NCBI RefSeq assembly: GCF_030373545.1
Contig: NZ_JAUDCO010000001.1
Span: 124,001 to 188,000, forward strand
Length of the DNA: 64,000 bases
Source of the DNA: Collinsella tanakaei
GTDB taxonomy: Bacteria > Actinomycetota > Coriobacteriia > Coriobacteriales > Coriobacteriaceae
Reading direction: 5' to 3'
This document shows, one piece after another, positions 1 to 64,000 of the stretch. Each line of letters starts with the position of its first letter. The first letter of the stretch is position 1. Made by a program: the position numbers and the translations under genes. The notes beneath the pieces were generated by a model. That model was not told where the DNA came from. It saw only the letters and a program-made list of their open reading frames with translations, and did not search any database.

Positions 1-1162
1 CAACCGGAGAGCCCACGACGTTGGTGATACCGAAGACCTTGGCCCCCTTGATGCGCGCGTCGCGGATGGCCGCCAGCGTATCGGCCGTCTCGCCCGACTG
101 CGACACCGCTACGACGAGCGTGGACGGGGTGATGATGGGGTTGCGGTAGCGGAACTCGCTAGCCGCCTCGACCTCGCAGGGGATGCGTGCCCAGGCCTCG
201 ATGAGGTTCTTGGCGACCAGGCCGGCGTGATAGCTCGTGCCGCATGCGATCACGTAGACGCGGTCGATGAGGTCGAGCTCCTCGAAGGTGAGCCCAAGCT
301 CGTCGATGTCGAGCTCGCCAGTCGCGGACAGACGACCCACGAGCGTGTCGCGCACGACGCGCGGCTGCTCGCAGATCTCCTTGAGCATGAAGTCGGGGTA
401 GCCGCCCTTCTCCGCCGTGTCGACATCCCAATCGATGTGGGTCACAGCGGGCTCGATCGGCTCGCCCGCGTCGTCGGTGTACTCGATGCCCGTCGGCGTC
501 AGGCGGGCGAACTGGCCGTCCTCGAGCACCACCACGTCGCGCGTGGCGTCGATGAGGGCGATGACGTCGGAGGCGACGTAGCTGCCGCGCTCCCCGCGGC
601 CCACCACGATGGGGCTGTCCTTGCGCGCGACGGCGATGACGCCCGGCTCGTCGGCGGACACCGCCGCCATGCCGTAGGCGCCCACCACATGGGTGCAGGC
701 CTCGCGCACGGCGGCCATGAGGTCGGCGTGACGGGCGTAGGCCTCCTCGACAAGGTGCGCGAGCACCTCGGTGTCCGTCTCGCTCGTGAACACGTGCCCG
801 CGCGAGGCGAGCTCGTCGCGCAGCTCGGCGAAGTTCTCGATGATGCCGTTGTGGACCACCGCGATGCGCCCGTCGCAGCTGGTGTGGGGATGCGCGTTGG
901 CGACTGACGGCTTGCCGTGCGTGGCCCAGCGCGTATGCCCGATGCCGCACGTGCTCGCCGCGTCGTGGCCTTCGAGCTCGGACGCCAAGCCCATGACCTT
1001 GCCGACCCGGCACGTCACGTCAAGGGTTGTCGACCCGTCGGGAGCGATGCCCTCGAGCGCCACGCCCGCGGAGTCATACCCACGGTACTCGAGGCGCTTC
1101 AGGCCCGCCAGAAGAATGTCCTTCGCCGTATCCTCGCCGGTATAGGCAACGATGCCGCACAT
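1..1162 (-). CDS. glmS: Glutamine--fructose-6-phosphate aminotransferase, N-terminal 387 codons (cut by window start)
   Basis: GlmS makes glucosamine-6-phosphate from fructose-6-phosphate and glutamine, the first step towards UDP-GlcNAc for peptidoglycan; glmU at 22660 acts later in the same pathway. The protein starts MCGIVAYTG, with Cys2 as the N-terminal glutaminase nucleophile after Met removal. Class-II amidotransferase motifs follow (RGYDSAG, GIGHTRWATHG, NAHPH, HNGIIENF). The start of the first SIS isomerase domain is visible (ACGTSYHAG, then SQSGETADT). The reading frame stays open to the window edge, so the C-terminal part of the isomerase domain lies outside. No ribozyme-like leader was recognised upstream. 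Confidence 0.97.
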   Translation of the reverse strand, partial: MCGIVAYTGEDTAKDILLAGLKRLEYRGYDSAGVALEGIAPDGSTTLDVTCRVGKVMGLASELEGHDAASTCGIGHTRWATHGKPSVANAHPHTSCDGRIAVVHNGIIENFAELRDELASRGHVFTSETDTEVLAHLVEEAYARHADLMAAVREACTHVVGAYGMAAVSADEPGVIAVARKDSPIVVGRGERGSYVASDVIALIDATRDVVVLEDGQFARLTPTGIEYTDDAGEPIEPAVTHIDWDVDTAEKGGYPDFMLKEICEQPRVVRDTLVGRLSATGELDIDELGLTFEELDLIDRVYVIACGTSYHAGLVAKNLIEAWARIPCEVEAASEFRYRNPIITPSTLVVAVSQSGETADTLAAIRDARIKGAKVFGITNVVGSPV

Positions 1163-1379
1163 AGATATATCCCCTCGTCTCGCCGTGAGCCGGCGTCAAA
1201 TCGCATGTCGGGTGCTCATTGTACTGGAGTAGACCTCTTTCCCTTCCCTCTACTGGTATGCGTATTGAGATACCACATGATGTCCACACGACGGCGTTTG
1301 CGCCCGATCGATTGAAGCGCTCTAATTGACGCGTGCGGGGTGGTACAATCGTCGCCTGGAACCGATGGCAGGAGGATGT

Positions 1380-2450
1380 ATGGCAAAGGTGACGATAGGC
1401 GACGTCGCCCGCGAGGCGGGCGTCGCGCTCGGAACCGTCTCGAACGCGCTCAACCATCCCGAGCGCGTCCGGCCCGAGACCCTCGCCATCGTCAACGACG
1501 CCATCCGCCGCCTGGGCTACGCGCCCAACCAGAGTGCCCGTCTGCTCGCGGGCGGCCACAGCAAGACCTTCGGCCTGGTGCTCCCCCAGCTCAACCACGG
1601 CCTGAGCCTGCAGATCGCAAGCGGCGCCAGCACCGAGGCGCAGCGCCAGGGATACAGCCTGCTCATCGCGACCGCCAACGGCGACGAGGCGCTCGAGTCG
1701 AGCTATACGCGCTACTTCGCCGGCACCCAAATGTCCGGCGTTCTGGTCCAAGCCTCGTCGGCCGACCTCACGCGCATCGCCCCCACGGCGTCGCGCGTCC
1801 CCCTCGCCGTGCTGGACGCGGTATGCGACGGCGCGGGGCACTACGTCTCGGTCGACTGCGCCGCCCAGGGATCCCTTATCGCCGAGCACGCCGTGTCGCT
1901 CGGCGCCACGCGCATCGCGGTCATCGGCAGGACCATGACCCCCCAGACGACGCGCCGCCTCGAGGGTATCCGTGCATACATGGAGCTCCATCCCGACGTG
2001 GCGCTCGATATCGTCGACCACGGCGAGATCACCCAGGCGCCTGACGGCTTCATGATCGGCCGGCACCTGGCGACCCAGCAGGGCGCGGCGCGACCCGACT
2101 TCATCATCGGCCTCACCGACGTACTCGCCTGCGGTGCCCTGGAGGGCGTGCGCGCCGCGGGACTTCGCGTCCCGGACGACATCGCCATTGCCGGCTGCGA
2201 CGGCAACCCGCTCGCCTGGAGCTGCTCGGTGCCGCTGACGACGTGCTCGCCCACCGGCTACGAACTCGGGCGCCGCGGCGTCCGCAGCCTGATCGACCAG
2301 ATCGAGGCGCGCCGCACGGGCACCGAGGATGCCTCCGAGAACCACCAGGAGCTCGTCCGTCCCTTTATGCTCACGCGTGCTAGCACCGTCGGGCGCACGA
2401 CCATGCAGGCATCCGACGCCACCGGCCTCAATCTGGGTACGTTCCTGTAG
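1380..2450 (+). CDS. LacI-family transcriptional regulator
   Basis: A 356-residue repressor-type regulator. Residues 3-28 form the LacI helix-turn-helix (VTIGDVAREAGVALGTVSNA) followed by the hinge-like segment RRLGYAPNQSARLL. The rest is a periplasmic-binding-protein-like sensor fold with the family's GLTDVLACGAL and DDIAIAGCDG segments. The ATG at 1380 is chosen because AGGAGG lies 5 bases upstream and the helix-turn-helix begins straight after it; an ATG at 1326 has no such site. The effector is unknown. larE follows 57 bp downstream on the same strand, and no sugar operon is adjacent, so the target is not evident. Confidence 0.93.
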   Translation: MAKVTIGDVAREAGVALGTVSNALNHPERVRPETLAIVNDAIRRLGYAPNQSARLLAGGHSKTFGLVLPQLNHGLSLQIASGASTEAQRQGYSLLIATANGDEALESSYTRYFAGTQMSGVLVQASSADLTRIAPTASRVPLAVLDAVCDGAGHYVSVDCAAQGSLIAEHAVSLGATRIAVIGRTMTPQTTRRLEGIRAYMELHPDVALDIVDHGEITQAPDGFMIGRHLATQQGAARPDFIIGLTDVLACGALEGVRAAGLRVPDDIAIAGCDGNPLAWSCSVPLTTCSPTGYELGRRGVRSLIDQIEARRTGTEDASENHQELVRPFMLTRASTVGRTTMQASDATGLNLGTFL

Positions 2451-2507
2451 GTGCGGCGCAGCGGGCGCCGCGGCTGCGGCGACGTATGCAGAAGGGAGGT
2501 CCCGCGC

Positions 2508-3329
2508 ATGGACGAAAAGCTCGAGAAGCTCGAAAGTCTTCTTGCCTCGCTGGGACGCGTGGCCGTCGGGTTTTCCGGCGGCGTCGACAGCTCGTTTCTC
2601 GCCGCAGTCTGTGCCCGGGCAATCCCCGATCGCACCGTGCTCATCCATGTGGCGACCCCGTTTGTAAGCACGCCCGAGCGGATCTCGTTTGAGCGCGAGA
2701 CGCGCCGATACGGCCTGCCGGTTGCCGTCGTCACCCTCGACCCGCTGGACGATCCCGCCATCGCTGCAAATCCGCCCGACCGCTGCTACCTATGCAAGCG
2801 CGCTGCCTTTACGCACCTGATTGAGGAAGCGTGCAGCCTCGGGTGCGATACCGTTGTCGAAGGCAGCAACGCCGACGACGCGGGCGATTATCGCCCCGGC
2901 ATGCGCGCCCTGCGCGAACTGGGCGTGCGCTCGCCGCTCATGGAAACGGGTTGGACCAAGGCCGAAGAGCGCGAGCTGCTGCGCGCTTGGGGCCACCCGG
3001 TGTGGAACATGCCCGCAGGCGCCTGCCTGGCAACGCGCATCCCCACCGGTGAGCCGCTGTCCGCAGGCAAGCTCGAGCTTGTCCGCGCCTGCGAGGACAC
3101 TCTGCATGAGCTCGGCCTCGCTCAGATCCGGTGCCGTCTTGTCGATGGCGCAATGCGGGTGGAGGCATCCGCGGATGACCTCGATGCGCTGGCCGGCTAC
3201 GGCGCAACGCGGCACGTGGACGGCTCGGTGATGTTGCCCGACGCCGTGTTGCGCGCACTGCGCACCGCGGGCGCCGTGCGCGTCGAGCCCCTCGCCCGCC
3301 CGTATCGCCGCGGCAGCATGAACGGCTGA
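2508..3329 (+). CDS. larE: LarE-type ATP-dependent sacrificial sulfur transferase
   Basis: A 273-residue PP-loop enzyme. LarE proteins adenylate a pyridinium dicarboxylate mononucleotide and transfer sulfur while building the nickel-pincer cofactor of lactate racemase-type enzymes. The PP-loop SGGVDS is at residues 23-28, DRCYLCK at 91-97 and NADDAGDYRPG at 121-131. Cys173 in GACLATRIP corresponds to the sulfur-donating cysteine position of the family. The ATG at 2508 follows GAAGGGAGGT. No larB, larC or racemase gene lies in the window, so the acceptor enzyme is unknown. Annotation as a generic asparagine synthase-like or ExsB-like PP-loop protein would be the less specific alternative. Confidence 0.88.
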   Translation: MDEKLEKLESLLASLGRVAVGFSGGVDSSFLAAVCARAIPDRTVLIHVATPFVSTPERISFERETRRYGLPVAVVTLDPLDDPAIAANPPDRCYLCKRAAFTHLIEEACSLGCDTVVEGSNADDAGDYRPGMRALRELGVRSPLMETGWTKAEERELLRAWGHPVWNMPAGACLATRIPTGEPLSAGKLELVRACEDTLHELGLAQIRCRLVDGAMRVEASADDLDALAGYGATRHVDGSVMLPDAVLRALRTAGAVRVEPLARPYRRGSMNG

Positions 3330-3491
3330 CACCGCCAGCCCGCGGGCGCGGCGAAGCGGCCCGCAGGCTGTGGAGGGCAAGTAAGGAGTTCCTGATAATC
3401 GGACATCCGAAGCCAGTTCTCCAGCTGCATACGGTATCGTGGGCGAAGCTGGACAATCCCGCTCACACCCTCGAACGCGAAAGGGGGCACC

Positions 3492-4466
3492 ATGGTCGAA
3501 TGCTTCATGACCACGGAGGACGGCACCGCCACCAACAAAATCGAGACGCCGCAGCCCGGGTGCTGGATCAACGTCGTCAACCCTTCGCCCCAAGAGGCAA
3601 CATGGCTCGAGCAGGAAGTCGGCATCGCGCCCGAGTTCGTGCGCTCCGCCCTCGACGAGGAAGAGACCTCGCATATCGACTACGACGAGGACGTCAACCA
3701 GACCCTCGTGATCGTGGACTATCCGAGCGCCGAGGACGTCGAGGACATGCAGGATCCCTCGATGCTGCAGTACACCACGCTGCCCATCTCCATCATCTTC
3801 CTGCGCAACCGCAGCATCATCGTCACCGTGAGCCTGCAGGAGAGCCCGATCGTGCAGGACATGACCAACGGGCGCGTGCGCCAGGTCAACACGCGCATGC
3901 GCACGCGCTTCTTGCTGCAGATGCTCCTGCGCATCTCGCAGAGCTATCTGGTGTGCCTGCGGCGCATCGACCGCCTGTCCACCAAGACCGAGCAGCGCCT
4001 CTACGGCTCCAAGCGCAACGAGGAGCTGCTGCAGATGCTCTCGCTCGAGAAATCGCTCGTCTATTTCTCCACGTCGCTCAAAAGCGCCGAGGTCACGCTC
4101 AATAAGATCATGCAAGGCCATATGATCACCCTCTACGAGGAGGATCAGGAACTCATGGATGACGTGATGATCGAGGTCCATCAGGCGCAGGAGATGTGCA
4201 ACATCTACAACAACATCCTGTCGGGCACCATGGACGCCTACGCGAGCGTCATCTCCAACAACCTGAACATCGTCATGAAGGTGCTGACGGTCATCACGAT
4301 CGTCATGGCGATCCCCAACATCGTCTTTGGCTTCTACGGCATGAACGTGCACTTGCCCTTCGAAGGCATACCGCTCATAGACAGCTGGATGTTCCCGACG
4401 CTACTCGCCGCCATCGCCTGCGCGATCGCCGCGTGGATCTTCAAGCGCATGGGGCTGTGGGGCTAG
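3492..4466 (+). CDS. corA: CorA-family divalent cation (Mg2+) transporter
   Basis: A 324-residue inner-membrane channel subunit. The N-terminal two thirds is an acidic, helical cytoplasmic domain. The C-terminus has two membrane helices, with the signature YGMNV between them (GMN at about 283-285) and a basic tail (FKRMGLWG), as expected for the CorA pore and selectivity loop. Length is normal for the family. It stands alone, about 160 bp after larE and transcribed the same way. Mg2+ is the usual substrate; Co2+ or Zn2+ relatives cannot be separated by sequence alone. Confidence 0.93.
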   Translation: MVECFMTTEDGTATNKIETPQPGCWINVVNPSPQEATWLEQEVGIAPEFVRSALDEEETSHIDYDEDVNQTLVIVDYPSAEDVEDMQDPSMLQYTTLPISIIFLRNRSIIVTVSLQESPIVQDMTNGRVRQVNTRMRTRFLLQMLLRISQSYLVCLRRIDRLSTKTEQRLYGSKRNEELLQMLSLEKSLVYFSTSLKSAEVTLNKIMQGHMITLYEEDQELMDDVMIEVHQAQEMCNIYNNILSGTMDAYASVISNNLNIVMKVLTVITIVMAIPNIVFGFYGMNVHLPFEGIPLIDSWMFPTLLAAIACAIAAWIFKRMGLWG

Positions 4467-4606
4467 TCGCGCCTCTTGCGGCGACGCATTCGAGTCCTGC
4501 AGCCTGCGGGCCACTCCAAAAGAGGCGGTCCTGTGGACATGTCCGCAGCGACTCCCTTGTGGCCGCGCCTCCTTATGGGCACACGGGCGCTTACGCTCGC
4601 GAAAAT

Positions 4607-4853
4607 GGTCACGAGCGAACGATTACTGACGATCTCGACTGCTCGGAAGCTTATGCACAGCGGCACAGTTCCGCCAGATGGGCACCCCGCCTCGCGGTGA
4701 AGCTGCAAAATGCACCCCGAGACACGTCAAACAGCGAATTCTGAGCCATCCCCGCGAACGACGGGCGGACGCCGACGTCCTCCAAGCGCGGCCGAGAGCC
4801 CTTTGGAGCAAATGTCTGCTCGAGCGACGATCAGTAATCGTTCGCTCGTGACC
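4607..4853. repeat. Inverted pair of a 23-bp sequence in the corA-amidohydrolase gap
   Basis: Positions 4607-4629 (GGTCACGAGCGAACGATTAC and three more bases) are repeated as an exact reverse complement at 4831-4853, enclosing about 200 bp without a credible gene. The 4467-5161 gap otherwise holds only the terminator hairpin at 5066-5103. Function unknown; a small non-autonomous element or a long-range stem are both possible. Confidence 0.75.
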
Positions 4854-5061
4854 ACCCGTCCGGAAATGAACGGATGACGCACGGCCAGCACGCGCAAAGG
4901 CTGCATAAAGCGCGTCTATTCGCCACATAGTCTGCATACCGGCTCGAGGCGGAGCACGATGGCCGTCCGCCCGGCACTCCATTGGCCCCGAAGGCTCCTC
5001 GCGCAGCCGTCCGACCCGCAGCTCGCGGCCCGCTCGCATTTGTCGAAAGCAGCCCCTCGGC

Positions 5062-5103
5062 AGAAAAGCGGGCTGGCAGGCCGCATGGCCTGCCAGCCCG
5101 CTT
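5062..5103 (-). terminator. Rho-independent terminator of the M20 amidohydrolase operon
   Basis: A perfect 17-bp stem (5066-5082 with 5087-5103) closes a GCAT loop and, read on the minus strand, continues into TTTT. It lies about 60 bp beyond the stop codon of the leftward gene ending at 5162. Confidence 0.85.
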
Positions 5104-5161
5104 CACATCGCGCCATGGCGTCCTCGCCGCATGGGCGCGACTCGGGCAAACCGTGGCACAG

Positions 5162-6346
5162 CTAGGCGTTTGCCTTCTTGTTCTCGGCGAACTCGTCTTT
5201 TACCGCCTGCATGAGCGCGGGGTCGCAGATCAGATCGCAGGCCGCGCCGGCAAGCGTCTTGGCGCCGTAAATCACCGCGTTGTGCGCATCGTCGCTCTTG
5301 CCCGCATCTACGAACTCCTGCGAATGCGACGAGGTCCCCACGGGCACAAACGCCACGCGAATGCACGAGCCCGGAATCTCGTACATGACGTTGCCGAAGT
5401 CGGTCGACCCGGTCTTCTCGCGCGGGGCAGACAGGCGCGGCGCGCCCGCGAGCTCGGCGTTCTTCATGAGCAGCTCGTTGAGCTTGAGCACAGGGATCTT
5501 GTTGTAGAAGTCGTGCTTGAGCTCGATATCGTAGTCAACGCCCGCGATGAGCGCCGCGCCCTTGATGATGTCCTTGAAGCGCGCGACCACGCCCTCGAGG
5601 TTCTCCTTGGAAAACGAGCGCAGCGAGAAGACGCCCTCCGCCTCCGCCGGAACGACGTTGGACGGTCCGGGCAGCGCGCTCACGGTGTAGTGCATGCGCG
5701 TGTCGTCGGACACGTGCTCGCGTAGAAACTCGATGCCGTTGAACGCGACGAGCAGGGCATCAAAGGCGCTGCGCCCCTGATCGGGGGCAAGCGCGGCGTG
5801 GGCGCGATGGCCATGGAAGTGCACCTTGAACGTCTGGTCCGCCAGGCAGCGGACATCGGTACAGGTCGTCGGGGATCCGTGCATCATGAGCGCTACGTCC
5901 AACTCGTGGAAGCAGCCGTTCTTGATCATGGACGCCTTGGCACCTTGGGTCTCCTCGGCGGGCGTGCCGTACACCACGAGCTTGTAGGGCTGCGCAGGAC
6001 CAGCGAGCGCGCGCTGGACGGCAAACGCCGCTCCCAGGATCGCCGGGCCCTGCATGTGGTGCCCGCAGCCATGGCCGAGGCCCACGAGGGCGTCGTACTC
6101 GCACAAAAAACCGATGGTCGGGCCGCCCTCGCCCACCGCATACTCCGCGCGAAACGACGTCTCGTAGCCGCCCACGCCGCGCTCGACCGCAAAGCCATGG
6201 GCCTCGAGCGCCGCGGTGAGCAGCGCCTGCGCGTCGTACTCCTTGCCGTCGTACTCGGGGTTGTCAAAGATGCGATCGGCCATGTCCGTAAGATCGGGGC
6301 GCAGATCGTCCACGTACGAGAACAGAGTTTCCTTATCGATTGCCAT
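5162..6346 (-). CDS. M20-family metallopeptidase / amidohydrolase
   Basis: A 394-residue zinc or manganese hydrolase of the M20D/AbgB-like group, which cleaves N-acyl amino acids or small peptides. Metal-site motifs are visible: GLGHGCGHHMQG (residues 89-100), the catalytic PAEE pair (129-132) and MMHG (His156). The segment FHGHRAHAA begins the dimerisation ('lid') domain, and TGSTDFGNV lies near the C-terminus. The ATG at 6346 has AAGGAG upstream; an extended in-frame start at 6505 would add a proline- and arginine-rich tail without homology. It is downstream of a YfcC-family carrier with an 83-bp gap, suggesting uptake followed by hydrolysis of the substrate. Substrate unknown. Confidence 0.9.
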   Translation of the reverse strand: MAIDKETLFSYVDDLRPDLTDMADRIFDNPEYDGKEYDAQALLTAALEAHGFAVERGVGGYETSFRAEYAVGEGGPTIGFLCEYDALVGLGHGCGHHMQGPAILGAAFAVQRALAGPAQPYKLVVYGTPAEETQGAKASMIKNGCFHELDVALMMHGSPTTCTDVRCLADQTFKVHFHGHRAHAALAPDQGRSAFDALLVAFNGIEFLREHVSDDTRMHYTVSALPGPSNVVPAEAEGVFSLRSFSKENLEGVVARFKDIIKGAALIAGVDYDIELKHDFYNKIPVLKLNELLMKNAELAGAPRLSAPREKTGSTDFGNVMYEIPGSCIRVAFVPVGTSSHSQEFVDAGKSDDAHNAVIYGAKTLAGAACDLICDPALMQAVKDEFAENKKANA

Positions 6347-6429
6347 GATGAGCTCCTTTACATCCGGTCGGTGCGCAAAACGGCGGGCGGCCGCGAAACT
6401 CCTCCCGCGACCGCCCCGATCCGTGCGTC

Positions 6430-7869
6430 TTACATGTAGCCGATCGCCTGCGCGATACCCATCATCACGCAGCACGCGAGCATGATGATGAGGAAGAGCT
6501 TCCACATGAAGCTCATCCAGCGATCATACGGGATGTTGACCGCGCCGAGCATGCCCATGAGCGCCGTGGAGTGGGGCTGCACGTAGTTGGAGAAGCCGTC
6601 GGCGAAGTTGAACGCCAAAACGGTCGACTGACGGGTGAGGCCCAGCAGGTCGCCCAACGGAGCGGTGATGGGGATGATGGCCGACGCCATGCCGGAGCCG
6701 GACACGATGACGAAACTCACCAGCACGTTGGCGAGATACATGACCGGGCCGATCAGGAACGCCGGCGTGCCCGCCATAAGCGTTGCCATGGCGTGGATGA
6801 CCGTGTCGACGATGTTGCCGGCGGTCATGATGTCGGAGATGGAGGTCGCAAGGCCGATGACCATCGCGGCGGACAGCATGCCCTTGCAGCCGGTCAAAAA
6901 CTCGGAGGACATGGACGAAGGGGTCTCGCCGGACAGGAAGCCCTCGACGATGGCGAGCGCCAGGAAGACGGCCGCGAGCTCAGGCGTATCCCAGCCGAAG
7001 TTCACGCTGCCGATGACCATCGCCGCGAGCGCCACGACGAGCGCCAGGATGATGAGGGCCTTGCGCGCGTCCATGGGACCGAAGGAGTCGATGTCGAGGT
7101 TCTTGTACTCGTTGGTCTTATCGAGCTCGTACATGGGGCTCTTGGTGGGGTCCTTGCGGATCTTGTTGGCGTAGTGCACGAGGTACACGTTGACGATGAC
7201 GAGGAACACCACCAGGTTGATGACGCGGAACGTCAGGCCCGAATACGGTGCCAGCTCGGCGATGCCCTGAGCGATGAGCGTCGTGGACGGGTTGAACGTA
7301 CCGGTGGAGAAGCCGACCGAGCCACCCAGCAGGATGATGGCGACGCCCGTGATGGAGTCCAAGCCCATGGCCATCGAGATCATGACGAGGATCGGCGCGA
7401 ACGCGATGAACTGGTTGACGCCCTGCGTGGTGCAGATGAGCGCGAACACCGTGGTCATGATGGGGATGAACAGGTACAGGCGGTTCTGGAACACCTTGGC
7501 GATGCGTGCGACGAGCGAATGCAGCGCGCCGGACTTGGTGATGAAGATGAAGGCGCCGCCCGAGAACATGATGAGCAGCATCAGGTCGATGCGGCTGCAC
7601 ATGGCGTTGACGATGTACAGCGGGATGAGCAGCGGGTTGACCGGCGTCTGCTCGACGTAGGTGAACTGCTCGGGGTCGACGACCATCTGGCCGCTCGCGT
7701 TCTCGTAACGAGCGTACTCGCCGGCCGGTACGATCCACGTGAGCGCCGTGACCGCCAAGATGATGATCATGATGATGACAAAGGTGTGCGGCACCTTGAA
7801 CTTGTGCTTGGTGCCCTTGTCGCCCGAAGCCGCATGCGCGGTTGCGGGCGCAGCGTTGGCTGCAGCCAT
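6430..7869 (-). CDS. YfcC-family (DcuC/ion transporter superfamily) membrane carrier
   Basis: A 479-residue polytopic inner-membrane protein with about a dozen hydrophobic segments. A short hydrophilic N-terminus leads into the first helix (VIIMIIILAVTALTWIVPAG). Conserved stretches such as IVPAGEY, GGAFIFI, TQGVNQF, SGSGMASAIIPI and the C-terminal FADGFSNYVQPHS are typical of YfcC-like carriers, which take up peptides, basic amino acids or dicarboxylates. The ATG at 7869 is preceded by GGGGAGGGACT. It appears to form an operon with the M20 hydrolase downstream. The substrate cannot be named from sequence. Confidence 0.88.
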   Translation of the reverse strand: MAAANAAPATAHAASGDKGTKHKFKVPHTFVIIMIIILAVTALTWIVPAGEYARYENASGQMVVDPEQFTYVEQTPVNPLLIPLYIVNAMCSRIDLMLLIMFSGGAFIFITKSGALHSLVARIAKVFQNRLYLFIPIMTTVFALICTTQGVNQFIAFAPILVMISMAMGLDSITGVAIILLGGSVGFSTGTFNPSTTLIAQGIAELAPYSGLTFRVINLVVFLVIVNVYLVHYANKIRKDPTKSPMYELDKTNEYKNLDIDSFGPMDARKALIILALVVALAAMVIGSVNFGWDTPELAAVFLALAIVEGFLSGETPSSMSSEFLTGCKGMLSAAMVIGLATSISDIMTAGNIVDTVIHAMATLMAGTPAFLIGPVMYLANVLVSFVIVSGSGMASAIIPITAPLGDLLGLTRQSTVLAFNFADGFSNYVQPHSTALMGMLGAVNIPYDRWMSFMWKLFLIIMLACCVMMGIAQAIGYM

Positions 7870-8117
7870 AAGTCCCTCCCCTTTCCATCGAGATGCCGTG
7901 CGTCGCTGCGACGGCATCCGTAGGCGCGCGAACGCGCCTCTTTATTATGTTAAAGTGCATTGTAGTACACTCTTTCTGCATTCGATAGCTTGGGTACCTA
8001 ATTTGTTCAACAGGGCGTTGACTGTTAATAATCCCTGCTACACGCCTCAGTCTGAGGCGTACGCCGTCATTGATTGACCCCCGAAACCAACCCGTTATGC
8101 ATAGTGGAGGCGCCGCC

Positions 8118-8630
8118 ATGCAACTAGATATGACCCCCTCGCCCACCATCCACCCCACGGCCCGTATCGCCGAAGGCGCCGTGGTGCGCGGACGTGTGGC
8201 GCTCGGCGAAAACGTGAGCGTCTGGTACAACGCGGTCCTGCGCGGCGATGTCGACGCCATCGAGGTAGGCAACGACACCAACATCCAGGATGGCTGCATC
8301 GTGCACGAGGACTTCGGGTACCCGGCGCGCATCGGACGCCGGGTAACCGTGGGACACGGCGCGATTCTTCACGGCTGCACGATCGGCGACGACACGTTGA
8401 TCGGTATGGGAGCCATCGTGCTCAACGGCGCGCACATCGGTGCAGAATGCATCGTGGGCGCCGGCGCGCTCGTGACGCAAGGGACCGTCGTGCCCGACGG
8501 ATCGGTCGTGTTGGGAAGCCCCGCGCGCATCGTGAGGCAGGTCACAACGGAAGAGCTCGAGCACAATAGGGCCAACGCGCAACTCTATGTGGACGAGGCA
8601 CGCTCGCAGCTGCCGGCATCAGGCGCGTAG
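8118..8630 (+). CDS. Gamma-carbonic anhydrase-like left-handed beta-helix protein
   Basis: A 170-residue hexapeptide-repeat protein of the YrdA/PaaY/CaiE group. Imperfect hexapeptide repeats run from about residue 10 to 135. Three histidines at 63 (IVHEDF), 80 (VGHGA) and 85 (LHGC) sit where the zinc ligands of gamma-class carbonic anhydrases lie, preceded by NIQDGC. The ATG at 8118 follows GTGGAGG; an in-frame ATG at 8070 lacks a ribosome site. It is divergent from the YfcC carrier and convergent with the MBL hydrolase. Whether it hydrates CO2 is untested, since many relatives are inactive or act as metal-binding scaffolds. Confidence 0.87.
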   Translation: MQLDMTPSPTIHPTARIAEGAVVRGRVALGENVSVWYNAVLRGDVDAIEVGNDTNIQDGCIVHEDFGYPARIGRRVTVGHGAILHGCTIGDDTLIGMGAIVLNGAHIGAECIVGAGALVTQGTVVPDGSVVLGSPARIVRQVTTEELEHNRANAQLYVDEARSQLPASGA

Positions 8631-8698
8631 GAAGATCGGCCCGGCATCCTCGAAACCATATCGGCCCCGCAGGTATCGGCCGCCCCGTCGGTGCGCCG

Positions 8699-9532
8699 CT
8701 ACACGATGACGACGCTGCCGGTATGCAGGTATTGGATCCGGTCGCCCAACGCATCGCGAAGCAGGCTGAAGGTCTCGAGGCCCGTGCAGTGGCAGGTGAA
8801 GTAGCGCGCCCGTCGCGTGGCAAGTTCGCGTGCCAGGTCGCACACGACCTGCTCGGACTCGACATCGCCCGCCGAGGGGCTCGTCGTATGGAAGCCGCCT
8901 ACGACCGCATCGAGCGGGGCGCCCGCCAGCCGTTCCGCGGTGTCCATGATGTTCAGGATTCCGGCGTGCGAGCAGCCCGACACCAAGATATGCCGGTCGC
9001 CCTCGCTCACCAGCAGGCCCTGCTCATGAGCAAAGGAGTCGGGCGCAAGCGCGCCGTCACGCTCCTCCAGCAGGCGCCCGTTGCCCGCAGGCTGCGGATG
9101 CGGACGCTCCGTCGTGGAAAACAGCAGCAGGCCCTGGTCGAGCGCCCAGGTGCCCTCGACGGTTATGATGCGCTCCTCGTCGGCCAGCGTCTGATCGAGG
9201 CTGATGTCGCGATGCTGCTCGGCTGTGCCGGAAACATGCCGGTCAAACGCGTGCGCGTGGACGTATACGGGCGCCTCGTCGCGCACGCCGCGCGTCATGT
9301 CCAGGTAGGCGCGCAGGCCGCCGCCGTGGTCATCGTGACCGTGCGAGATGATCGCCGCATCGGCCGAAACGACATTCACGCCGAGCGCGCGGGCGTTGGC
9401 GATAAAGCTGGCGTCGGGCCCCATATCAAATAGAATGCGCGATCCGGCGGCCTCGAGAAACAGGCTCAGGCCGTGCTTGGCGATAAGCCGGCTCGAGGGC
9501 GTCGAGTTTTCAAGAAGCACCGTGATCTTCAT
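8699..9532 (-). CDS. Metallo-beta-lactamase-fold hydrolase
   Basis: A 277-residue MBL-fold protein. The metal-binding motif HGHDDHGG begins at His64, and later elements include VSGCSHAGI, VVGGFH and CHCTGLE. It resembles the 7,8-dihydropterin-6-yl-methyl-4-(beta-D-ribofuranosyl)aminobenzene 5'-phosphate synthase-like group of archaeal and bacterial MBL proteins. The bacterial function is usually unknown, so no specific reaction is claimed. The ATG at 9532 is preceded by AAAGGCGG. It has its own leftward transcription unit. Confidence 0.85.
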   Translation of the reverse strand: MKITVLLENSTPSSRLIAKHGLSLFLEAAGSRILFDMGPDASFIANARALGVNVVSADAAIISHGHDDHGGGLRAYLDMTRGVRDEAPVYVHAHAFDRHVSGTAEQHRDISLDQTLADEERIITVEGTWALDQGLLLFSTTERPHPQPAGNGRLLEERDGALAPDSFAHEQGLLVSEGDRHILVSGCSHAGILNIMDTAERLAGAPLDAVVGGFHTTSPSAGDVESEQVVCDLARELATRRARYFTCHCTGLETFSLLRDALGDRIQYLHTGSVVIV

Positions 9533-9657
9533 GGCTGCCAACCGCCTTTCATGCGCGCACAACTCGACACGATTGTACTCGGGAGGGCGCACGGGGCCGC
9601 ACGAGGGGGACGATCGGGGCGGATGCGCCGGATTTTCCGGTCCGTGCCGCATCACAT

Positions 9658-9787
9658 TCGCGAAGCGAGTGCTTCGATTGCGAATCGATGAGTATGTCGC
9701 CTTGTCTAGACAGCAAAACCCCAGGTAGCTAAATTGCTACTTGGGGCGTATACAAAGGGTTTGCAAAACAAAGCACTCACTTCGTGA
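9658..9787 (+). repeat. 130-nt inverted-repeat element, distant relative of the 127-nt family
   Basis: The ends pair as an imperfect 17-bp stem (TCGCGAAGCGAGTGCTT with AAGCACTCACTTCGTGA, one mismatch and one wobble). GAGTAT occurs at element positions 33-38, where the 127-nt family has RAGTAG. An inner hairpin (9719-9745) has CCCC/GGGG arms. The first 40 nt of the opposite strand closely match those of the element at 37221. The element fills most of the 9533-9875 gap, in which no gene is seen. Confidence 0.6.
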
Positions 9788-9875
9788 CGTACAGGTGATT
9801 CGCTGCCGCACGATCGCCCTCACCTTGCCTATTCGGAAGAGCATCCTGCCGTACTGAGCATGCCAAACACGAGAT

Positions 9876-9903
9876 ACAAAAAAGCTCGGATGAACCGAGC
9901 TTT
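9876..9903 (-). terminator. Minus-strand terminator hairpin
   Basis: A 9-bp perfect stem (9881-9889 with 9895-9903), read leftward, continues into six T residues. It follows the tRNA terminator by about 50 bp in the same direction and may act as its back-up; no gene lies between them. Confidence 0.7.
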
Positions 9904-9954
9904 GACAATCAAAGGAGGGCTAATTAGGGGGACGCTCAGCCGGATGGGTAGCTA

Positions 9955-9985
9955 CATAAAAATACCTGCGTTTCCGCAGGTATTT
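9955..9985 (-). terminator. Terminator of the initiator tRNA gene
   Basis: An 11-bp perfect stem (9960-9970 with 9975-9985) with a GAAA loop on the minus strand, followed by TTTTT, just downstream of the leftward tRNA. Confidence 0.85.
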
Positions 9986-9993
9986 GAGTTACT

Positions 9994-10070
9994 TGGTCGC
10001 GGGGGCAGGATTTGAACCTACGACCTCCGGGTTATGAGCCCGGCGAGCTACCAGACTGCTCCACCCCGCA
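9994..10070 (-). tRNA. Initiator tRNA-Met (CAT anticodon), CCA encoded
   Basis: Read on the minus strand, a complete 77-nt cloverleaf is visible. The acceptor TGCGGGG pairs with CCCCGCG, the anticodon stem carries the three consecutive G:C pairs of initiator tRNAs (GGGCTCATAACCC), and the T loop is TTCAAAT. The 1-72 pair is only U.G, a weak pair in keeping with an initiator, which normally lacks a stable first pair. The discriminator A and CCA are encoded, and a terminator follows. Confidence 0.95.
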
Positions 10071-10237
10071 ATGTCTGGATGCGCCTTTGCGCAAGAAGAC
10101 ATATTACGAACCGACGGCTGCGATTGCAAGACCGGCGTGAGCTATGCGCATGATTCCACATTTGAGACACAATCGACAGGCCGCCGGGGTGTTTACAATG
10201 AAGGGCAGCTGTTCCGACACCATACAGGGGGCCCGAC

Positions 10238-11014
10238 ATGATCCTCGCCGTGGATATGGGAAACACGCAGACCGCCCTCGGCCTGTTTGATGGCGCCGAG
10301 CTCGTCCGCTCGTGGCGCATGCCCACCGACTGCACGTTCACCAAAGACGAAATCAACGTACGCCTGCAGGGCTACTTCCGCATGTACGGACTCGACCTCT
10401 CCTGCGTGGACGCCATCGTCTTCGCCGGCGTGGTCCCGCAGCTCACACGCGAGTGGAACGGCGTGGCCGACCAGCTCCAAGCCGAGCTCGTGATCGTCGG
10501 GCGCGATACGGCGGATGTCACTCCCGTTCGCGCGCAGAATCCCGCCGAGGTCGGCGCGGACCGCATCGCCAACGCGGTCGCTGCCGCCACGTTCTACGGT
10601 TCCCCGTCCATCGTGGTCGATTTCGGCACTGCCACCAACATCGATGTCGTCGATGCCGAGGGCTACTACATCGGCGGCGCCATCGCGCCGGGTATCCGCA
10701 TCTCCATGGACGCGCTCATCGCTCGCGCCGCGCGCCTTGCCAGCGTGCCGCTCGAGGCGCCGGCGCACGCCATCGGCCGCAACACGGTGGAAGCGGTCCA
10801 AAACGGCATGGTCACGGGAACCGCCGCCATGGCCGAGGGCTTGGTCGCCCGTATCAAAGCCGAGCTGCAGGACCCCGACGCGCGCGTGATCGCCACGGGC
10901 GGCCTCGCGGGCATCGTGGCGGAAGCGACCGATGTCTTCGATGTGATCGACGGGCAGCTCACCCTGCGCGGCATCAACGAGATCTACCGCCGGCTCCAGC
11001 ACAACGCGCAGTAG
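10238..11014 (+). CDS. coaX: Type III pantothenate kinase
   Basis: A 258-residue ASKHA-fold kinase that phosphorylates pantothenate in the first committed step of coenzyme A synthesis. The N-terminal phosphate loop is AVDMGNTQT (with Asp6), followed by GADRIANAVAA, DFGTATNIDVV and GGAIAPGI. The family needs a monovalent cation and is insensitive to CoA feedback. Length is standard. It follows the tRNA divergently and converges on birA; the short gap between the two contains a CGGGAAA/TTTCCCG stem. Confidence 0.95.
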   Translation: MILAVDMGNTQTALGLFDGAELVRSWRMPTDCTFTKDEINVRLQGYFRMYGLDLSCVDAIVFAGVVPQLTREWNGVADQLQAELVIVGRDTADVTPVRAQNPAEVGADRIANAVAAATFYGSPSIVVDFGTATNIDVVDAEGYYIGGAIAPGIRISMDALIARAARLASVPLEAPAHAIGRNTVEAVQNGMVTGTAAMAEGLVARIKAELQDPDARVIATGGLAGIVAEATDVFDVIDGQLTLRGINEIYRRLQHNAQ

Positions 11015-11071
11015 CGGACGGCACGCGCGGGAAAAAAGTGCCTGTCCCCATTTTCCCCGTTTCCCGAGGAG

Positions 11072-11914
11072 CTACAGGTCGCGCAGGCTCACGGCCTCCG
11101 ACGGATAGGCCTGCTCGCCGGCGGGCGTCATGACGCAGGCGCGTCCCCACATGTCCAGACCCGCGAACACGCCGGTGTTCATCACCTGCCCCGTGGGCGA
11201 CAGCACCGCCACCTGATGGCCGAGCATGGGCACCATGTCGAAATACTCCGCAAGAATCGGCGCCAAGGGTCCTGCCGCCGCCGATCCGGCGCGCACGGCC
11301 TCGGCCCACGCGTCCACGCGGGCGATGACGGCGTCGCGCAGGCGCTCGGCCAGCGCAGGCAGGCCGGGCACGTCGGCATCCAGCAGCTCCTCGAGCGAGA
11401 TGGGGCCCAACGCCTGCGGCGACATCGCGTCAGCCGCAACATGCTTCTCCACCTGCACGGGCTGCACGTTGACGCCCATGCCGACCGCCGCGAACGGCCC
11501 CTCGGCGCTGGAGCGCGCCTCCACGAGGATGCCCACGAGCTTGCGGTCGAACGCACCGTCCCGCGCGTCGATGCGCGCCACGATGTCGTTGGGCCACTTG
11601 ATGCCCACGTGCCCGGCAAGCCCGAGCTCGTGCAGGGCATCCATGACGCCCATGGCGCACACCGCGGGCAGGGCGATCATGTTCTGCATGGGAACGCCGG
11701 GGCGGAGCACCACCGATAGATACAGGCTTCCCGTCGGCGAGGCCCACGCATGCCCGCGACGGCCGCGGCCCGCGGTCTGTCGGCCGGCGCTGATCGCCCA
11801 GCCGTGCGCAGCCCCTTCGCGCGCGGCATCGATCGCCGCATCGTTGGTCGATCCGACCTCCGGCACAAAGCGCACGGAATCAAGCGCGCCGGCGCTCATC
11901 GCCATGTCCTCCAT
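11072..11914 (-). CDS. birA: Biotin--[acetyl-CoA-carboxylase] ligase, catalytic form without DNA-binding domain
   Basis: A 280-residue biotin protein ligase. The biotinyl-AMP loop GRGRRG is at 49-54, followed by WASPTGSLYLS and KWPNDIV, and a C-terminal SH3-like cap (LDMWGRACVMT). There is no N-terminal winged helix, so it is a group I ligase and should not act as the biotin repressor. The ATG at 11914 shares a base with the TAA stop of folP-folK (TAATG), which implies translational coupling. A likely client in this window is the free biotin carrier of the oxaloacetate decarboxylase at 32451. Confidence 0.93.
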   Translation of the reverse strand: MEDMAMSAGALDSVRFVPEVGSTNDAAIDAAREGAAHGWAISAGRQTAGRGRRGHAWASPTGSLYLSVVLRPGVPMQNMIALPAVCAMGVMDALHELGLAGHVGIKWPNDIVARIDARDGAFDRKLVGILVEARSSAEGPFAAVGMGVNVQPVQVEKHVAADAMSPQALGPISLEELLDADVPGLPALAERLRDAVIARVDAWAEAVRAGSAAAGPLAPILAEYFDMVPMLGHQVAVLSPTGQVMNTGVFAGLDMWGRACVMTPAGEQAYPSEAVSLRDL

Positions 11915-13668
11915 TACAGCGCCCCCAGCTCTCGGGTCACATGTCCGACACGGTCCTCCGGCTCGCGCACGTCGACGCCCTCGTAGCGGAGGAAGCGCGC
12001 CGGGTCGTGCATGAGGTCCTCGAGCGGAACGAGCACGAAGTCGCGCTCGCCCAGCTTGGGATGGGGCAGGCGCAGCTTGTCGCCGCCGTGCACCTCGCCA
12101 TCCATCCACAAAAGATCGCAGTCGAGCGTGCGCGGCCCGTTGGGACGGGCGCTCTTGGTGCGATTGCGGCCGAGCTTGCCCTCGATCTTCATGAGCTCAT
12201 CGAGCAGGATGAGCGGGGCGAGCTCGGTGCGGATCTCGATCACCGCGTTGGCGAAGGGCTCCTGGCGCTCCTCGTAGGCCGGCTCGCTCTCGTAGATGCG
12301 CGAGCAGTTGGACACGCAGGTGAGGGGAATCTCGGCGATCAGGTCCTTGGCCGCGCGGATGTTGTCCATGCGGCGGCCGAGGTTGGAGCCGAGTGCCACG
12401 AAGGCGCGGCGCGGCTGCGGGCGCGCGACGGCCCAGTACGCATTGAGGAACTGGGCGAACCCGGCGACATCGTGCACGCGCACCACGTTGGCGCCGGCCT
12501 GAATGGCGCCCAGGCACACACCGAACGTCGCCGCGTCGCGATCGGGCGCCTCCTCCACGCCGGAGATGGCGCCGACAAAGCGCTTGCGCGACACCGCGCA
12601 CATGAGCGGATAGCCCAGCGAGGCCATCTTGGCGGTCTCGCGCTGGATGACGATGTCCTCGTTCGCCGTCTTGCCGAAACCGGCACCCGGGTCGATGCAG
12701 ATACGCTCGCGCGCGACACCCGCGTGCATGAGGGCACGCGCCTGGTCGGAAAGGAACCCCATGACGCGGCGCATGATGGGGGCGGAATCGGGCAGGGTGA
12801 AGCGGCGCAGCTGCGAGGTGCTCACATAGGCTTCCTCGCGCTTGGCCGAGCGCGCCATGATGGCGGCCAGGTTGTCCTGCTGGGTGAGCTCCACCGTGCC
12901 CTCGGAGGCCGCATCCGCGGCCGGCGCCTCGGTGCGCGCGTCCTCGGACAGGTCCGCGTCGACCTTCGCGGCGTCGGTATCCTCGTCCTTCGTCGCGCGG
13001 GGCTCGGACCCCGCCGCAGCCGAGCCGGTCGGCAGGTCGCCAAACGGCAGCTGGGGCTGGATCAGCCCGCCACCCAGACGCAGCGCGCCCTGAGCACGGC
13101 CCCGGCGCTTTGTGCCCGCAGCGCTCTCGGCGGCCGCCGCGGCAGCCGCGCGGGCCTTCTCGGCCACGAACGCCGCGGCGGAGGTATCGAGCTGCACGGC
13201 CTTGTGTGCGCGCGCAGGCTCGGTGAGCTCACCTGCGTGCACGACGATGACGCCGCACGTACTGTTCTTCACGAACTCGACCATCTTGGGATCGGTGAAG
13301 CCCGTCACGTCGTTGACGATCGAGGCACCCACGCGGACCGCCGCCTTGGCCACCTCGACATGGCGCGTGTCGATCGACACGATGGCGCCGCGCTGAGCGA
13401 GCGCGCGGATGACCGGAAGCACGCGCTTGGCCTCCTCGTCGGGCGTGACCGGGGTGAACCCGGGGCGCGTCGACTCGCCGCCCACGTCGATGATGTCGGC
13501 GCCGGCGTCGAGCATGGCTACGCCGTGCGCGACCGCCGCATCGACATCCAGGTGCTCACCGCCGTCGCTGAACGAATCGGGCGTCACGTTGAGCACGCCC
13601 ATGATGCGCGGGCGGTCAAATTTGAGCTCGAACTTCCCGCAGCGCCAGGTTTTGGATTCGTGAGCCAT
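11914..13668 (-). CDS. folP-folK: Fused dihydropteroate synthase / HPPK with a large low-complexity insertion
   Basis: A 584-residue bifunctional folate enzyme. Residues 20-415 are dihydropteroate synthase: MGVLNVTPDSFSDGG (23-37), GGESTRPG (63-70), SIDTRH, IDPGAGFGKT (325-334), SRKRFVG (360-366) and RVHD (397-400). Residues 420-560 are the pyrophosphokinase: FVALGSNLG, the RP.GPRTLDCDLL segment and LPHP. Between about 155 and 295 the TIM barrel is interrupted by roughly 130 residues rich in Ala, Glu and Asp, with basic and Gln/Pro patches, where ordinary synthases have a short loop. The usual HM after the barrel strand reads HAG. The ATG at 13668 follows AAAGGA. birA is coupled at the 3' end. 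Confidence 0.94.
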   Translation of the reverse strand: MAHESKTWRCGKFELKFDRPRIMGVLNVTPDSFSDGGEHLDVDAAVAHGVAMLDAGADIIDVGGESTRPGFTPVTPDEEAKRVLPVIRALAQRGAIVSIDTRHVEVAKAAVRVGASIVNDVTGFTDPKMVEFVKNSTCGVIVVHAGELTEPARAHKAVQLDTSAAAFVAEKARAAAAAAAESAAGTKRRGRAQGALRLGGGLIQPQLPFGDLPTGSAAAGSEPRATKDEDTDAAKVDADLSEDARTEAPAADAASEGTVELTQQDNLAAIMARSAKREEAYVSTSQLRRFTLPDSAPIMRRVMGFLSDQARALMHAGVARERICIDPGAGFGKTANEDIVIQRETAKMASLGYPLMCAVSRKRFVGAISGVEEAPDRDAATFGVCLGAIQAGANVVRVHDVAGFAQFLNAYWAVARPQPRRAFVALGSNLGRRMDNIRAAKDLIAEIPLTCVSNCSRIYESEPAYEERQEPFANAVIEIRTELAPLILLDELMKIEGKLGRNRTKSARPNGPRTLDCDLLWMDGEVHGGDKLRLPHPKLGERDFVLVPLEDLMHDPARFLRYEGVDVREPEDRVGHVTRELGAL

Positions 13669-13810
13669 GGGGATCCTTTCGCTGAGCCGACGACGTGCAA
13701 GTCCATCTATTGTATCCACTCGTGCACGACCTCACCCACCCGTCACGCGACGGGGACAAAAAGACAAGAGTCCGCGCGACGGGCCTGGGCGGCCAGATGC
13801 AGCGCGCGGC

Positions 13811-14569
13811 TCAGAACCGGAACGCCTCGGCGATGTCGCAGGAGATGAGCACGTCGGCATGGGCATCCTGGGGCGTCGGGTCGCGGTTGATGATGACCAG
13901 GCGCTCCCCGGTGAAGTACTGCGTCAGGCCGGCAGCGGGGAACACGACGAGCGACGTGCCGCCGATGATGAGCACGTCGGCGCTCGCGATATCCTCGACC
14001 GCACCGGCGATCACGCTTTCGCTGAGCGGCTCCTCGTACAGCACCACGTCGGGTTTGATGGCGCCACCGCACACGGGGCACACCGGAACGCCGCGCTCGT
14101 CCTCGTGCTCGCGCGCGCAGATCCACGCCGCGTCGTAGACGGCTCCGCAGGACTGGCAGATGTTGCGGTGAACCGATCCGTGCAGCTCCCATACGCGCTG
14201 GGAGCCGGCCATCTGGTGAAGGCCGTCGATGTTCTGCGTGACCACCGAGAGCAGCGAGCCTGCGCGCTCGAGCTCGGCGAGCTTGATGTGCGCCTGGTTG
14301 GGGCGCGCGGAGGGCGCGATCATCTTCTTGCGATAGAACTCGAAGAACTCCGCCGGGTGGCTGCGGTAGAAGCTGTGCGAGAGCATGACCTCGGGCGGAT
14401 AGTCGAACTGCTGGCGGTACAAACCGTCCTCGCTGCGGAAGTCGGGGATGCCGCTGGCGGTCGACACGCCTGCGCCGCCGAAGAAGACGACGCGCTTATG
14501 GTTTGCGAACAGCTCGGACAGCACACGGGACGCCTCGTGCGGTTCGGTGATGGGCGATGATGCGGCCAT
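13811..14569 (-). CDS. cobB: Sir2-family NAD-dependent protein deacylase
   Basis: A 252-residue sirtuin, which removes acyl groups from lysines while consuming NAD. The NAD-binding GAGVSTASGIPDFRS is at 32-46, TQNIDGLH at 111-118, and the catalytic His130 sits in LHGS. A zinc site is formed by Cys138, Cys141, Cys164 and Cys167 (CQSC and CPVC), with GGTSL and INRD near the C-terminus. The ATG at 14569 has AAAGGAG upstream. It lies about 140 bp upstream of folP-folK in the same direction and may share its transcript. Confidence 0.93.
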   Translation of the reverse strand: MAASSPITEPHEASRVLSELFANHKRVVFFGGAGVSTASGIPDFRSEDGLYRQQFDYPPEVMLSHSFYRSHPAEFFEFYRKKMIAPSARPNQAHIKLAELERAGSLLSVVTQNIDGLHQMAGSQRVWELHGSVHRNICQSCGAVYDAAWICAREHEDERGVPVCPVCGGAIKPDVVLYEEPLSESVIAGAVEDIASADVLIIGGTSLVVFPAAGLTQYFTGERLVIINRDPTPQDAHADVLISCDIAEAFRF

Positions 14570-14658
14570 ATCTGCTCCTTTCCTGCCCTGCATATGCGAG
14601 CGCGGCCGCATCGGCGACCGCGCTTCATGTCTGCAAGCGAAGATGCTTGGTGTTGAAT

Positions 14659-15870
14659 CTATCGACGGCGATGCTTGCCGAACAGCCCCGCGGACCCCTC
14701 GTCGTCCAAGTCGTCGAGGGTATCGCGGCCGGCGCCGAAATCGACCCACTCGATCTCGGCGACCTCGGCGTCGGGTGCGGGGGGCTGGTCTGCGGCCTCC
14801 TGCTCATCGTCGGCGCCGTCAGCCTGCGTACCGGCCGGCTCGTCCGCGTCCTCAGGCTCCGCATCGACCTCGGACGTCTCGGCGTCGCCAGCATCTTCGT
14901 CGGGCTCGTCGAGCTCAAGGGCATCGAGTGCGTCTTCGGGCTCGGCGTCCTCCCAGGCAAACGAGGTGATGGGACCCAGGTCGACGGCGTCGTCGGCCTC
15001 GATCTCGACGGCCGCGGTACGGGCCGGGGCGTCATCGACAGCGTTGTCATCGTCGGCAACGCCCTCGGAATCGGAAGCGGCGTCCTCGGTAGGCGCGTCC
15101 TCTTCAGCGCGCGGCATCGCGGTGCGCGCGACCTTGGGCAGCGGCGTGGACCCCACATCGCCGCGGGGGCTCGGCTCGGGCGCCGGCTGGAAGGGCGGCT
15201 CGTCCTCATCGGCGGCATCCGCAGGCTCGTCGCTCGCAGCGTCGGCATCGTCCGCAGCGTCGTCGGCATCCGTGGTCTCATCGAAGTCCCGATCGGCAAG
15301 CTCGCCGGTATCGGCAGCGCCCTCGTCATCCGCCTCGTCATCCGCGGCGTCCGCCTCGTCGGCCTTCTCGTCGTCGGCGCCCGCAGCGGAAGCTGCCGTG
15401 CGCGCACCTGCGGTCGAGGACCCCAGCACCTCGGGCTTGACGACGAAGACGCCGATGCCGGCGCTCACCAGGGCGAGGACACCGAAGAACAGGTTGAGGC
15501 CGCCCACGATACCGCCGCCGAAGGCGCTGTCGGGGTACCCGAAGTTGCCGCTGGCCATGCCTGCGAGAACACCGATCACCATGACGATGGCGGCGATGCA
15601 GAAGCTTATGATCTTGGAGGGGTCGTACGTCGCGCGCATGCCCAACAGGCCCGCGGCGAGCGCAAGCACGAACATGACGAGCGCGTAGACGATGGTCACC
15701 ACGGTTCCCATCTGCTCGCGCTCGAAGAACACCGCGCCCAGCACGGCGTAATTGGCCCCCGCGACCGCGAGGTAGATGAGGCTCGCCACCAACAGGATGC
15801 CCGAGGCCACTTTCAGAAGCGTGAGGCATCCGTCCGACCAACGGTTCTGGCCACCTTCTCTATCCGGCAT
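14659..15870 (-). CDS. Four-helix membrane protein with a long, very acidic cytoplasmic-type tail
   Basis: Not recognised as a named family. The 403-residue product has a short N-terminus, about four membrane segments (roughly 17-48, 57-77, 86-105 and 118-144), then about 250 residues dominated by Asp, Glu and Ala, ending in LFGKHRRR. The tail is low complexity and likely disordered. The ATG at 15870 is chosen for the AAGGA ribosome site in front of it; an in-frame ATG at 15903 has no good site. It is transcribed towards the sirtuin with an 89-bp gap. Function unknown. Confidence 0.75.
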   Translation of the reverse strand: MPDREGGQNRWSDGCLTLLKVASGILLVASLIYLAVAGANYAVLGAVFFEREQMGTVVTIVYALVMFVLALAAGLLGMRATYDPSKIISFCIAAIVMVIGVLAGMASGNFGYPDSAFGGGIVGGLNLFFGVLALVSAGIGVFVVKPEVLGSSTAGARTAASAAGADDEKADEADAADDEADDEGAADTGELADRDFDETTDADDAADDADAASDEPADAADEDEPPFQPAPEPSPRGDVGSTPLPKVARTAMPRAEEDAPTEDAASDSEGVADDDNAVDDAPARTAAVEIEADDAVDLGPITSFAWEDAEPEDALDALELDEPDEDAGDAETSEVDAEPEDADEPAGTQADGADDEQEAADQPPAPDAEVAEIEWVDFGAGRDTLDDLDDEGSAGLFGKHRRR

Positions 15871-16273
15871 GCTATCTGTCCTTTTCCCATGCAGTGGCGC
15901 CATCGGGCAGTCCAGCCGCGCGCCGCAACGAAACCATTTCGCAAGCCCTCATATTATACGAGGTCGAGCGGTCCTTAGGCACGCGATTCAGCCCGGATGT
16001 GCAGCGGAAACAGCATGTGGACAGCTTGAGCGACACCCCCCTGTTTTCCTGCAGGTTCTTTAGCGAGCCGGCGCATGCGCCCGCACTGTTGCACAACAGG
16101 ATGTCCGCCTTGCCCGCTCCGGCGCCCCATCGGCTCAACCGCATGTTGAATACCGGGCGAATCGCCGGTGCAAAAAAGACCGCTCGAATGTACTACCATG
16201 GGTGGACGCGCCCCCGCCGTCAGGCGGCTTGCGGCGCGCACGATCGACCACCGCACGCGACCGAGGAGCTGCC
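15871..16273. repeat. Non-coding gap with a 10-bp inverted pair
   Basis: No gene is supported between the acidic membrane protein and exonuclease III, which are divergent, so promoters for both should lie here. TCGAGCGGTC (15964-15973) recurs inverted at 16178-16187. A CTGCAGGTT string, also found inside the 127-nt family, sits between them. Confidence 0.4.
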
Positions 16274-17086
16274 ATGGGCGCCACCCGCACGTACACATTC
16301 GCATCCTGGAACGTCAACGGCCTGCGCGCCGTCCTCAAGAAGGACCCGAGCTTCATCGAGATCGCCCGCGAGCTCGACGCCGACATCCTTGCGCTGCAGG
16401 AGACCAAGCTGCAGGAGGGCCAGGTCGAACTCGATCTTCCCGGCTACCACCAGACCTGGAGCTACGCTGCGCGCAAGGGCTACTCGGGCACCGCGGTGTT
16501 CTCGCGCGAGGAGCCGCTGTCGGTGCGGCGCGCGGACAGCCTGCTGCCCTACGCCGAGGGCGACCTGGTCGCCGCGGCGATCGACGAGGGCCGCGTGTGC
16601 GCGCTGGAGTTTGACAGCTTCTGGTTCGTGGACGTCTACACGCCCAACGCCCAGGACGGGCTGGCGCGCATCGACGTGCGCATGGCGTGGGACGACGCCT
16701 ACCGCGCGTTTCTGCGCGGCCTTGAGGACGAGACCGGCAAGCCGGTCGTCACCTGCGGAGACTTCAACGTGGCCCACGAGGAGATCGACCTCAAGAACCC
16801 CAAGAGCAACCGCGGCAACGCCGGCTTCTCAGATGAGGAGCGCGGCAAGTTCGGCGAGCTGCTCGCGGCGGGTTACACCGACACGTTCCGCCTGCTGCAC
16901 CCCGACGAGACAGGCGCCTACAGCTGGTGGAGCTACCGCTTCAACGCACGCAAGAACAACGCCGGCTGGCGCATCGACTACTTCCTGGTGAGCGACGCGA
17001 TCGCCGACCGGGTGCGCGCGGCCGGCATACGCAGCGACATCTTCGGATCGGACCACTGCCCGGTCGAGCTCGCCATCGAGCTGTAA
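16274..17086 (+). CDS. xth: Exodeoxyribonuclease III / AP endonuclease
   Basis: A 270-residue exonuclease III-type enzyme that cleaves DNA at abasic sites and trims 3' ends. Motifs include WNVNGLRA at the N-terminus, LQETKL with the metal-binding Glu, YTPNAQ, GDFNVAHEEIDL, the conserved WWSYR and WRIDYFLVS, and a C-terminal SDHCPV with the catalytic Asp-His. The ATG at 16274 follows GAGGAG and gives the usual family length; the upstream in-frame ATG at 16202 is rejected because it has no ribosome site. Confidence 0.96.
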   Translation: MGATRTYTFASWNVNGLRAVLKKDPSFIEIARELDADILALQETKLQEGQVELDLPGYHQTWSYAARKGYSGTAVFSREEPLSVRRADSLLPYAEGDLVAAAIDEGRVCALEFDSFWFVDVYTPNAQDGLARIDVRMAWDDAYRAFLRGLEDETGKPVVTCGDFNVAHEEIDLKNPKSNRGNAGFSDEERGKFGELLAAGYTDTFRLLHPDETGAYSWWSYRFNARKNNAGWRIDYFLVSDAIADRVRAAGIRSDIFGSDHCPVELAIEL

Positions 17087-17120
17087 GACCCGCGGGACCC
17101 GCCGCAAACGGCGGCGCGCC

Positions 17121-19136
17121 TTAGGCCGAAGCGCCGCCCAGCAGCGCCTCGGCCGCCTCGAGCTGCTCGGCCGTGCCCATCAGGCCCACCGTGTCACCCG
17201 GCAGCAAAACCGTCGTCGCATCCAAGAACACCTCGAGCTCGCCCGCGCGACGCAGCGCGACGGCGCTCGCCCCGGTGCGGGCGCGCAGGTCGAGCCCGGC
17301 CAGGCTGCAGCCTGCCATGGGGCAGCCCTCCCCCACCGTGATCCAGTGGAGCTCAAGCTCGGACAGGGAGGCGACCAGGTGCTCGAAGGCGCGCTGACGC
17401 TCTGCGCGGCCGTCGTCGCCCAAGGCCTCGTAGCCGCTCGCGCGCAGGTCGTCGGCATAGTTTTGAATCTGTCGCGGACGGTAGCCCAGGTCGAGCAGGG
17501 TATGGCGCATAAGCTCGATACCGCCCTCGAGCTCGGGGCGGACCAAGTCGTCCACGCCCGCGTCCACGAGGGCGCAGACCCCGTCCTGGCTGTCGGCGCG
17601 CGCGACGATGCGCAGCCGCGGGGCCACCTCGCGCGCCTCGCGGGCGATCATCTCGGCGGCACCCTCCGCCGCCAGCGCGATGACGAGCACGCGGGCGCAC
17701 TCCAGGTGCGCGTGGGCCAAGATCTCGGAGTTCGCCGCGTCGCCCACCAGCACGGGCAGGCCAGCGGCCTCCGCCTCCTCGGCGGCGGGCAGGTCGCGTT
17801 CCACCACCAGGCACGGCACGTCAAGATCCTTGAGCACCTCAGCGACGTAGGTGCCCGCGTGTCCGTAGCCAACCACGACCACGTGGCCGTCGAGTCCCTC
17901 GCGAGGCGGCTCGATCGTGCGCGTCCGCCGCTCGTACAGGCGCACGAGACCGCCTGCGCGCTCCATGCGGGAGCACAGCGGGTCGACCAGCTTGAAGACG
18001 AACGAGTTAAGGGCGATGGACACGACCGCGCCACCCAGGATGAGGCTGTACTGGTCGGCGGTGAGCACGCCGAGCGCCATGCCGGTCTGGCCGATGATGA
18101 AGGAGAACTCGCCGATCTGCGACAGGCCGGCGGCGATGGTGAGCGACGTGCGCACGCCCGCCGAGAACAGGGCGCCGAGCGCCATGTTGATGATCCACTT
18201 CCCCAGCATGATGAGCAGGACGAGGGCCACGAGCTCACCGAGATGGTCTGTCAGGGTCGCCGGGTTCACCATCATGCCGACGCTGGCGAAGAAGATGATT
18301 GAGAACAGGTCCTGGAACGGAATCGCCTCGGCGGCGACCCGGTGCGAGAGCTTGGACGTGCCCACGACCACGCCGGCCAGAAACGCTCCGAGCGCGAAGG
18401 ACAGGTCGAACAGCACCGAGGCCGCCAGCGCGGTGCCGAGCGCCGTGACGACCACGGCGAGCTGGAAGAGCTCGCGCGGGCAGAAGCGGGCGATCCGCGC
18501 GAGCAGGCGCGGGAGCACACGGGACCCCACCGCGAGCATGAGGGCGACGAAGGCGACGGTCTTGAGCAGAGCGATCGCGAGCTCGGACACCACCTGGGAC
18601 GCGCTCGTCTCGCCCGGACCGAACACCACCGGCAGCACCACCAGGATGACGACCGTGGCGAGGTCCTCGACGATGAGCCATCCGGTGGCGATGCGTCCGC
18701 CGCGGCTCTGGTACAAGCCGGCGTCGGTGAGGTTCTTGATCAGCACGACCGTCGAGGCGATGCTGACCGACAGGCCGAGCATGACGCCCGCGGCGCTCTC
18801 CCAGCCAAACGCCTGCGCGAGCGCGTAGCCGGCGAGCGTGCCGAGGGCGATCTGCAGGATGGCGCCGGGCACGGCGATGCCCTTGACCTCGAGCAGGTCC
18901 TTGAACGAGAAATGCAGGCCCGTGCCGAACATCATGAACATGACGCCGACCTCGGCGAGCTGGTTCATGGCGTGGGAGTCCCCCGAGAAGCCCGGGGTAA
19001 AGGGCCCCACGACCAGGCCGCCGACCAGGTAGCCGACGATGGGCGGGAGCCGCAGGGCGCGCGCCACCATGCCGCCGGCGAACGCGGCGACCAGGGCGAG
19101 GACAAATGTCATGAGCAGGATGGTGTCTCCGTGCAT
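17121..19136 (-). CDS. CPA2-family monovalent cation:proton antiporter with TrkA domains
   Basis: A 671-residue membrane protein. The N-terminal about 390 residues form the Na+/H+ exchanger fold with some 12 membrane segments (YLVGGLVVGPFTPG, FGTGLHFS, GWLIVEDLATV). A cytoplasmic RCK/TrkA-N nucleotide-binding domain follows (VVVVGYGHAGTYVAEVL, VVERD, GDAANSEIL), then a TrkA-C domain near the end (WITVGEGCPMAG, LPGDTVGLMG). This arrangement resembles KefB, KefC and YbaL potassium:proton antiporters that are gated by ligand. The transported ion is most likely K+, by inference. It is a single-gene unit convergent with exonuclease III. Confidence 0.92.
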   Translation of the reverse strand: MHGDTILLMTFVLALVAAFAGGMVARALRLPPIVGYLVGGLVVGPFTPGFSGDSHAMNQLAEVGVMFMMFGTGLHFSFKDLLEVKGIAVPGAILQIALGTLAGYALAQAFGWESAAGVMLGLSVSIASTVVLIKNLTDAGLYQSRGGRIATGWLIVEDLATVVILVVLPVVFGPGETSASQVVSELAIALLKTVAFVALMLAVGSRVLPRLLARIARFCPRELFQLAVVVTALGTALAASVLFDLSFALGAFLAGVVVGTSKLSHRVAAEAIPFQDLFSIIFFASVGMMVNPATLTDHLGELVALVLLIMLGKWIINMALGALFSAGVRTSLTIAAGLSQIGEFSFIIGQTGMALGVLTADQYSLILGGAVVSIALNSFVFKLVDPLCSRMERAGGLVRLYERRTRTIEPPREGLDGHVVVVGYGHAGTYVAEVLKDLDVPCLVVERDLPAAEEAEAAGLPVLVGDAANSEILAHAHLECARVLVIALAAEGAAEMIAREAREVAPRLRIVARADSQDGVCALVDAGVDDLVRPELEGGIELMRHTLLDLGYRPRQIQNYADDLRASGYEALGDDGRAERQRAFEHLVASLSELELHWITVGEGCPMAGCSLAGLDLRARTGASAVALRRAGELEVFLDATTVLLPGDTVGLMGTAEQLEAAEALLGGASA

Positions 19137-19291
19137 GGCACCTCCGGAATCGATTGAAAGAGCAGCTAAAGCCTACCGTACCCGAGCGGCTTTGTCTCTA
19201 GTCCCCGACCGCGCAACTCGACAAAAGCTGACGCGGCGGGACGGGACGGCAACGGGAGCGCCGCGCTCCGCGCTGCCCGGGGCGCGGCGGC

Positions 19292-20038
19292 TCAGCGCAG
19301 ATCGTACTTGCGGACGACGCGCGCGATGCGGCGCGTCCAAGGCGCGTAGAGCGGGGCCAGGAACACGCAGGTCGCAAACGCGTGCATGAGGTCGAACGGC
19401 AAGGCCGACAGCACGCGCGCAACGGCTCCCGCCCAGGTGAGCGGCTGTACGAAGCCGATGATGTCGTATGCGTTGATAACCGCGCCGTACACGATGGCAG
19501 AGCCGATGCCGGCGGCGATGAGCGCGCCCATGCGCGCCGAGCCGTCCGCCCGCGTAAACGCGCCGGCGTCGGCCGCGACGCCTCCCAGGTACCCGACGAG
19601 GCCCCACGCATACATCTGCCAGGGCGTCCACATCCCCTGGCCCAGCATGAAGTTGCTCGTGAGCGCCGCCAGCGCCCCGACCATGAACCCGTTTTGCCGG
19701 CCCAAGGTGGCGCCGGCGATGATCGCGATAGCGGACACCGGCTTGAAGTCGGCGACGGGCGCAAACAGCAGGCGCCCCGCCGCGGCCGCGGCCGCCAGCA
19801 CGAGCGTGGGCATGATCTGGCGCAGCGCCGGTCTGTCCGCCTCGTAGCGCATGAAAAACAGCACGATGACCGCAGCCACCACGCCGAGCATCAGGATCGC
19901 CGACGAGACCGCCCGCACCGCGAGGCACGCCCCCATGACGAGCGGCACGACGGCGAGCAGCGCGGCCTCAATGGCCGCCGCGTGGCGCGCGCGCCCGCGG
20001 GAACGCCCGTCTTTAGGGGCGGTAGTACACGTTGCCAC
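19292..20038 (-). CDS. ECF transporter substrate-binding S component (GTG start)
   Basis: A 248-residue hydrophobic protein with about six membrane helices. The block VADFKPVSAIAIIAGATLG followed by FMLGQGMWTPWQMYAWGL is characteristic of an ECF S-component group that delivers a vitamin or precursor. The GTG at 20038 is preferred: GAGGAG lies seven bases upstream, inside the end of the ATPase gene, giving a 26-bp overlap and tight coupling. An ATG at 20083 has no ribosome site. With the T and double-ATPase genes upstream it makes a complete dedicated transporter. The substrate is not evident and no riboswitch was recognised. Confidence 0.85.
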   Translation of the reverse strand: MATCTTAPKDGRSRGRARHAAAIEAALLAVVPLVMGACLAVRAVSSAILMLGVVAAVIVLFFMRYEADRPALRQIMPTLVLAAAAAAGRLLFAPVADFKPVSAIAIIAGATLGRQNGFMVGALAALTSNFMLGQGMWTPWQMYAWGLVGYLGGVAADAGAFTRADGSARMGALIAAGIGSAIVYGAVINAYDIIGFVQPLTWAGAVARVLSALPFDLMHAFATCVFLAPLYAPWTRRIARVVRKYDLR

Positions 20039-21452
20039 GGAAGAACTCCTCGCTCGTATCGGTGCAGGCAAGCTGTCCGTCAAACATCATGGACACGTCG
20101 TCGGCCACCTGGGCGACGAAATCGAGGTCATGCGTGGCCATCACCGCCGTGGCGCCCCGATCGCGCAGGCCGGCAAGCACGCGGGCCACCTCGGCGCGCG
20201 CCGCCTGGTCAAGGCCTTTGGTGGGCTCGTCGAGCAGCAGCAGATCGGGCTTGGCCAGCAACAGCTTGCCCAAGGCGAGCAGCTGTTGCTGTCCGCCCGA
20301 CAGGTCGTACGGATGGCGCGCGACGCACGCGCCGAGCCCCAGGCGCTCCAACATGGCCCGGGCTTCCTTTTTCCCATAGCCGAGCCGCCCGGACCACGCC
20401 ATGAGCTCCTCACCTGCGCTCTCCTGCGTGAACAGCGCGCGCGGATCCTGCGGCAGCAGTACCGTTACCGCCGCGTCCGTCCGCACCGAGCCCCGCTGGA
20501 GGCGCAGCGCGCCGCCGAGCGCCGACAGGAGCGTCGACTTGCCGCAGCCATTGCCGCCGACCAGGGCGTGGATTCGCCCGCGCCTCGCCACCATGTCAAG
20601 GCCGCGCAAGATCCAGTCGTCGTCGCGCCCGTAGCGCAACCACACGCGCGACGCCGTAAGCGTCTCGCCCGTCGGCGCGTCGGCAGGGGCGGGATCGGAT
20701 GCGAGGGGCAGGGCCGGATGGGCGCGCAGCTCGTCCATGTCCTCCACGGGCTCGAGCCGCCCTGCGGCCAGCCGATAGGCGCACGTCGCATAGTCCACCA
20801 TGGCATGCGGGCGATGCGTGGCGACCACCACGGTGCACCCCAACTCGCGGTTCACGCGGAACAGCGCATGGAGGAAGTTCTTCTCGGCGATGGGGTCGAG
20901 CTGCGCGGTCGGTTCGTCGAGCAGCAGGATGTCCGGCTGCATGACGAGCGTCGAGGCGAGCGCCAGCAGCTGCTTGCGCCCACCGGAGAGCGTGTCGGTC
21001 TCGCGGCGGAACCAGTCGTCGATGCCGAAGAAGTAGCTGGTCTCCGCGATCAGCCGACGCATCTCGCCGGGCGGCGTACCCAGGTTCTCCAAACCGAAGG
21101 CCATCTCGTGCCACACGCTCTCGCACACGATCTGGTTGTCGGGATTCTGAAAGACGAAGCCCACCGTGCGCGCGGACTGCGCATCATCGAGCTTCTCGAC
21201 CGGGTGGCCGTGCACGGCCACGCTGCCCGAGCGCTCGCCCGCGGGCGCGATCTGAGGCTTGATCAGCGACAGCAAAGTCGACTTCCCCGATCCGGTATCG
21301 CCTACGAGCAGGCAGAACGCCCCCCGCTCGAGCTCGAGCGAGACGTCGCGCAAGACCGGCTCGTCCGAGCCGGGATACGCAAAGGAGAGGTTCTTGATCG
21401 ACAGGGCGCACGAAGGCGGCGCGGTCCTGTCCGCAACGCGGTCGCCCGTCAT
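20013..21452 (-). CDS. ECF transporter double ATPase (two fused ABC domains)
   Basis: A 479-residue cytoplasmic protein with two complete ABC ATPase domains. Domain 1 has Walker A GDTGSGKST (51-59), signature LSGGRKQ (155-161) and Walker B ILLLDEPT (175-182). Domain 2 has Walker A GGNGCGKST (299-307), LSGGQQQ and LLLLDEPT. Fused A/A' subunits occur in several ECF and Cbi/YkoD-type systems. The ATG at 21452 follows GAGGAGGTTC and overlaps the stop of the T-component gene (ATGA); its 3' end overlaps the S-component start. Confidence 0.92.
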   Translation of the reverse strand: MTGDRVADRTAPPSCALSIKNLSFAYPGSDEPVLRDVSLELERGAFCLLVGDTGSGKSTLLSLIKPQIAPAGERSGSVAVHGHPVEKLDDAQSARTVGFVFQNPDNQIVCESVWHEMAFGLENLGTPPGEMRRLIAETSYFFGIDDWFRRETDTLSGGRKQLLALASTLVMQPDILLLDEPTAQLDPIAEKNFLHALFRVNRELGCTVVVATHRPHAMVDYATCAYRLAAGRLEPVEDMDELRAHPALPLASDPAPADAPTGETLTASRVWLRYGRDDDWILRGLDMVARRGRIHALVGGNGCGKSTLLSALGGALRLQRGSVRTDAAVTVLLPQDPRALFTQESAGEELMAWSGRLGYGKKEARAMLERLGLGACVARHPYDLSGGQQQLLALGKLLLAKPDLLLLDEPTKGLDQAARAEVARVLAGLRDRGATAVMATHDLDFVAQVADDVSMMFDGQLACTDTSEEFFRGNVYYRP

Positions 21453-22324
21453 CTGAACCTCCTCTCCTCGCGCACGTGAAGTGCCGCCGGCATGAGCATC
21501 CAAGCAGCATAGGGCGCATAGCCCCACCATGCAACCAGCTCGCTCATGGTCGGATAGAACGCATACTGCGCCGTCGCGCTCCACGCGAGGACGCCCAGAA
21601 TGACGCCCGCGGAGATAAGCCCCGTCAGCGCCAGGGCGTCCGATGGGCAAAAACGATAGCGCGTATAGGTCGTGCGCCGCGCTGCCCCCCACCCGCGCGC
21701 CCGCATGGCGTCGGCGGTTTCGAGGGAATCCTCCATCCCCCAGTCCATGAGGGTGGTCGTCAGCTGCAGACGGTCGCGCAAGGCATCGCTCGCGCGCAGG
21801 GCGCGAGCATTGACCGTCTGAGCGGTCGCGATCTGGCGACCGCGGCGCACGAAGCGCGGAATGAGACGCATGGTCATCGAGACCATGAGCGCCACCACGG
21901 GCGATGCGTTGCCCGCGAGCGCCATGACCTTATCGAAGGGGCACAGCCGCGTCCCGGCGGAAAACCACAGGGCCGCCGCCACGAACAAGCCGCCCATGGC
22001 GCAGCCGAACGCCAGGCTCTCCAGATAGACCGCGCGGGTGCCAATACGGAACAGCTCCGTCGAACCCGATGCGGAGAACAGCGGGTTCACGAGCGCCACG
22101 AGGGCGACGAACGGCAGCTGCCAGCGCAGACCGTGCAGGGTTTCGCGCACGCCGTGAGCGCAGCATCCGTACGCCAGGCCGCCCGCAAGCGACAGGGCGA
22201 TGAGCGCCGGCTGCATGGCGGCCATGGTGAGGACGAGCGTTATCACCAAGTAGCAGGCGGGAACCGACGGATGCATGGCGGAAAACGCCGTATGCGCAGC
22301 GCGCGAAACGCACCTTTGGCTCAT
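21449..22324 (-). CDS. ECF transporter transmembrane T component
   Basis: A 291-residue membrane scaffold protein of the EcfT/CbiQ family, first gene of the T-A/A'-S operon. It has about five to six membrane segments and the cytoplasmic coupling region with RLIPRFVRRGRQIATAQ and a Met-Arg-Ala-Arg-Gly motif (AMRARGW), matching the Ala-Arg-Gly signatures by which EcfT contacts the ATPases. The ATG at 22324 has GGAGGTGG upstream; a longer frame to 22591 lacks a ribosome site. The stop overlaps the ATPase start by four bases. Confidence 0.88.
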   Translation of the reverse strand: MSQRCVSRAAHTAFSAMHPSVPACYLVITLVLTMAAMQPALIALSLAGGLAYGCCAHGVRETLHGLRWQLPFVALVALVNPLFSASGSTELFRIGTRAVYLESLAFGCAMGGLFVAAALWFSAGTRLCPFDKVMALAGNASPVVALMVSMTMRLIPRFVRRGRQIATAQTVNARALRASDALRDRLQLTTTLMDWGMEDSLETADAMRARGWGAARRTTYTRYRFCPSDALALTGLISAGVILGVLAWSATAQYAFYPTMSELVAWWGYAPYAAWMLMPAALHVREERRFR

Positions 22325-22659
22325 CGCCCACCTCCTTGGCACCTCATCATCCCACAGCTTCGCCGATCCGGCGGGACACGCCAGTCCCGGCAAGGGAGAC
22401 GCGCCGTCGCGTTGGAGCGCGGACGATGCGCTTCGTACGCCCAGCGCTATGGCAACGCAGCGCGTCCCCGCATCGGGCACCGCGCCCGTCGCCAAACGTC
22501 CCCTTTGTCCCATTGTTGCGCACCGGCGCACGCGGTTTGCGCGTGGTTTGTATTTGATGAAAACCGCATATCGCACAAGCTGCGGTATCATCGGTGTATG
22601 TGCGCCGCGGACCGCAGATTCGCCCGCACGACCTGCACCACAACCGGGAAGGCTCTCCG
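22325..22659. other. Divergent non-coding gap before glmU
   Basis: About 335 bp between the divergent ECF operon and glmU. It must contain both promoters, but no convincing paired -35/-10 boxes, riboswitch or repeat was seen. Confidence 0.4.
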
Positions 22660-24057
22660 ATGGATGTCACCGCAATCATCATGGCTGCCGGCGAAGGCAC
22701 GCGCATGAAGTCCAACCATGCCAAGGTCTCGCATAAGATTCTCGGCAAGCCGATGATCTGCTGGGTCACCGACGCCGCACTCTCCGCGGGCGTCAACCGC
22801 GTCATCGTGGTCGTCGGCAGCCACGCCGACGAGGTCCGCGACCTGCTTTCGGCCACCTACGACGGCGAGGACGCCGCGCGCATCGAATGCGTCGAGCAGA
22901 CCGAGCGCCTGGGTACGGCCCACGCCGTGCGCGTCGCGCTCGAGGCCACCGGCATCGACGCCGGTCCCGTGGTGGTCCTGAACGGTGACCTCCCCCTCAT
23001 CCAGGCCGACACGATCCGCACCTTCGCGGCGACCGTCGCCGACGGCACCCATGCGGCAGCAGTGCTTACCATGACGCCGCCCGATCCCTTCGGCTACGGC
23101 CGCATCGAGCTTGACGAGTCCGGCTCCGTCGCGCGCATCGTCGAGCAGAAGGACTGCACGCCCGAGCAGGCGGCGTCCCTACTCGAGTGCAACGCCGGCT
23201 GCTACGCCTTTGACGGCGCGCTGCTCGCCGCCCATATCGGCGACGTCACCAACGACAACGCGCAGGGCGAGTACTACCTGCCCGATATGCTCGAGATCCT
23301 CAAGGCGGCCGGGCACGCCAACACCATCTACCACTGCGAGGACTACCGCGACGGCTTGGGCGTCAACAGCCGCGCCCAGCTCGCCGAGCTCACCGCCATC
23401 GCGCGCGACCGCATCAATGCGCGCCTCATGGCCGAGGGCGTCACCTTCATCGACCCCGCGCAGGCCTGGATCGGACCGGACGCCACCGTCGGCCGCGACA
23501 CGGTCGTGTGGCCGCAGACCCACCTGATCGGCCACAGCGCCGTGGGCGAGGACTGCCAGATCGGGCCCAACACCCGCCTGACCGACACGCGCGTGGGTGA
23601 CGGCTGCTCGCTCGACGAGACCGTGGCCATCGAGGCCGTCGTCGAAAACGGCGTTACGTGCGGACCGCGCTGCTACCTGCGCCCCGGCACGCACCTGCTC
23701 GACGGCGCGCACGTGGGCACGCACGTGGAGATCAAGAAGTCCACAATCGGCGAGGGGTCCAAGGTCCCCCACCTCTCCTATATTGGCGACACGCAGATGG
23801 GCGCCGGCGTCAACATCGGCGCGGGCTCCATCACCTGCAACTACGACGGCAAGAACAAGCACGCGACCACGATCGGCGACCGTACGTTCATCGGTTCCGA
23901 CACCATGATGGTCGCCCCCGTGCACATCGGCTCCGACGCGATCACCGGAGCCGGCGGCACGATCACCAAGGATGTTCCTGACGGAGCGCTCGCCCTCGAG
24001 CGTTCCGAGCAGCGCATCATAGAGGGCTACACCGAGCGCAGGCGCGCCCGTCTGTAG
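22660..24057 (+). CDS. glmU: Bifunctional UDP-GlcNAc pyrophosphorylase / GlcN-1-P acetyltransferase
   Basis: A 465-residue enzyme making UDP-GlcNAc from glucosamine-1-phosphate, acetyl-CoA and UTP. The N-terminal uridyltransferase domain shows IIMAAGEGTRMKS, a lysine in KVSHKILGKPM, LNGDLPLI and YYLPDML. From about residue 255 a left-handed beta-helix of hexapeptide repeats forms the acetyltransferase, with KKSTIGEGSKVPHLSYIGD and GAGSITCNYDGKNKH. The ATG at 22660 follows GGGAAGG. prs follows 47 bp downstream, and the two are adjacent in many bacteria, probably as one transcript. Confidence 0.97.
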   Translation: MDVTAIIMAAGEGTRMKSNHAKVSHKILGKPMICWVTDAALSAGVNRVIVVVGSHADEVRDLLSATYDGEDAARIECVEQTERLGTAHAVRVALEATGIDAGPVVVLNGDLPLIQADTIRTFAATVADGTHAAAVLTMTPPDPFGYGRIELDESGSVARIVEQKDCTPEQAASLLECNAGCYAFDGALLAAHIGDVTNDNAQGEYYLPDMLEILKAAGHANTIYHCEDYRDGLGVNSRAQLAELTAIARDRINARLMAEGVTFIDPAQAWIGPDATVGRDTVVWPQTHLIGHSAVGEDCQIGPNTRLTDTRVGDGCSLDETVAIEAVVENGVTCGPRCYLRPGTHLLDGAHVGTHVEIKKSTIGEGSKVPHLSYIGDTQMGAGVNIGAGSITCNYDGKNKHATTIGDRTFIGSDTMMVAPVHIGSDAITGAGGTITKDVPDGALALERSEQRIIEGYTERRRARL

Positions 24058-24104
24058 CCGTTCGGGAAGGGCATGGGAGTCCAAGAGCTAAGGAGAATCG
24101 GCAA

Positions 24105-25091
24105 ATGCCAGCACAGGACCACAAATTGACCCAGCAGATGTTCAAGACGCTGCGCCTGTATTCGGGCTCATGCAACCGACCGCTCGCGCAGAAGATCGCA
24201 GACATCCTGGATGTCGAGCTCTCGGGTCTCGCTCTCGAGAAGTTTGCGAACGGCGAGATCTACGCTCGCTTTGACGAGTCGGTCCGCGGCGCCGACGTCT
24301 TCTTGGTTCAGTCCATCGCCGGACCCAACGTCAACGACATGCTCATGGAGCTGCTCGTGGCCACCGATGCCGCCAAGCGCGCCTCCGCCCGCACCATCAC
24401 CGCGGTCATCACGCACTACGCCTACGCGCGCCAGGACCGCAAGGCCGCACCGCGCGAGCCCATCACCGCACGCCTCGTCGCCAACCTGCTCGAGCGCGCG
24501 GGCGTCGACCGCATCATCACCCTTGACCTGCACCAGGGCCAGATTCAGGGCTTCTTCGACATCCCGGTGAACCATCTGTCCGCCCTCCCGCTGTTCGGCG
24601 ACTACTACAACGCCAAGGGCTTCGACACCGAGAAGCTCGTCGTCGTGTCCCCCGACGTCGGCCGCGCAAAGGCCGCCAAGAAGCTTTCCGACATGCTCGG
24701 CTGCGACCTTGCCATCGCTCACAAGGGCCGTCCGCGTCACAACGCCGCCGAGGTCATGGGCATCATTGGCAACATCGAGGGCAAGACCTGCATCATCAAC
24801 GACGACATGATCGACACCGCGGGCACCCTGTGCGCCAACGTGCGCGAGCTCAAGAAGCTCGGCGCCGGCGACATCTATGTCTGCGCCACGCACGGCATCT
24901 TCTCCGGCCCGGCCATCGAGCGCCTGAACGAGGCGCCGATCGTCGAGTGCGTCGTCTCCGACTCCATCCCCGTCGAGGTCGGCGGCAAGATCAAGACCAT
25001 CACCGTCGCCGATGAGTTCGCCGACGCCATCGAGGCCGTCTACGTTGAGCAGTCCGTTTCCAAGCTCGTGGGCGGCGACTTCGCGCTGTAG
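24105..25091 (+). CDS. prs: Ribose-phosphate pyrophosphokinase
   Basis: A 328-residue PRPP synthase, supplying PRPP for nucleotides, histidine and NAD. It has FANGEI, the YARQDRK loop with catalytic basic residues, THGIFSGPA and the PRPP-binding DDMIDTAGT in place of the common DDxxxTGGT form. Length is normal for class I enzymes. AAGGAG lies upstream of the ATG. A strong terminator follows at 25123-25159, ending the glmU-prs unit. Confidence 0.97.
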   Translation: MPAQDHKLTQQMFKTLRLYSGSCNRPLAQKIADILDVELSGLALEKFANGEIYARFDESVRGADVFLVQSIAGPNVNDMLMELLVATDAAKRASARTITAVITHYAYARQDRKAAPREPITARLVANLLERAGVDRIITLDLHQGQIQGFFDIPVNHLSALPLFGDYYNAKGFDTEKLVVVSPDVGRAKAAKKLSDMLGCDLAIAHKGRPRHNAAEVMGIIGNIEGKTCIINDDMIDTAGTLCANVRELKKLGAGDIYVCATHGIFSGPAIERLNEAPIVECVVSDSIPVEVGGKIKTITVADEFADAIEAVYVEQSVSKLVGGDFAL

Positions 25092-25122
25092 GGCAGCACA
25101 CGCCGACACAACGCCACTAGGG

Positions 25123-25159
25123 CAGGGGCTCGCGGCATTCGCCGCGAGCCCCTGTTTTT
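25123..25159 (+). terminator. Rho-independent terminator after prs
   Basis: A perfect 14-bp GC-rich stem (25123-25136 with 25141-25154), an ATTC loop and a run of five T. Confidence 0.93.
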
Positions 25160-25281
25160 GCTGCGGGCGCGCACGAGTTGCAGCATGCGCGCCGCTGTCC
25201 TTGCTCGAACGCTCAGATGGGGCGCACAGGCTCCCGTCCAGACGCCTCCGAGCGCGCCGTCACGTATCCCCGTACCCATCT

Positions 25282-25475
25282 TGGACAATTTGTTCAGATA
25301 TGAAGGTTGCAGGGGGCTTACTCAAGAGATAGTCGTTTATAACGCAATACATCAGTTTATCAGTCAACAGCAGCGCGGCGGTCGCTTCTGGCGGCAACGC
25401 CCCGATACGGCAAGAACAGCTGAATCCTAGGGCGCCCGGCGGCTCCGAGACCTTCATATCTGAACAAATTGTCCA
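25282..25475. repeat. Inverted pair of a 26-bp dispersed repeat (family A)
   Basis: The 26-bp sequence beginning TGGACAATTTGTTCAG and ending ATATGAAGGT (25282-25307) returns as an exact reverse complement at 25450-25475, enclosing 142 bp without a gene. The same 26 bp, exact, again as an inverted pair, occurs at 52332-52546 with a largely different interior. The repeat is AT-rich in an otherwise GC-rich genome. It occupies the prs-pth gap beyond the terminator. Confidence 0.85.
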
Positions 25476-25562
25476 CCTTAAGGTGAAGCGCCCTCAAAAT
25501 TGACAATCCGGCGCACCCTCGTCACCATGTTGGACGTCAAAACGCACGCGAAAGGAGACCGC

Positions 25563-26192
25563 ATGGCAGCGGCTCAGCCCAAGAAGATCCGCATGGTCGC
25601 CGGCCTGGGCAACCCCGGCGACGAATACGCGCGCACAAGGCACAACGCCGGCTTCTGCGCCGTCGACGCGCTGGCGCGCCAGGCAAACGTCACGTATTGG
25701 AAAAACCAGTCGGGTGCCGAGGTGGCAAGCATCCAGGTCAACGATGCGGACGCCGAGGGCGGCAAACGCGAGGTCCTGCTCGTCAAGCCGCAGTCCTATA
25801 TGAACACCAGCGGCGGTCCTATCTCCAAGCTGTGCGCCGCGCATAAGATTTCCCCGGAAGAGCTGCTCGTCATCCACGACGAGCTCGACATCCCCGCAGG
25901 CGACGTGCGCGTCAAGGTCGGCGGTGGACACGCCGGCCACAACGGCCTTCGCTCCATCATCGACAAACTCGGAAGCCGCGATTTCAGCCGTATCCGCGTC
26001 GGAATCGGCGATCCCCCGGGACGCATGGCCGTAGCCGACTTCGTGCTCAAGCAGCTGCGGGCCCGCGAGGCGGAGGAATTCGACGACACGGCCTTCCGCG
26101 CCGCCGAGGCAGCTGCGCTTGCCCTCACCCGCGGCGTCATCTTTGCCCGCGATCACGTGAACGGCAGCGCCGCCAGCAACGGCAAGCACTAA
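25563..26192 (+). CDS. pth: Peptidyl-tRNA hydrolase
   Basis: A 209-residue enzyme that releases peptides from prematurely dropped peptidyl-tRNAs. Family motifs are GLGNPGDEYARTRHNAGF with the catalytic His, KPQSYMNTSG, IHDELDIPAGDVRVK and GGGHAGHNGLRSI, followed by RIRVGIG. Length is standard. The ATG at 25563 follows AAAGGAGACC; an in-frame ATG at 25500 is less well placed. The stem-loop at 26220-26263 follows the gene. Confidence 0.96.
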   Translation: MAAAQPKKIRMVAGLGNPGDEYARTRHNAGFCAVDALARQANVTYWKNQSGAEVASIQVNDADAEGGKREVLLVKPQSYMNTSGGPISKLCAAHKISPEELLVIHDELDIPAGDVRVKVGGGHAGHNGLRSIIDKLGSRDFSRIRVGIGDPPGRMAVADFVLKQLRAREAEEFDDTAFRAAEAAALALTRGVIFARDHVNGSAASNGKH

Positions 26193-26219
26193 GCACAGTA
26201 CAGCATGACACGGACAGGA

Positions 26220-26263
26220 ATGCGCCCCGTTCATGCCGCTTCGGCAGGATGAACGGGGCGCAT
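26220..26263. terminator. Long stem-loop after pth
   Basis: A perfect 15-bp stem (26220-26234 with 26249-26263) enclosing a small GCCG/CGGC hairpin. There is no T run, so it may be a processing or weak termination signal. Confidence 0.55.
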
Positions 26264-26413
26264 CCTCATCCATCCACCTACCGAGCCGTCGCGTGCAGCG
26301 GCGCGCGCGATAGTATACTGAATGCTGTATGCGCACACCGCGCGTGCTGGGTTGCAAACGGGACGCCCGCCTTCGCCGGCATCGGCGCCCCCGCCTGATA
26401 AGAGAGGGGTTTT

Positions 26414-27250
26414 ATGTACAAGATCCTTAAAAAGACGCAGTTCTCGGAGAAGGTCTTCGAGTTCCGTGTCCATGCGCCGAGGATGGCCAAGCACGCTCAT
26501 GCAGGCCAGTTCCTCATGGTGCGTGTCGACGAGACGGGCGAGCGCGTGCCGTTCACCTTCGCCAACTGGAATCCCGAGGAAGGCTGGGTCGAGTTCATCT
26601 TCATGGTCGTCGGCAAGACGACCGAGTGCCTCTCCAAGCTCGAGGAGGGCGAGGAGATTCGCGACATCACCGGTCCTTTGGGCAAGCCGACCGAGATCGA
26701 GGGCGACAGCGTCGCCGTCATCGGCGGCGGCGTTGGTCTGGCCATCGCCTACCCTGTCGCGCGCATGCTGTGCGAGCAGGGCAAGAAGGTCTACGTCATC
26801 ATGGGCGCCCGCACCAAGGACCTGCTCATCCTCTTTGAGCAGTTCGCAGCGCTGCCGCTCGAGGAGCTCTTCGTCACCACTGACGACGGCTCCATGGGCG
26901 AGAAGGGCGTCGTCACCCTGCCGCTCGCGCGCCTGTGCGAGACCGACACCATCGACGCCGCGTTCTGCGTCGGCCCCGTCCCGATGATGAAGTTCTCCAC
27001 CCTCACCTGCCGCGAGCACAAGATTCCTATCGTTGCCAGCCTGAACCCGATCATGGTCGACGGCACCGGCATGTGCGGCTGCTGCCGCGTCGAGGTCGGC
27101 GGCGAGACCCAGTTCGCCTGCGTCGATGGCCCGGACTTTGACGCCAACCTGGTCGACTGGGACGACCTGGCGCACCGTCAGGCGACGTACAAGACCGAAG
27201 AGGCTCAGTCCATCACGCGCTACGAGGAGGCCTGCGCATGTCAGAAGTAA
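26414..27250 (+). CDS. nfnA: NfnA-type FAD/NAD-binding subunit of ferredoxin:NADP+ oxidoreductase
   Basis: A 278-residue flavoprotein of the ferredoxin-NADP reductase/PyrK/SudB family. An N-terminal FAD beta-barrel contains RVPFTFAN, an NAD-binding lobe contains VIGGGVGLAIAYPVA, and a C-terminal cysteine cluster (GMCGCCRVEV, then FACVDGPDFD) binds a [2Fe-2S] centre. Paired with the next gene it matches NfnAB, which couples NADH- and ferredoxin-dependent NADP+ reduction by flavin bifurcation. The close alternative is the sulfide dehydrogenase SudBA. AGAGAGG precedes the ATG. It overlaps nfnB by 13 bp. Confidence 0.85.
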   Translation: MYKILKKTQFSEKVFEFRVHAPRMAKHAHAGQFLMVRVDETGERVPFTFANWNPEEGWVEFIFMVVGKTTECLSKLEEGEEIRDITGPLGKPTEIEGDSVAVIGGGVGLAIAYPVARMLCEQGKKVYVIMGARTKDLLILFEQFAALPLEELFVTTDDGSMGEKGVVTLPLARLCETDTIDAAFCVGPVPMMKFSTLTCREHKIPIVASLNPIMVDGTGMCGCCRVEVGGETQFACVDGPDFDANLVDWDDLAHRQATYKTEEAQSITRYEEACACQK

Positions 27251-28641
27251 AGTACCGTCCCAACATCGGAGCTCCGCGCACCCCTGCCAACGAGGAGCCC
27301 GCGGACGAGCGCGCCCACGATTTCCGCCCCGTCGACAAGGGCTTCACCAAGGCTGACGCCATCGCCGAGGCCAACCGCTGCCTCGACTGCAAGAAGCCCC
27401 TGTGCATGGAGGGCTGTCCGGTCGGCGTCCACATCCCGCAGTTCATCGAGAAGATCCGCGAGGAGGACTGGGCCGGCGCTCTGTCCACCATCAAGGCCGA
27501 CAACCTGCTGCCCTCCGTCTGCGGTCGCGTCTGCCCGCAGGAGAACCAGTGCGAGGGCAAGTGCATCCTCGGCAAGAAGGGCGACCCCGTCGCCATCGGC
27601 CAGCTCGAGCGCATGCTCGGCGACATGTCCGAGGAAGTCGGCACCGCGCCTGAGTGCAAGCCGTCTAACGGTCACAAGGTCGCCATCGTGGGCTCCGGCC
27701 CCTCCGGCATCGCCTGCGCGGGCGAGCTCGCGCGCGAGGGCTTCGACGTCACCGTGTTCGAGGCGTTCTTCACCGGCGGCGGCGTGCTGACCTACGGCAT
27801 CCCCGAGTTCCGTCTGCCCAAGGACATCGTCAAGCGCGAGATCGACGGCCTGGAGCAGCTCGGCGTCCACTTTGAGTACAACTCGGTGGCCGGCCGCCTG
27901 TTCACCGCCGACGAGCTGTTCGAGGAGGACGGCTTCGACGCGCTGTACCTTGCCGTCGGCGCTGGTCTGCCGCGCTTCCTGCACGTTCCCGGCGAGAACC
28001 TCCCCGGCGTCTACTGCGCCAACGAGTACCTCACCCGTACGAACCTCATGAAGGCCTACCAGTTCCCCGAGTACGACACCCCCGTCAAGCACGGCAAGAA
28101 CGTCGTGGTCTTCGGCGGCGGCAACGTCGCCATGGACGCCGCGCGCACCGCGCTGCGCCTGGGCGCCGAGAAGGTCACCCTGGCCTACCGTCGTACCGAG
28201 GCCGAGATGCCCGCGCGTCGCGCCGAGATCCACCACGCCAAGGAAGAGGGCGTCGAGATCCTCGAGCTCTGCAGCCCGCTGAAGTTCCTGCCCGGCCCCG
28301 ACGGCTTCGTGTCCACCATCGAGCTCCAGCGCATGGAGCTCGGTGAGGCGGACGCCTCCGGCCGCCGTCGTCCGGTCCCCGTCCAGGGCAGCGACTTCGC
28401 CATCCCCTGCGACGTGGCCATCACCGCCATCGGCACGCGCGCGAACCCGTTCGCCAAGCTCTGCGCCGACGTCGAGCTCAACCGCTGGGGCCTCATCGAG
28501 ACCGATGAGGACGGCCGCACGAGCAACCCGAAGGTCTGGGCCGGCGGCGACATCGTGACCGGTGCCGCAACCGTCATTCTCGCCATGGGCGCCGGCAAGA
28601 AGGCCGCTGCGTCCATCAAGAAGACGATTCTCGGCGAGTAA
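27238..28641 (+). CDS. nfnB: NfnB-type flavoprotein / glutamate synthase small-subunit homologue
   Basis: A 467-residue protein of the GltD family, often mis-named NADPH-dependent glutamate synthase small chain. N-terminal cysteine motifs (CLDCKKPLCMEGCPVGVHIP and SVCGRVCPQENQCEGKC) bind two iron-sulfur clusters. An FAD-binding GSGPSGIACAGELA follows, then an NADP(H)-binding GGGNVAMDAARTALRLGA, then GGDIVTGAATVILAMGAGKKAA. No glutamate synthase large subunit is nearby and the partner is NfnA-like, so a transhydrogenase role is inferred. A terminator follows at 28672. Confidence 0.87.
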   Translation: MSEVKYRPNIGAPRTPANEEPADERAHDFRPVDKGFTKADAIAEANRCLDCKKPLCMEGCPVGVHIPQFIEKIREEDWAGALSTIKADNLLPSVCGRVCPQENQCEGKCILGKKGDPVAIGQLERMLGDMSEEVGTAPECKPSNGHKVAIVGSGPSGIACAGELAREGFDVTVFEAFFTGGGVLTYGIPEFRLPKDIVKREIDGLEQLGVHFEYNSVAGRLFTADELFEEDGFDALYLAVGAGLPRFLHVPGENLPGVYCANEYLTRTNLMKAYQFPEYDTPVKHGKNVVVFGGGNVAMDAARTALRLGAEKVTLAYRRTEAEMPARRAEIHHAKEEGVEILELCSPLKFLPGPDGFVSTIELQRMELGEADASGRRRPVPVQGSDFAIPCDVAITAIGTRANPFAKLCADVELNRWGLIETDEDGRTSNPKVWAGGDIVTGAATVILAMGAGKKAAASIKKTILGE

Positions 28642-28671
28642 CCGCTCGTAGTGCACACATCGTCGCGCACG

Positions 28672-28710
28672 AAGCGCCCGTCGGCATCCCGTCGGCGGGC
28701 GCTTTCTTTC
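28672..28710 (+). terminator. Terminator after nfnAB
   Basis: A 9-bp stem (28672-28680 with 28695-28703) followed by a T-rich tail (TTCTTTC). Confidence 0.7.
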
Positions 28711-28813
28711 TGCAGCAGGAAAAAGGGGCGGGCGCTGCGCGTCGGGTGAGACCAACGGAGTGCGCTTGCTTTCTCTCTACGGCAGGAAAAGGGACGGACG
28801 CTAATTTTAAAAA

Positions 28814-28846
28814 GTAAAAAAGGGCATCGACCTGCGCCGATGCCCC
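28814..28846 (-). terminator. Second minus-strand terminator downstream of oadA
   Basis: An 8-bp stem (28822-28829 with 28838-28845) which on the minus strand is followed by TTTTTTAC. It backs up the terminator at 28953. Confidence 0.75.
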
Positions 28847-28952
28847 GTAATCAGACACACCTTTTGTCCTATAAGCCAAAAGAGGCGCGCGCTGACTCCT
28901 CATCGTCAGGAAATCAGCACCGTCGTGCTTATAAGGCCCGCTGAGGTCCCAC

Positions 28953-28993
28953 ATGAAAACGGGCGGCACCCGGGTTGCCCCGGATGCCGCCCG
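28953..28993 (-). terminator. Terminator of the oxaloacetate decarboxylase operon
   Basis: A GC-rich stem (28960-28968 with 28985-28993) followed on the minus strand by TTTTCATG. It lies just beyond the 33-nt repeat that abuts the oadA stop codon. Confidence 0.8.
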
Positions 28994-28996
28994 CAA

Positions 28997-29029
28997 GCGA
29001 CAAGTTTGTACCTGGCGCCGCCTCGTCGG
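28997..29029 (-). repeat. 33-nt hairpin repeat (family B) directly after the oadA stop codon
   Basis: On the minus strand it begins CCGACGAGGCGGCGCCAGGT immediately after TAA and ends in ACAAACTTGTCGC. It closely matches the 33-nt element after the TAG at 52751, and the plus-strand copies at 52192 and 52613. The pairing of GCGACAA with TTGTCGC seen in the other copies is weakened here. Confidence 0.7.
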
Positions 29030-30421
29030 TTAGGCCTCGATGGAGACCTCGACCTCCTGGACGGGGACGTCGTAGAAGGGATCCTCGCGACGGCCCAGGA
29101 AGTCGCGCGCCTGCTCGGGGAACAGGGCGTAATCGAGCACGTCCTCCTCGGTCTTGGCGTACTGGGCGATCTCCTCGCGCAGCTTGGGCATCGCGGGCTC
29201 GATCAGGTCGGCCGGACGGCAGGTGATGGGCTCGTCGTCGCCGATGATCAGCTTCTGGACCTCGGGGTCGATCGGCGCCGGGGACTTGCCGTACTGGCCG
29301 TGGACGTAGTCCTTGATCTCCTTGGGGACGACCTTGTAGCGCTCGCCGGTCACGACGTTCATCATGGCCTGGGAGCCGACCATCTGGGACAGCGGGGTCA
29401 CCAGCGGCGGGTAACCAAGGTCGGCACGGACACGCGGAACCTCGGCCAGAACCTCGTTGTACTTGTCGGACACACCGAGGTCCTTGAGGTTGGAGATGAG
29501 GTTGGACAGCATGCCGCCGGGCACCTTGTACAGCAGCGCCTTGGGCTCGACCTCCATGACCTTGGGGTTCAGGGTGCCGTTCTCCTTGAACTTGGTGCGC
29601 ACGGGCGCGAAGTGCTGAGCGATGGCCTCGAGCTTGTCCATGTTCAGGCCGGTCGAGTAGCCCATGCCCTCGAGCGCGATGGCCATGGACTCGGTGCAGG
29701 GCTGCGAGGTGCCGCCCGCGAAAGCGGAGATGGCGGTGTCGATGATGTCGGCGCCGGCGGCAACGGAGTTCAGCAGCGTCATCTCGGCGATGCCTGCGGT
29801 GCAGTGGGTGTGGACCTCGAGCGGCAGGTCGACGGCGGCCTTGATCTCGCCCACGAGCTCGGTGGCGACACCGGGCTCGAGCACGCCGGCCATATCCTTG
29901 ATGCAGATGGTGTCAGCGCCGGCCTTGGCCATCTCCTTGGCGAGGTTCACGAAGTAGGGCACGGTGTGAACGTCGCTCGTGGTGTAGCAGATGGCAGCCT
30001 GGACCTCGCCGCCGGCCTCCTTGGCAGCGCGGATAGAGGTCTGCAGGTTGCGGACGTCGTTCAGCGCGTCGAAGATGCGGATGACGTCGATGCCGTTCTC
30101 GACGGACTTCTTGACCATGCTCTCGACGATGTCGTCGGCGTAGTTGCGGTAGCCGAGCAGGTTCTGGCCGCGCAGCAGCATCTGGAGCTTGGTGTTCTTG
30201 ACGTGAGCGCGGAAGGTGCGCAGGCGCTCCCACGGGTCCTCGTTGAGGTAGCGCAGGCAGGAGTCGAACGTGGCGCCGCCCCAGACCTCCATGGAGTAGT
30301 AACCGGCCTGGTCCATCGTCTCCAGGATCGGCAGCATGTCCTCGATGGGCATGCGGGTCGCGATCTGGCTCTGCTGACCGTCGCGCAGAGCGGTCTCGGT
30401 GAACTTGATCTGCTTGCTCAT
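29030..30421 (-). CDS. oadA: Oxaloacetate decarboxylase alpha subunit, carboxyltransferase only
   Basis: A 463-residue carboxyltransferase that moves CO2 from oxaloacetate to biotin. The TIM barrel shows TALRDGQQSQIATRM, the metal site VHTHCTAG, ICIKDMAG and GGATFDS. Classical OadA carries a C-terminal biotinyl domain of 100 or so residues; here the protein stops after the post-barrel domain, and the carrier is supplied by the separate gene at 32451. It is the last gene of the leftward operon and starts two bases after citX. The related 5S or PycB subunits have the same core, so the citrate context is the main reason for the OadA call. Confidence 0.92.
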   Translation of the reverse strand: MSKQIKFTETALRDGQQSQIATRMPIEDMLPILETMDQAGYYSMEVWGGATFDSCLRYLNEDPWERLRTFRAHVKNTKLQMLLRGQNLLGYRNYADDIVESMVKKSVENGIDVIRIFDALNDVRNLQTSIRAAKEAGGEVQAAICYTTSDVHTVPYFVNLAKEMAKAGADTICIKDMAGVLEPGVATELVGEIKAAVDLPLEVHTHCTAGIAEMTLLNSVAAGADIIDTAISAFAGGTSQPCTESMAIALEGMGYSTGLNMDKLEAIAQHFAPVRTKFKENGTLNPKVMEVEPKALLYKVPGGMLSNLISNLKDLGVSDKYNEVLAEVPRVRADLGYPPLVTPLSQMVGSQAMMNVVTGERYKVVPKEIKDYVHGQYGKSPAPIDPEVQKLIIGDDEPITCRPADLIEPAMPKLREEIAQYAKTEEDVLDYALFPEQARDFLGRREDPFYDVPVQEVEVSIEA

Positions 30422-30423
30422 GG

Positions 30424-30990
30424 TTAGATATAACCCCCTTGCTCAATCATCTGGGCAATTGTTTCTTGCATTTCGTACACGGTGTGCGCGCGCGAACGAG
30501 CACACGCCTTGGCCTCGCCGTCGCAGATCAGGCATCTGCGAAGCGGCAGCCCCAGTTCGGTTCGCTGGACCGAAAACAGCGTATCGCCCGTTCGCCCGAG
30601 CACATCGAGGTCGGCCAGGCGACCCAACGGATGCGTCTGCTCAACCTGCACCACGCGACGCTTGAGCTCGCGCGCCGGCAGCTCGACGAGCATGAGCAGC
30701 TCAGGGCCGGAGACTCCGCCGAGCGAACGCCGCTCGCGAACCGTGGCCCCGTCGAGCGCCGCCTCGGCCTGCGCCGCCAGCACATCGAAGACGTGCTCGA
30801 GCGCGTCGGAGGTCTTGTGCGGGCCGGGGATGGACAGGGTGATGCACAGCAGCGATTCGTCGTCGCGCGCATCCGCGAGCATCTCGCGCTGGCAAGCGGC
30901 GCGGCGCTCGCGCGCGTCGAGCATATCGGGGAGCTGTGCCTCGGGCCCGTCGAACACCATCGCGACCAGCGCGTCGATCGACTTGCTCAC
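30424..30990 (-). CDS. citX: CitX, apo-citrate lyase phosphoribosyl-dephospho-CoA transferase (GTG start)
   Basis: A 188-residue enzyme that attaches 2'-(5''-triphosphoribosyl)-3'-dephospho-CoA to the acyl carrier CitD. The family motif appears as PLGRLADLDVLG (121-132), followed by RRCLICDGEAKACARSRAH (151-169). The GTG at 30990 is preferred because GGGAGGAG sits five bases before it; an ATG at 31026 has no ribosome site. It is embedded in the decarboxylase operon between the small OadG-like gene and oadA rather than with citDEF. Confidence 0.88.
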   Translation of the reverse strand: MSKSIDALVAMVFDGPEAQLPDMLDARERRAACQREMLADARDDESLLCITLSIPGPHKTSDALEHVFDVLAAQAEAALDGATVRERRSLGGVSGPELLMLVELPARELKRRVVQVEQTHPLGRLADLDVLGRTGDTLFSVQRTELGLPLRRCLICDGEAKACARSRAHTVYEMQETIAQMIEQGGYI

Positions 30991-31096
30991 GGCTCCTCCC
31001 TTCCTGCTCGTACGATGAAACGGCAACCACCGTGCCGTGAAGCTCGAGGGTGCGGCGGACCCTGGCCCGGCCGCACCCTCGGCGTAAGCGCTAAAC

Positions 31097-31234
31097 CTAG
31101 TTGTCCTTGTCCGCGGGGAACAGGCGCATGAGCGCCATGGACACGAGGTAGATGATGATCATGACGACGAAGATGCCGCCCCAGCCAAGGGCCAGAATGA
31201 TCAGGGACTCGCTCAGAATCTCAGTGGTAATCAT
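31097..31234 (-). CDS. Very short OadG-like gamma subunit (45 residues)
   Basis: A short frame between oadB and citX reads MITTEILSESLIILALGWGG followed by one membrane helix (IFVVMIIIYLVSMALMRLF) and a charged tail PADKDN. The N-terminal helix pattern is that of OadG/MmdC-type gamma subunits, which anchor the carboxyltransferase to the OadB ion pump, but those are usually around 80 residues or longer. GGGGG lies upstream of the ATG. Its position directly after oadB in the operon supports the call. Confidence 0.8.
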   Translation of the reverse strand: MITTEILSESLIILALGWGGIFVVMIIIYLVSMALMRLFPADKDN

Positions 31235-31252
31235 CGTTCACATCCCCCTCTC

Positions 31253-32398
31253 TTAGAGCATGCCGGGAACGATGCCGAGGATCAGACCGCCGGCGACGAC
31301 CGAAGCGATCTGGCCCGCGACGTTGGAGCCCGCCGCCTGCATGAGGATGAAGTTACCCGGATCCTCCTCGGTGGCCAGACGCTGGATAACACGGGAGCTC
31401 ATGGGGAACGCCGAGATGCCCGACGCACCGATCATGGGGTTGATCTTCTCCTTGCGGAAGATGTTCAGGACCTTGGCGAACATGATGCCCCCGACGGTGT
31501 CCATCACGAAGCCGAGCAGGCCCAGGCCCATGATGATGAGGGTATCGACCTGCAGGAACTCACCGGCCTGCATACGGACGGACACGCACAGGCCCAGCAG
31601 GATGGAGATGAGGTTCACGAGCTCGTTCTGGGCGGACATCGACAGGTTGTCGAGCACGCCGCACTCACGCAGCAGGTTGCCGAACATCAGGAAGCCGACG
31701 AGCGGCAGGGACGCGGGCGCGATGAGGCCGGCGACGATGCAGATGACGATCGGGAAGATGATCTTAGCCGTCTGCGACACGGAGCCGGGCTTGTACACCA
31801 TGCGGATCATGCGCTCTTTCTTGGTGGTCACGGCCTTGATGGCGATCGGCTGGATGATGGGCACGAGAGCCATGTAGGAGTAGGCGGCGACCATGATGGC
31901 GCCCAGGTACTTGGACTGCAACGAGTTCGCCACGAAGATCGACGTGGGGCCGTCGGCCGCGGCGATGATGCCCGCGGAAGCGGAGTCGGCCAGGTTGAAG
32001 CCGAGCAGGCCGGCCACGATGATGACGAAGAAGATGCCGAACTGGGCGGCAGCGCCGAACAGCAGCAGGAAGGGATTCGCCAGCAGCGGGCCGAAGTCGA
32101 TCATCGCGCCGATGCCGATGAACAGCAGCAGCGGGAAGAGCTCGGTGTCGATGCCCATATCGAACAGGATCTGGAACGGGCCGGGCTCGCCGCCGGTCAG
32201 CAGCACGCCGGAGTCGGGGATGTTCACCAGAATGGTGCCGAGGCCCATGGGCACGAGCAGCGTGGGCTCGTACTCCTTCTTGATGCCCAGGTACATAAGG
32301 ACGATGCCGACGAGCATCATCACGATGCGGCCCGGCTCGGCGCCGAGGCCGAGCACGCCCGCGGTAAGCACGTCAGCGGCTTGATTCAGTACTTCCAA
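31253..32398 (-). CDS. oadB: Oxaloacetate decarboxylase beta subunit, Na+ pump (TTG start)
   Basis: A 381-residue integral membrane protein that decarboxylates carboxybiotin and exports Na+. Family blocks are visible: FPLLLFIGIGAMIDFGPLL, AADGPTSIFVANSL (with the conserved Asp), AAYSYMALVPIIQPI, GGIMFAKVLN and NPMIGASGISAFPMSSRV. About ten membrane segments. The TTG at 32398 is chosen because AAGGAG lies eight bases before it; an in-frame ATG at 32422 would place that ribosome site inside the gene. Confidence 0.95.
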   Translation of the reverse strand: MEVLNQAADVLTAGVLGLGAEPGRIVMMLVGIVLMYLGIKKEYEPTLLVPMGLGTILVNIPDSGVLLTGGEPGPFQILFDMGIDTELFPLLLFIGIGAMIDFGPLLANPFLLLFGAAAQFGIFFVIIVAGLLGFNLADSASAGIIAAADGPTSIFVANSLQSKYLGAIMVAAYSYMALVPIIQPIAIKAVTTKKERMIRMVYKPGSVSQTAKIIFPIVICIVAGLIAPASLPLVGFLMFGNLLRECGVLDNLSMSAQNELVNLISILLGLCVSVRMQAGEFLQVDTLIIMGLGLLGFVMDTVGGIMFAKVLNIFRKEKINPMIGASGISAFPMSSRVIQRLATEEDPGNFILMQAAGSNVAGQIASVVAGGLILGIVPGML

Positions 32399-32450
32399 TG
32401 GTCTCTCCTTATATAGATGCACCGCACGGGTGCGCGCAAAGTGCTAAGCG

Positions 32451-32804
32451 CTAGGCGATGCTGAACAGCTCGTCGCCCGGGTTCACCATGTCGCCCTTGG
32501 CCACCGCGATGGAGGCGATGGTGCCGGCGGACTCGGCGATGATCTGGTTCTCCATCTTCATGGCCTCGAGCACCATGACCGGATCGCCCACGTTGACGGT
32601 GTCGCCGACGTTCACCTGAACGTCGATGATCTTGCCAGGCATGGGAGCGGTCTGGGAGGTCGCACCGGCAGGAGCGGCGGACGTGGCAGCGGCGGGAGCC
32701 GGAGCGGCGACGGCGTCGGCGGGCGTCGGGGTCGGCGCGCCGATCTCCTCCATCTCCACCATGTACTGGGTCCCGTCGATCGAGATCTTGAACTTACGAA
32801 GCAT
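32451..32804 (-). CDS. Biotin carboxyl carrier protein of the decarboxylase
   Basis: A 117-residue biotinyl protein. A short N-terminal domain is followed by an Ala/Pro/Thr linker (about 24-50) and a lipoyl/biotinyl domain with EAMKMEN (80-86; Lys83 is the biotin site) and GDELFSI at the end. It replaces the C-terminal biotin domain missing from OadA, as in methylmalonyl-CoA and glutaconyl-CoA decarboxylases. GGAGGAGG precedes the ATG. Biotinylation is expected from the birA product at 11072. Confidence 0.94.
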   Translation of the reverse strand: MLRKFKISIDGTQYMVEMEEIGAPTPTPADAVAAPAPAAATSAAPAGATSQTAPMPGKIIDVQVNVGDTVNVGDPVMVLEAMKMENQIIAESAGTIASIAVAKGDMVNPGDELFSIA

Positions 32805-32816
32805 GGTCCTCCTCCA

Positions 32817-33158
32817 TCACTTTCTCTTGTAGACGTTTTTGACTACGAACTGGCTGGTTTCCATCGCCCCGGCGGCGAGCGCCGATGCGATGCATGAGAC
32901 GAGCCGGTGCTCTGGATTGACCGCGTTCACGCGGCGCACCACCAGCTGGCTCTCGGGTCGGTCGCCCGCCGCGATCGCCGTTGCCGCGATCACGACCGCT
33001 CGATGCTCGGAGGCATCGACCGGCAGGAAGGCGGGAATCTTCTCCCACTCCTCCTCCGGCTGCGCAGGCGCCGCAGGAGCCGGCGCGGCGGCCGGTGCCG
33101 TCGCTGCCTTCGCCTCGGGCTCGGCGTCCTTGCGCCGCAACCAATCAAAGAAGCCCAT
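32817..33158 (-). CDS. Putative decarboxylase accessory subunit with two tandem half-repeats
   Basis: First gene of the leftward decarboxylase operon; 113 residues. The N-terminus (MGFFDWLRRK) is amphipathic, followed by an Ala/Pro-rich linker (12-35). Residues 51-80 and 83-113 are two copies of one unit, each starting EHR, passing through a small-residue helix (AIAAGDRPES / ALAAGAMETS) and ending QLVVRRV / QFVVKNV. Short proteins with one such unit accompany other Na+-pumping decarboxylases, so an assembly or tethering role is inferred. No catalytic motif is visible. Confidence 0.72.
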   Translation of the reverse strand: MGFFDWLRRKDAEPEAKAATAPAAAPAPAAPAQPEEEWEKIPAFLPVDASEHRAVVIAATAIAAGDRPESQLVVRRVNAVNPEHRLVSCIASALAAGAMETSQFVVKNVYKRK

Positions 33159-33678
33159 GTACTCACTTCCCCTCGGTTATCCGTGGCAATCACGCGGCGA
33201 TTGCCTCCGCAATCGTGCCAGCGATTCATGGCTACTACTTTATAGGCGTACAGAATGGACTGCATGCACTTTTGTTGTTCACGTGTGCACCGCCGTGTAC
33301 TTCTGCTGTCTCACCCATCGCTAGCTCGATGTTTTCCGAAATCCATTCTAGTTTTGGCGGTCTGGCATCCAAAATCGGGCCTGTTGAACGCCGCTTCAGT
33401 GCCGGTGAACGGTCGGTATCGACTGGCGAACGGCGATTGTTTATTCCTATGCCTCCAATAGTCATTTGCTTCTAGCTCTGACCTGCGGTTTTACTGTTTC
33501 CCCACATAGATGTTGTTTTTCTGGTGTTCCGATTGGTGTCTCTTCGATATTCCTCGCAGGAATGCGCCCTATTCTTTTTCGCGAGCATCGGCTGCCTGTA
33601 TCAAACGCATGGGACACAGGCCGCCACTTTTTATCGGTTCGGTTGGAAAAGGGAAAAGGGAAAGGGAAGGGTGAAGTT
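33159..33678. other. Divergent control region between the decarboxylase operon and the citrate carrier
   Basis: About 520 bp, clearly less GC-rich than its surroundings. It must hold the promoters for both directions and probably binding sites for the GntR or LysR regulators of the cluster. No paired promoter boxes or palindrome could be called with confidence, and no gene is supported. Confidence 0.5.
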
Positions 33679-35049
33679 ATGGCTATAACCATCCTCGGTT
33701 GGCTCATGATCGCAGTCTTCATGTTCTGCGTCATGACCAAGAAGCTGTCGCCGCTCGTGGCACTGTGCACGATTCCTATGGTTTTCGCGTTCTTGGTGCT
33801 CATCGTCACCGGCAACATCTCCCAGTGGACGCTCATCGGCGACTGGGTCATGAACGGCCTCGGCACTACCGCTAACACCGGTATCCTGCTGCTGTTCGCT
33901 ATTCTGTACTTCTCCATCATGCTCGATGCGGGCCTGTTCGACCCCATCACCAAGAAGATGATCGAGTTCGCGAAGGGCGACCCCATGAAGGTCCTCATCG
34001 CCACCTCGGTCGTCGCCGCATGCATCTCGCTCAACGGTGACGGAACCACCACGACGCTTGTCTGCTGCGCCGCGTTCCTCCCCATCTACGAGAAGCTCGG
34101 CATGAAGAAGATGAACCTGGCCGTCCTGGTCATCCTTCAGAACACGGTTATGAACCTGCTGCCCTGGGGCGGCCCCACCGCTCGTGCGATGGCCGTCTGC
34201 GAGGTCGGCGGCGACATCCTGTCCTACCTCATGCCCGGCATGATCATCTCCGTGATCTTCAACATCGTGGTCGTCGCCCGCTTCATGGGCAAGCAGGAGC
34301 GCAAGCGTCTCGGCGTGACCGAGTTCACGCAGGCTGAGATCGACGAGCTCTGCGCTATCGACGATCCCGAGACCCTCGAGCTCCGTCGTCCCCAGAACTG
34401 GCTGTTCAACGCCATCATGACCGTTGTCCTCATCGCGTGGCTGGTGGCCGGCTCCTTCATCGAGGCCATCTCGCTCCCGAACCAGATGCTCTTCATGCTC
34501 GGCACCATCATCGCGCTGCTCGTGAACTACCCCAAGATCAAGGACCAGTCCGCTCGCATCGGCGCCAACGGCGGCGACGCGGTGCAGGTCGTCATCCTGA
34601 TCTTCGGCGCCGGTATCTTCATGGGCCTGTTCCAGGGTGACTCCGAGCTCGGTCTGTCCATGTCCGACGCGGTTGCGCAGTCGCTGATCACCATCATCCC
34701 GAAGCAGCTCGCTGGCTTCTGGGGCCTCATCGTCTGCCTCATCTCCGCGCCCGGCACGTTCTTCATCTCCAACGATGGCTTCTACTTCGGCGTTATGCCC
34801 GCCATCGCCGAGGCCGGCTATGCGTACGGCTTCACCAACCTGCAGATGGCTCTCGCCTCCCTCATGGGCCAGGCCTTCCACCTGCTGTCCCCGCTGACTG
34901 CCTTCATCTACCTGCTCCTGCGTCTCACCGGCCAGGATCTGGGCGAGTGGCAGCGCGCCGCGGGCAAGTGGGCCCTGTGCATCTTCGTGATCTTCGTCGT
35001 CACGATCATGGCCACGGGCGCCATCCCGCTGTACGTCCCGCAGGCCTAA
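33679..35049 (+). CDS. CitMHS-family citrate transporter
   Basis: A 456-residue polytopic carrier with about eleven membrane segments. The blocks NGDGTTTTLVCCAAFLPIYEKLGM and NLLPWGGPTARA are diagnostic of the CitMHS group, which imports citrate complexed with divalent metal in symport with protons. C-terminal SNDGFYFGVMPAIAEAG and SPLTAFIYLLL also match. The ATG at 33679 is preceded by AAGGGAAGG. It is divergent from the decarboxylase operon and is the only candidate citrate importer in the locus; no CitS-type Na+ symporter is present. Confidence 0.9.
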   Translation: MAITILGWLMIAVFMFCVMTKKLSPLVALCTIPMVFAFLVLIVTGNISQWTLIGDWVMNGLGTTANTGILLLFAILYFSIMLDAGLFDPITKKMIEFAKGDPMKVLIATSVVAACISLNGDGTTTTLVCCAAFLPIYEKLGMKKMNLAVLVILQNTVMNLLPWGGPTARAMAVCEVGGDILSYLMPGMIISVIFNIVVVARFMGKQERKRLGVTEFTQAEIDELCAIDDPETLELRRPQNWLFNAIMTVVLIAWLVAGSFIEAISLPNQMLFMLGTIIALLVNYPKIKDQSARIGANGGDAVQVVILIFGAGIFMGLFQGDSELGLSMSDAVAQSLITIIPKQLAGFWGLIVCLISAPGTFFISNDGFYFGVMPAIAEAGYAYGFTNLQMALASLMGQAFHLLSPLTAFIYLLLRLTGQDLGEWQRAAGKWALCIFVIFVVTIMATGAIPLYVPQA

Positions 35050-35095
35050 TCGTTCAGGCTCTGCAGGGGGACCGTTATTTGGCTCCCTCTTTCCA

Positions 35096-35130
35096 AACCG
35101 CGGTCGCCATCCCGGCGGCCGCGGTTTTTT
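35096..35130 (+). terminator. Terminator after the citrate transporter gene
   Basis: A 13-bp stem with one wobble (35096-35108 with 35114-35126) running into TTTTTT. Confidence 0.9.
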
Positions 35131-35546
35131 ATTTGGCGACACGGAGCTTGGACGCCTGGACGGCGGACTGCAATGGGTACGCTGCAGCCCACCAGACGAC
35201 AGGGGACTTGGGATAGCGCATTGCCGCGGGCGGGCCCGGGTGAGCGATTTAACGAGGTGGCGCACCCCCTCTGGTAGGCGCCGCCCCCGTCAGGGCGACT
35301 CCCTCTACCCGCTCCCTCCGTCAAAGCGGCTCTCCGCTCCCTCGCTCGCTCAATCAAGGCAACCCCCTACCCGCCCCCTCTCTCGCCATTCCTTCTGCGC
35401 ACACATCAAAGCGCGCTGCAGCGTCTCTTCTTTTCCAAAATGGAATACCTCCTGGCCATATTTAGAACCGTTCTTGAAAAACGATGGTAAGCCCATCCTT
35501 TACAATTGCTACAGCTGAGGAGCAATAACGAGGTAGGAGGTAATGC
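35131..35546. other. Non-coding gap before the GntR gene
   Basis: About 415 bp without a supported gene. TACAAT at 35501-35506 could be a -10 box for the regulator, but no well-spaced -35 partner is evident. AGGAGG at 35534 is the ribosome site of the next gene. Confidence 0.4.
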
Positions 35547-36248
35547 ATGGACACAGAATCGTTGATGCTGACCTTGTGCGAGTTCCTCGACCTTTCAAAG
35601 AATGCGCCGCTCAAGGACGTTCTTTTCTCTGCCTTCAAGCAGGCGATTACGCTGGGGCGCATCCCCGCGGAAACCATGATCAACGAAAAGCAGCTCGCCC
35701 AGTCGCTGCACATCAGCCGCACGCCCATCCGTGCAGCCCTCGATCAGCTCGCAGCTGAACGTCTGGTTGAGCGCAAGGCGGGCAGCGGCGTCATCGTCCG
35801 CGGCATCAGCAAGCGCGATGCCGAGGAGGTTTTCGAAATCCGCGTCGTCCTCGAGACGCTCGCTACCACCAAGGCCGCGCGCAACATGACCGATGAGGAC
35901 TTCGAGGAGCTTCGCGAGCTGCTCGAGCGCGGCCAGCGCCTCAATGCCAACGACGATGTCGAGGGCGTCGTCGACAACTGGGATGACTTTAACCGCTTCA
36001 TCTTCGCCAAGGCCAACAGCCCGCGCCTGCAGAGCATCATCGAGCCGCTGCAGGCCTACACGCGCTACTTCCGCAACATCTCCGCCAGTCCCGAGGAGCG
36101 CCGCAACCAGGCACTCGAGGAGCACTGGGGAATCTACCTTGCCATGCGCTTCGGACCCGAGAAAAAGATCGAGCAGGTCGTTCGCGCACATCTGCGCAAC
36201 TCCTACAGCCTGGTGAACGGAGAGATGACAAACATTGGCGTCCACTGA
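35547..36248 (+). CDS. GntR-family regulator (FCD subfamily)
   Basis: A 233-residue regulator. A winged helix (about 20-80) contains INEKQLAQSLHISRTPIRAAL and the wing ERKAGSGVIVRG. An all-helical FCD effector domain follows from about 85 to 220, with Asp and His residues that usually bind a metal and an organic acid. Citrate or a related di- or tricarboxylate is a reasonable effector, by context only. AGGAGG lies 7 bases before the ATG. Its end overlaps the citG start by 14 bp, so the two genes are coupled. Confidence 0.9.
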   Translation: MDTESLMLTLCEFLDLSKNAPLKDVLFSAFKQAITLGRIPAETMINEKQLAQSLHISRTPIRAALDQLAAERLVERKAGSGVIVRGISKRDAEEVFEIRVVLETLATTKAARNMTDEDFEELRELLERGQRLNANDDVEGVVDNWDDFNRFIFAKANSPRLQSIIEPLQAYTRYFRNISASPEERRNQALEEHWGIYLAMRFGPEKKIEQVVRAHLRNSYSLVNGEMTNIGVH

Positions 36249-37167
36249 CGGCCGTGCCGCTCTCTGCACACAGATCGCCGCATTCGCACGCGCCTCGCTG
36301 ATCGCCGAGGCGCGTCTTACTCCTAAGCCCGGCCTGGTTGACGCTGCAACCAACGGCGCCCACACCGATATGGATCTATCGACGTTCATGGCGAGTGCCG
36401 ATGCGCTGGAACCCCTGTTTTCTGAATACGTTGACGCCGGCTTTCAGATGGGTTCGGACGATCCCGACAAGCTTGCCGATACGGTGCGCCGAATCGGCGT
36501 ACGCGCCGAAGCGACCATGTTTGCCGCCACTGACGGCGTGAACACGCATAAAGGGGCGAACTTCACCTTTGCGCTCGTTCTGGGAGCTGTCGGCGCCCTG
36601 CTGGCGAACGGACGCACGCTGCCCTTTGCGCCTCAGGACACCACAGCGCTGTTCCGGCTCGTCGCACGCATGGGCGAGGGGCTGCTCGACCATGATGTCC
36701 GCGACCTGCGCGAGCGCGCCTCTCAAGGCGAGACGCAACTCTCCCACGGAGAGCGTCTGCTGCTCGAACGCGGCATGAAGGGCGTGCGCGGCGAGGCGGC
36801 GCAAGGCTATCCGCAGCTCAGGTCCATCGCGCTTCCCTACCTGCACGACGCTGCACCCCAGATGCAAAGTGTGGACTCCGCCCGCATCGCGCTGCTGCGG
36901 TGCCTGGTCAAAATCATGTCGGTGCTCGAGGATACCAACGTCGTGCACCGCGGAGGACCCCAAGCGCTCATCGACCACCAGGCGCGCTGCCATGCACTCG
37001 ACGCCGCCCGCCTGTCCGCGGATGACCTGGTCGATACGCTTGCCGCCTACGATGCCGAGCTCACGTGCCTAAACGTGAGCCCCGGCGGCGCCGCCGACCT
37101 GCTGTCGCTTGCCGTGTTCTTCGGACTCATCGAGGGCCTGTTTGGCCCCGAAGCTCTCGCCTACTGA
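36235..37167 (+). CDS. citG: Triphosphoribosyl-dephospho-CoA synthase (TTG start)
   Basis: A 310-residue enzyme that makes the citrate lyase prosthetic-group precursor from ATP and dephospho-CoA; CitX then loads it on CitD. Motifs are EARLTPKPGLVDAATNGAHTD, GVNTHKGANFTF, the nucleotide-site region GVRGEAAQGYP and DTNVVHRGG. No ATG fits; the TTG at 36235 overlaps the end of the GntR gene and has GGAGAG about ten bases before it. Length fits a stand-alone CitG. Confidence 0.9.
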   Translation: MASTDGRAALCTQIAAFARASLIAEARLTPKPGLVDAATNGAHTDMDLSTFMASADALEPLFSEYVDAGFQMGSDDPDKLADTVRRIGVRAEATMFAATDGVNTHKGANFTFALVLGAVGALLANGRTLPFAPQDTTALFRLVARMGEGLLDHDVRDLRERASQGETQLSHGERLLLERGMKGVRGEAAQGYPQLRSIALPYLHDAAPQMQSVDSARIALLRCLVKIMSVLEDTNVVHRGGPQALIDHQARCHALDAARLSADDLVDTLAAYDAELTCLNVSPGGAADLLSLAVFFGLIEGLFGPEALAY

Positions 37168-37220
37168 GACATAAAGCACTCTGGTAGCCCATGTGCGCCA
37201 ACCCGCTGGGCACCCGAACC

Positions 37221-37348
37221 TCACGAAGTGAGTGCTTCATTTCGCGAACCTTTTGTATACCTGCATGGTGCCATTTTCTGACCTGCGACGCGTATCGAGA
37301 TAATCGCCGTCTACTCCGCATATCTAAATCGACACACTCACTTCGCGC
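37221..37348 (-). repeat. 128-nt inverted-repeat element, relative of the 127-nt family
   Basis: The termini share an 11-bp core stem (CGAAGTGAGTG with its complement). Read on the minus strand, GAGTAG falls at element positions 34-39. The plus-strand first 40 nt match the minus-strand end of the element at 9658-9787 closely (17 identical bases, then a near-identical stretch to GTATAC). It occupies the citG-citF gap, in which no gene is seen. Confidence 0.6.
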
Positions 37349-37394
37349 ACGTGCGCGGACTTGTAGCCCGTTTGCGTACGTTCGGGACACCGCG

Positions 37395-37438
37395 ATACGC
37401 AAAGAACCCCGGCGGCGCGAAGCGCTGCCGGGGTTCTT
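37395..37438 (-). terminator. Terminator of citDEF, possibly bidirectional
   Basis: A perfect 12-bp stem (37402-37413 with 37427-37438) between the converging citG and citF; on the minus strand the tail is TTCTTTG. Confidence 0.8.
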
Positions 37439-37471
37439 ATCACGTCGATGGCGCGAGGCCATCAGCCCTGC

Positions 37472-39031
37472 TTACTCGAAGGTGTAGGGCTTGACCTGAC
37501 GGATGACGTCGAGGATGCTGCCGTCGCGCGCCTCGACGATGGCGACGACCTTGTCCTCCCACTGCAGCGGGTCGGGCTCGCCCACGATGGAGTAGGCCTT
37601 CTCCTGCAGCCACTCGATGGACACGTGCGGGATGCCCGCGGCGTCCATGCAGTCGATGATGTCCTGACGGGCCGGGTTCACCGCGGTGCCGTAATCAGTC
37701 ACGACGACGTCGACGCACTCGCCAGGGGTCGTCACCGTGGTGACGTCCTTGCAAATGGTCGGCATGCGGCCGCGCACGAGCGGCGTGACGATGATGCAGC
37801 ACTTGGAGCCGGCCGCGGTGTCGGGGTGACCACCGGGCGCGCCACGCACGACACCGTCGGAACCGGTGATGACGTTGACGTGGAACTTGGTGTCGACCTC
37901 GAGGGCCGCAAGGATCATGTAATCGAGGTAGTTGACGTACGCGCCCTTGTTGGCGGGGTTCGCGTAGTCGCTCACGGTCATCTCGACGTGATCGGGGCAA
38001 TCATGCAGGTGGGCGATGGCCTTCGTATCGAAGTCCTGGGTGTCCACGATCTTGCGGACGTAACCGCGATCCTGCAGGTCGCACATGTTGCCGGTGATGC
38101 CACCGAAGGCGACGCCCATCTTTATCTGCTTGGCGTCCATGCGCTCCTCGAGGAAGCGGGTCACGGCCAGAGACGGGCCGCCAGCGCCGGTCTGATAGGA
38201 GAAGCCGTCGACGAACCACGGGGTGCAGGCGATGATGTCGGCAGCGCGCTCGGCCATCATGAGGTTGCGCGGATCCTGGGTGACGCGCGCCTCCTTGGTG
38301 CCGATGCGCTTGGGGTCGCCGATCTCATCGACGACGACGACGCAGTCAACGTCCTCGCACTTGATGGACGCCGGCACGTTGGGGAACGGAGCCAGGGTGT
38401 CGGTCAGCACGACGACGCGGTCGGCGTACTTGGAGTCGGGGATGGCGTAGCCCATGGAACCGCAGTTGTTCTTGCCGCCGTTGCCGGAGGCGTTGCCCAC
38501 CTTGTCGCAGGACGCGGCAGCGAGGAAGGCGATGTCGATGTGCAGCTCGCCGGCCATGAGGGCGCGGGGACGGCCGCCGTGGGAGCGGATGATCGCGGGC
38601 TCCTTGAGTTTGCCGGCGGAGATGACGTCGCCGATGCGGCCACGGACGCCGGAGGCCTGGACCTGGACGATGATGCCCTGCTCGATGTAGTCGGCCAGCA
38701 GGTTGTGGGCGTCACCGAGCGAGGTGGCGGCCACGCGCAGGTCCTTGATGCCCATCTCCTCGACGAGCACCTTGCACACCATGGAGGCGGTGTAGTCGCC
38801 GTTGCGGAACGCATGGTGGAAGCTGATGGTCATACCGTCGTGGGCGCCGCACTTCTCGCAGGCCTCGCGGATGGACGCGCACAGCTTGTCGGCAACCGGC
38901 TTCTCGTTCATGACACAGGTCGGCGCGTCGCGCTTGAGCACTTGGCCGTCCTTGGCGAAGCGGCCCTGATAGACTTCCTTGCCGTTCTCGAGCAGGTAGT
39001 CGGGAATGTCCCTTCCGACTGCGTTAATCAT
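37472..39031 (-). CDS. citF: Citrate lyase alpha subunit (citrate:acetyl-ACP transferase)
   Basis: A 519-residue CoA-transferase-like subunit that exchanges acetyl for citryl on the acyl carrier CitD. The N-terminus (INAVGRDIPDYLLENGKEVYQG) and blocks such as ISFHHAFRNGDYT, GGRPRALMAGELHIDIAFLA, GGKNNCGSMGYA and TGSDGVVRGAPGGHPDTA are typical of CitF. Length matches the family. Last gene of citDEF, 15 bp after citE, followed by a terminator. Confidence 0.97.
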   Translation of the reverse strand: MINAVGRDIPDYLLENGKEVYQGRFAKDGQVLKRDAPTCVMNEKPVADKLCASIREACEKCGAHDGMTISFHHAFRNGDYTASMVCKVLVEEMGIKDLRVAATSLGDAHNLLADYIEQGIIVQVQASGVRGRIGDVISAGKLKEPAIIRSHGGRPRALMAGELHIDIAFLAAASCDKVGNASGNGGKNNCGSMGYAIPDSKYADRVVVLTDTLAPFPNVPASIKCEDVDCVVVVDEIGDPKRIGTKEARVTQDPRNLMMAERAADIIACTPWFVDGFSYQTGAGGPSLAVTRFLEERMDAKQIKMGVAFGGITGNMCDLQDRGYVRKIVDTQDFDTKAIAHLHDCPDHVEMTVSDYANPANKGAYVNYLDYMILAALEVDTKFHVNVITGSDGVVRGAPGGHPDTAAGSKCCIIVTPLVRGRMPTICKDVTTVTTPGECVDVVVTDYGTAVNPARQDIIDCMDAAGIPHVSIEWLQEKAYSIVGEPDPLQWEDKVVAIVEARDGSILDVIRQVKPYTFE

Positions 39032-39046
39032 ATCTTGGCTCCTCTC

Positions 39047-39964
39047 TTACAGATCGCCGTGGTAAACGCCGCACTTCTTGGCGAGCTCGATGATGCGCTC
39101 GGCCTCCTTGAAGAACGGGGGATCGACCATCTTGCCGTCGACGACATACACGCCGACGCCGGCGTCAGCCTGCTCGCGGCAGCTGCGCACGATCTTCTCG
39201 GAATGGGCGATCTGCTTGGGCGTGGGCGCGAGGCGCTCGTGCACGTACGCGATCTGCTTGGGGTTGATGAGCGACTTGCCGTCGAAGCCCATGCGGACGA
39301 TGAGGTCGACCTCCTGGCGGTAGCCTTCCTCGTCATCCAGGTTGGGATACATGGTGTCGAGGCACTGCACGCCGGCGGCGCGAGCGGCCAGCAGCATCAT
39401 GGCGCGAGCGGTGTTGATCTCGATGCCGTCGGGCTCGATCTGCACGTGCATGGAGGTGCGGAAGTCGCCGCCGGAGATGGCGCAGCCGAGCATGCGGTCG
39501 GACGCGGTGCAGATCTCGTAGGCGTTCATGATGCCCAGCGGGCTCTCGAGCGCGGCCATGAGTAGGGTGCGGCCGACCTCGACGCCAAACTCCTTCTCGG
39601 CAGCCTCGACGGCAGCCTCGACTTCCTGGACCTGAGCGGCGGTCTCGCACTTGGGGATACGGATGCCGTCAGCGCCACCGGCGACGCAGACGCGCACGTC
39701 CTCCTGCCAGTACTCGGTATCGGTGCCGTTGATACGCACGATGACCTCGGTATCGCCGTAGTCGATCGTGGTCAGGGCGTGATACAGCGAGAAGCGGGCG
39801 GCGTCCTTCTGGTTGACGGCGACCGCGTCCTCAAGGTCGAGCATGATGGAGTCGCAGCCGTAGATGTAGGCATCCTTGATAAGGCCCGGGCGCTGCGCGT
39901 TCATGAACATCATGGTGCGGCGCAGGCGGTCCTTGTTGGGCTTCGGACGAGTGATCTTAGCCAT
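39047..39964 (-). CDS. citE: Citrate lyase beta subunit (citryl-ACP lyase)
   Basis: A 305-residue TIM-barrel lyase that splits citryl-ACP into acetyl-ACP and oxaloacetate with Mg2+. RRTMMFMNAQRPGL, DSIMLDLEDAV with metal-binding acids, EVIVRINGTDT, RIPKCETAAQV and GGDFRTSM are visible. The ATG at 39964 shares a base with the citD stop (TAATG), indicating coupling. Confidence 0.97.
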   Translation of the reverse strand: MAKITRPKPNKDRLRRTMMFMNAQRPGLIKDAYIYGCDSIMLDLEDAVAVNQKDAARFSLYHALTTIDYGDTEVIVRINGTDTEYWQEDVRVCVAGGADGIRIPKCETAAQVQEVEAAVEAAEKEFGVEVGRTLLMAALESPLGIMNAYEICTASDRMLGCAISGGDFRTSMHVQIEPDGIEINTARAMMLLAARAAGVQCLDTMYPNLDDEEGYRQEVDLIVRMGFDGKSLINPKQIAYVHERLAPTPKQIAHSEKIVRSCREQADAGVGVYVVDGKMVDPPFFKEAERIIELAKKCGVYHGDL

Positions 39965-40263
39965 TACTGAATCGCACCTCCCCAGGGGATGTTGGACATC
40001 GAAGCATCGCAGCTGCGGAACACCGCGCACTCGACGCGGGCCTTGAGCGTGCAATCCAGCGCGCCCTTGTCCACGACGGACACCAGACCGGTCGTGACGC
40101 CCAGGCGGTCGAGGGTCTCCTCGACGGTAGCCTTGATCTGGCGGCCGTACTGGTTGATGACGCTGCTCTCGATGACGATCTCCAGCGCATCGGCGGGCGA
40201 TACGGTCACCTGGGCATCGCTCGACTCGAGCGTGCCGGCCATTGCGGTCTTTTCGATAACCAT
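39964..40263 (-). CDS. citD: Citrate lyase acyl carrier protein (gamma subunit)
   Basis: A 99-residue acyl carrier. The N-terminal segment AMAGTLESSDAQVTVSP contains the conserved serine that receives the phosphoribosyl-dephospho-CoA group from CitX. The rest is a small alpha/beta domain ending NIPWGGAIQ. GAGAGGAG precedes the ATG. First gene of the citDEF operon. Confidence 0.95.
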   Translation of the reverse strand: MVIEKTAMAGTLESSDAQVTVSPADALEIVIESSVINQYGRQIKATVEETLDRLGVTTGLVSVVDKGALDCTLKARVECAVFRSCDASMSNIPWGGAIQ

Positions 40264-40677
40264 CCGCGCTCCTCTCTGTTGCGCCCGACGGTGCCGCGGG
40301 CGATTACCCGGGCTCCCGACGGTCTATCGAATCTTACGCAGTCCCATCATAAAAGAATCTTCAATAACTTATTTTCTTCTTGTTCATACTTTTGCATTCA
40401 CATTAGTAATGCCGTGTATTCAAACTGTTCCTCAGGTGTTTTTATGCCGTTTGTCCCTGATTTGCATCCGTTTGCTTGTTTTTCTGCTGTCTTTCCTGAG
40501 AGGCATTCCCCAGATTCGTGTTTTTCCATTACGTCTTTTCATGGTATTGGGCTATCTGGCTGCACATTTGATGCTCAATTACAGCTTACCGTCACCAATC
40601 AGTCCTAAATCATCTGGTTCATCGTACAGGGCGGGTACGGACATCAGGTTGCACCCTATCCGCCGACCCGATGACGG
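40264..40677. other. AT-rich control region upstream of citDEF
   Basis: About 410 bp of unusually AT-rich sequence (strongest 40330-40620) upstream of leftward citD. It probably carries the citDEF promoter and regulator sites. TATGAT and TTGAAG occur on the minus strand near 40350 but are not properly spaced, so no promoter is called. Confidence 0.45.
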
Positions 40678-40959
40678 TCATCTCCTGTTTACTGAATCAG
40701 AGCTATCGTAATATCCGTTTTCTAATACTATATGGAATGATAGAGCAGTTCGGCCGATGCCTCTCCCCCACGTGTCGCATGCCGTTTTGTCCGCCTGAAA
40801 GAAATCGATCCGCGCGGCATCGGGCTCGTGCGCTGCGCGAAATACCGCCCCCTTTGCAAGCAGATGTGCATCCATGTTCGCCGGACAATCCTGTCCGCTG
40901 CAAGGCGGGCACCCTGCGCGGCACCGCGCAATGTAGAAGAATCTTTCCTCCTTGTTCAT
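40678..40959 (-). CDS. Possible small Cys-rich hypothetical protein
   Basis: A 93-residue frame starting MNKEERFFYIARCRAGCPPC, with cysteines at 13, 17, 20 and 25 that could form a metal or redox site. AAAGGA lies nine bases before the ATG at 40959. No family is recognised and base composition is only moderately gene-like. It sits between citD and the LysR gene, transcribed like citDEF. It could be a spurious frame in a regulatory gap. Confidence 0.3.
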   Translation of the reverse strand: MNKEERFFYIARCRAGCPPCSGQDCPANMDAHLLAKGAVFRAAHEPDAARIDFFQADKTACDTWGRGIGRTALSFHIVLENGYYDSSDSVNRR

Positions 40960-41223
40960 TATTTCCATTCCTTTTGCTACTTGCTTATTGGCCGGCGACG
41001 GGTCCAGTCCCCCTAACGCACGCGCGCCTCCTCGTTTCCCCTGGCTTGTTCTTTCGCTGTTCTTCCTGCTATTTGCCCTGTTTTGAAGGCTCTTTCGCGC
41101 GATGGGTGCATAAGCTCTTCACACGGGGCCGCTACTATCACCTATGAATGCCCGGAATGCTTATCACCTCATAGCTTAAGAACATCTCAGAAACACGTAT
41201 GCGTTGGACGTTGGAGGTTCGCC

Positions 41224-42096
41224 GTGGACGAAAAAGATTTCGCCCTCCTGCACATGCTCAAAGAATGCGGCAACATCACCCATGCCGCCGACCGCCTCTA
41301 TCTGACCCAGTCCGCCCTTTCCAAGCGCATCAAGGCCATCGAGCGCGAACTGGGCTGCGAGATCATCATCCGCACGCGTAAGGGCGTCCGATTCACTCCA
41401 GAAGGCGAGCTTGTCCTCGGCCGCACCGCCCAGGTGCGCCACGAGCTCGACCTGTTGCGCCGGGAGCTCGGGGCTACACAGGGCGAGGTCTGCGGTACGC
41501 TGCGCGCGGGCTTCTCCACCAACTACGCGTTCGTTCACCTTGCCGACGTCATCGCCGAGTACCATGAGCGCTATCCGCTCGTGCACCTGGACATCTCCAT
41601 CGGCAAGAGCAGCGACCTGCACGGTCGCCTGCAGAGCGGCGCACTCGACCTGGCTGTCCTGCGCGGCGAGCTGCCCTGGGACGGCATGCAGTACCTGCTT
41701 GCGCAGGAGCGTCTGTGCGCCGTGTGCACCCATGAGCTCGAGCAGCTCCCCCTCTCCGAGCTCACCTACATCAACCACACCACCGACCTTGCGCAGACCG
41801 CGCTCATGACGCGCTGGCTGCACGAGAACAACCTTGCCAACGATGCGAACCGCATCAACGTCACCGACCTCATGACCTGCCAGGAGCTCGTCAAGCGCGG
41901 CATCGGCTGGGCCCTGCTTCCCGAGATCGTGCTCGACGGCTTCGACGGCTGCATCCGCCCCTGCACCTTTGCCAACGGCGAGCCGTTCATCCGCCGCATG
42001 TATATCGATTGCCAGAAGGAATCGGAGCGCCTGCCTCAGGTCCAGGCCCTCATCGACATCATCAAGGCGCAGTACGCTCACACCGAGAACGCTTAA
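41224..42096 (+). CDS. LysR-family transcriptional regulator (GTG start)
   Basis: A 290-residue LysR regulator. The N-terminal helix-turn-helix covers about residues 2-60 (LLHMLKECGNITHAADRLYLTQSALSKRIKAIERELG), followed by the effector domain from about 90, with a VLRGELPW segment and GIGWALLPE. The GTG at 41224 has TTGGAGG upstream and places the helix-turn-helix at the usual distance; a longer frame from 41083 lacks a ribosome site. It lies 24 bp before citC and probably controls the citrate genes, by context. Confidence 0.92.
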   Translation: MDEKDFALLHMLKECGNITHAADRLYLTQSALSKRIKAIERELGCEIIIRTRKGVRFTPEGELVLGRTAQVRHELDLLRRELGATQGEVCGTLRAGFSTNYAFVHLADVIAEYHERYPLVHLDISIGKSSDLHGRLQSGALDLAVLRGELPWDGMQYLLAQERLCAVCTHELEQLPLSELTYINHTTDLAQTALMTRWLHENNLANDANRINVTDLMTCQELVKRGIGWALLPEIVLDGFDGCIRPCTFANGEPFIRRMYIDCQKESERLPQVQALIDIIKAQYAHTENA

Positions 42097-42120
42097 CGCA
42101 CCGACGCCCCGGAGGAACCC

Positions 42121-43167
42121 ATGCTCGACGAGTACACCGTATCCAAGGTCTGGCCCACCGACTCCTTCACGATGGGGCAGGTGGATGCCCTGCTCGAAAA
42201 GGAGGGCATCCAGCGCGACGGCAATCTTGACTACACGTGCGCCATCCAGGATGACGACCTGAATGTGATCGCCACGGGCAGCTGCTTCGGCAACACGCTG
42301 CGCTGTCTCGCCGTCGACAGCCGCTACCAGGGCGAAGGGCTCATGAACAAGCTCATCACCCACCTGATCGACGTGCAGTACGAGCGCGGCAACGTCCATC
42401 TCTTCGTGTACACGAAGGTGAATTCCGCCAAGTTCTTCTGCGACCTGGGCTTTAAGGAAATCGCCCGCGTCGACGGCACGCTCGTGTTTTTGGAGAATCG
42501 CGCCGACGGCTTTGCGGGCTATCTGCGTCGCCTTGCCGCAACTCGTCGCCCGGGCACCGCAGGCGCGGTGGTCATGAATGCCAACCCGTTCACTTTGGGC
42601 CATCGCCATCTGGTCGAGGTCGCCGCGGCAGCCGTCGATACGCTCCATCTGTTCGTGGTGAGCGAAGACGCCAGCCTCGTGCCGTTTGCCGTGCGCAAGC
42701 GCCTGGTCGAAGCGGGTGTCGCCGATCTGGACAACGTCGTGGTGCACGAGTCCGGCCCCTACATCATCTCGTCGGCCACCTTCCCGAGCTATTTCCTGAA
42801 AGATGACGTCGCGGTCAACGAAGGACACGCGCGCCTGGACATCGCCGTGTTCACCCGCATCGCCGCCGAACTTGGCGTCACTCAGCGCTTCGTGGGCGAG
42901 GAGCCCACGAGCCAGGTGACCGGCGTGTACAACCGCGTCATGTGCGAGGAGCTGCCGCGTGTCGGGATCGAGGTGCACGTGGTACCGCGCCTTGAGACCG
43001 GTGGCGCCCCGGTGAGCGCCTCCACCGTGCGCCGTGCCCTGCAGGCAGGCGACATGGAGACTGTCCGCGCGCTCGTTCCCGCCAGCACCTATGACTACTT
43101 CGCAAGCGACGAGGCCGCGCCCGTGCTCGCGCGCATCCACAAAGCCGGCAACGTCGTCCACTACTAG
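42121..43167 (+). CDS. citC: [Citrate (pro-3S)-lyase] ligase
   Basis: A 348-residue enzyme that acetylates the CitD prosthetic group using ATP and acetate, switching the lyase on. An N-terminal GNAT-like domain (YQGEGLMNKLITHLI, VNSAKFFCDLGFKE) precedes a nucleotidyltransferase domain with MNANPFTLGHRHLVE, the HxGH-type motif, and a C-terminal ISASTVR-like SASTVRRAL. Length is standard. GGAGGAA lies upstream of the ATG. Co-transcribed with the LysR gene. Confidence 0.95.
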   Translation: MLDEYTVSKVWPTDSFTMGQVDALLEKEGIQRDGNLDYTCAIQDDDLNVIATGSCFGNTLRCLAVDSRYQGEGLMNKLITHLIDVQYERGNVHLFVYTKVNSAKFFCDLGFKEIARVDGTLVFLENRADGFAGYLRRLAATRRPGTAGAVVMNANPFTLGHRHLVEVAAAAVDTLHLFVVSEDASLVPFAVRKRLVEAGVADLDNVVVHESGPYIISSATFPSYFLKDDVAVNEGHARLDIAVFTRIAAELGVTQRFVGEEPTSQVTGVYNRVMCEELPRVGIEVHVVPRLETGGAPVSASTVRRALQAGDMETVRALVPASTYDYFASDEAAPVLARIHKAGNVVHY

Positions 43168-43282
43168 CGCCCTATGACCTGCCGTCGAGATGACGGCGGC
43201 CGGCTCAATCTCGCACCCTGATTGTGCTCACAGTGTTCTTTTTTGCCCGCGTCGCGCGGGGGCCTTGGAGTTCCCATAGAAT

Positions 43283-43298
43283 ACTTGACATATCAAGT
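43283..43298 (+). promoter_or_regulatory. Palindrome ACTTGA-N4-TCAAGT, candidate operator
   Basis: A perfect 6-bp inverted repeat with a 4-bp spacer, overlapping a TTGACA hexamer (43285-43290), about 27 bp before the GTG of the AbrB-type gene. No good -10 box follows at 16-18 bp, so only an operator-like site is claimed. Confidence 0.45.
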
Positions 43299-43324
43299 AA
43301 TTCTTTCGCCCATCGTGAGGTCCC

Positions 43325-44401
43325 GTGGAACTCCTGCATATCCTGGTGACACTGGTCGTCGCCATCGTCGGATTCTTTGTCGCGCGCCGCATCGGCATCC
43401 CCGTTCCCGCCATGATCGGGTCCATGCTCGCCGTGGGCATCGTCAGCGCGTTTACGGGCTTCGCCGAGATGCCTGCGCCCATCAAAGCCATCTCGCAGGG
43501 CATCTCCGGCGCCTTCATCGGCCTGTCCATCAGCAAGCGCGACGTGCGCAACGTGCCGCATATGATCAAGCCGCTCATCCTGCTGATCACCCTGCTCACC
43601 GTCAACACCATCACGCTCGGCATCGTGTTTCACGCGGTCTTCGGCTGGGACCTCATGACCGGCCTACTCTCGTGCGTGGCGGGCGGCATCGCCGACGTCT
43701 CGCTCATCGCGATGGACCTCGACGCCGACGCGAGCACCGTCGCCATCATGCAGACGCTGCGCCTGGCCACCGTCCTGGCGTTCTTGCCGAGCTGGGTCTC
43801 GTTCATGACGCGCAACATCGGCGATGGCGAGGACAGCGGCCCCGCGCTCGACATGACGCAGACCGCCAACCCGACCGTGCTCGACCGCTTCATCAACACC
43901 CCGCAGCGTCGGACCGTCTTCACGCTCGTGGTGGCGCTTATCTGCGGTGCGGTGGGCTACGCCAGCGGCATCCCCGCCGGATCGCTCGTGTGCTCGCTCG
44001 TGGTGGTCGCGACGCTCAACATCTTTACCGACGCCTGCAAGATGCCCATGACCATCAAGCGCGTCGCACAGGTCCTCGCCGGCAGCCTGGTGGGCTCCTC
44101 GGTGACGCCCGAGACGGTGTCGCATCTGAACACCATCATCGGACCGGTCATCATCATGATGGCGATGTACATGGTCGTGAACTTCACGTTCTCCGTCATC
44201 GCCACCAAGACCGGCATGCTCGACATGAAGAGCGCGCTGTTCGCCTCCTCACCCGGCGGCGCGAGCGACATGGCGCTCATCGCCGGCGACCTGGGCGCCG
44301 ACCTGGCAAAGATCGCCGTGCTGCAGATCTTCCGCGTCATCTACGCGTCGGCCCTCATGCCCCAGGTTGCCATCCTTGTTGTCAACCTCATGTCCGCGTG
44401 A
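43325..44401 (+). CDS. AbrB-family (duplicated) membrane protein, putative transporter
   Basis: A 358-residue integral membrane protein of the 'ammonia monooxygenase/AbrB' membrane family, unrelated to the AbrB DNA-binding protein. Two similar halves are visible: residues 1-165 with GIPVPAMIGSMLAVG and GGIADVSLIAMDLDAD, and 195-358 with GIPAGSLVCSL and SPGGASDMALIAGDLGAD. About ten membrane segments. The start is GTG at 43325 with GTGAGG upstream. Substrate unknown; a carboxylate is possible given the neighbouring citrate genes. The 106-bp palindrome begins two bases after its stop codon. Confidence 0.82.
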   Translation: MELLHILVTLVVAIVGFFVARRIGIPVPAMIGSMLAVGIVSAFTGFAEMPAPIKAISQGISGAFIGLSISKRDVRNVPHMIKPLILLITLLTVNTITLGIVFHAVFGWDLMTGLLSCVAGGIADVSLIAMDLDADASTVAIMQTLRLATVLAFLPSWVSFMTRNIGDGEDSGPALDMTQTANPTVLDRFINTPQRRTVFTLVVALICGAVGYASGIPAGSLVCSLVVVATLNIFTDACKMPMTIKRVAQVLAGSLVGSSVTPETVSHLNTIIGPVIIMMAMYMVVNFTFSVIATKTGMLDMKSALFASSPGGASDMALIAGDLGADLAKIAVLQIFRVIYASALMPQVAILVVNLMSA

Positions 44402-44403
44402 CA

Positions 44404-44509
44404 CGGGTGCCGGTGCGTGATTTCACCCTAGGGATTTTGTTACACCGGGCAGCCCTTGGGCTGCCCGGTGTAACAAAATCCCTAGGGTGAAATCACGCAC
44501 CGGCACCCG
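44404..44509. repeat. 106-bp perfect palindrome (52-bp arms, 2-nt loop)
   Basis: Bases 44404-44455 are the exact reverse complement of 44458-44509, separated by TT. The arms include CCCTAGGG and run from CGGGTGCCGG to GGGCAGCCC. No T run follows on either side. It starts two bases beyond the stop of the AbrB-type gene. Stem length far exceeds an ordinary terminator. Confidence 0.95.
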
Positions 44510-44577
44510 GCCTCACATCCCGACCTACAGATTCGCGCACGTCTCCCATTCCGCGCAGCGCTCCCCAACCACAACGA

Positions 44578-44613
44578 AGCCCGCCTCGGCGTGGATACAC
44601 GTCGAGGCGGGCT
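44578..44613 (-). terminator. Terminator-like stem after the amino-acid transporter operon
   Basis: An 11-bp perfect stem (44578-44588 with 44603-44613) 28 bp beyond the leftward stop at 44641. The T tail on the minus strand is weak. Confidence 0.55.
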
Positions 44614-44640
44614 CTCATGCATGCTATACGGAACTGAGCG

Positions 44641-45348
44641 CTACATGCGTCCGAGCTCGCGCATCTTGACCTCGTAGGCCTTCGCGATGATCTCGCAGCA
44701 GCCCTCGACTCCGAACAGCGCGCGGTTGACCATCAGGTCCTTGCCCAGGCGCAGCTTGGTCTTGCCGGCGGAGTAGCGCTTGTAGAACAGCTCGCGGTTG
44801 CGCTGCATGCGCTTGATCAGCTTGAGCGCCTTCTGCTCGGACACGCCGCGGCGTGCCTGCACGATCTCGATGCGCTCGGCCAGCGGCGCCGTCACGAACA
44901 CGTTGATGAGGTTGGGGTTGTCGCGCAGGATGTAGTCGGACAGACGTCCGATGATGATGCAGGACTCGCTCGAGCCGACGTCCAGGATGACCTGGCGCAG
45001 GTTCTCGAACAGCTTGTCCGCCATCGTGCGCGAGTCGAAGCGGTCGGGCAGAAACGCCATCATCTCGGCAGCGACCGCCTCGTCGTAGGGAGCAACCTTG
45101 TCGACGACCGTGTCGGCACGGCGGGCGGCGCGGATGAGCAGCTCGTTGTCGTACAGGGGAATCCCCAGGCGCTCCTGCAGGGCGATGCCGATCTCGTGGG
45201 CATCGGTGCCGTACTCGCGCGCGATGGTGATGACCACCGGGTACTCGGGATCGCCCTCCTCGGTCGGGGCGCCCAGCGCATCGTTGGCGTACATGTCCTG
45301 GGCGAGGAGCTGGGACACGTCCACCTTCTTGTCAGGTTTCTTAGCCAT
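44641..45348 (-). CDS. Cytidylate kinase-like family protein
   Basis: A 235-residue P-loop protein of the cytidylate kinase-like family (Cytidylate_kin2). It has an N-terminal ITIAREYGTDAHEIGIALQERLGIPLYD, where a degenerate phosphate-binding loop replaces GxxGxGKS, then IIIGRLSDYILRDNPN and VFVTAPLAERIEIV. These proteins are widespread in gut anaerobes and their substrate is unknown. It follows the permease genes closely (54 bp) and is last in the operon, hinting at a link to amino-acid uptake or a nucleotide signal. Confidence 0.8.
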   Translation of the reverse strand: MAKKPDKKVDVSQLLAQDMYANDALGAPTEEGDPEYPVVITIAREYGTDAHEIGIALQERLGIPLYDNELLIRAARRADTVVDKVAPYDEAVAAEMMAFLPDRFDSRTMADKLFENLRQVILDVGSSESCIIIGRLSDYILRDNPNLINVFVTAPLAERIEIVQARRGVSEQKALKLIKRMQRNRELFYKRYSAGKTKLRLGKDLMVNRALFGVEGCCEIIAKAYEVKMRELGRM

Positions 45349-45402
45349 GAGATGCCATCCAATCCGCCGGACCGCACGTGCGCGGCCCGAGCTGCCCGTA
45401 CC

Positions 45403-46050
45403 TTACGCAGCCACCAGGCGACGCTGGTAGAGACGCACGACCAACGAGATACCGAAGTTCAAGATGAAGTATAGCGCGAAGACGAAGCCGTACAGGAGCA
45501 GCACCTGCGACAGGTCGCTCGTGTAGCCCATGACAACCTTGGCGCTGAACATGAACTCCATCACGTTGATGCCCGCCAGATACGACGAGTCCTTGATCAC
45601 CGTCGTGCACTGGCTGAACAGCGCGGGGATGATCGTTCGGAACGTCTGGGGCAAGATGATGAGCCTCATGGATGAGAAGAACCCGAAGCCCTGGGACTTG
45701 GCCGCCTCGAATTGGCTCTTGGGAATGGAGTTCAGGCCGCCGCGGATGATCTCGGCCATGACGGCGGACGTGAAGACCGTGAACGCGAGCACCGAGATGA
45801 ACACGTCGTCACCCTTGACCGTGAAGTAGATGAACAGGATCCACAGGAGGTTCGGCGTGCAGCGGAACAGCTCGATGTAGGCGCTTACCAGCCACTTGAA
45901 AACAGAAAGCTTGCCGGTGCAGAACTGCTTGACGAGCGCCAGCACCGTGCCCAGGACGACCGAGCAGATGATGGCCAGAAGCGAGATCTCGATCGTCTTG
46001 AGGAAGCCCGCCATGATGAACGAGACGTTTGCCGGGGTAAAGATCTCCAT
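45403..46050 (-). CDS. Polar amino-acid ABC transporter permease (second)
   Basis: A 215-residue membrane subunit of the His/Glu/Gln/Arg permease family. The N-terminal helix region contains GFLKTIEISLLAIICSVVLG; the EAA cytoplasmic loop reads EAAKSQGFGFFSSMRLIILPQTF, preceded by ELFRCTPNLLWI. It starts three bases after the first permease, so the two probably form a heterodimer. Confidence 0.92.
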   Translation of the reverse strand: MEIFTPANVSFIMAGFLKTIEISLLAIICSVVLGTVLALVKQFCTGKLSVFKWLVSAYIELFRCTPNLLWILFIYFTVKGDDVFISVLAFTVFTSAVMAEIIRGGLNSIPKSQFEAAKSQGFGFFSSMRLIILPQTFRTIIPALFSQCTTVIKDSSYLAGINVMEFMFSAKVVMGYTSDLSQVLLLYGFVFALYFILNFGISLVVRLYQRRLVAA

Positions 46051-46053
46051 GCC

Positions 46054-46800
46054 TTACGCCTCCTTCGCGGGCTCGGGGGTGATGCCGGGAATGCTCTTCG
46101 CGCGCGGACGGAGCTTGGAGCGGCGCTCAAGCCACTGGACGAGCATCGCCAGCGGGAAGCAGATGATGAAGTACAGCACGCAGGCCATGATGTAGCCCTG
46201 CAGGTAGCCGTAGGTCGACACGAAGTTGTCGGCGTTGTACATGAGGTCGCCGCCGGCGATGAGCGCGAGCACCGAGGTGTTCTTGACCAAGTTGAGCGCC
46301 TGGTTGCACAGCGGGGGCAGGATCACCTTGAACGTCTGCGGCAAGATGATGTAGGCATAGGACTGCGTGCGCGTGAAGCCCTGGGACAGCGCAGCCTCCA
46401 TCTGGCCGCGCGGGACGCTCTCGATACCGGTGCGGATGACCTCGGAGATATACGCCGCGTGGTACAGGCCGACGCCCAGCGCGCCGATCGCGAAGGCCGA
46501 GATGCGCACGGGGCTGTCGGCGCCCGTGATCATCTGCAGCACGCGCGGACCGGCCATGTAGTAGAAGAACACCTGGACGGGCAGCGGCGTGTTCTGGAAG
46601 AACTCGACGTAGATGCGGCTGATCAGACGCAGCACGCGCGAGCGCGTCGTGGAGAACACGCCCAAGATGGTGCCGAGCACCAGGGAGAGCAGCAGGCCGG
46701 CGACAACCACCTGCAGCGTGAAGGCGAAGCCCTCCCAGAGGCTCCCCATCTCGTTCATGGTGATTTCCCAGCGCCTGGGGTCGAAGAGACCTTCGAGCAT
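46054..46800 (-). CDS. Polar amino-acid ABC transporter permease (first)
   Basis: A 248-residue permease with about five membrane helices, the conserved FFQNTPLPVQVFFYY segment and the EAA loop MEAALSQGFTRTQSYAYIILPQTFKV. AAGGAG precedes the ATG. Part of the ATPase-receptor-permease-permease-kinase-like operon. Confidence 0.92.
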   Translation of the reverse strand: MLEGLFDPRRWEITMNEMGSLWEGFAFTLQVVVAGLLLSLVLGTILGVFSTTRSRVLRLISRIYVEFFQNTPLPVQVFFYYMAGPRVLQMITGADSPVRISAFAIGALGVGLYHAAYISEVIRTGIESVPRGQMEAALSQGFTRTQSYAYIILPQTFKVILPPLCNQALNLVKNTSVLALIAGGDLMYNADNFVSTYGYLQGYIMACVLYFIICFPLAMLVQWLERRSKLRPRAKSIPGITPEPAKEA

Positions 46801-46914
46801 AGCGCTCCTTCCTATGCCAATACGTACAAATCGCCCGAGCGGGACGTGCCGCCCGGGCGACCGGCCGCGCGCCTGGAGCCTTCCGGCCCGGATGCGCGCG
46901 GCGCTCTCAAATCC

Positions 46915-47775
46915 TTAGAGGAGGTTCCAGGTCGTGGCTTCCTCATCGAGCCAGCCGTTGTCGAGCAGCTCGTTGACCGTCTCGTTGACGAGCTCGGAGA
47001 GGTCGGAGCCCTTCTTGGTGGCGACGCCGTAGTTCTGCTCGCCGAACTCAATCTCGGGCTGCAGCAGCTCCTTCTGGTCGTTCATGTAGGTGTTGAGCGT
47101 CGAGCGGTCCATGGCGAAGGCGTCAATGTTGCCGCTCTCGAGCGCGGAGTTGATCGAGGGGTAGTCCGCGTACTCGTTGAAGTCGGGCGTGGCGTCGATG
47201 CCCTCGTCCTCGAGCATGGTCAGGATCGCGTCGCGGGTCGTGGAGCCCTGGGACACACCGATGAGCTTGCCGTCAAGGTCGGCCATGGAGGACATGCCGG
47301 AGGACTTCATGACCATGATGCCGACATGGTCGGTGCGGTACGGATCGGAGAAGTCCCAGTCCTCGAGACGCTCGTCGGTGATGGTGTAGGTGGCGCAGAC
47401 GATATCGAGGGTGTCGTTGTCGATGAGCGGGCCGCGCGTCTTGGGCGTCACGGTCGTGAACTCGACAAGCTTCTGCTCCTTGGCCTCCTCGTAGGAGACG
47501 CCGAGCGCAGCCGCGGCGATCTGATAGCACAGGTCGATCTCGAGGCCCTCGTACTCGTTGGTCTCGGTGTTGAGATAGCCGTAGCCAAGGACGTCGGCCT
47601 TGACGCCGGCGGCCAGCTTGCCGCGATCCTTGATAGCCTGGAGCTTGGACTCGGAAGCGCCGGACGAGCCGTTGCCGCTCTCGCCACCGCCGCAACCGGC
47701 GAGCGCGCTCACGCCCGCGACCGAAGCGACGCCGAGGCCGCAAACCTGCAGGAACTGACGACGTGACATCTTCAT
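46915..47775 (-). CDS. Amino-acid ABC transporter receptor, Tat-type lipoprotein
   Basis: A 286-residue solute-binding protein. The N-terminus MKMSRRQFLQVCGLGV has the twin-arginine pattern SRRQFL and ends in a lipobox LAGC with Cys28, so it is probably exported folded by Tat and lipid-anchored. The mature part is a bacterial extracellular family 3 protein (GLEIDLCYQIAAAALG, DIVCATYTITDERLEDWDFSDPY). The ATG at 47775 has AAAGGGG upstream. The acidic ligand pocket cannot be assigned to one amino acid. Confidence 0.92.
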   Translation of the reverse strand: MKMSRRQFLQVCGLGVASVAGVSALAGCGGGESGNGSSGASESKLQAIKDRGKLAAGVKADVLGYGYLNTETNEYEGLEIDLCYQIAAAALGVSYEEAKEQKLVEFTTVTPKTRGPLIDNDTLDIVCATYTITDERLEDWDFSDPYRTDHVGIMVMKSSGMSSMADLDGKLIGVSQGSTTRDAILTMLEDEGIDATPDFNEYADYPSINSALESGNIDAFAMDRSTLNTYMNDQKELLQPEIEFGEQNYGVATKKGSDLSELVNETVNELLDNGWLDEEATTWNLL

Positions 47776-47905
47776 GATCGGTACCCCTTTCCCTGGTACG
47801 ATGCCCGCGGCACAGGGCCGCGGCAAGTGTGCCAAAGGGCGTTGAGCCCTCGGCTGGCGGGCCCGCGCCCGCCCGGCGAACGGAGGTCCGCCGATGAATC
47901 AAGCG

Positions 47906-48637
<732 letters not shown>

Positions 48638-48961
48638 GGGCGCGGTTCCTCTCTGTTTCTGCCACATCTCGGCCGCCGGCTTCCCTGTCGGGAATCATGC
48701 GACCGAGCGATCCTATTATACGGTTCTGCGCGCTCCGCGACGTGTGCGTGAAATCTGTCTGCGCGCGTGATAATGCTGTATAGACAGCAACTGACGCTGC
48801 AAGCGCATCGTTTGAAAACGGTGACACCCGGGCGTCAGGTGCGAATACTTTTACCCGAACGCGGCTCCATTATACACACCACCCTGCTGCAGCATTTGCA
48901 GGGCAAAACTGGAAACACATTGGTTACCGAGCCGAATCGTGCGGGCAATGCGCGTATCGCT
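48638..48961. other. Non-coding gap upstream of the amino-acid ABC operon
   Basis: About 320 bp. On the minus strand TATAAT (48715-48720) sits at a plausible distance for the operon promoter, but no good -35 box is seen. A small GCTGT/ACAGC hairpin lies at 48776-48789. No gene is supported. Confidence 0.4.
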
Positions 48962-49405
48962 TTATGCCAAACGCGCGCCGACCTCCTTGGCCGCCGCGGG
49001 CTTGTCAAAGTTGCCACCCGTCGCGGCGCCCAGCGCGCCCATGACGCGACCCATGTCCTTCTTGGTGGTCGCGCCCAGCTCGGCGATGGTCTTCTCGATG
49101 AGCGCGACGAGCTCGTCGCCGCCCACCTGCGCGGGCAGCAGGCTCTCCAGGATCTTGACCTGCTCGGTCAGGGTGTCGGTGCGCTCCTGGTTGTTGCCTG
49201 CCTTGATGGACATCTCGAGCGTCTCGCCGGTCTGCTTGATGAGACGGCGGATCTGCTTGTTGACGTCCTCCTCAGTCGCTTCGCGGCGCTCGTTGACCTC
49301 GACGTTTTTGACCTCGCCGATAACCTGGCGAAGGATGGACAGCCGGGTCTTGTCCTTGGCCTTCATGGCCTGGACCATCTCGTTGTGGAGCTGTTCGCTC
49401 GTCAT
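48962..49405 (-). CDS. yqeY: GatB/YqeY domain protein
   Basis: A 147-residue all-helical protein with the YqeY pattern: MVQAMKAKDKTRLSILRQVI, IRRLIKQTGETLEMSIKAGN and a C-terminal tail domain (MGRVMGALGAATGG). It resembles the tRNA-binding tail of GatB and is thought to be tRNA-related; its exact role is unknown. It lies downstream of the PpiC foldase gene in the same direction. Confidence 0.92.
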   Translation of the reverse strand: MTSEQLHNEMVQAMKAKDKTRLSILRQVIGEVKNVEVNERREATEEDVNKQIRRLIKQTGETLEMSIKAGNNQERTDTLTEQVKILESLLPAQVGGDELVALIEKTIAELGATTKKDMGRVMGALGAATGGNFDKPAAAKEVGARLA

Positions 49406-49462
49406 GGTTCTTCCTCTTTCCTCGTGGGGCGGCCCGTGCCGCCCGCGCCGTTCGGATACCGG

Positions 49463-50665
49463 CTACTCGGCCGATCCGGCGGAGCCGGAGCCCGCGGCGC
49501 TCATGTCGACGTTGTAGGGGACATCCTCGGGCATGGGGTTGATCTGCAGGTCGGCCTCGTCCAGATAGGTGTTCCACCACTCCGTGTAGGCGCTTCCCTG
49601 CTCGTCGGACTTGATGGCGTCCGAGATGTAGGTGCGGATCTCCTCGGGGATCTGATCGGCCTTGGTGGCCTCGCCGTCCACGTTGAACACGTCCGTGCAC
49701 TTGATGATGTGGTAGCCGTAGGTCGTCTCGACGATGCCGCTGACCTCGTCGGCACCCAGGCCGGAAAGCGCGTCTTGGTACTCGGTCACAAACGTCGTGA
49801 GCTTGTCCCAGCCCACGTCGCCGCCGTCCTTGGCCGACGCCGTGTCATCCGAGTACTGCTCGACCGCCTCCTCAAAGGTCAGCTCGCCCGACTCGATCTT
49901 GTCGAGGGCCTCCTGCGCAGTTGCGTAGGCCTGCTCCTTCTCCTCGTCGGTCGCGTCGCTTGCCACCGAGATCAGCAGGTTGGAGGAACGGCGGGCGTTG
50001 TTGAACTTGTCGGTGTTCTCGTTGAAGTAGGCGACAATCTCGTCGTCGGTGGGGTCCTCGACCGGCGCGACGGCATCGAGCAGCTTCTCCTGCGCGAGGT
50101 TGTTGCGCAGGCTCTCCTTGTAGCTGTCCTCGGTGTAGCCGAACGTCGCGAGCTGCTGGACGAAGGCGTCCTCGCTGTCATAGCTTGCTGTGGCCTCGTC
50201 CCACGCCTGCTCGACCTCGTCATCCGAGACGGTGATGTTGTACTCGTTCTGCGCGGCGGTCAGCAGGTACTGCTGGGCGTAGCTGTTGATGACCTGCTCG
50301 CGGTAGCTCTCGGGCGTCAGGTTGTTATCGGCCAGGTACTGCGCCCAGTCCGCATCGCTGTCGTAGCCGTAGGCGCTGCGCAGGCTCATGATCTGGTTGG
50401 TGACGGTGTCCTCGGTGATGTTGACGCCCTTGACCGTCGCGGCCACGCCGCCGGTCAGGTGGTAGCCCTCTTCCTTGGTGGTCTCGTTCAGGAAGCCCGA
50501 GCACGCCATCGTGGTGACCGACAGGACCATGGCGAGGCAGCCGATGGCCACGAGCACGATCTTCAGGCCCTTGTGCGCCTGCTCCTTGCGCTCGTGCTTC
50601 TGCTGCGCCTTGCTCTTGGGGCCCTCCGGCGCCGGATCGCGCTTGATGCGCGGGGACTTGTTCAT
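49463..50665 (-). CDS. PpiC-type peptidyl-prolyl isomerase, membrane-anchored foldase
   Basis: A 400-residue secreted foldase of the SurA/PrsA type. A basic N-terminus (2-32) precedes a hydrophobic segment (34-54) ending TTMAC, so Cys55 may be lipidated or the segment may remain as an anchor. A SurA-N-like helical domain follows, then a parvulin domain (about 235-345: SNLLISV, DGGDVGWDKL, ETTYGYHIIKC). The ATG at 50665 follows AAAGGA. It would act on exported proteins outside the membrane. Confidence 0.88.
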   Translation of the reverse strand: MNKSPRIKRDPAPEGPKSKAQQKHERKEQAHKGLKIVLVAIGCLAMVLSVTTMACSGFLNETTKEEGYHLTGGVAATVKGVNITEDTVTNQIMSLRSAYGYDSDADWAQYLADNNLTPESYREQVINSYAQQYLLTAAQNEYNITVSDDEVEQAWDEATASYDSEDAFVQQLATFGYTEDSYKESLRNNLAQEKLLDAVAPVEDPTDDEIVAYFNENTDKFNNARRSSNLLISVASDATDEEKEQAYATAQEALDKIESGELTFEEAVEQYSDDTASAKDGGDVGWDKLTTFVTEYQDALSGLGADEVSGIVETTYGYHIIKCTDVFNVDGEATKADQIPEEIRTYISDAIKSDEQGSAYTEWWNTYLDEADLQINPMPEDVPYNVDMSAAGSGSAGSAE

Positions 50666-50810
50666 GGCTAGCCATCCTTTCCGAAAGGTATTGGCATGTC
50701 GGCGCGTGCCGACGAATCGATGCATATTCTTCCGTATTCTTGCATAGAGCGCGAAGGGCCGCCAGCGCGCGCGGCCGAATACCGCCTATTACCACAGAGC
50801 GCCGCATGCG

Positions 50811-50845
50811 CGAAGGGGCGCCCGCGGCCTGCGAGCGCCCCTTCG
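50811..50845 (-). terminator. Terminator-like stem after prfA
   Basis: A perfect 11-bp stem (50811-50821 with 50835-50845) 38 bp beyond the leftward prfA stop. No T run is evident. Confidence 0.55.
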
Positions 50846-50882
50846 GAGCATGCGATTCTTCGTGCGGGCGAAGCCGTGCGGC

Positions 50883-51950
50883 TTAGACCGCCTGCGCGAG
50901 CTTCTCGGCGCGGTCGGCGGCGGCGAGCGCTTCGATCACGGTGCTGAGCTGGTCGCCCAGCAGCACGCCGTTGTAGGTGGAGTTGAAGCCGATGCGGTGG
51001 TCGGTCACGCGGTCCTGCGGCTGGTTGTACGTGCGGATCTTCTCCGAACGGTTGCCGTGGCCGATCTGCGCCGAACGCTCGGCGCCCAGCTCGGCCTGCT
51101 GCTTCTCGAGCTCCATCTCGTACAGGCGGGCGCGCAGCATCTGCATGCAGACCTCGCGGTTCTGGATCTGGGAGCGCTGCTCCTGCGACTGCACCACGGT
51201 GTTGGTGGGCAGGTGCGTAATGCGCACCGCGGAGTACGTGGTGTTGACGCACTGGCCGCCGGGGCCCGACGCGCAGTAGGTGTCGATGCGCAGGTCGGCC
51301 TGGTTGATCTGGACGTCGATCTCGTCGGCCTCGGGCAGCACGGCAACCGTGGCCGTGGAGGTCTGGATGCGACCCTGGCTCTCGGTCTTGGGGACGCGCT
51401 GCACGCGGTGCACGCCGGACTCGTACTTCATGACCGAGTACACCTTGTCGCCGTTGACCTTGAACTCGATGGACTTGAAGCCGCCCGCGTCGCTGGGGCT
51501 GGAGTCGAGCACCTCGAGCTTCCATCCCTGATGCTCGCAGAAGCGCTGGTACATCTTGAACAGGTCGCCCGCGAAGATGGCGGCCTCGTCGCCGCCGGCG
51601 GCGGAGCGGATCTCGACGATGGTGTTCTTCTCGTCGTTGGGGTCGCCCGGGATGAGCATGAACTTGATGTCTTCCTCGAGCTGCGGAAGCTTGGCCTCGT
51701 TGGCGGCGATGTCCTCCTGCAGCAGGGCTTTCTCGTCCGGGTCGGTGGTCTCGCGCTGCATCTCCTTGGCGGCGTCGATGTCGTCGAGGGCGCCGATGTA
51801 CTCGCGCGCGGCCGTCACCAGCGGCGTCTGATGCGCGTACTCCTTGTTGAGGCGCGTGAATTCCTTGATATTGGATGCCACCGAGGGATCGGAGAGCTTC
51901 TTCTCGAGCTCCTCGTAGGCGATGATGAGTTTTTCCAGCTTGTCGCGCAT
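50883..51950 (-). CDS. prfA: Peptide chain release factor 1
   Basis: A 355-residue class I release factor for UAA and UAG codons. The codon-recognition tripeptide is PKT (187-189, in [14 protein letters not shown]), the PxT type of RF1, and the peptidyl-hydrolysis GGQ is at 231-233. Length is standard. The ATG at 51950 follows AAAGGA. No prmC methyltransferase gene follows it here. Confidence 0.96.
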
Positions 51951-52191
51951 GATGGATTCCTTTACGGTCGGCGGGCATGTGTCCGCGCATGGACATGGAG
52001 CGGGATTGCGGGTCGCTCGGCGGGCGAGCGCTCTGCAGGCCCAGCTAGAACATGTCGAATCTGAGGTACACGCGCGAATCCTTTCTCTCGGCCATCTATC
52101 ATACCCGGCTGGCGCGCGAGGGCAAGCGGCGGCGGGCTCTGGGCGCCGCATACCATCTCTAGCTGCGCAAAATGTTCACAGCGGCAAGTTA

Positions 52192-52256
52192 GCGACAACT
52201 TGGTGGCAGGTGCAATCTTGTCGCCGACGAGAAGATGCTCGGTTCAATCTTGTCGC
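52192..52256 (+). repeat. Family B 33-nt hairpin repeat plus an extra TTGTCGC unit
   Basis: Positions 52192-52224 start GCGACAACTT and end TTGTCGC, able to pair as a stem. A second TTGTCGC follows at 52250-52256 after a 25-nt spacer. The same two-part arrangement recurs at 52613-52677. No coding sequence is seen in the 51951-52750 gap, which holds four separate repeat units. Confidence 0.7.
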
Positions 52257-52331
52257 CACGCCCGTTCACGAGCAGAAGCGGCGCGCGCCCCTTGCTTTGG
52301 AAGTGCTTCCTACGGCACCGCAACCCAAATC

Positions 52332-52546
52332 TGGACAATTTGTTCAGATATGAAGGTTTGGGAGGCCGAAAACGGACCGCAACCGTACCGCAGCATGCTT
52401 CAAGAAATGAAACCCGATAACTGTACATTTACTAAACGACATGTACGCATATTCTTATGATGCGCACTCACTGCCACTATCCGAGGACGGGCCGGATTCC
52501 CCTATATTCCAGGTCCGTAGACCTTCATATCTGAACAAATTGTCCA
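52332..52546. repeat. Inverted pair of the 26-bp family A repeat (second locus)
   Basis: The 26 bp at 52332-52357 is identical to 25282-25307 and is exactly reverse-complemented at 52521-52546. The 163-bp interior differs from the first locus apart from short similarity around GTCGTTTA on the opposite strand. Confidence 0.85.
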
Positions 52547-52612
52547 GTTTCGAAGCGAACAGTGGGGAAACGCAGCGAATCTAGCCTTGCTGACGAGCGA
52601 CAAGAGGGAGCC

Positions 52613-52677
52613 GCGACAACTTGGCGGCAGGTGCAATCTTGTCGCCGACGAGAAAGCGCCGGGTTCAACCTTGTCGC
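52613..52677 (+). repeat. Family B 33-nt hairpin repeat plus an extra TTGTCGC unit (second copy)
   Basis: Positions 52613-52645 match 52192-52224 almost base for base. A further TTGTCGC lies at 52671-52677, just before the hairpin at 52682-52711. Confidence 0.7.
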
Positions 52678-52678
52678 G

Positions 52679-52711
52679 AAAGCGGTCCGCTTCCAAACGG
52701 GAGCGGACCGC
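52679..52711 (-). terminator. Probable terminator of the second amino-acid ABC operon
   Basis: A perfect 10-bp stem (52682-52691 with 52702-52711) followed by TTT on the minus strand. It lies directly beyond the family B element that abuts the ATPase stop codon. Confidence 0.6.
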
Positions 52712-52717
52712 CTCAGA

Positions 52718-52750
52718 GCGACAAGCTTGTACCTGGCGCCAAGTTGTCGG
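52718..52750 (-). repeat. 33-nt hairpin repeat (family B) directly after the ATPase stop codon
   Basis: On the minus strand it begins immediately after TAG with CCGACAACTTGGCGCC and ends CAAGCTTGTCGC. GCGACAA/TTGTCGC-type pairing plus CTTG/CAAG gives an 11-bp stem with one bulge. The position relative to the stop codon is the same as at oadA (28997-29029). Confidence 0.75.
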
Positions 52751-53515
52751 CTAGTCGTCGAGGTAGCGTGCGAGGAACTCGCGGGTGCGGGCGTGCTTGG
52801 GCGCGCCGAAGATCTCGGCGGGCGTGCCCTCCTCGGCGATGACGCCCTTGTCCATGAACACCACGCGGTCCGATACCGTCTTGGCAAACGCCATCTCGTG
52901 CGTGACCACCACCATGGTCATGCCGTCGGCCGCAAGGCCGCGCATGACCTCGAGCACCTCGCCCACGATCTCGGGGTCGAGCGCGGAGGTCGGCTCGTCG
53001 AACAGCATGAGGTCGGGCTGCATGCACAGGGCGCGCGCGATGGCCACACGCTGCTTCTGACCGCCGGAGAGGTTGGAGACGTTGGCATGGGCAAAGTCGG
53101 CGAGCCCCACGGACTCGAGGTGCTTCATGGCAACCTGCTCGGCCTCGGCCTTTTTCATCTTCTTCAGGGTCACGGGCGCCAGCGTGCAGTTGTCCAGCAC
53201 ATCCATGTTGTTGAACAGGTTGAAGCCCTGAAACACCATGCCGATCTTCTCGCGCAGGCGGTTGACGTCCACGTGCTCGGCGGCCAGGTCGGCGCCGTGG
53301 AACCACACGTGCCCGGCGTCGGGCGTCTCGAGCAGGTTGATGCAGCGCAGCAGCGTCGACTTGCCGGAGCCGGATGCGCCGATAATCGTCACGACCTGCC
53401 CGGGCATGATGTCAAGGTTGATGTCGCGCAGGACCTCGAGGCTACCAAACGACTTGCGCAGGCCCTCGATGCGAACCATGGGTTCGCGCGATTCAGGTGC
53501 GTTTGCGGTCGCCAT
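52751..53515 (-). CDS. Polar amino-acid ABC transporter ATPase (second system)
   Basis: A 254-residue ATPase: Walker [11 protein letters not shown]-loop [14 protein letters not shown], signature [15 protein letters not shown], Walker [15 protein letters not shown] and [21 protein letters not shown] precedes the ATG, three bases after the permease stop. Last gene of a receptor-permease-ATPase operon. Confidence 0.93.
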
Positions 53516-53518
53516 GGC

Positions 53519-54697
53519 CTACTCCTCTCCCAAAATGGTCTGGTCCGACGTGCTGCCGAACGGCTCGGGCGTGACGTCGAAGTGGTGTGCGAAACGGCCG
53601 AGCAGCCACGACGCCGCAAGCGTCAGGATGAGGTACATCACCGTGACGATCAGGCTCGTCTCGAACTGCTTGTAGTAGATGCCCGACACGGTCGTGTTGG
53701 CAAACATGAGGTCAAACGTGCCGATGACCGACAGCACCGACGAGTCCTTGATGTTGATGATGAGCTCGTTGGACAGGCCCGGGATGGCGTACTTCACGCC
53801 CTGGGGGAACACGACCTTGCTCATGGCCTGCCACTGCGACAGGCCGAGCGAGCGCGCCGCCTCGGCCTGGCCGGGATCGACAGACTCGATGCCGCCGCGC
53901 AGGACCTCCATCATGTAGGCGGTGGAGTTGAGCGTGATGGTGACGAGGCCTGCCACAAACGCCGACCAGATGCCGTTGATCTGCGTGGTGGTGAGGTCGG
54001 TGGTGCGCAGGATACCGAAGACGCCGAAGTAGATGATCATGGCCTGGACCATCATCGGCGTGCCGCGCACGACGGTCGAATAGACCTTGGCGAAGCCCGA
54101 GCCCACAACCTTGAGGAAGCGCACGAAATCGTTGTCGGGGCGGTCGATGGTCTGGATGCGGCAGAACACCAGCAGCAGTGCCAGGAAAAACGCGATGATG
54201 GTGCCGAACACGGCGAGCTCGATGGTGGTCGCCAGGCCGGTGGCAAACGTGCCGCGTCCGTTCCACAGGATGTAGCACATGCTCTGGAGCATATCGTCGG
54301 CCGGGCGCGACTCGGCCGCCACGGCAACCTGCCACGCCGAGGCGACACCCATCACCACACGGTCGACGACGAGCACAAACGTCATGGCCCACACGACGTA
54401 GGACGCGTAGCGCAGCGCGCGGGCGACTGCCGGCTTGGTAAACGGCGCGCTCGCGTCGTAGGTCTTCCAGTGCGTGAGCTTGAACACAAGCGCGACGGCG
54501 CTCACGACGAGCCACGCCGCGAGCAGGTAGTACATCACGAGCTCGACCGTGAAGGCGCGGGCCAAAAAGCTCAGCGCGGGTCTCGGCTGGCTGGACAGCA
54601 GCATGCCGACACCGGCCACCGTGCTCGTGCCGAGCAGCACGTAGCGATGGTCGTCGAGGATGAACGAGGCCAGGCGGCCACGCCCTTTGGTACCCAT
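53519..54697 (-). CDS. Polar amino-acid ABC permease with an extra N-terminal membrane domain
   Basis: A 392-residue permease. The C-terminal about 230 residues are a normal His/Glu/Gln permease (GLATTIELAVFGTIIAFFLALLL, VVRGTPMMVQAMIIYF, EAA loop AEAARSLGLSQWQAMSKVVFP). The N-terminal about 160 residues add some three extra hydrophobic segments (VLLGTSTVAGVGMLL, FTVELVMYYLLAAWLV, YVVWAMTFVLVV) with a loop before the permease domain. Usual relatives are 215-300 residues. AAAGGAG precedes the ATG. A single permease implies a homodimer. Confidence 0.9.
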   Translation of the reverse strand: MGTKGRGRLASFILDDHRYVLLGTSTVAGVGMLLSSQPRPALSFLARAFTVELVMYYLLAAWLVVSAVALVFKLTHWKTYDASAPFTKPAVARALRYASYVVWAMTFVLVVDRVVMGVASAWQVAVAAESRPADDMLQSMCYILWNGRGTFATGLATTIELAVFGTIIAFFLALLLVFCRIQTIDRPDNDFVRFLKVVGSGFAKVYSTVVRGTPMMVQAMIIYFGVFGILRTTDLTTTQINGIWSAFVAGLVTITLNSTAYMMEVLRGGIESVDPGQAEAARSLGLSQWQAMSKVVFPQGVKYAIPGLSNELIINIKDSSVLSVIGTFDLMFANTTVSGIYYKQFETSLIVTVMYLILTLAASWLLGRFAHHFDVTPEPFGSTSDQTILGEE

Positions 54698-54853
54698 GGT
54701 TTCTCCTTTAGTCCTGAGATGGGTAAGGCGCGCACCGGCCACATGGCCCAGGTGCGCGCCCCGAACGTCGATGGCGGGCGGAATCGTGCGGGTGCTGGCC
54801 GGCAGCCTATGCGGTAAGCCCGCTGCGGCAGACGCGGTGACCGCCCTTCCGCA

Positions 54854-55786
54854 TTAGGCAGGCTGGCGATCCATGCACTCGTTCCACATCGTCTGGCGAT
54901 CCTCCTCGGAGATGCCGGCGATGATCTCGTTAATCTGCTCGAGCACGGCGTCGTTGCCCTTGGCGATGGCCGCGTTATCGGGCATGACGGAACCCTCGAA
55001 CTTGTCAGTCATCTCGAGCTGGACGAAATCGGGATAGGTCTCGAGCAGCTTGGGCACCGACAGCATGGAGTAGGTGATGATGTCACAGGTGCCGCTGGAC
55101 AGGTTCTCGACCACGAGCGGCACGGTCTCGGCAGGCGTCATGTGGTTGATGTCGGGGATCTGCTCGATGACGTCGTCGTACATCGTGGCGGCCTGGCCCA
55201 GGATGGACGCACCCGCGAGCTCGGCGAAGGTGGTGGCGCCAGCGTAGGCGGAATCCTTCTTGGTGATCATGACGATATCGTCGTCAACGTAGGAATCGGT
55301 GAAGTCCGCGGACTCCTCGCGCTCCGGGGTGACGGACATGCCGGCGCAGACGATATCGATCTGGCCGTTGTTGAGTGAGTCGATGAGTGCGGCGAAGTCG
55401 AGCTTGACCGCAACGGCCTCCATGCCCAGACCGTCGGCGATGATCTTGGCGACCTGCACGTCGTAACCGTCGGCGAAGGCGCCGTCGACGTTGTCGATGG
55501 GAATGGTGTAGTCGGAGGCCTCGGAGACCTGCCAGTTGTAGGGAGCGTAGGCGGCCTCCATGCCGACACGCAGGGTAACGCCGTCACCCAGCGTGGCCTC
55601 GGCGGCATCGGTGTCGTCGGCGGCATCGGTGTCGTCGGTGCCGGAATCCTGGGCGGCGGGGCCGCAACCGGCGAGGAACATCATGCCTCCCACGCTAAAG
55701 GCCGAAAGGCCGGAGAGCTTGAGGAAATTGCGACGGGTCAGGCGGCTCGATGCGAGCTGCACATCCGCAGAGAGGTTCTTAGTCAT
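54854..55786 (-). CDS. Amino-acid ABC transporter receptor, Tat-type lipoprotein (second system)
   Basis: A 310-residue solute-binding protein. LTRRNFLKLSG (twin arginine at 18-19) leads to FLAGC with Cys41 as lipid anchor. An Asp/Ala-rich linker (45-66) precedes the family 3 domain (VGMEAAYAPYNW, GYDVQVAKIIADGLG, DIVCAGMSVTPEREESADFTDSY). AAGGAA is upstream of the ATG at 55786. First gene of the operon. Confidence 0.92.
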   Translation of the reverse strand: MTKNLSADVQLASSRLTRRNFLKLSGLSAFSVGGMMFLAGCGPAAQDSGTDDTDAADDTDAAEATLGDGVTLRVGMEAAYAPYNWQVSEASDYTIPIDNVDGAFADGYDVQVAKIIADGLGMEAVAVKLDFAALIDSLNNGQIDIVCAGMSVTPEREESADFTDSYVDDDIVMITKKDSAYAGATTFAELAGASILGQAATMYDDVIEQIPDINHMTPAETVPLVVENLSSGTCDIITYSMLSVPKLLETYPDFVQLEMTDKFEGSVMPDNAAIAKGNDAVLEQINEIIAGISEEDRQTMWNECMDRQPA

Positions 55787-56207
55787 GATGGTTCCTTCCG
55801 GTATGTTGTGTAAAACCCCTTCCGTACGACGCAACCGGAGGGGACCCATTCCCCTCCCCCTTGCAACTTAATGCGAGAAAGTTACGCGTACAAGTTGCCA
55901 GCATACTGCGCAGGTATACGAAAGGCCAGCGAAAAAGACCCGGAAACACGCACGTAACCGAATATCCGCCGCAAACGGGCAAGCGGCGCGGCAGCAGATG
56001 CCGGCAACCGGCGATAAGGTCCTCCGGATGGCGAGGGCGGATTGCTCCGTCAGCCCTCCGACAAAGGAGGGACAGCGCCCTCGTCGGCCTTGCTATCGAT
56101 GCGCTTCACGCCGGCTCGCGACAAAGGGTGCGACACCGCTTTGCCGGGCGCAAAGCCCCGGAAACACGTCTCTTTTCCCGATTCCTTTTGAAACGTCCCG
56201 CGGAACG
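55787..56207. other. Gap upstream of the second ABC operon
   Basis: About 420 bp between the receptor gene and the end of the aldose epimerase gene (same strand). It should contain the operon promoter on the minus strand. No clear promoter pair, repeat copy or gene was found. Confidence 0.4.
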
Positions 56208-57104
56208 CTAGAGCAGGGTGATGGTGAAGGAGCGCTCGTCGGTGGCGCCGGGCGCGAGCAGCGTGATGTTCTCCTTGTGCTCGAGCACGTCATCCTCGTT
56301 CGTGTAGGTCGCATGCCCCGTCCAGGGCTCGAGCGCCACGAACGGCGCACCCGGCGCGGACCACACGCCCAAAAAGTCGAAGCCCGGGAAATCCATGCGG
56401 ATGCCGTGTCCGCTGCGCGTCCCCACGAGCGACACGGTGTTGCCCGGCACGTGGTCCCAGATCATCGTGTCGTAGTCGAACAGCGAACGCGACAGCGGCA
56501 GCACGTCGGAGTTCTCGACCGTCAGGAAGGTGTCGGCCGGATCGGCCAAACCGCCCGCCACGATCTTGGGGCACGCGGCCGTCCAGGGCGCGGCGAAGCG
56601 GAACCCGTAGTCCTCAAACGTCTCGTCCGCCTGCTCGTCGCCCGGCGCCGGAATGTTGAATGCGGGATGGCCGCCCACCGAGAACGGCAGGTCGACCTCA
56701 CCGGTGTTGGTCACGGCAAACGTCTGCGTGAGCGACGCCGGCCCGGTGAGCGCGTAGGTCATGTTGAGCGTGAAGTCATACGGATACGCCGCGCGGGTCT
56801 CCGGCGAGCTCGAGAACTCGTAGGTCACCGACGAACCGTCATCGCTCACGCCGACCAGCGCGTGCTCGTTGATGCGCGCCAGGCCGTGGCGCTCCATCCG
56901 GCACGGGCCGGCCGCGGACTGGGCCGCGTTGTCGCGCAGGTTGCCCACGATGGGAAAGAGCACGGGGGCGTGCTTGCCCCAAAATGCCGGATCGGCCTGC
57001 CACAGATACTCGCGCCCGTCGAGATTCAGGCTGGTGAGCTGGGCACCCATGCTGTCGATCGAGGCGGTGAGCCCGCCGCGCGAGATGGTGGTGATGGTGG
57101 ACAT
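56208..57104 (-). CDS. Aldose 1-epimerase family protein
   Basis: A 298-residue galactose-mutarotase-fold protein of the LacX/YeaD-like group. Visible features are PAFWGKHAPVLFPIVG, RHGLAR with a candidate catalytic His, VGGHPAFNIP with the second conserved His, and EPWTGHATY near the end with a likely catalytic acid. It probably interconverts sugar anomers; the sugar is unknown. It stands alone, divergent from the YqhQ-like gene. Confidence 0.88.
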   Translation of the reverse strand: MSTITTISRGGLTASIDSMGAQLTSLNLDGREYLWQADPAFWGKHAPVLFPIVGNLRDNAAQSAAGPCRMERHGLARINEHALVGVSDDGSSVTYEFSSSPETRAAYPYDFTLNMTYALTGPASLTQTFAVTNTGEVDLPFSVGGHPAFNIPAPGDEQADETFEDYGFRFAAPWTAACPKIVAGGLADPADTFLTVENSDVLPLSRSLFDYDTMIWDHVPGNTVSLVGTRSGHGIRMDFPGFDFLGVWSAPGAPFVALEPWTGHATYTNEDDVLEHKENITLLAPGATDERSFTITLL

Positions 57105-57236
57105 GCGCGCTCCTTACCCTTGACGCATCTATGCACGGCTATAACTATACGCCGTCGGAGGTGCGTTTACGGTAAGCTTGTGCGCACTGCGCGGCGACGG
57201 GCCCGACGAGGCCGGCCGCAGCTCGAAGGAGGTCGC

Positions 57237-58343
57237 ATGGCGCGAGACAGGCACGAGGGAATCGCCGAGGAAGGCGAGCTGTTCTGCACGCATATCGGCG
57301 GGTCCGCCACGCTCGAGGGCGTCATGATGCGCGGAAAGCTCAACTGGGCCGTCGCTGTGCGCTGTGACGACGGCAGCATCTACGTGGAGGAACACGATCT
57401 GCCCGATCGCTCGGGCCGCGGCGCGTGGGCCCGTTGGCCCATCGTGCGCGGCTGCCTGTCGTTTGCCGAATCCATGATCCTCTCGTACCGCGCGATGGAC
57501 ATCGCGGCAATCCATGCGTTTCCCGACGAGGTCGACGAGGCGGCTGGTGACCAGGATGCGGCCGAAGGTGCGAGCGGCGGCACGAAGGCGGACAGCTCGC
57601 CCGATACCGCGACCCAACAGGTCGCGGGCGACGAAGCCTCCGCCGACGACGCATCCCCGTCAGGCTCGGGCGCCGGCATGGGCCTCGCGGTCGCCATCGG
57701 CATCGCTTTGGGCGTGGTCCTGTTCATGGGCGTGCCGCTCGTCCTCACCAACCTGCTCGTCGGCGAGCTTTCCGCCGACAACGCGCTCACCTGGAACGTC
57801 GTCGAGGCCTGCCTGCGCATGGTCGTGCTCGTCGCCTATATCGGCGGCGTGGGCCTCATGCCCGACATGGCGCGCCTGTACGGCTACCACGGCGCCGAGC
57901 ACCAGTCCATCCACTGCTTTGAGCACGGCCTACCGCTCACGCCGGAAAACGCCGCGAAGTTCTCGCGCCTGCACGTGCGCTGCGGCACCGCGTTTCTGGT
58001 CATGACCGTCGCCGTGGCGCTGATTCTGCACGCGGTGGTCCCGGTCGGCGCCTGGGCAGAGGCGCTTGGGCTCACCGGCATCGTGCGCACGCTGTTCGTG
58101 TTCGCCTCGCGCCTGATCATGCTGCCCATCGTCGCCGGGCTTTCCTACGAGGTCACCGTCAAGTGGGCGGGCGCCCATCCGGACAACCCGCTCGTGAAGA
58201 TCGCCCTATGGCCCGGTCTGCAGATGCAGCGCCTGACCACGCGCCGCGCTGACGACGGCATGCTCGAGTGCGCCATCGAGGCGCTCAAGCGCGTCGATGC
58301 GCGCGAGCGGGCGGCGGGCGAAGCCGGCGACATCCCCGCATAA
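57237..58343 (+). CDS. DUF1385 / YqhQ-family membrane protein
   Basis: A 368-residue protein. The N-terminus has IGGSATLEGVMMRGKLNWAVAVR, typical of DUF1385. A hydrophilic Asp/Ala-rich insert (about 95-140) interrupts it. A membrane domain follows with VAIGIALGVVLFMGVPL, the conserved YGYHGAEHQSIHCFEHGLPLT, FSRLHVRCGTAFLV and a C-terminal LWPGLQMQRLTTRRA. YqhQ is described as a predicted metal-dependent membrane enzyme, and the conserved His/Glu cluster fits that. AAGGAGG precedes the ATG at 57237. In Firmicutes and Actinobacteria it often neighbours prfA or rpmE; prfA is about 5.3 kb away here. Confidence 0.9.
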   Translation: MARDRHEGIAEEGELFCTHIGGSATLEGVMMRGKLNWAVAVRCDDGSIYVEEHDLPDRSGRGAWARWPIVRGCLSFAESMILSYRAMDIAAIHAFPDEVDEAAGDQDAAEGASGGTKADSSPDTATQQVAGDEASADDASPSGSGAGMGLAVAIGIALGVVLFMGVPLVLTNLLVGELSADNALTWNVVEACLRMVVLVAYIGGVGLMPDMARLYGYHGAEHQSIHCFEHGLPLTPENAAKFSRLHVRCGTAFLVMTVAVALILHAVVPVGAWAEALGLTGIVRTLFVFASRLIMLPIVAGLSYEVTVKWAGAHPDNPLVKIALWPGLQMQRLTTRRADDGMLECAIEALKRVDARERAAGEAGDIPA

Positions 58344-58350
58344 CGACGCG

Positions 58351-58384
58351 CGCCGCTGCCGGAGCGCAACCCGGCAGCGGCGCA
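58351..58384. terminator. Stem-loop between converging genes
   Basis: A perfect 13-bp GC-rich stem (58351-58363 with 58372-58384) between the YqhQ-like gene and the zinc-ribbon gene. There is no T run; a bidirectional pause or terminator is likely. Confidence 0.6.
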
Positions 58385-58427
58385 AAAGATCCATCTGAGA
58401 CCGCGGGCGACGGGCCGCAAGGCCGCG

Positions 58428-60290
58428 CTATCGCGGGGTGATGGCGTTGACGACGTTCGCGCGCAGGTAGTCGTCGACCAGCTGGCTGTGAGCGTTACCG
58501 GTTTCGACGAAGTCGTCGCGCACCGTCGTATACGCGATGGCGCCGCCCGTCTGCAGGTCGACGATCTCGGTCGCCTCCTCCAGGCTGTAGTAGTCATCGG
58601 GGTCGGAAGTGGCCATCGAGTACAGCTCGGCGATCTTCGGCCCCCAACGCGTCGCCCAGACGCTCGCGTAGTGGCCCTGCCCGAGATCGACATCGCCCAT
58701 ACAGCTCGTGAGGTAATCGCCCCGATCGATCGTTGCGCCGCGCTGCACCTGGATGGTGCAGACGTCGAGGCGCGGATAGGCCTTGGAGCGGATGGTGACG
58801 GTGTTGCCGTCAACTTCGACCGTCACGCGGCCATCCCAGTATTCAGGCAGGTAAAGCTCATAGTTTGCGGCGACTACATGGCGCGCCTCGCGCGCGGCCT
58901 CCTCGGCGGCCGCAGCCTCGGCCTCCTCCTCGGCGGCAATCGCCTCGTCATGACGCGCCACGGCCGCGCTCCTCAGGCTGTCCGCGTCGGGAGCGCCCTC
59001 GTCCTCATCGGCCAAGGCAAGCTGGTAGGCAGCCTCGATCTGCTCATCGGTCACCTCGAGGGCGTCGATGGGCGCCAAGGTGAGCGACGTGTCGCCCGTG
59101 GCGTCGATCACAGCGTCGGCGTCTTCGGACGAAACGCTTACCTCGATCGCGCCGGAGGGCGGCGTGTAGATCGTTCCGTCCGCAGCGATCGGCGAGCCGG
59201 GGAACGCGAACTCGTATTCGCCTTGGCGAATCTCGATACCCGTACCGTCAGAGGCGACGTACTGGATCTCGTCGACCGCCTCGCCGTCCAGGTCCTCGCC
59301 CACGATGCGCACGGGAAGACGCGAGGCACCCGCCTTGGTATCCCATCCCTCGGCGATGATATCGATGGTCACCTTGCGCGGCGCGTGCGCCGCCTCCTCC
59401 GCAGCCTGCTGGGCAGCGACTTCCTGTTCGTGCTGATCGTGCAAGTACCAGCCGATGCCGCCGCCGATGAGCGCGAGCACGGCGAGCACACCGACGACGA
59501 TGGCGACGATCTTGCCCTTGCCGCCGCGCTTGGCCGGCGGCTCGGGCGTCGGCGCTGCCGCGGGCATGGGCGCATAGGGCGCCACGCCTGCCGCAGCAGG
59601 TGCAGCCCCGGGCGTCGTCGCGGCGGGACCATAGGCCGAGGCACGCGCCATGTCGGGAACGGTGACGTCGAGCTGTCCTGCCGCGACGGCCGAAGCGGCG
59701 GCGTCCGCAGCAGGGGCGGGGGCACCTATGCGCGCGCCGCAAGAGGAGCAAAACGCCTCGTCCGGTTGAACCGGCGCGCCGCAAGAGGAGCAGAAACCGG
59801 CAGCCGGCGCGGCGGCGGGCGCGTCGCCCATCACGTTGTAGGTCTCAAACGGCGACGGGCAGTCCGGCGTCGGCGCGCCTGCAGCCGGGGCATCTTCGGC
59901 AAGCAGCGTCGTCGCGGCATCGTTGGGCTCCGCCGCGGTGAACGACACCGCGTTTTCCGCTAGCAGCGTGGTGGCCGCATCGTCGGGTTCCGGCGCCGCA
60001 AAGGACACCGCATTCTCGGCCAGCAGCGTCGTCGCGGCGTCATCAGGCTCGGACACAGGCACAGCGGAGTCCGCTTGCGGATCGGCGTCGTTCGAGGCGC
60101 CGCTCGCGAGGGACGCCCCGCAGGCCGTGCAGAAGGCGAACCCTTCCTCGACGGCGGCGCCGCATGCCGGGCAGACGGCAGACGGTGCGTCGGCTTTGGG
60201 CGCGACGTCTGCGCTCACCAATGACGAGCCGCAGGTTGTACAGAACAGCGAACCCTCGGGGTTCTCGGAGTGACAGGTCGGGCAGATCAT
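58428..60290 (-). CDS. Zinc-ribbon membrane protein with triplicated ...DAATTLLAE... motif
   Basis: A 620-residue protein of unknown function. Three zinc ribbons are formed by CxxC pairs at Cys3/6 with 17/20, 40/43 with 54/57, and 167/170 with 181/184. Between the second and third ribbon lie three tandem 20-residue repeats (81-100, 101-120, 121-140), each with EPDDAATTLLAE or a close variant. An Ala/Pro-rich linker and one membrane helix (about 261-283) separate the ribbons from an extracytoplasmic part that ends in a mixed domain (about 470-620) with a coiled Ala/Glu segment before it. The TT motifs could be kinase or FHA targets, by inference. Confidence 0.85.
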   Translation of the reverse strand: MICPTCHSENPEGSLFCTTCGSSLVSADVAPKADAPSAVCPACGAAVEEGFAFCTACGASLASGASNDADPQADSAVPVSEPDDAATTLLAENAVSFAAPEPDDAATTLLAENAVSFTAAEPNDAATTLLAEDAPAAGAPTPDCPSPFETYNVMGDAPAAAPAAGFCSSCGAPVQPDEAFCSSCGARIGAPAPAADAAASAVAAGQLDVTVPDMARASAYGPAATTPGAAPAAAGVAPYAPMPAAAPTPEPPAKRGGKGKIVAIVVGVLAVLALIGGGIGWYLHDQHEQEVAAQQAAEEAAHAPRKVTIDIIAEGWDTKAGASRLPVRIVGEDLDGEAVDEIQYVASDGTGIEIRQGEYEFAFPGSPIAADGTIYTPPSGAIEVSVSSEDADAVIDATGDTSLTLAPIDALEVTDEQIEAAYQLALADEDEGAPDADSLRSAAVARHDEAIAAEEEAEAAAAEEAAREARHVVAANYELYLPEYWDGRVTVEVDGNTVTIRSKAYPRLDVCTIQVQRGATIDRGDYLTSCMGDVDLGQGHYASVWATRWGPKIAELYSMATSDPDDYYSLEEATEIVDLQTGGAIAYTTVRDDFVETGNAHSQLVDDYLRANVVNAITPR

Positions 60291-60477
60291 CGTCTCTCCT
60301 CATCTTGTATGAACGAAAAACGGGGGCACAGGGTGCCCGCTGTCATTGTACGCCCACCGTCGAAGCACCACATTGCGCAACGAAAGACGGCTGACGGCGA
60401 GCGGCGGGCTGCGCCCCGTTGCCCGCGAAGCCCGCACATACCGTATGATGGGGTGCGTCGACCACGAAAGGACGCCC

Positions 60478-60927
60478 ATGCAGCGCATACTGTTTATCTG
60501 TCACGGCAACATCTGCCGCTCCACGATGGCTGAGTCGGTCATGACCGAGCTTGTCCGGCGCGCGGGGCGCGAAGACGAGTTTGCGATTGACTCCGCCGCC
60601 ACCAGCTACGAGGAGATCGGCAACCCGCCGCACTGGGGAACCGAGACCAAGCTGCGCGAGGTCGGCATACCGCTCGTCCCGCACCGCGCGCGCATCATCA
60701 TGCGCAGCGAATACGACAGGTGGGACCACATCATATATATGGATGCCGAGAACCGCCGCGGCCTCAAGCGCATCTTGGGCAGCGACCCCGAGGGCAAGGT
60801 GAGCCGTCTGCTCGACTGGACCGATCGCCCCGGCGACGTGGCCGACCCCTGGTACACCGGGAATTTTGACGCGACCTACCGCGATGTCCTCGCTGGCTGC
60901 ACCGCTCTGCTCGACCGCCTCTCCTGA
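60478..60927 (+). CDS. Low-molecular-weight protein-tyrosine phosphatase
   Basis: A 149-residue phosphatase. The CX5R loop CHGNICR spans Cys8 to Arg14 in ILFICHGNICRST, and the general-acid loop is DPWYTGNF. GAAAGGACG lies before the ATG at 60478; an in-frame upstream ATG at 60346 is rejected. It could dephosphorylate protein tyrosines or, as in arsenate-reductase relatives, other substrates; no partner kinase is in the window. Confidence 0.93.
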   Translation: MQRILFICHGNICRSTMAESVMTELVRRAGREDEFAIDSAATSYEEIGNPPHWGTETKLREVGIPLVPHRARIIMRSEYDRWDHIIYMDAENRRGLKRILGSDPEGKVSRLLDWTDRPGDVADPWYTGNFDATYRDVLAGCTALLDRLS

Positions 60928-60990
60928 CAGGGGCGACGCGCGGAGCGGCCGCGACCGACGCGCTTGCCCCTCATCCAAAATCGAAGCCCC

Positions 60991-61117
60991 CGTTTACGGT
61001 TCGGCTTTAACGGGGTTCGCCGTATAGCGCGAAAAGGCGCAATATCGTTACCTGCAGTTTTGCCGGATTGTGAGGCTCGCCTACTCAGACCCCTTCCACA
61101 AAACCGAACCGTAAACG
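60991..61117 (-). repeat. 127-nt structured element, copy 1
   Basis: The ends CGTTTACGGTTCGG and CCGAACCGTAAACG are perfectly complementary, and CCCC/GGGG flanks extend the pairing outward. Read on the minus strand, GAGTAG is at element positions 32-37 and CTGCAGG at 61-67. Length and motif spacing match copies 2 and 3, while the stem sequence differs. Confidence 0.85.
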
Positions 61118-61148
61118 GGGGCATGCCCCCAGCGGAGGCGCCGGGCAG

Positions 61149-61258
61149 GATAGGTTGGATGGAACACGCCCCCAACCCCCCATCCAACCCGGGGCAAGAT
61201 GGGTTGGGCGGAACACGTCCCCAACCAACCCCTCGAACACGTCCCCAACCAACCTATC
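61149..61258. repeat. 110-bp inverted/direct repeat cluster between two 127-nt elements
   Basis: GATAGGTTGG (61149-61158) recurs inverted at 61249-61258. Inside, GAACACGTCCCCAACCAACC occurs twice exactly (61211-61230 and 61235-61254) and a variant starts at 61162. No gene; the whole 60986-61398 interval is repetitive. Confidence 0.7.
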
Positions 61259-61268
61259 GCAATACCCC

Positions 61269-61395
61269 CGTTTAGGGGACGGTTTTTATAGGGGACGTCG
61301 CGTAGACGGCCTTCCGGCGCCATTAAACCCGCAGGTAGACGTGATGCCCAAAATCGGTCTACTCGGGAGGCGCGCGCAAATCCGTCCCCTAAACG
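61269..61395 (-). repeat. 127-nt structured element, copy 2
   Basis: The ends CGTTTAGGGGACGG and CCGTCCCCTAAACG are perfectly complementary. On the minus strand GAGTAG is at positions 32-37 and CTGCGGG at 62-68. It lies upstream of the gene at 61518. Confidence 0.85.
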
Positions 61396-61517
61396 GGGTT
61401 TTCCTCCCCTCGCCTCCGCAACCAGAAGCGAAAGCGCGCCGCTTCGTCAAACGCCTCGCCTGGCGATTCACTACAATGGGGGCGTTGGAAACCCTGCCAG
61501 TCGAAAGGGTCCGAATA

Positions 61518-62150
61518 ATGGGCAAGCGCATCCCCCTCTCCACCTTCATCGTTATCTCGGTGCTGTTCTGCATCGTCGCCGCCGGCGCCACGTACGGCAT
61601 CTACGCACAGGTCATTGCTCCTTCGCAGTCCTCACAGGCCGCCGAGCAGGCAGACGGCGAAGCGATCACGGACGACGAGGATGCTGCAGATGCGTCCACG
61701 GATTCCAAGGATGACGAAAGCGCCGACGACACCACGTCGGACACCGAAGCTGCAGCAGACAGCGACAAGGACGCCGCAGCGGCGTCCAACGATGCGCAGG
61801 AAACCGAGCCCGCCGATACCGCCGAGGCCGCACAGGAGCCTGAACCGACCCACGCGTTCTCCTGCGAGTATTTCTACATCGACATGCCCGAAGGGGCAGG
61901 CACGCTTGAGGTTATCGACGCCGGCCATGAAGAGGGAGGCTTCATGACCTACCAGTTCGGACGCACCTCGGCCAACGGATCTGCCGGCGGTGCCATGGTC
62001 TATGTGGGCAACGAACCGCACACCGGCTCGACCACGAATCTCGGTACGACCTCAGAGGGCTATATAATCTCGGCAAGCGAGGCGGGCGCCGGCGTGTTCC
62101 AAACACCCGACAACCCGTATTCCTCCGGCGCCGTGCTCACGCCGCTGTAA
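61518..62150 (+). CDS. Hypothetical exported protein with N-terminal anchor and acidic linker
   Basis: Not recognised. The 210-residue product has a basic start (MGKRIPLS), one hydrophobic segment (about 8-29) and a long Asp/Ala/Glu/Ser linker (about 36-112). A small C-terminal domain (about 115-210) contains FSCEYFYIDMPEGAGTLEV and a Gly/Ser/Thr-rich stretch. The layout suggests an anchored protein with an extracytoplasmic domain. GAAAGGG lies before the ATG at 61518; a longer frame from 61155 would run through a 127-nt repeat and is rejected. It is 71 bp before the YARHG gene and may be co-transcribed. Confidence 0.7.
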   Translation: MGKRIPLSTFIVISVLFCIVAAGATYGIYAQVIAPSQSSQAAEQADGEAITDDEDAADASTDSKDDESADDTTSDTEAAADSDKDAAAASNDAQETEPADTAEAAQEPEPTHAFSCEYFYIDMPEGAGTLEVIDAGHEEGGFMTYQFGRTSANGSAGGAMVYVGNEPHTGSTTNLGTTSEGYIISASEAGAGVFQTPDNPYSSGAVLTPL

Positions 62151-62221
62151 TTCCCGGCAGATCCGACAACGCCGAACGAATCCCGCTCACGCCCGCTACC
62201 TACCTGCGATTGGAACCTGAC

Positions 62222-63019
62222 ATGACACGTTTTTGCACCTCGTGCGGAGCTCCCGTAGACGACCAGACAGCGTTTTGCACCCGCTGCGGCGCGCAACTCG
62301 GCAGCCAGCCGACCGCGGCCGGCGAGCAGGGCAACGCGACCGCTGGCGCCGAGCAGATTACCGCCGAGCCTCAATCGCCGACGACGGCGCCCATGCCGAG
62401 CCCCGCGCCCGCCGCAAGCAGCGATGCGCCCGGACCCCATCGCAGGACCGTGCCCGTCTACGCCCTCGTCGTCATGATGGCATCCGTCGTCGCGGTATGC
62501 GGCGTCGTCCTTGCGGTACTGGCGCTCCACCCCTTGGGCGCCAATCAGGCCACCCAGCAGGAAGCGACCGAGATCCGCGTCATCGAGCCCGAAGCCAAAG
62601 ATGAGGCCGACGACGATATCGAGATCGTGGAAAAGCAGGTCGAACCGGCAGAGGAGCCCGCAGAACCCGCGCCCGCCGAGCAAAGCGAGGCCCCGGTGCA
62701 GCAGGAAGAGCCGCAAGCACAGCAGCCCTCCGCTCCCAACAACTATTACGTATGCCCCGATTCGGCCACGCACGTGTACAGCGACAACGAGCTCTACGCT
62801 ATGTCAGCCGACGAGCTCGAGCTGGCGCGCAACGAGATCTACGCCCGCTACGGACGCGGGTTCAGCACTGACTACCTGCAGGCATACTTTGATTCCCAAG
62901 CGTGGTACACGCGCAAGTACAGCCCGGAGGAGTTTGACGCCATGGCCAGCCCGCTCAACGCCACCGAGCAGCAAAACGTCGACAACATGCTCCGCGTGGA
63001 AAAGGACCTGCGCAACTAG
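62222..63019 (+). CDS. Zinc-ribbon membrane protein with C-terminal YARHG domain
   Basis: A 265-residue protein. A zinc ribbon (Cys5, Cys8, Cys19, Cys22) is followed by a Pro/Ala linker, one membrane helix (about 78-100), an acidic Glu/Pro segment (about 115-175) and a YARHG domain (LELARNEIYARYGRGF, then FDSQAWYTRKYSPEEFD). YARHG domains are extracellular and thought to act at the peptidoglycan surface. It shares its ribbon-helix-exterior layout with the protein at 58428. The ATG at 62222 is used; a TTG at 62210 is possible. Confidence 0.87.
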   Translation: MTRFCTSCGAPVDDQTAFCTRCGAQLGSQPTAAGEQGNATAGAEQITAEPQSPTTAPMPSPAPAASSDAPGPHRRTVPVYALVVMMASVVAVCGVVLAVLALHPLGANQATQQEATEIRVIEPEAKDEADDDIEIVEKQVEPAEEPAEPAPAEQSEAPVQQEEPQAQQPSAPNNYYVCPDSATHVYSDNELYAMSADELELARNEIYARYGRGFSTDYLQAYFDSQAWYTRKYSPEEFDAMASPLNATEQQNVDNMLRVEKDLRN

Positions 63020-63144
63020 CGGGCTGCGCACCAAACAAAACCAGCACACCGCTGCACGCGAGTCCTCGAAGCGCTTTGCGGCGTGCTCACGCGTCCACAC
63101 GACCCCGTTTCGGCGCCACATCTGAGCCGCCGGGACACTACCCC

Positions 63145-63271
63145 CGTTTAGAAGACGGTTTTGCGGCGGCCTGCCAAGTAGCGCTAAAACCGCCAAGGCT
63201 CCCACCTGCGGTTTCTATGCAGCACAAGCTCCTTATACGCGCGGTGCGCCGCCAAAACCGTCTTCTAAACG
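63145..63271 (+). repeat. 127-nt structured element, copy 3
   Basis: The ends pair over 18 bp (CGTTTAGAAGACGGTTTT with AAAACCGTCTTCTAAACG). AAGTAG is at positions 32-37 and CTGCGGT at 62-68. It fills much of the 63020-63417 gap; no gene is seen there. Confidence 0.85.
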
Positions 63272-63417
63272 CATGTTTTGGTTTCCCGGTGCCAAACTGC
63301 AGCTTGATCATCGATTGAAAGCGCCGCGGCACATGGCCCACCGCCTCGGCAACGCGACGCACCTCGCCGTTCCCGGCAAGCCGCAACACTCCGCCCGGAC
63401 CTGAACGATTATTTCAT

Positions 63418-63465
63418 GTACCTAATTATTCGGTACCTTGACTTTATCCTTATCGGTAGTAATCT
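63418..63465 (+). promoter_or_regulatory. Probable promoter and operator of the MarR gene
   Basis: GTACC (63418-63422) and GGTAC (63432-63436) form an inverted repeat around an AT-rich core. TTGACT (63438-63443) and TAATCT (63460-63465) are spaced 16 bp and could be the -35 and -10 boxes. A palindrome touching the -35 of a MarR gene suits autorepression. Confidence 0.5.
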
Positions 63466-63511
63466 TCTTTCGTCAAACCGAACGAATCGCATACAGAGAG
63501 AGGAGTAACGC

Positions 63512-64000
63512 ATGTGTATGCCCGCCGACGACACGTCGTCGCGGCCCGATGAGCGGCATGCCCGTCCAGCGCCGGATGAGCCGCAGCCTTCGGACTCCCC
63601 CGAGGAGGCGCGCGCCCGCCGTCTCTTGTGGGATATCGGCTTTTGCGGCCAGTACCTGCACTTTCACAGCGGTGGTAGGTCGGGCCGCGCGGCCATCATC
63701 TGCCTGCTCGCCAAAAACGGGGGTCAGATGTCGCAACAGGAGCTCGGCTCCTTCTTCGAGCTCAAGCCGGGCTCGCTGTCGGAGATTCTCGCAAAGATCG
63801 AGAACGCCGGCTTGATCGAGCGCACGCGCAACCCCGAGGACCGGCGCCAGCTCACCATCCGCCTCACCGAAAAGGGAATCGAGGAGGCGGCGCGCGAGCA
63901 GGAGGGGCGCAACCAATTCCGTCGCCAGGCGTTCGCGTGCCTGAGCGAGACGGAGCAAGAGCAGCTGCTCGACATGCTCGATAAGATTCGAACGCATTGG
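63512..64000 (+). CDS. MarR-family transcriptional regulator (cut by window end)
   Basis: The reading frame is open for 163 codons to the last base. After a hydrophilic N-terminus (MCMPADDTSSRPDERHARPA, through about residue 35) comes a winged helix: GGQMSQQELGSFFELKPGSLSEILAKIENAGLIERTRNPEDRRQLTIRLTEKG contains the recognition helix and the DRR wing typical of MarR. AGGAG precedes the ATG at 63512. The 3' end and the regulated genes lie outside the window. Confidence 0.9.
   Translation, partial: MCMPADDTSSRPDERHARPAPDEPQPSDSPEEARARRLLWDIGFCGQYLHFHSGGRSGRAAIICLLAKNGGQMSQQELGSFFELKPGSLSEILAKIENAGLIERTRNPEDRRQLTIRLTEKGIEEAAREQEGRNQFRRQAFACLSETEQEQLLDMLDKIRTHW

Follow-up and report, generated by a model that had tools for sequence, protein, structure and literature searches.

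The window, the 64,000-nucleotide stretch of Collinsella tanakaei DNA analysed here, comes from the genome that we call G000 and carries two inward-facing pairs of the 26-bp sequence TGGACAATTTGTTCAGATATGAAGGT (the type A repeat). Pair 1 is located between two forward-strand genes, which we take to be prs (ribose-phosphate pyrophosphokinase, a name given from the protein sequence) and pth (peptidyl-tRNA hydrolase), and pair 2 lies further along the window. The features at the two pairs, some of them compared with the Collinsella genomes G016 and G022, are as follows.

24105..25091, forward strand: open reading frame (presumed prs), left neighbour of pair 1; the same gene lies left of the G022 pairs
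25202..25281, no strand: left outer flank of pair 1; 10.5-bp A/T phasing in the type A flank set, where phasing locked to the repeat is a result for the set (24 loci, n=48) and not for this flank alone
25282..25307, forward strand: left arm of pair 1 (type A), exact copy
25308..25449, no strand: interior of pair 1; its identity to that of the second G022 pth-locus pair (L047:4574) is 93%
25450..25475, reverse strand: right arm of pair 1 (type A), exact copy; outer length of the pair 194 bp
25476..25555, no strand: right outer flank of pair 1; same 10.5-bp phasing in the type A flank set
25563..26192, forward strand: right neighbour of pair 1 (presumed pth); 16 genomes of the genus have a nuclease-like gene near it
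52332..52357, forward strand: left arm of pair 2 (type A), exact copy
52358..52520, no strand: interior of pair 2, 98% identical to G022 (L052) and 55% to G016 (L039)
52521..52546, reverse strand: right arm of pair 2 (type A), exact copy; outer length of the pair 215 bp

The four copies are exact and face inward, as the earlier note had stated, with start-to-start distances of 168 and 189 bp. The two outer lengths differ by 21 bp, that is, by two helical turns, and the G016 ortholog of pair 2 (L039) is 194 bp long. Another repeat, ACAACTTGG...TGCAATCTTGTCG, is found on both sides of pair 2 (window 52190-52260 and 52610-52749), and one part of it forms an inverted pair with an outer length of 136. 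The window also contains a 47-bp perfect inverted repeat with a 12-bp loop (44404-44509) and, on the minus strand, a Corio-PBP RNA (Rfam RF02945; 55818-55891).

A search of the whole of G000 retrieved 25 type A half-sites at up to three mismatches and none with the reversed pattern at the same cut-off, and a chance origin of the copies is excluded. The half-sites form 13 inward-facing pairs, one of which has its partner arm at five mismatches. At up to three mismatches the repeat was detected in 3 of 43 genomes of the genus: besides the 13 pairs of G000, G016 and G022 hold 15 each (complete pairs among the stretches fetched, plus one contig-end half-site in each), giving 43 in total. The scan of our collection for type A returned 32 Collinsella stretches together with one lone half-site in a Pyrinomonadaceae MAG, and none was found in viral contigs. 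No lone half-site away from contig ends was found in the three genomes at up to three mismatches; one additional half-site, at four mismatches, adjoins a G022 pair. At L046 (G022), an extra half-site lies ~115 bp outside the pair, near a whole number of helical turns.

According to a rough automatic ORF reading, in which some doubtful frames were picked, the pairs are intergenic, save for two marginal short overlapping frames, and the neighbouring frames were co-directional in 30 of 41 cases, convergent in 7 and divergent in 4. The neighbours identified by eye include what we take from sequence to be a glutamate synthase, a PII-like protein, and an amino-acid ABC transporter; a nitrogen-regulator regulon was considered and rejected, the remaining neighbours being too mixed. 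As a check on clustering at the origin or terminus, dnaA was located in G000 and G016. The spread is uneven in G016, where 8 of the 15 pairs lie inside ~124 kb of contig C10 (109-233 kb).

Outer lengths of the 43 pairs are 173 (one pair), 183 (two), 193 or 194 (23), 203 (one), and 213-215 bp (16), and so cluster at steps of 10.5 bp, one turn of DNA. For 24 loci, with one pair taken per ortholog group, the vector strength at 10.5 bp is R=0.92 (p~1e-9), with the one-sided relations L026/L032 and L028/L056 left unmerged and with paralogous copies not fully independent in length. Some orthologous loci show shifts of one or two turns (183 vs 194 bp, and 215 vs 194 or 193 bp). With the repeat as the anchor of the alignment, A/T-rich positions give way to G/C-rich ones and back every 10.5 bp through flank, repeat, and interior, and the phased A/T extends from ~75 bp outside each repeat to ~70 bp inside it. 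This phase is common to the 48 outer flanks of the 24 loci (R=0.74, p~4e-12) and is gone at 110-200 bp from the repeat (R=0.11). Because the flanks of different type A loci are mostly unrelated beyond ~40 bp, the shared phasing is not simply copied sequence. The simplest reading of this pattern would be a smoothly wrapped stretch of roughly 350 bp.

The repeats are conserved in place. Twelve of the 13 G000 pairs share at least one flank with a pair of another species, and nine share both flanks with one pair. In 26 orthologous comparisons, some of which share one flank only, identity is 97.7% in the arm core, 67% in the interior, 72 and 75% in the adjacent 80 bp, and 85 and 87% in the distal sequence. 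The two arms change independently (11 identical co-changes vs 10.4 by permutation; two identical co-deviations among 28 deviations in the arm core). This in-place conservation, together with independent change, makes the repeats look kept as candidate binding sites, not as a stem. Interiors had been described as mostly different; this is too simple, since for 37 of the 43 in the three genomes another member of the set is related (z>6 vs shuffles), in many cases at another locus, with 53-77% identity. The pairs have multiplied in some genomes and may be slowly mobile. The orientation of the interior relative to the flanks agrees in 20 of 22 orthologous comparisons. At L033 (G016, pth locus), the interior is opposite to the flanks relative to the G000 and G022 pth-side interiors (60-62% identity, z 6.5-6.7), a weak indication of inversion or of replacement by the copy in the neighbouring pair.

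The prs-pth locus points to a candidate partner gene. The order in G022 is prs, pair, a 401-codon gene of the nuclease-like family, pair, and pth, and in G000 a single pair lies there. The G000 pair resembles the first G022 pair in its left flank (98.5% identity) and the second in its right flank (98.7%) and interior (the 93% given above). This split between two G022 pairs indicates that the gene was lost by recombination between pairs, or the reverse, and loss is favoured because 16 genomes of the genus carry the gene near pth. The type A cognate gene beside pth was probably lost in G000. The pth-locus proteins show 46-50% identity between Collinsella groups. The repeat flanking the gene in 11 of these 16 genomes, TGGACAGTTAGTTCAGATACGTA or a TTTGTA variant, is a relative of type A, and the TGGACAGTTAGTTCAGATACGTA pattern is matched at up to three mismatches in 20 of 43 genus genomes, including the three type A genomes. 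In the prs-pth gaps of G013 and G056, a search for pairs whose arms have at least 11 exact bases found none.

Both type A pairs in the window are gene-less, and a profile search of the window for the family gave no match. Three family genes were found in G000 (contigs 12, 20, and 21), and these carry other repeats, so no cognate gene was found for its 13 type A pairs. Such near-perfect orphan pairs fit the explanation given below only if the gene was lost recently or another protein uses them as well.

Other repeats form pairs of the same design. In G054 (assembly contamination 6%), the type B repeat (core AAAATGTGYGGGGTTTA, unrelated to type A) forms 15 pairs, with half-sites spaced 105-107 bp apart in 14 and 128 bp, ~21 bp longer, in one; this core was found in 1 of 43 genus genomes at up to one mismatch. 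The outer flanks of the G054 pairs are also phased (R=0.63, n=30; control R=0.18), and a distant homolog of the family gene lies between two of these pairs. At L127 and L128 (G054), an extra half-site lies 64-65 bp outside the pair, near whole helical turns. A third repeat, GGATAATYGCAYY, has 23 half-sites in G055, with nine clean pairs at 109-110 bp in eight and 113 bp in one, which is only roughly in phase, and two pairs bracket a family gene. Thus G022, G054, and G055 each have a gene bracketed by two pairs in addition to dispersed gene-less pairs. For pairs of other families, 50 in all, the outer and inner A/T phases are locked to each other (R=0.54, n=100).

The window itself contains further pairs of this kind.

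4606..4854, no strand: type E pair (GGTCACGAGCGAACGATTACTG), an inward-facing inverted-repeat pair
60988..61120, no strand: type F pair (CCCCGTTTA...), outer length 133 bp
61266..61398, no strand: type F pair, outer length 133 bp; by eye, the inner blocks resemble G054 type B
63142..63274, no strand: type F pair, outer length 133 bp; tip of the right arm degenerate

In G016 (L200), a family gene has a pair of type E half-sites on each side, and the spacings of 192 and 201 (G016) and 225 (window) keep the phase only roughly. The inner blocks of type F, GTAGAC and CCTGCGGTT, resemble the G054 elements by eye. A gene for a zinc-ribbon/YARHG protein (62210-63019) lies between the second and third type F pairs.

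The association of pairs with the gene extends across the family. An inverted pair was found near the gene at 62 of 80 homolog loci of the order (5' in 37, 3' in 46, both in 21), the inverted-repeat score threshold and the distance windows having been chosen after the first loci were inspected. When 103 loci are clustered at 70% protein identity, 54 of the resulting 74 clusters have a pair beside the gene in at least one member, and the inverted-repeat scan found no pair in the other 20. As controls, random pseudo-genes in the window had a pair in 5.8% of cases (13.8% if the elements themselves are counted), and shuffled flanks gave one pair in 60 segments.

Repeats on the two sides of one gene match each other. 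Among 22 two-sided loci (score of at least 14 on both sides; ten belong to one orthologous Collinsella group, and L140/L169 are duplicates), 21 score above all 306 cross-gene comparisons, the exception being L179. In 19 the spacings on the two sides differ by no more than 2 bp, and in three entries, which come from two genes, one of them L179, by 10-11 bp. The interiors of the two pairs are clearly related in four loci, L138 and L187 in inverted and L184 and L186 in direct orientation, and elsewhere the repeats alone clearly match. The linkage of repeat and gene could result from autoregulation alone, with the gene-less pairs otherwise used.

The family proteins consist of two domains, most being ~320-400 aa long, and the N-terminal domain has no recognised fold. 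The order of Collinsella includes common gut bacteria. At E<=1e-5, the family was found in 10 of 149 genomes drawn from the phylum, all ten from this order, and a sample of 59 genomes of the order contained it in 43. A single genome gave as many as 20 matches, where one gene can give two; G095 has 20, which lie at no fewer than 11 distinct places among the matches listed. The one plasmid record with a relative is a 0.9 Mb replicon of C. aerofaciens, and no relative was confirmed in viral contigs by a pattern-based scan. Pfam gave DUF559 only, below the cut-off (E 0.005-0.26), in five of seven members and nothing in two; it listed no HUH family for these seven, nor an AbiEi domain, under HMMER filters that drop most weak matches. 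PHROGs gave nothing under E=0.1 for four members, and NCBIfam and PADLOC gave nothing for one protein each. None of these libraries thus offered a function for the members scanned, and the family is uncharacterised. Structure prediction from three sequences reached a mean pLDDT of 36.6.

Of the proteins with a solved structure, the closest in sequence is 3r3p ("mobile intron protein"), a weak match (E=0.087) that we take to be the EDxHD homing endonuclease I-Bth0305I. Five positions are nearly invariant among the 74 clusters: E236 (74/74), D287 (73/74), E298 (73/74), H304 (73/74), and D313 (71/74). In our reading, they would constitute an E-D-x-H-D catalytic motif, and the C-terminal half weakly resembles the Vsr/EDxHD nucleases in sequence. 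Such conservation argues for a working nuclease, as predicted from sequence.

Two explanations had been offered in the earlier note, namely miniature inverted-repeat elements and paired binding sites for one protein. The second is favoured by the helical spacing, the independent arms, the in-place conservation, and the gene-specific pairs. We consider it probable that the type A pair is a wrapped, looped candidate site of the nuclease-like family, with a life like that of REPIN/RAYT and an unrelated enzyme. The strongest inference from the sequences is that each family protein recognises and folds its own paired site. One protein unit, probably a dimer, would sit on each arm, and the bound arms would meet through a smooth wrap of ~350 bp that takes in the interior, the arms, and ~75 bp of outer flank at either end. 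If the DNA is wrapped in one such curve, the arms must hold their helical phase and A/T must recur every 10.5 bp. A pair placed just upstream and/or downstream of the gene fits probable autoregulation of that gene. Gene-less pairs between host genes may be retained as functional sites, and their conservation fits further regulatory or structural roles. Cutting, occasional copying of pairs, and recombination between the "pair" and "pair-gene-pair" states may also take place; the conserved motif and the existence of both states fit such copying.

A wider claim can be made only tentatively, and our confidence in it falls slightly short of even: throughout the order, these proteins would form a system with private sites in a nucleosome-like wrap, self-control, and slow seeding of site copies, a counterpart of REPIN/RAYT with an unrelated enzyme and a new architecture of the DNA. 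With moderate confidence, we regard the system as categorically new in kind, the functional analogy to REPIN/RAYT being close. No description of these elements was found among the papers listed in a thin search of the open-access literature, and the results suggest an undescribed kind of protein-plus-site system. Since the repeats give each protein a predicted DNA target, its function is directly testable.

Homing of site and gene together is a rather doubtful alternative, in which the nuclease would cut gene-less pairs, a pair-gene-pair allele would be copied in, and autoregulation would be secondary. It draws on the strongly conserved motif positions, on the gene bracketed by intact pairs, and on the prs-pth locus, where G000 has a pair in place of the pair-gene-pair of G022 and combines the left flank of the first with the interior and right flank of the second. 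However, occupied alleles retain two intact sites, and the pth-locus gene has stayed at one place over the deep divergence reflected in the protein identities given above. Homing is compatible with the wrapped-site explanation and does not exclude it.

The other proposal of the earlier note would make the repeats terminal inverted repeats of MITE-like non-autonomous transposons, moved by a past or present transposase, with the length phasing arising from synapsis of short elements. Dispersed intergenic positions, conserved ends, related interiors at different loci, and a copy number that differs between clades all suit such elements, but we judge this origin unlikely, and the proposal does not hold in the form in which it was made. 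No target-site duplication was found in any of the 43 pairs at n=4, 5, 8, or 9, and there was no excess at n=2 or 3 under three boundary offsets, although decay could hide old ones. All copies found in the three genomes at up to three mismatches are short pairs or are cut by contig ends, so that no long element with type A ends is among them. Moreover, all but one of the 13 G000 pairs have a flank in common with a pair of another species, the ends are far better conserved than the interiors, and the phased A/T continues beyond the ends into mostly unrelated flanks. A plain MITE is rejected on the lack of target-site duplications and of an autonomous element in these searches and on the in-place conservation.

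It is a little harder still to believe that the pairs are host architectural or supercoiling sites (for gyrase, a nucleoid protein, or BIME-like elements) that have no partner of their own and that the nuclease-like genes merely borrow as operators. A/T phasing at 10.5 bp is reminiscent of the gyrase motif of E. coli as described in excerpts of PMC6379681, and the pairs lie mostly between co-directional (30/41) or convergent (7/41) frames in the rough ORF reading. On the other hand, the repeat changes completely between species and between paralogs of one genome, a turnover unlike that of a conserved housekeeping enzyme's site, and where a gene has a pair on either side the two have matching repeats.

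Invertible promoters, in which a recombinase would flip the segment between the repeats, are very unlikely: inverted repeats of ~26 bp do surround 140-190 bp segments upstream of some genes, and both discordant comparisons of the 22, weak as they are, come from L033, but the other 20 agree in orientation, L033 is also explained by a copy from the neighbouring pair (the pairs of the G022 locus are themselves related in inverted orientation), and the mixed neighbours show no promoter bias in orientation. Hairpins acting in RNA as processing or termination elements, with the arms pairing in the transcript, are scarcely credible and are rejected, for although the arms are perfectly or nearly complementary and many pairs lie downstream of genes, the arms do not co-vary (11 identical changes vs 10.4 expected), neither the phasing outside the arms nor lengths that change by one B-DNA turn would be expected of an RNA element, and no Rfam match occurs at the two type A pairs of the window.

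Compared with known systems, the pairs are like MITEs in being short dispersed elements with inverted ends, and differ in that no target-site duplication was found and in their conservation in place and helical length quanta. The E. coli gyrase motif covers 130 bp with flanks of 10.75-bp periodicity, according to excerpts of PMC6379681, and this long A/T-G/C phasing of about one helical turn makes it the nearest described bacterial signal that we found. The motif is not gene-specific, and no conserved 26-bp arms are described for it in those excerpts. In relation to gyrase sites and BIMEs, the phased A/T signature of a wrap is present here, whereas independence of a lineage-specific partner is not. 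If the wrap is real, bacteria would possess a nucleosome-like DNA fold that is coded in the sequence and has a specific protein, not gyrase, at its centre.

AbiEi, according to excerpts of PMC7319586, has 23-bp inverted repeats near its gene, bends DNA, and is autoregulated. Its repeats are 3 bp apart (13 bp in Rv2827c) vs 80-190 here, the pairs described here are also found downstream of the gene and far away from it, and Pfam listed no AbiEi domain in the seven members scanned; an AbiE-like reading fits worse than the wrapped site. EDxHD/Vsr-like homing endonucleases (I-Bth0305I, 3r3p) share, in our reading, the conserved C-terminal E, D, H, and D, and one of them gives a weak profile match. 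The DNA target of I-Bth0305I is long, nearly 60 bp, according to excerpts of PMC3943268. In contrast, the family described here is chromosomal, with no relative confirmed in viral contigs by the pattern-based scan, and some of its genes have an intact copy of the candidate site, ~200 bp or more in length, to either side.

The closest functional likeness is to REPIN/RAYT. Type A pairs are dispersed intergenic inverted doublets with conserved ends and a variable spacer, as REPINs are. In both systems, the cognate gene carries its own repeats beside it, and repeat and protein diverge together, as described for RAYTs in excerpts of PMC3116915 and PMC8049555. RAYTs are single-copy and vertically inherited, according to the same excerpts, and the pth-locus gene of 16 Collinsella genomes likewise appears to be vertically kept. 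The partner here differs in resembling Vsr/EDxHD nucleases and not an HUH Y1 tyrosine transposase. The arms vary independently, without compensatory changes that would preserve a hairpin; helical phasing and phased flanks are features of the present pairs; and these number 13-15 per genome, vs 69-235 REPINs in E. coli according to excerpts of PMC8049555. On this comparison, the nuclease-like family and its pairs would provide an independent second case for the long co-persistence of a DNA-processing enzyme and its short target elements.
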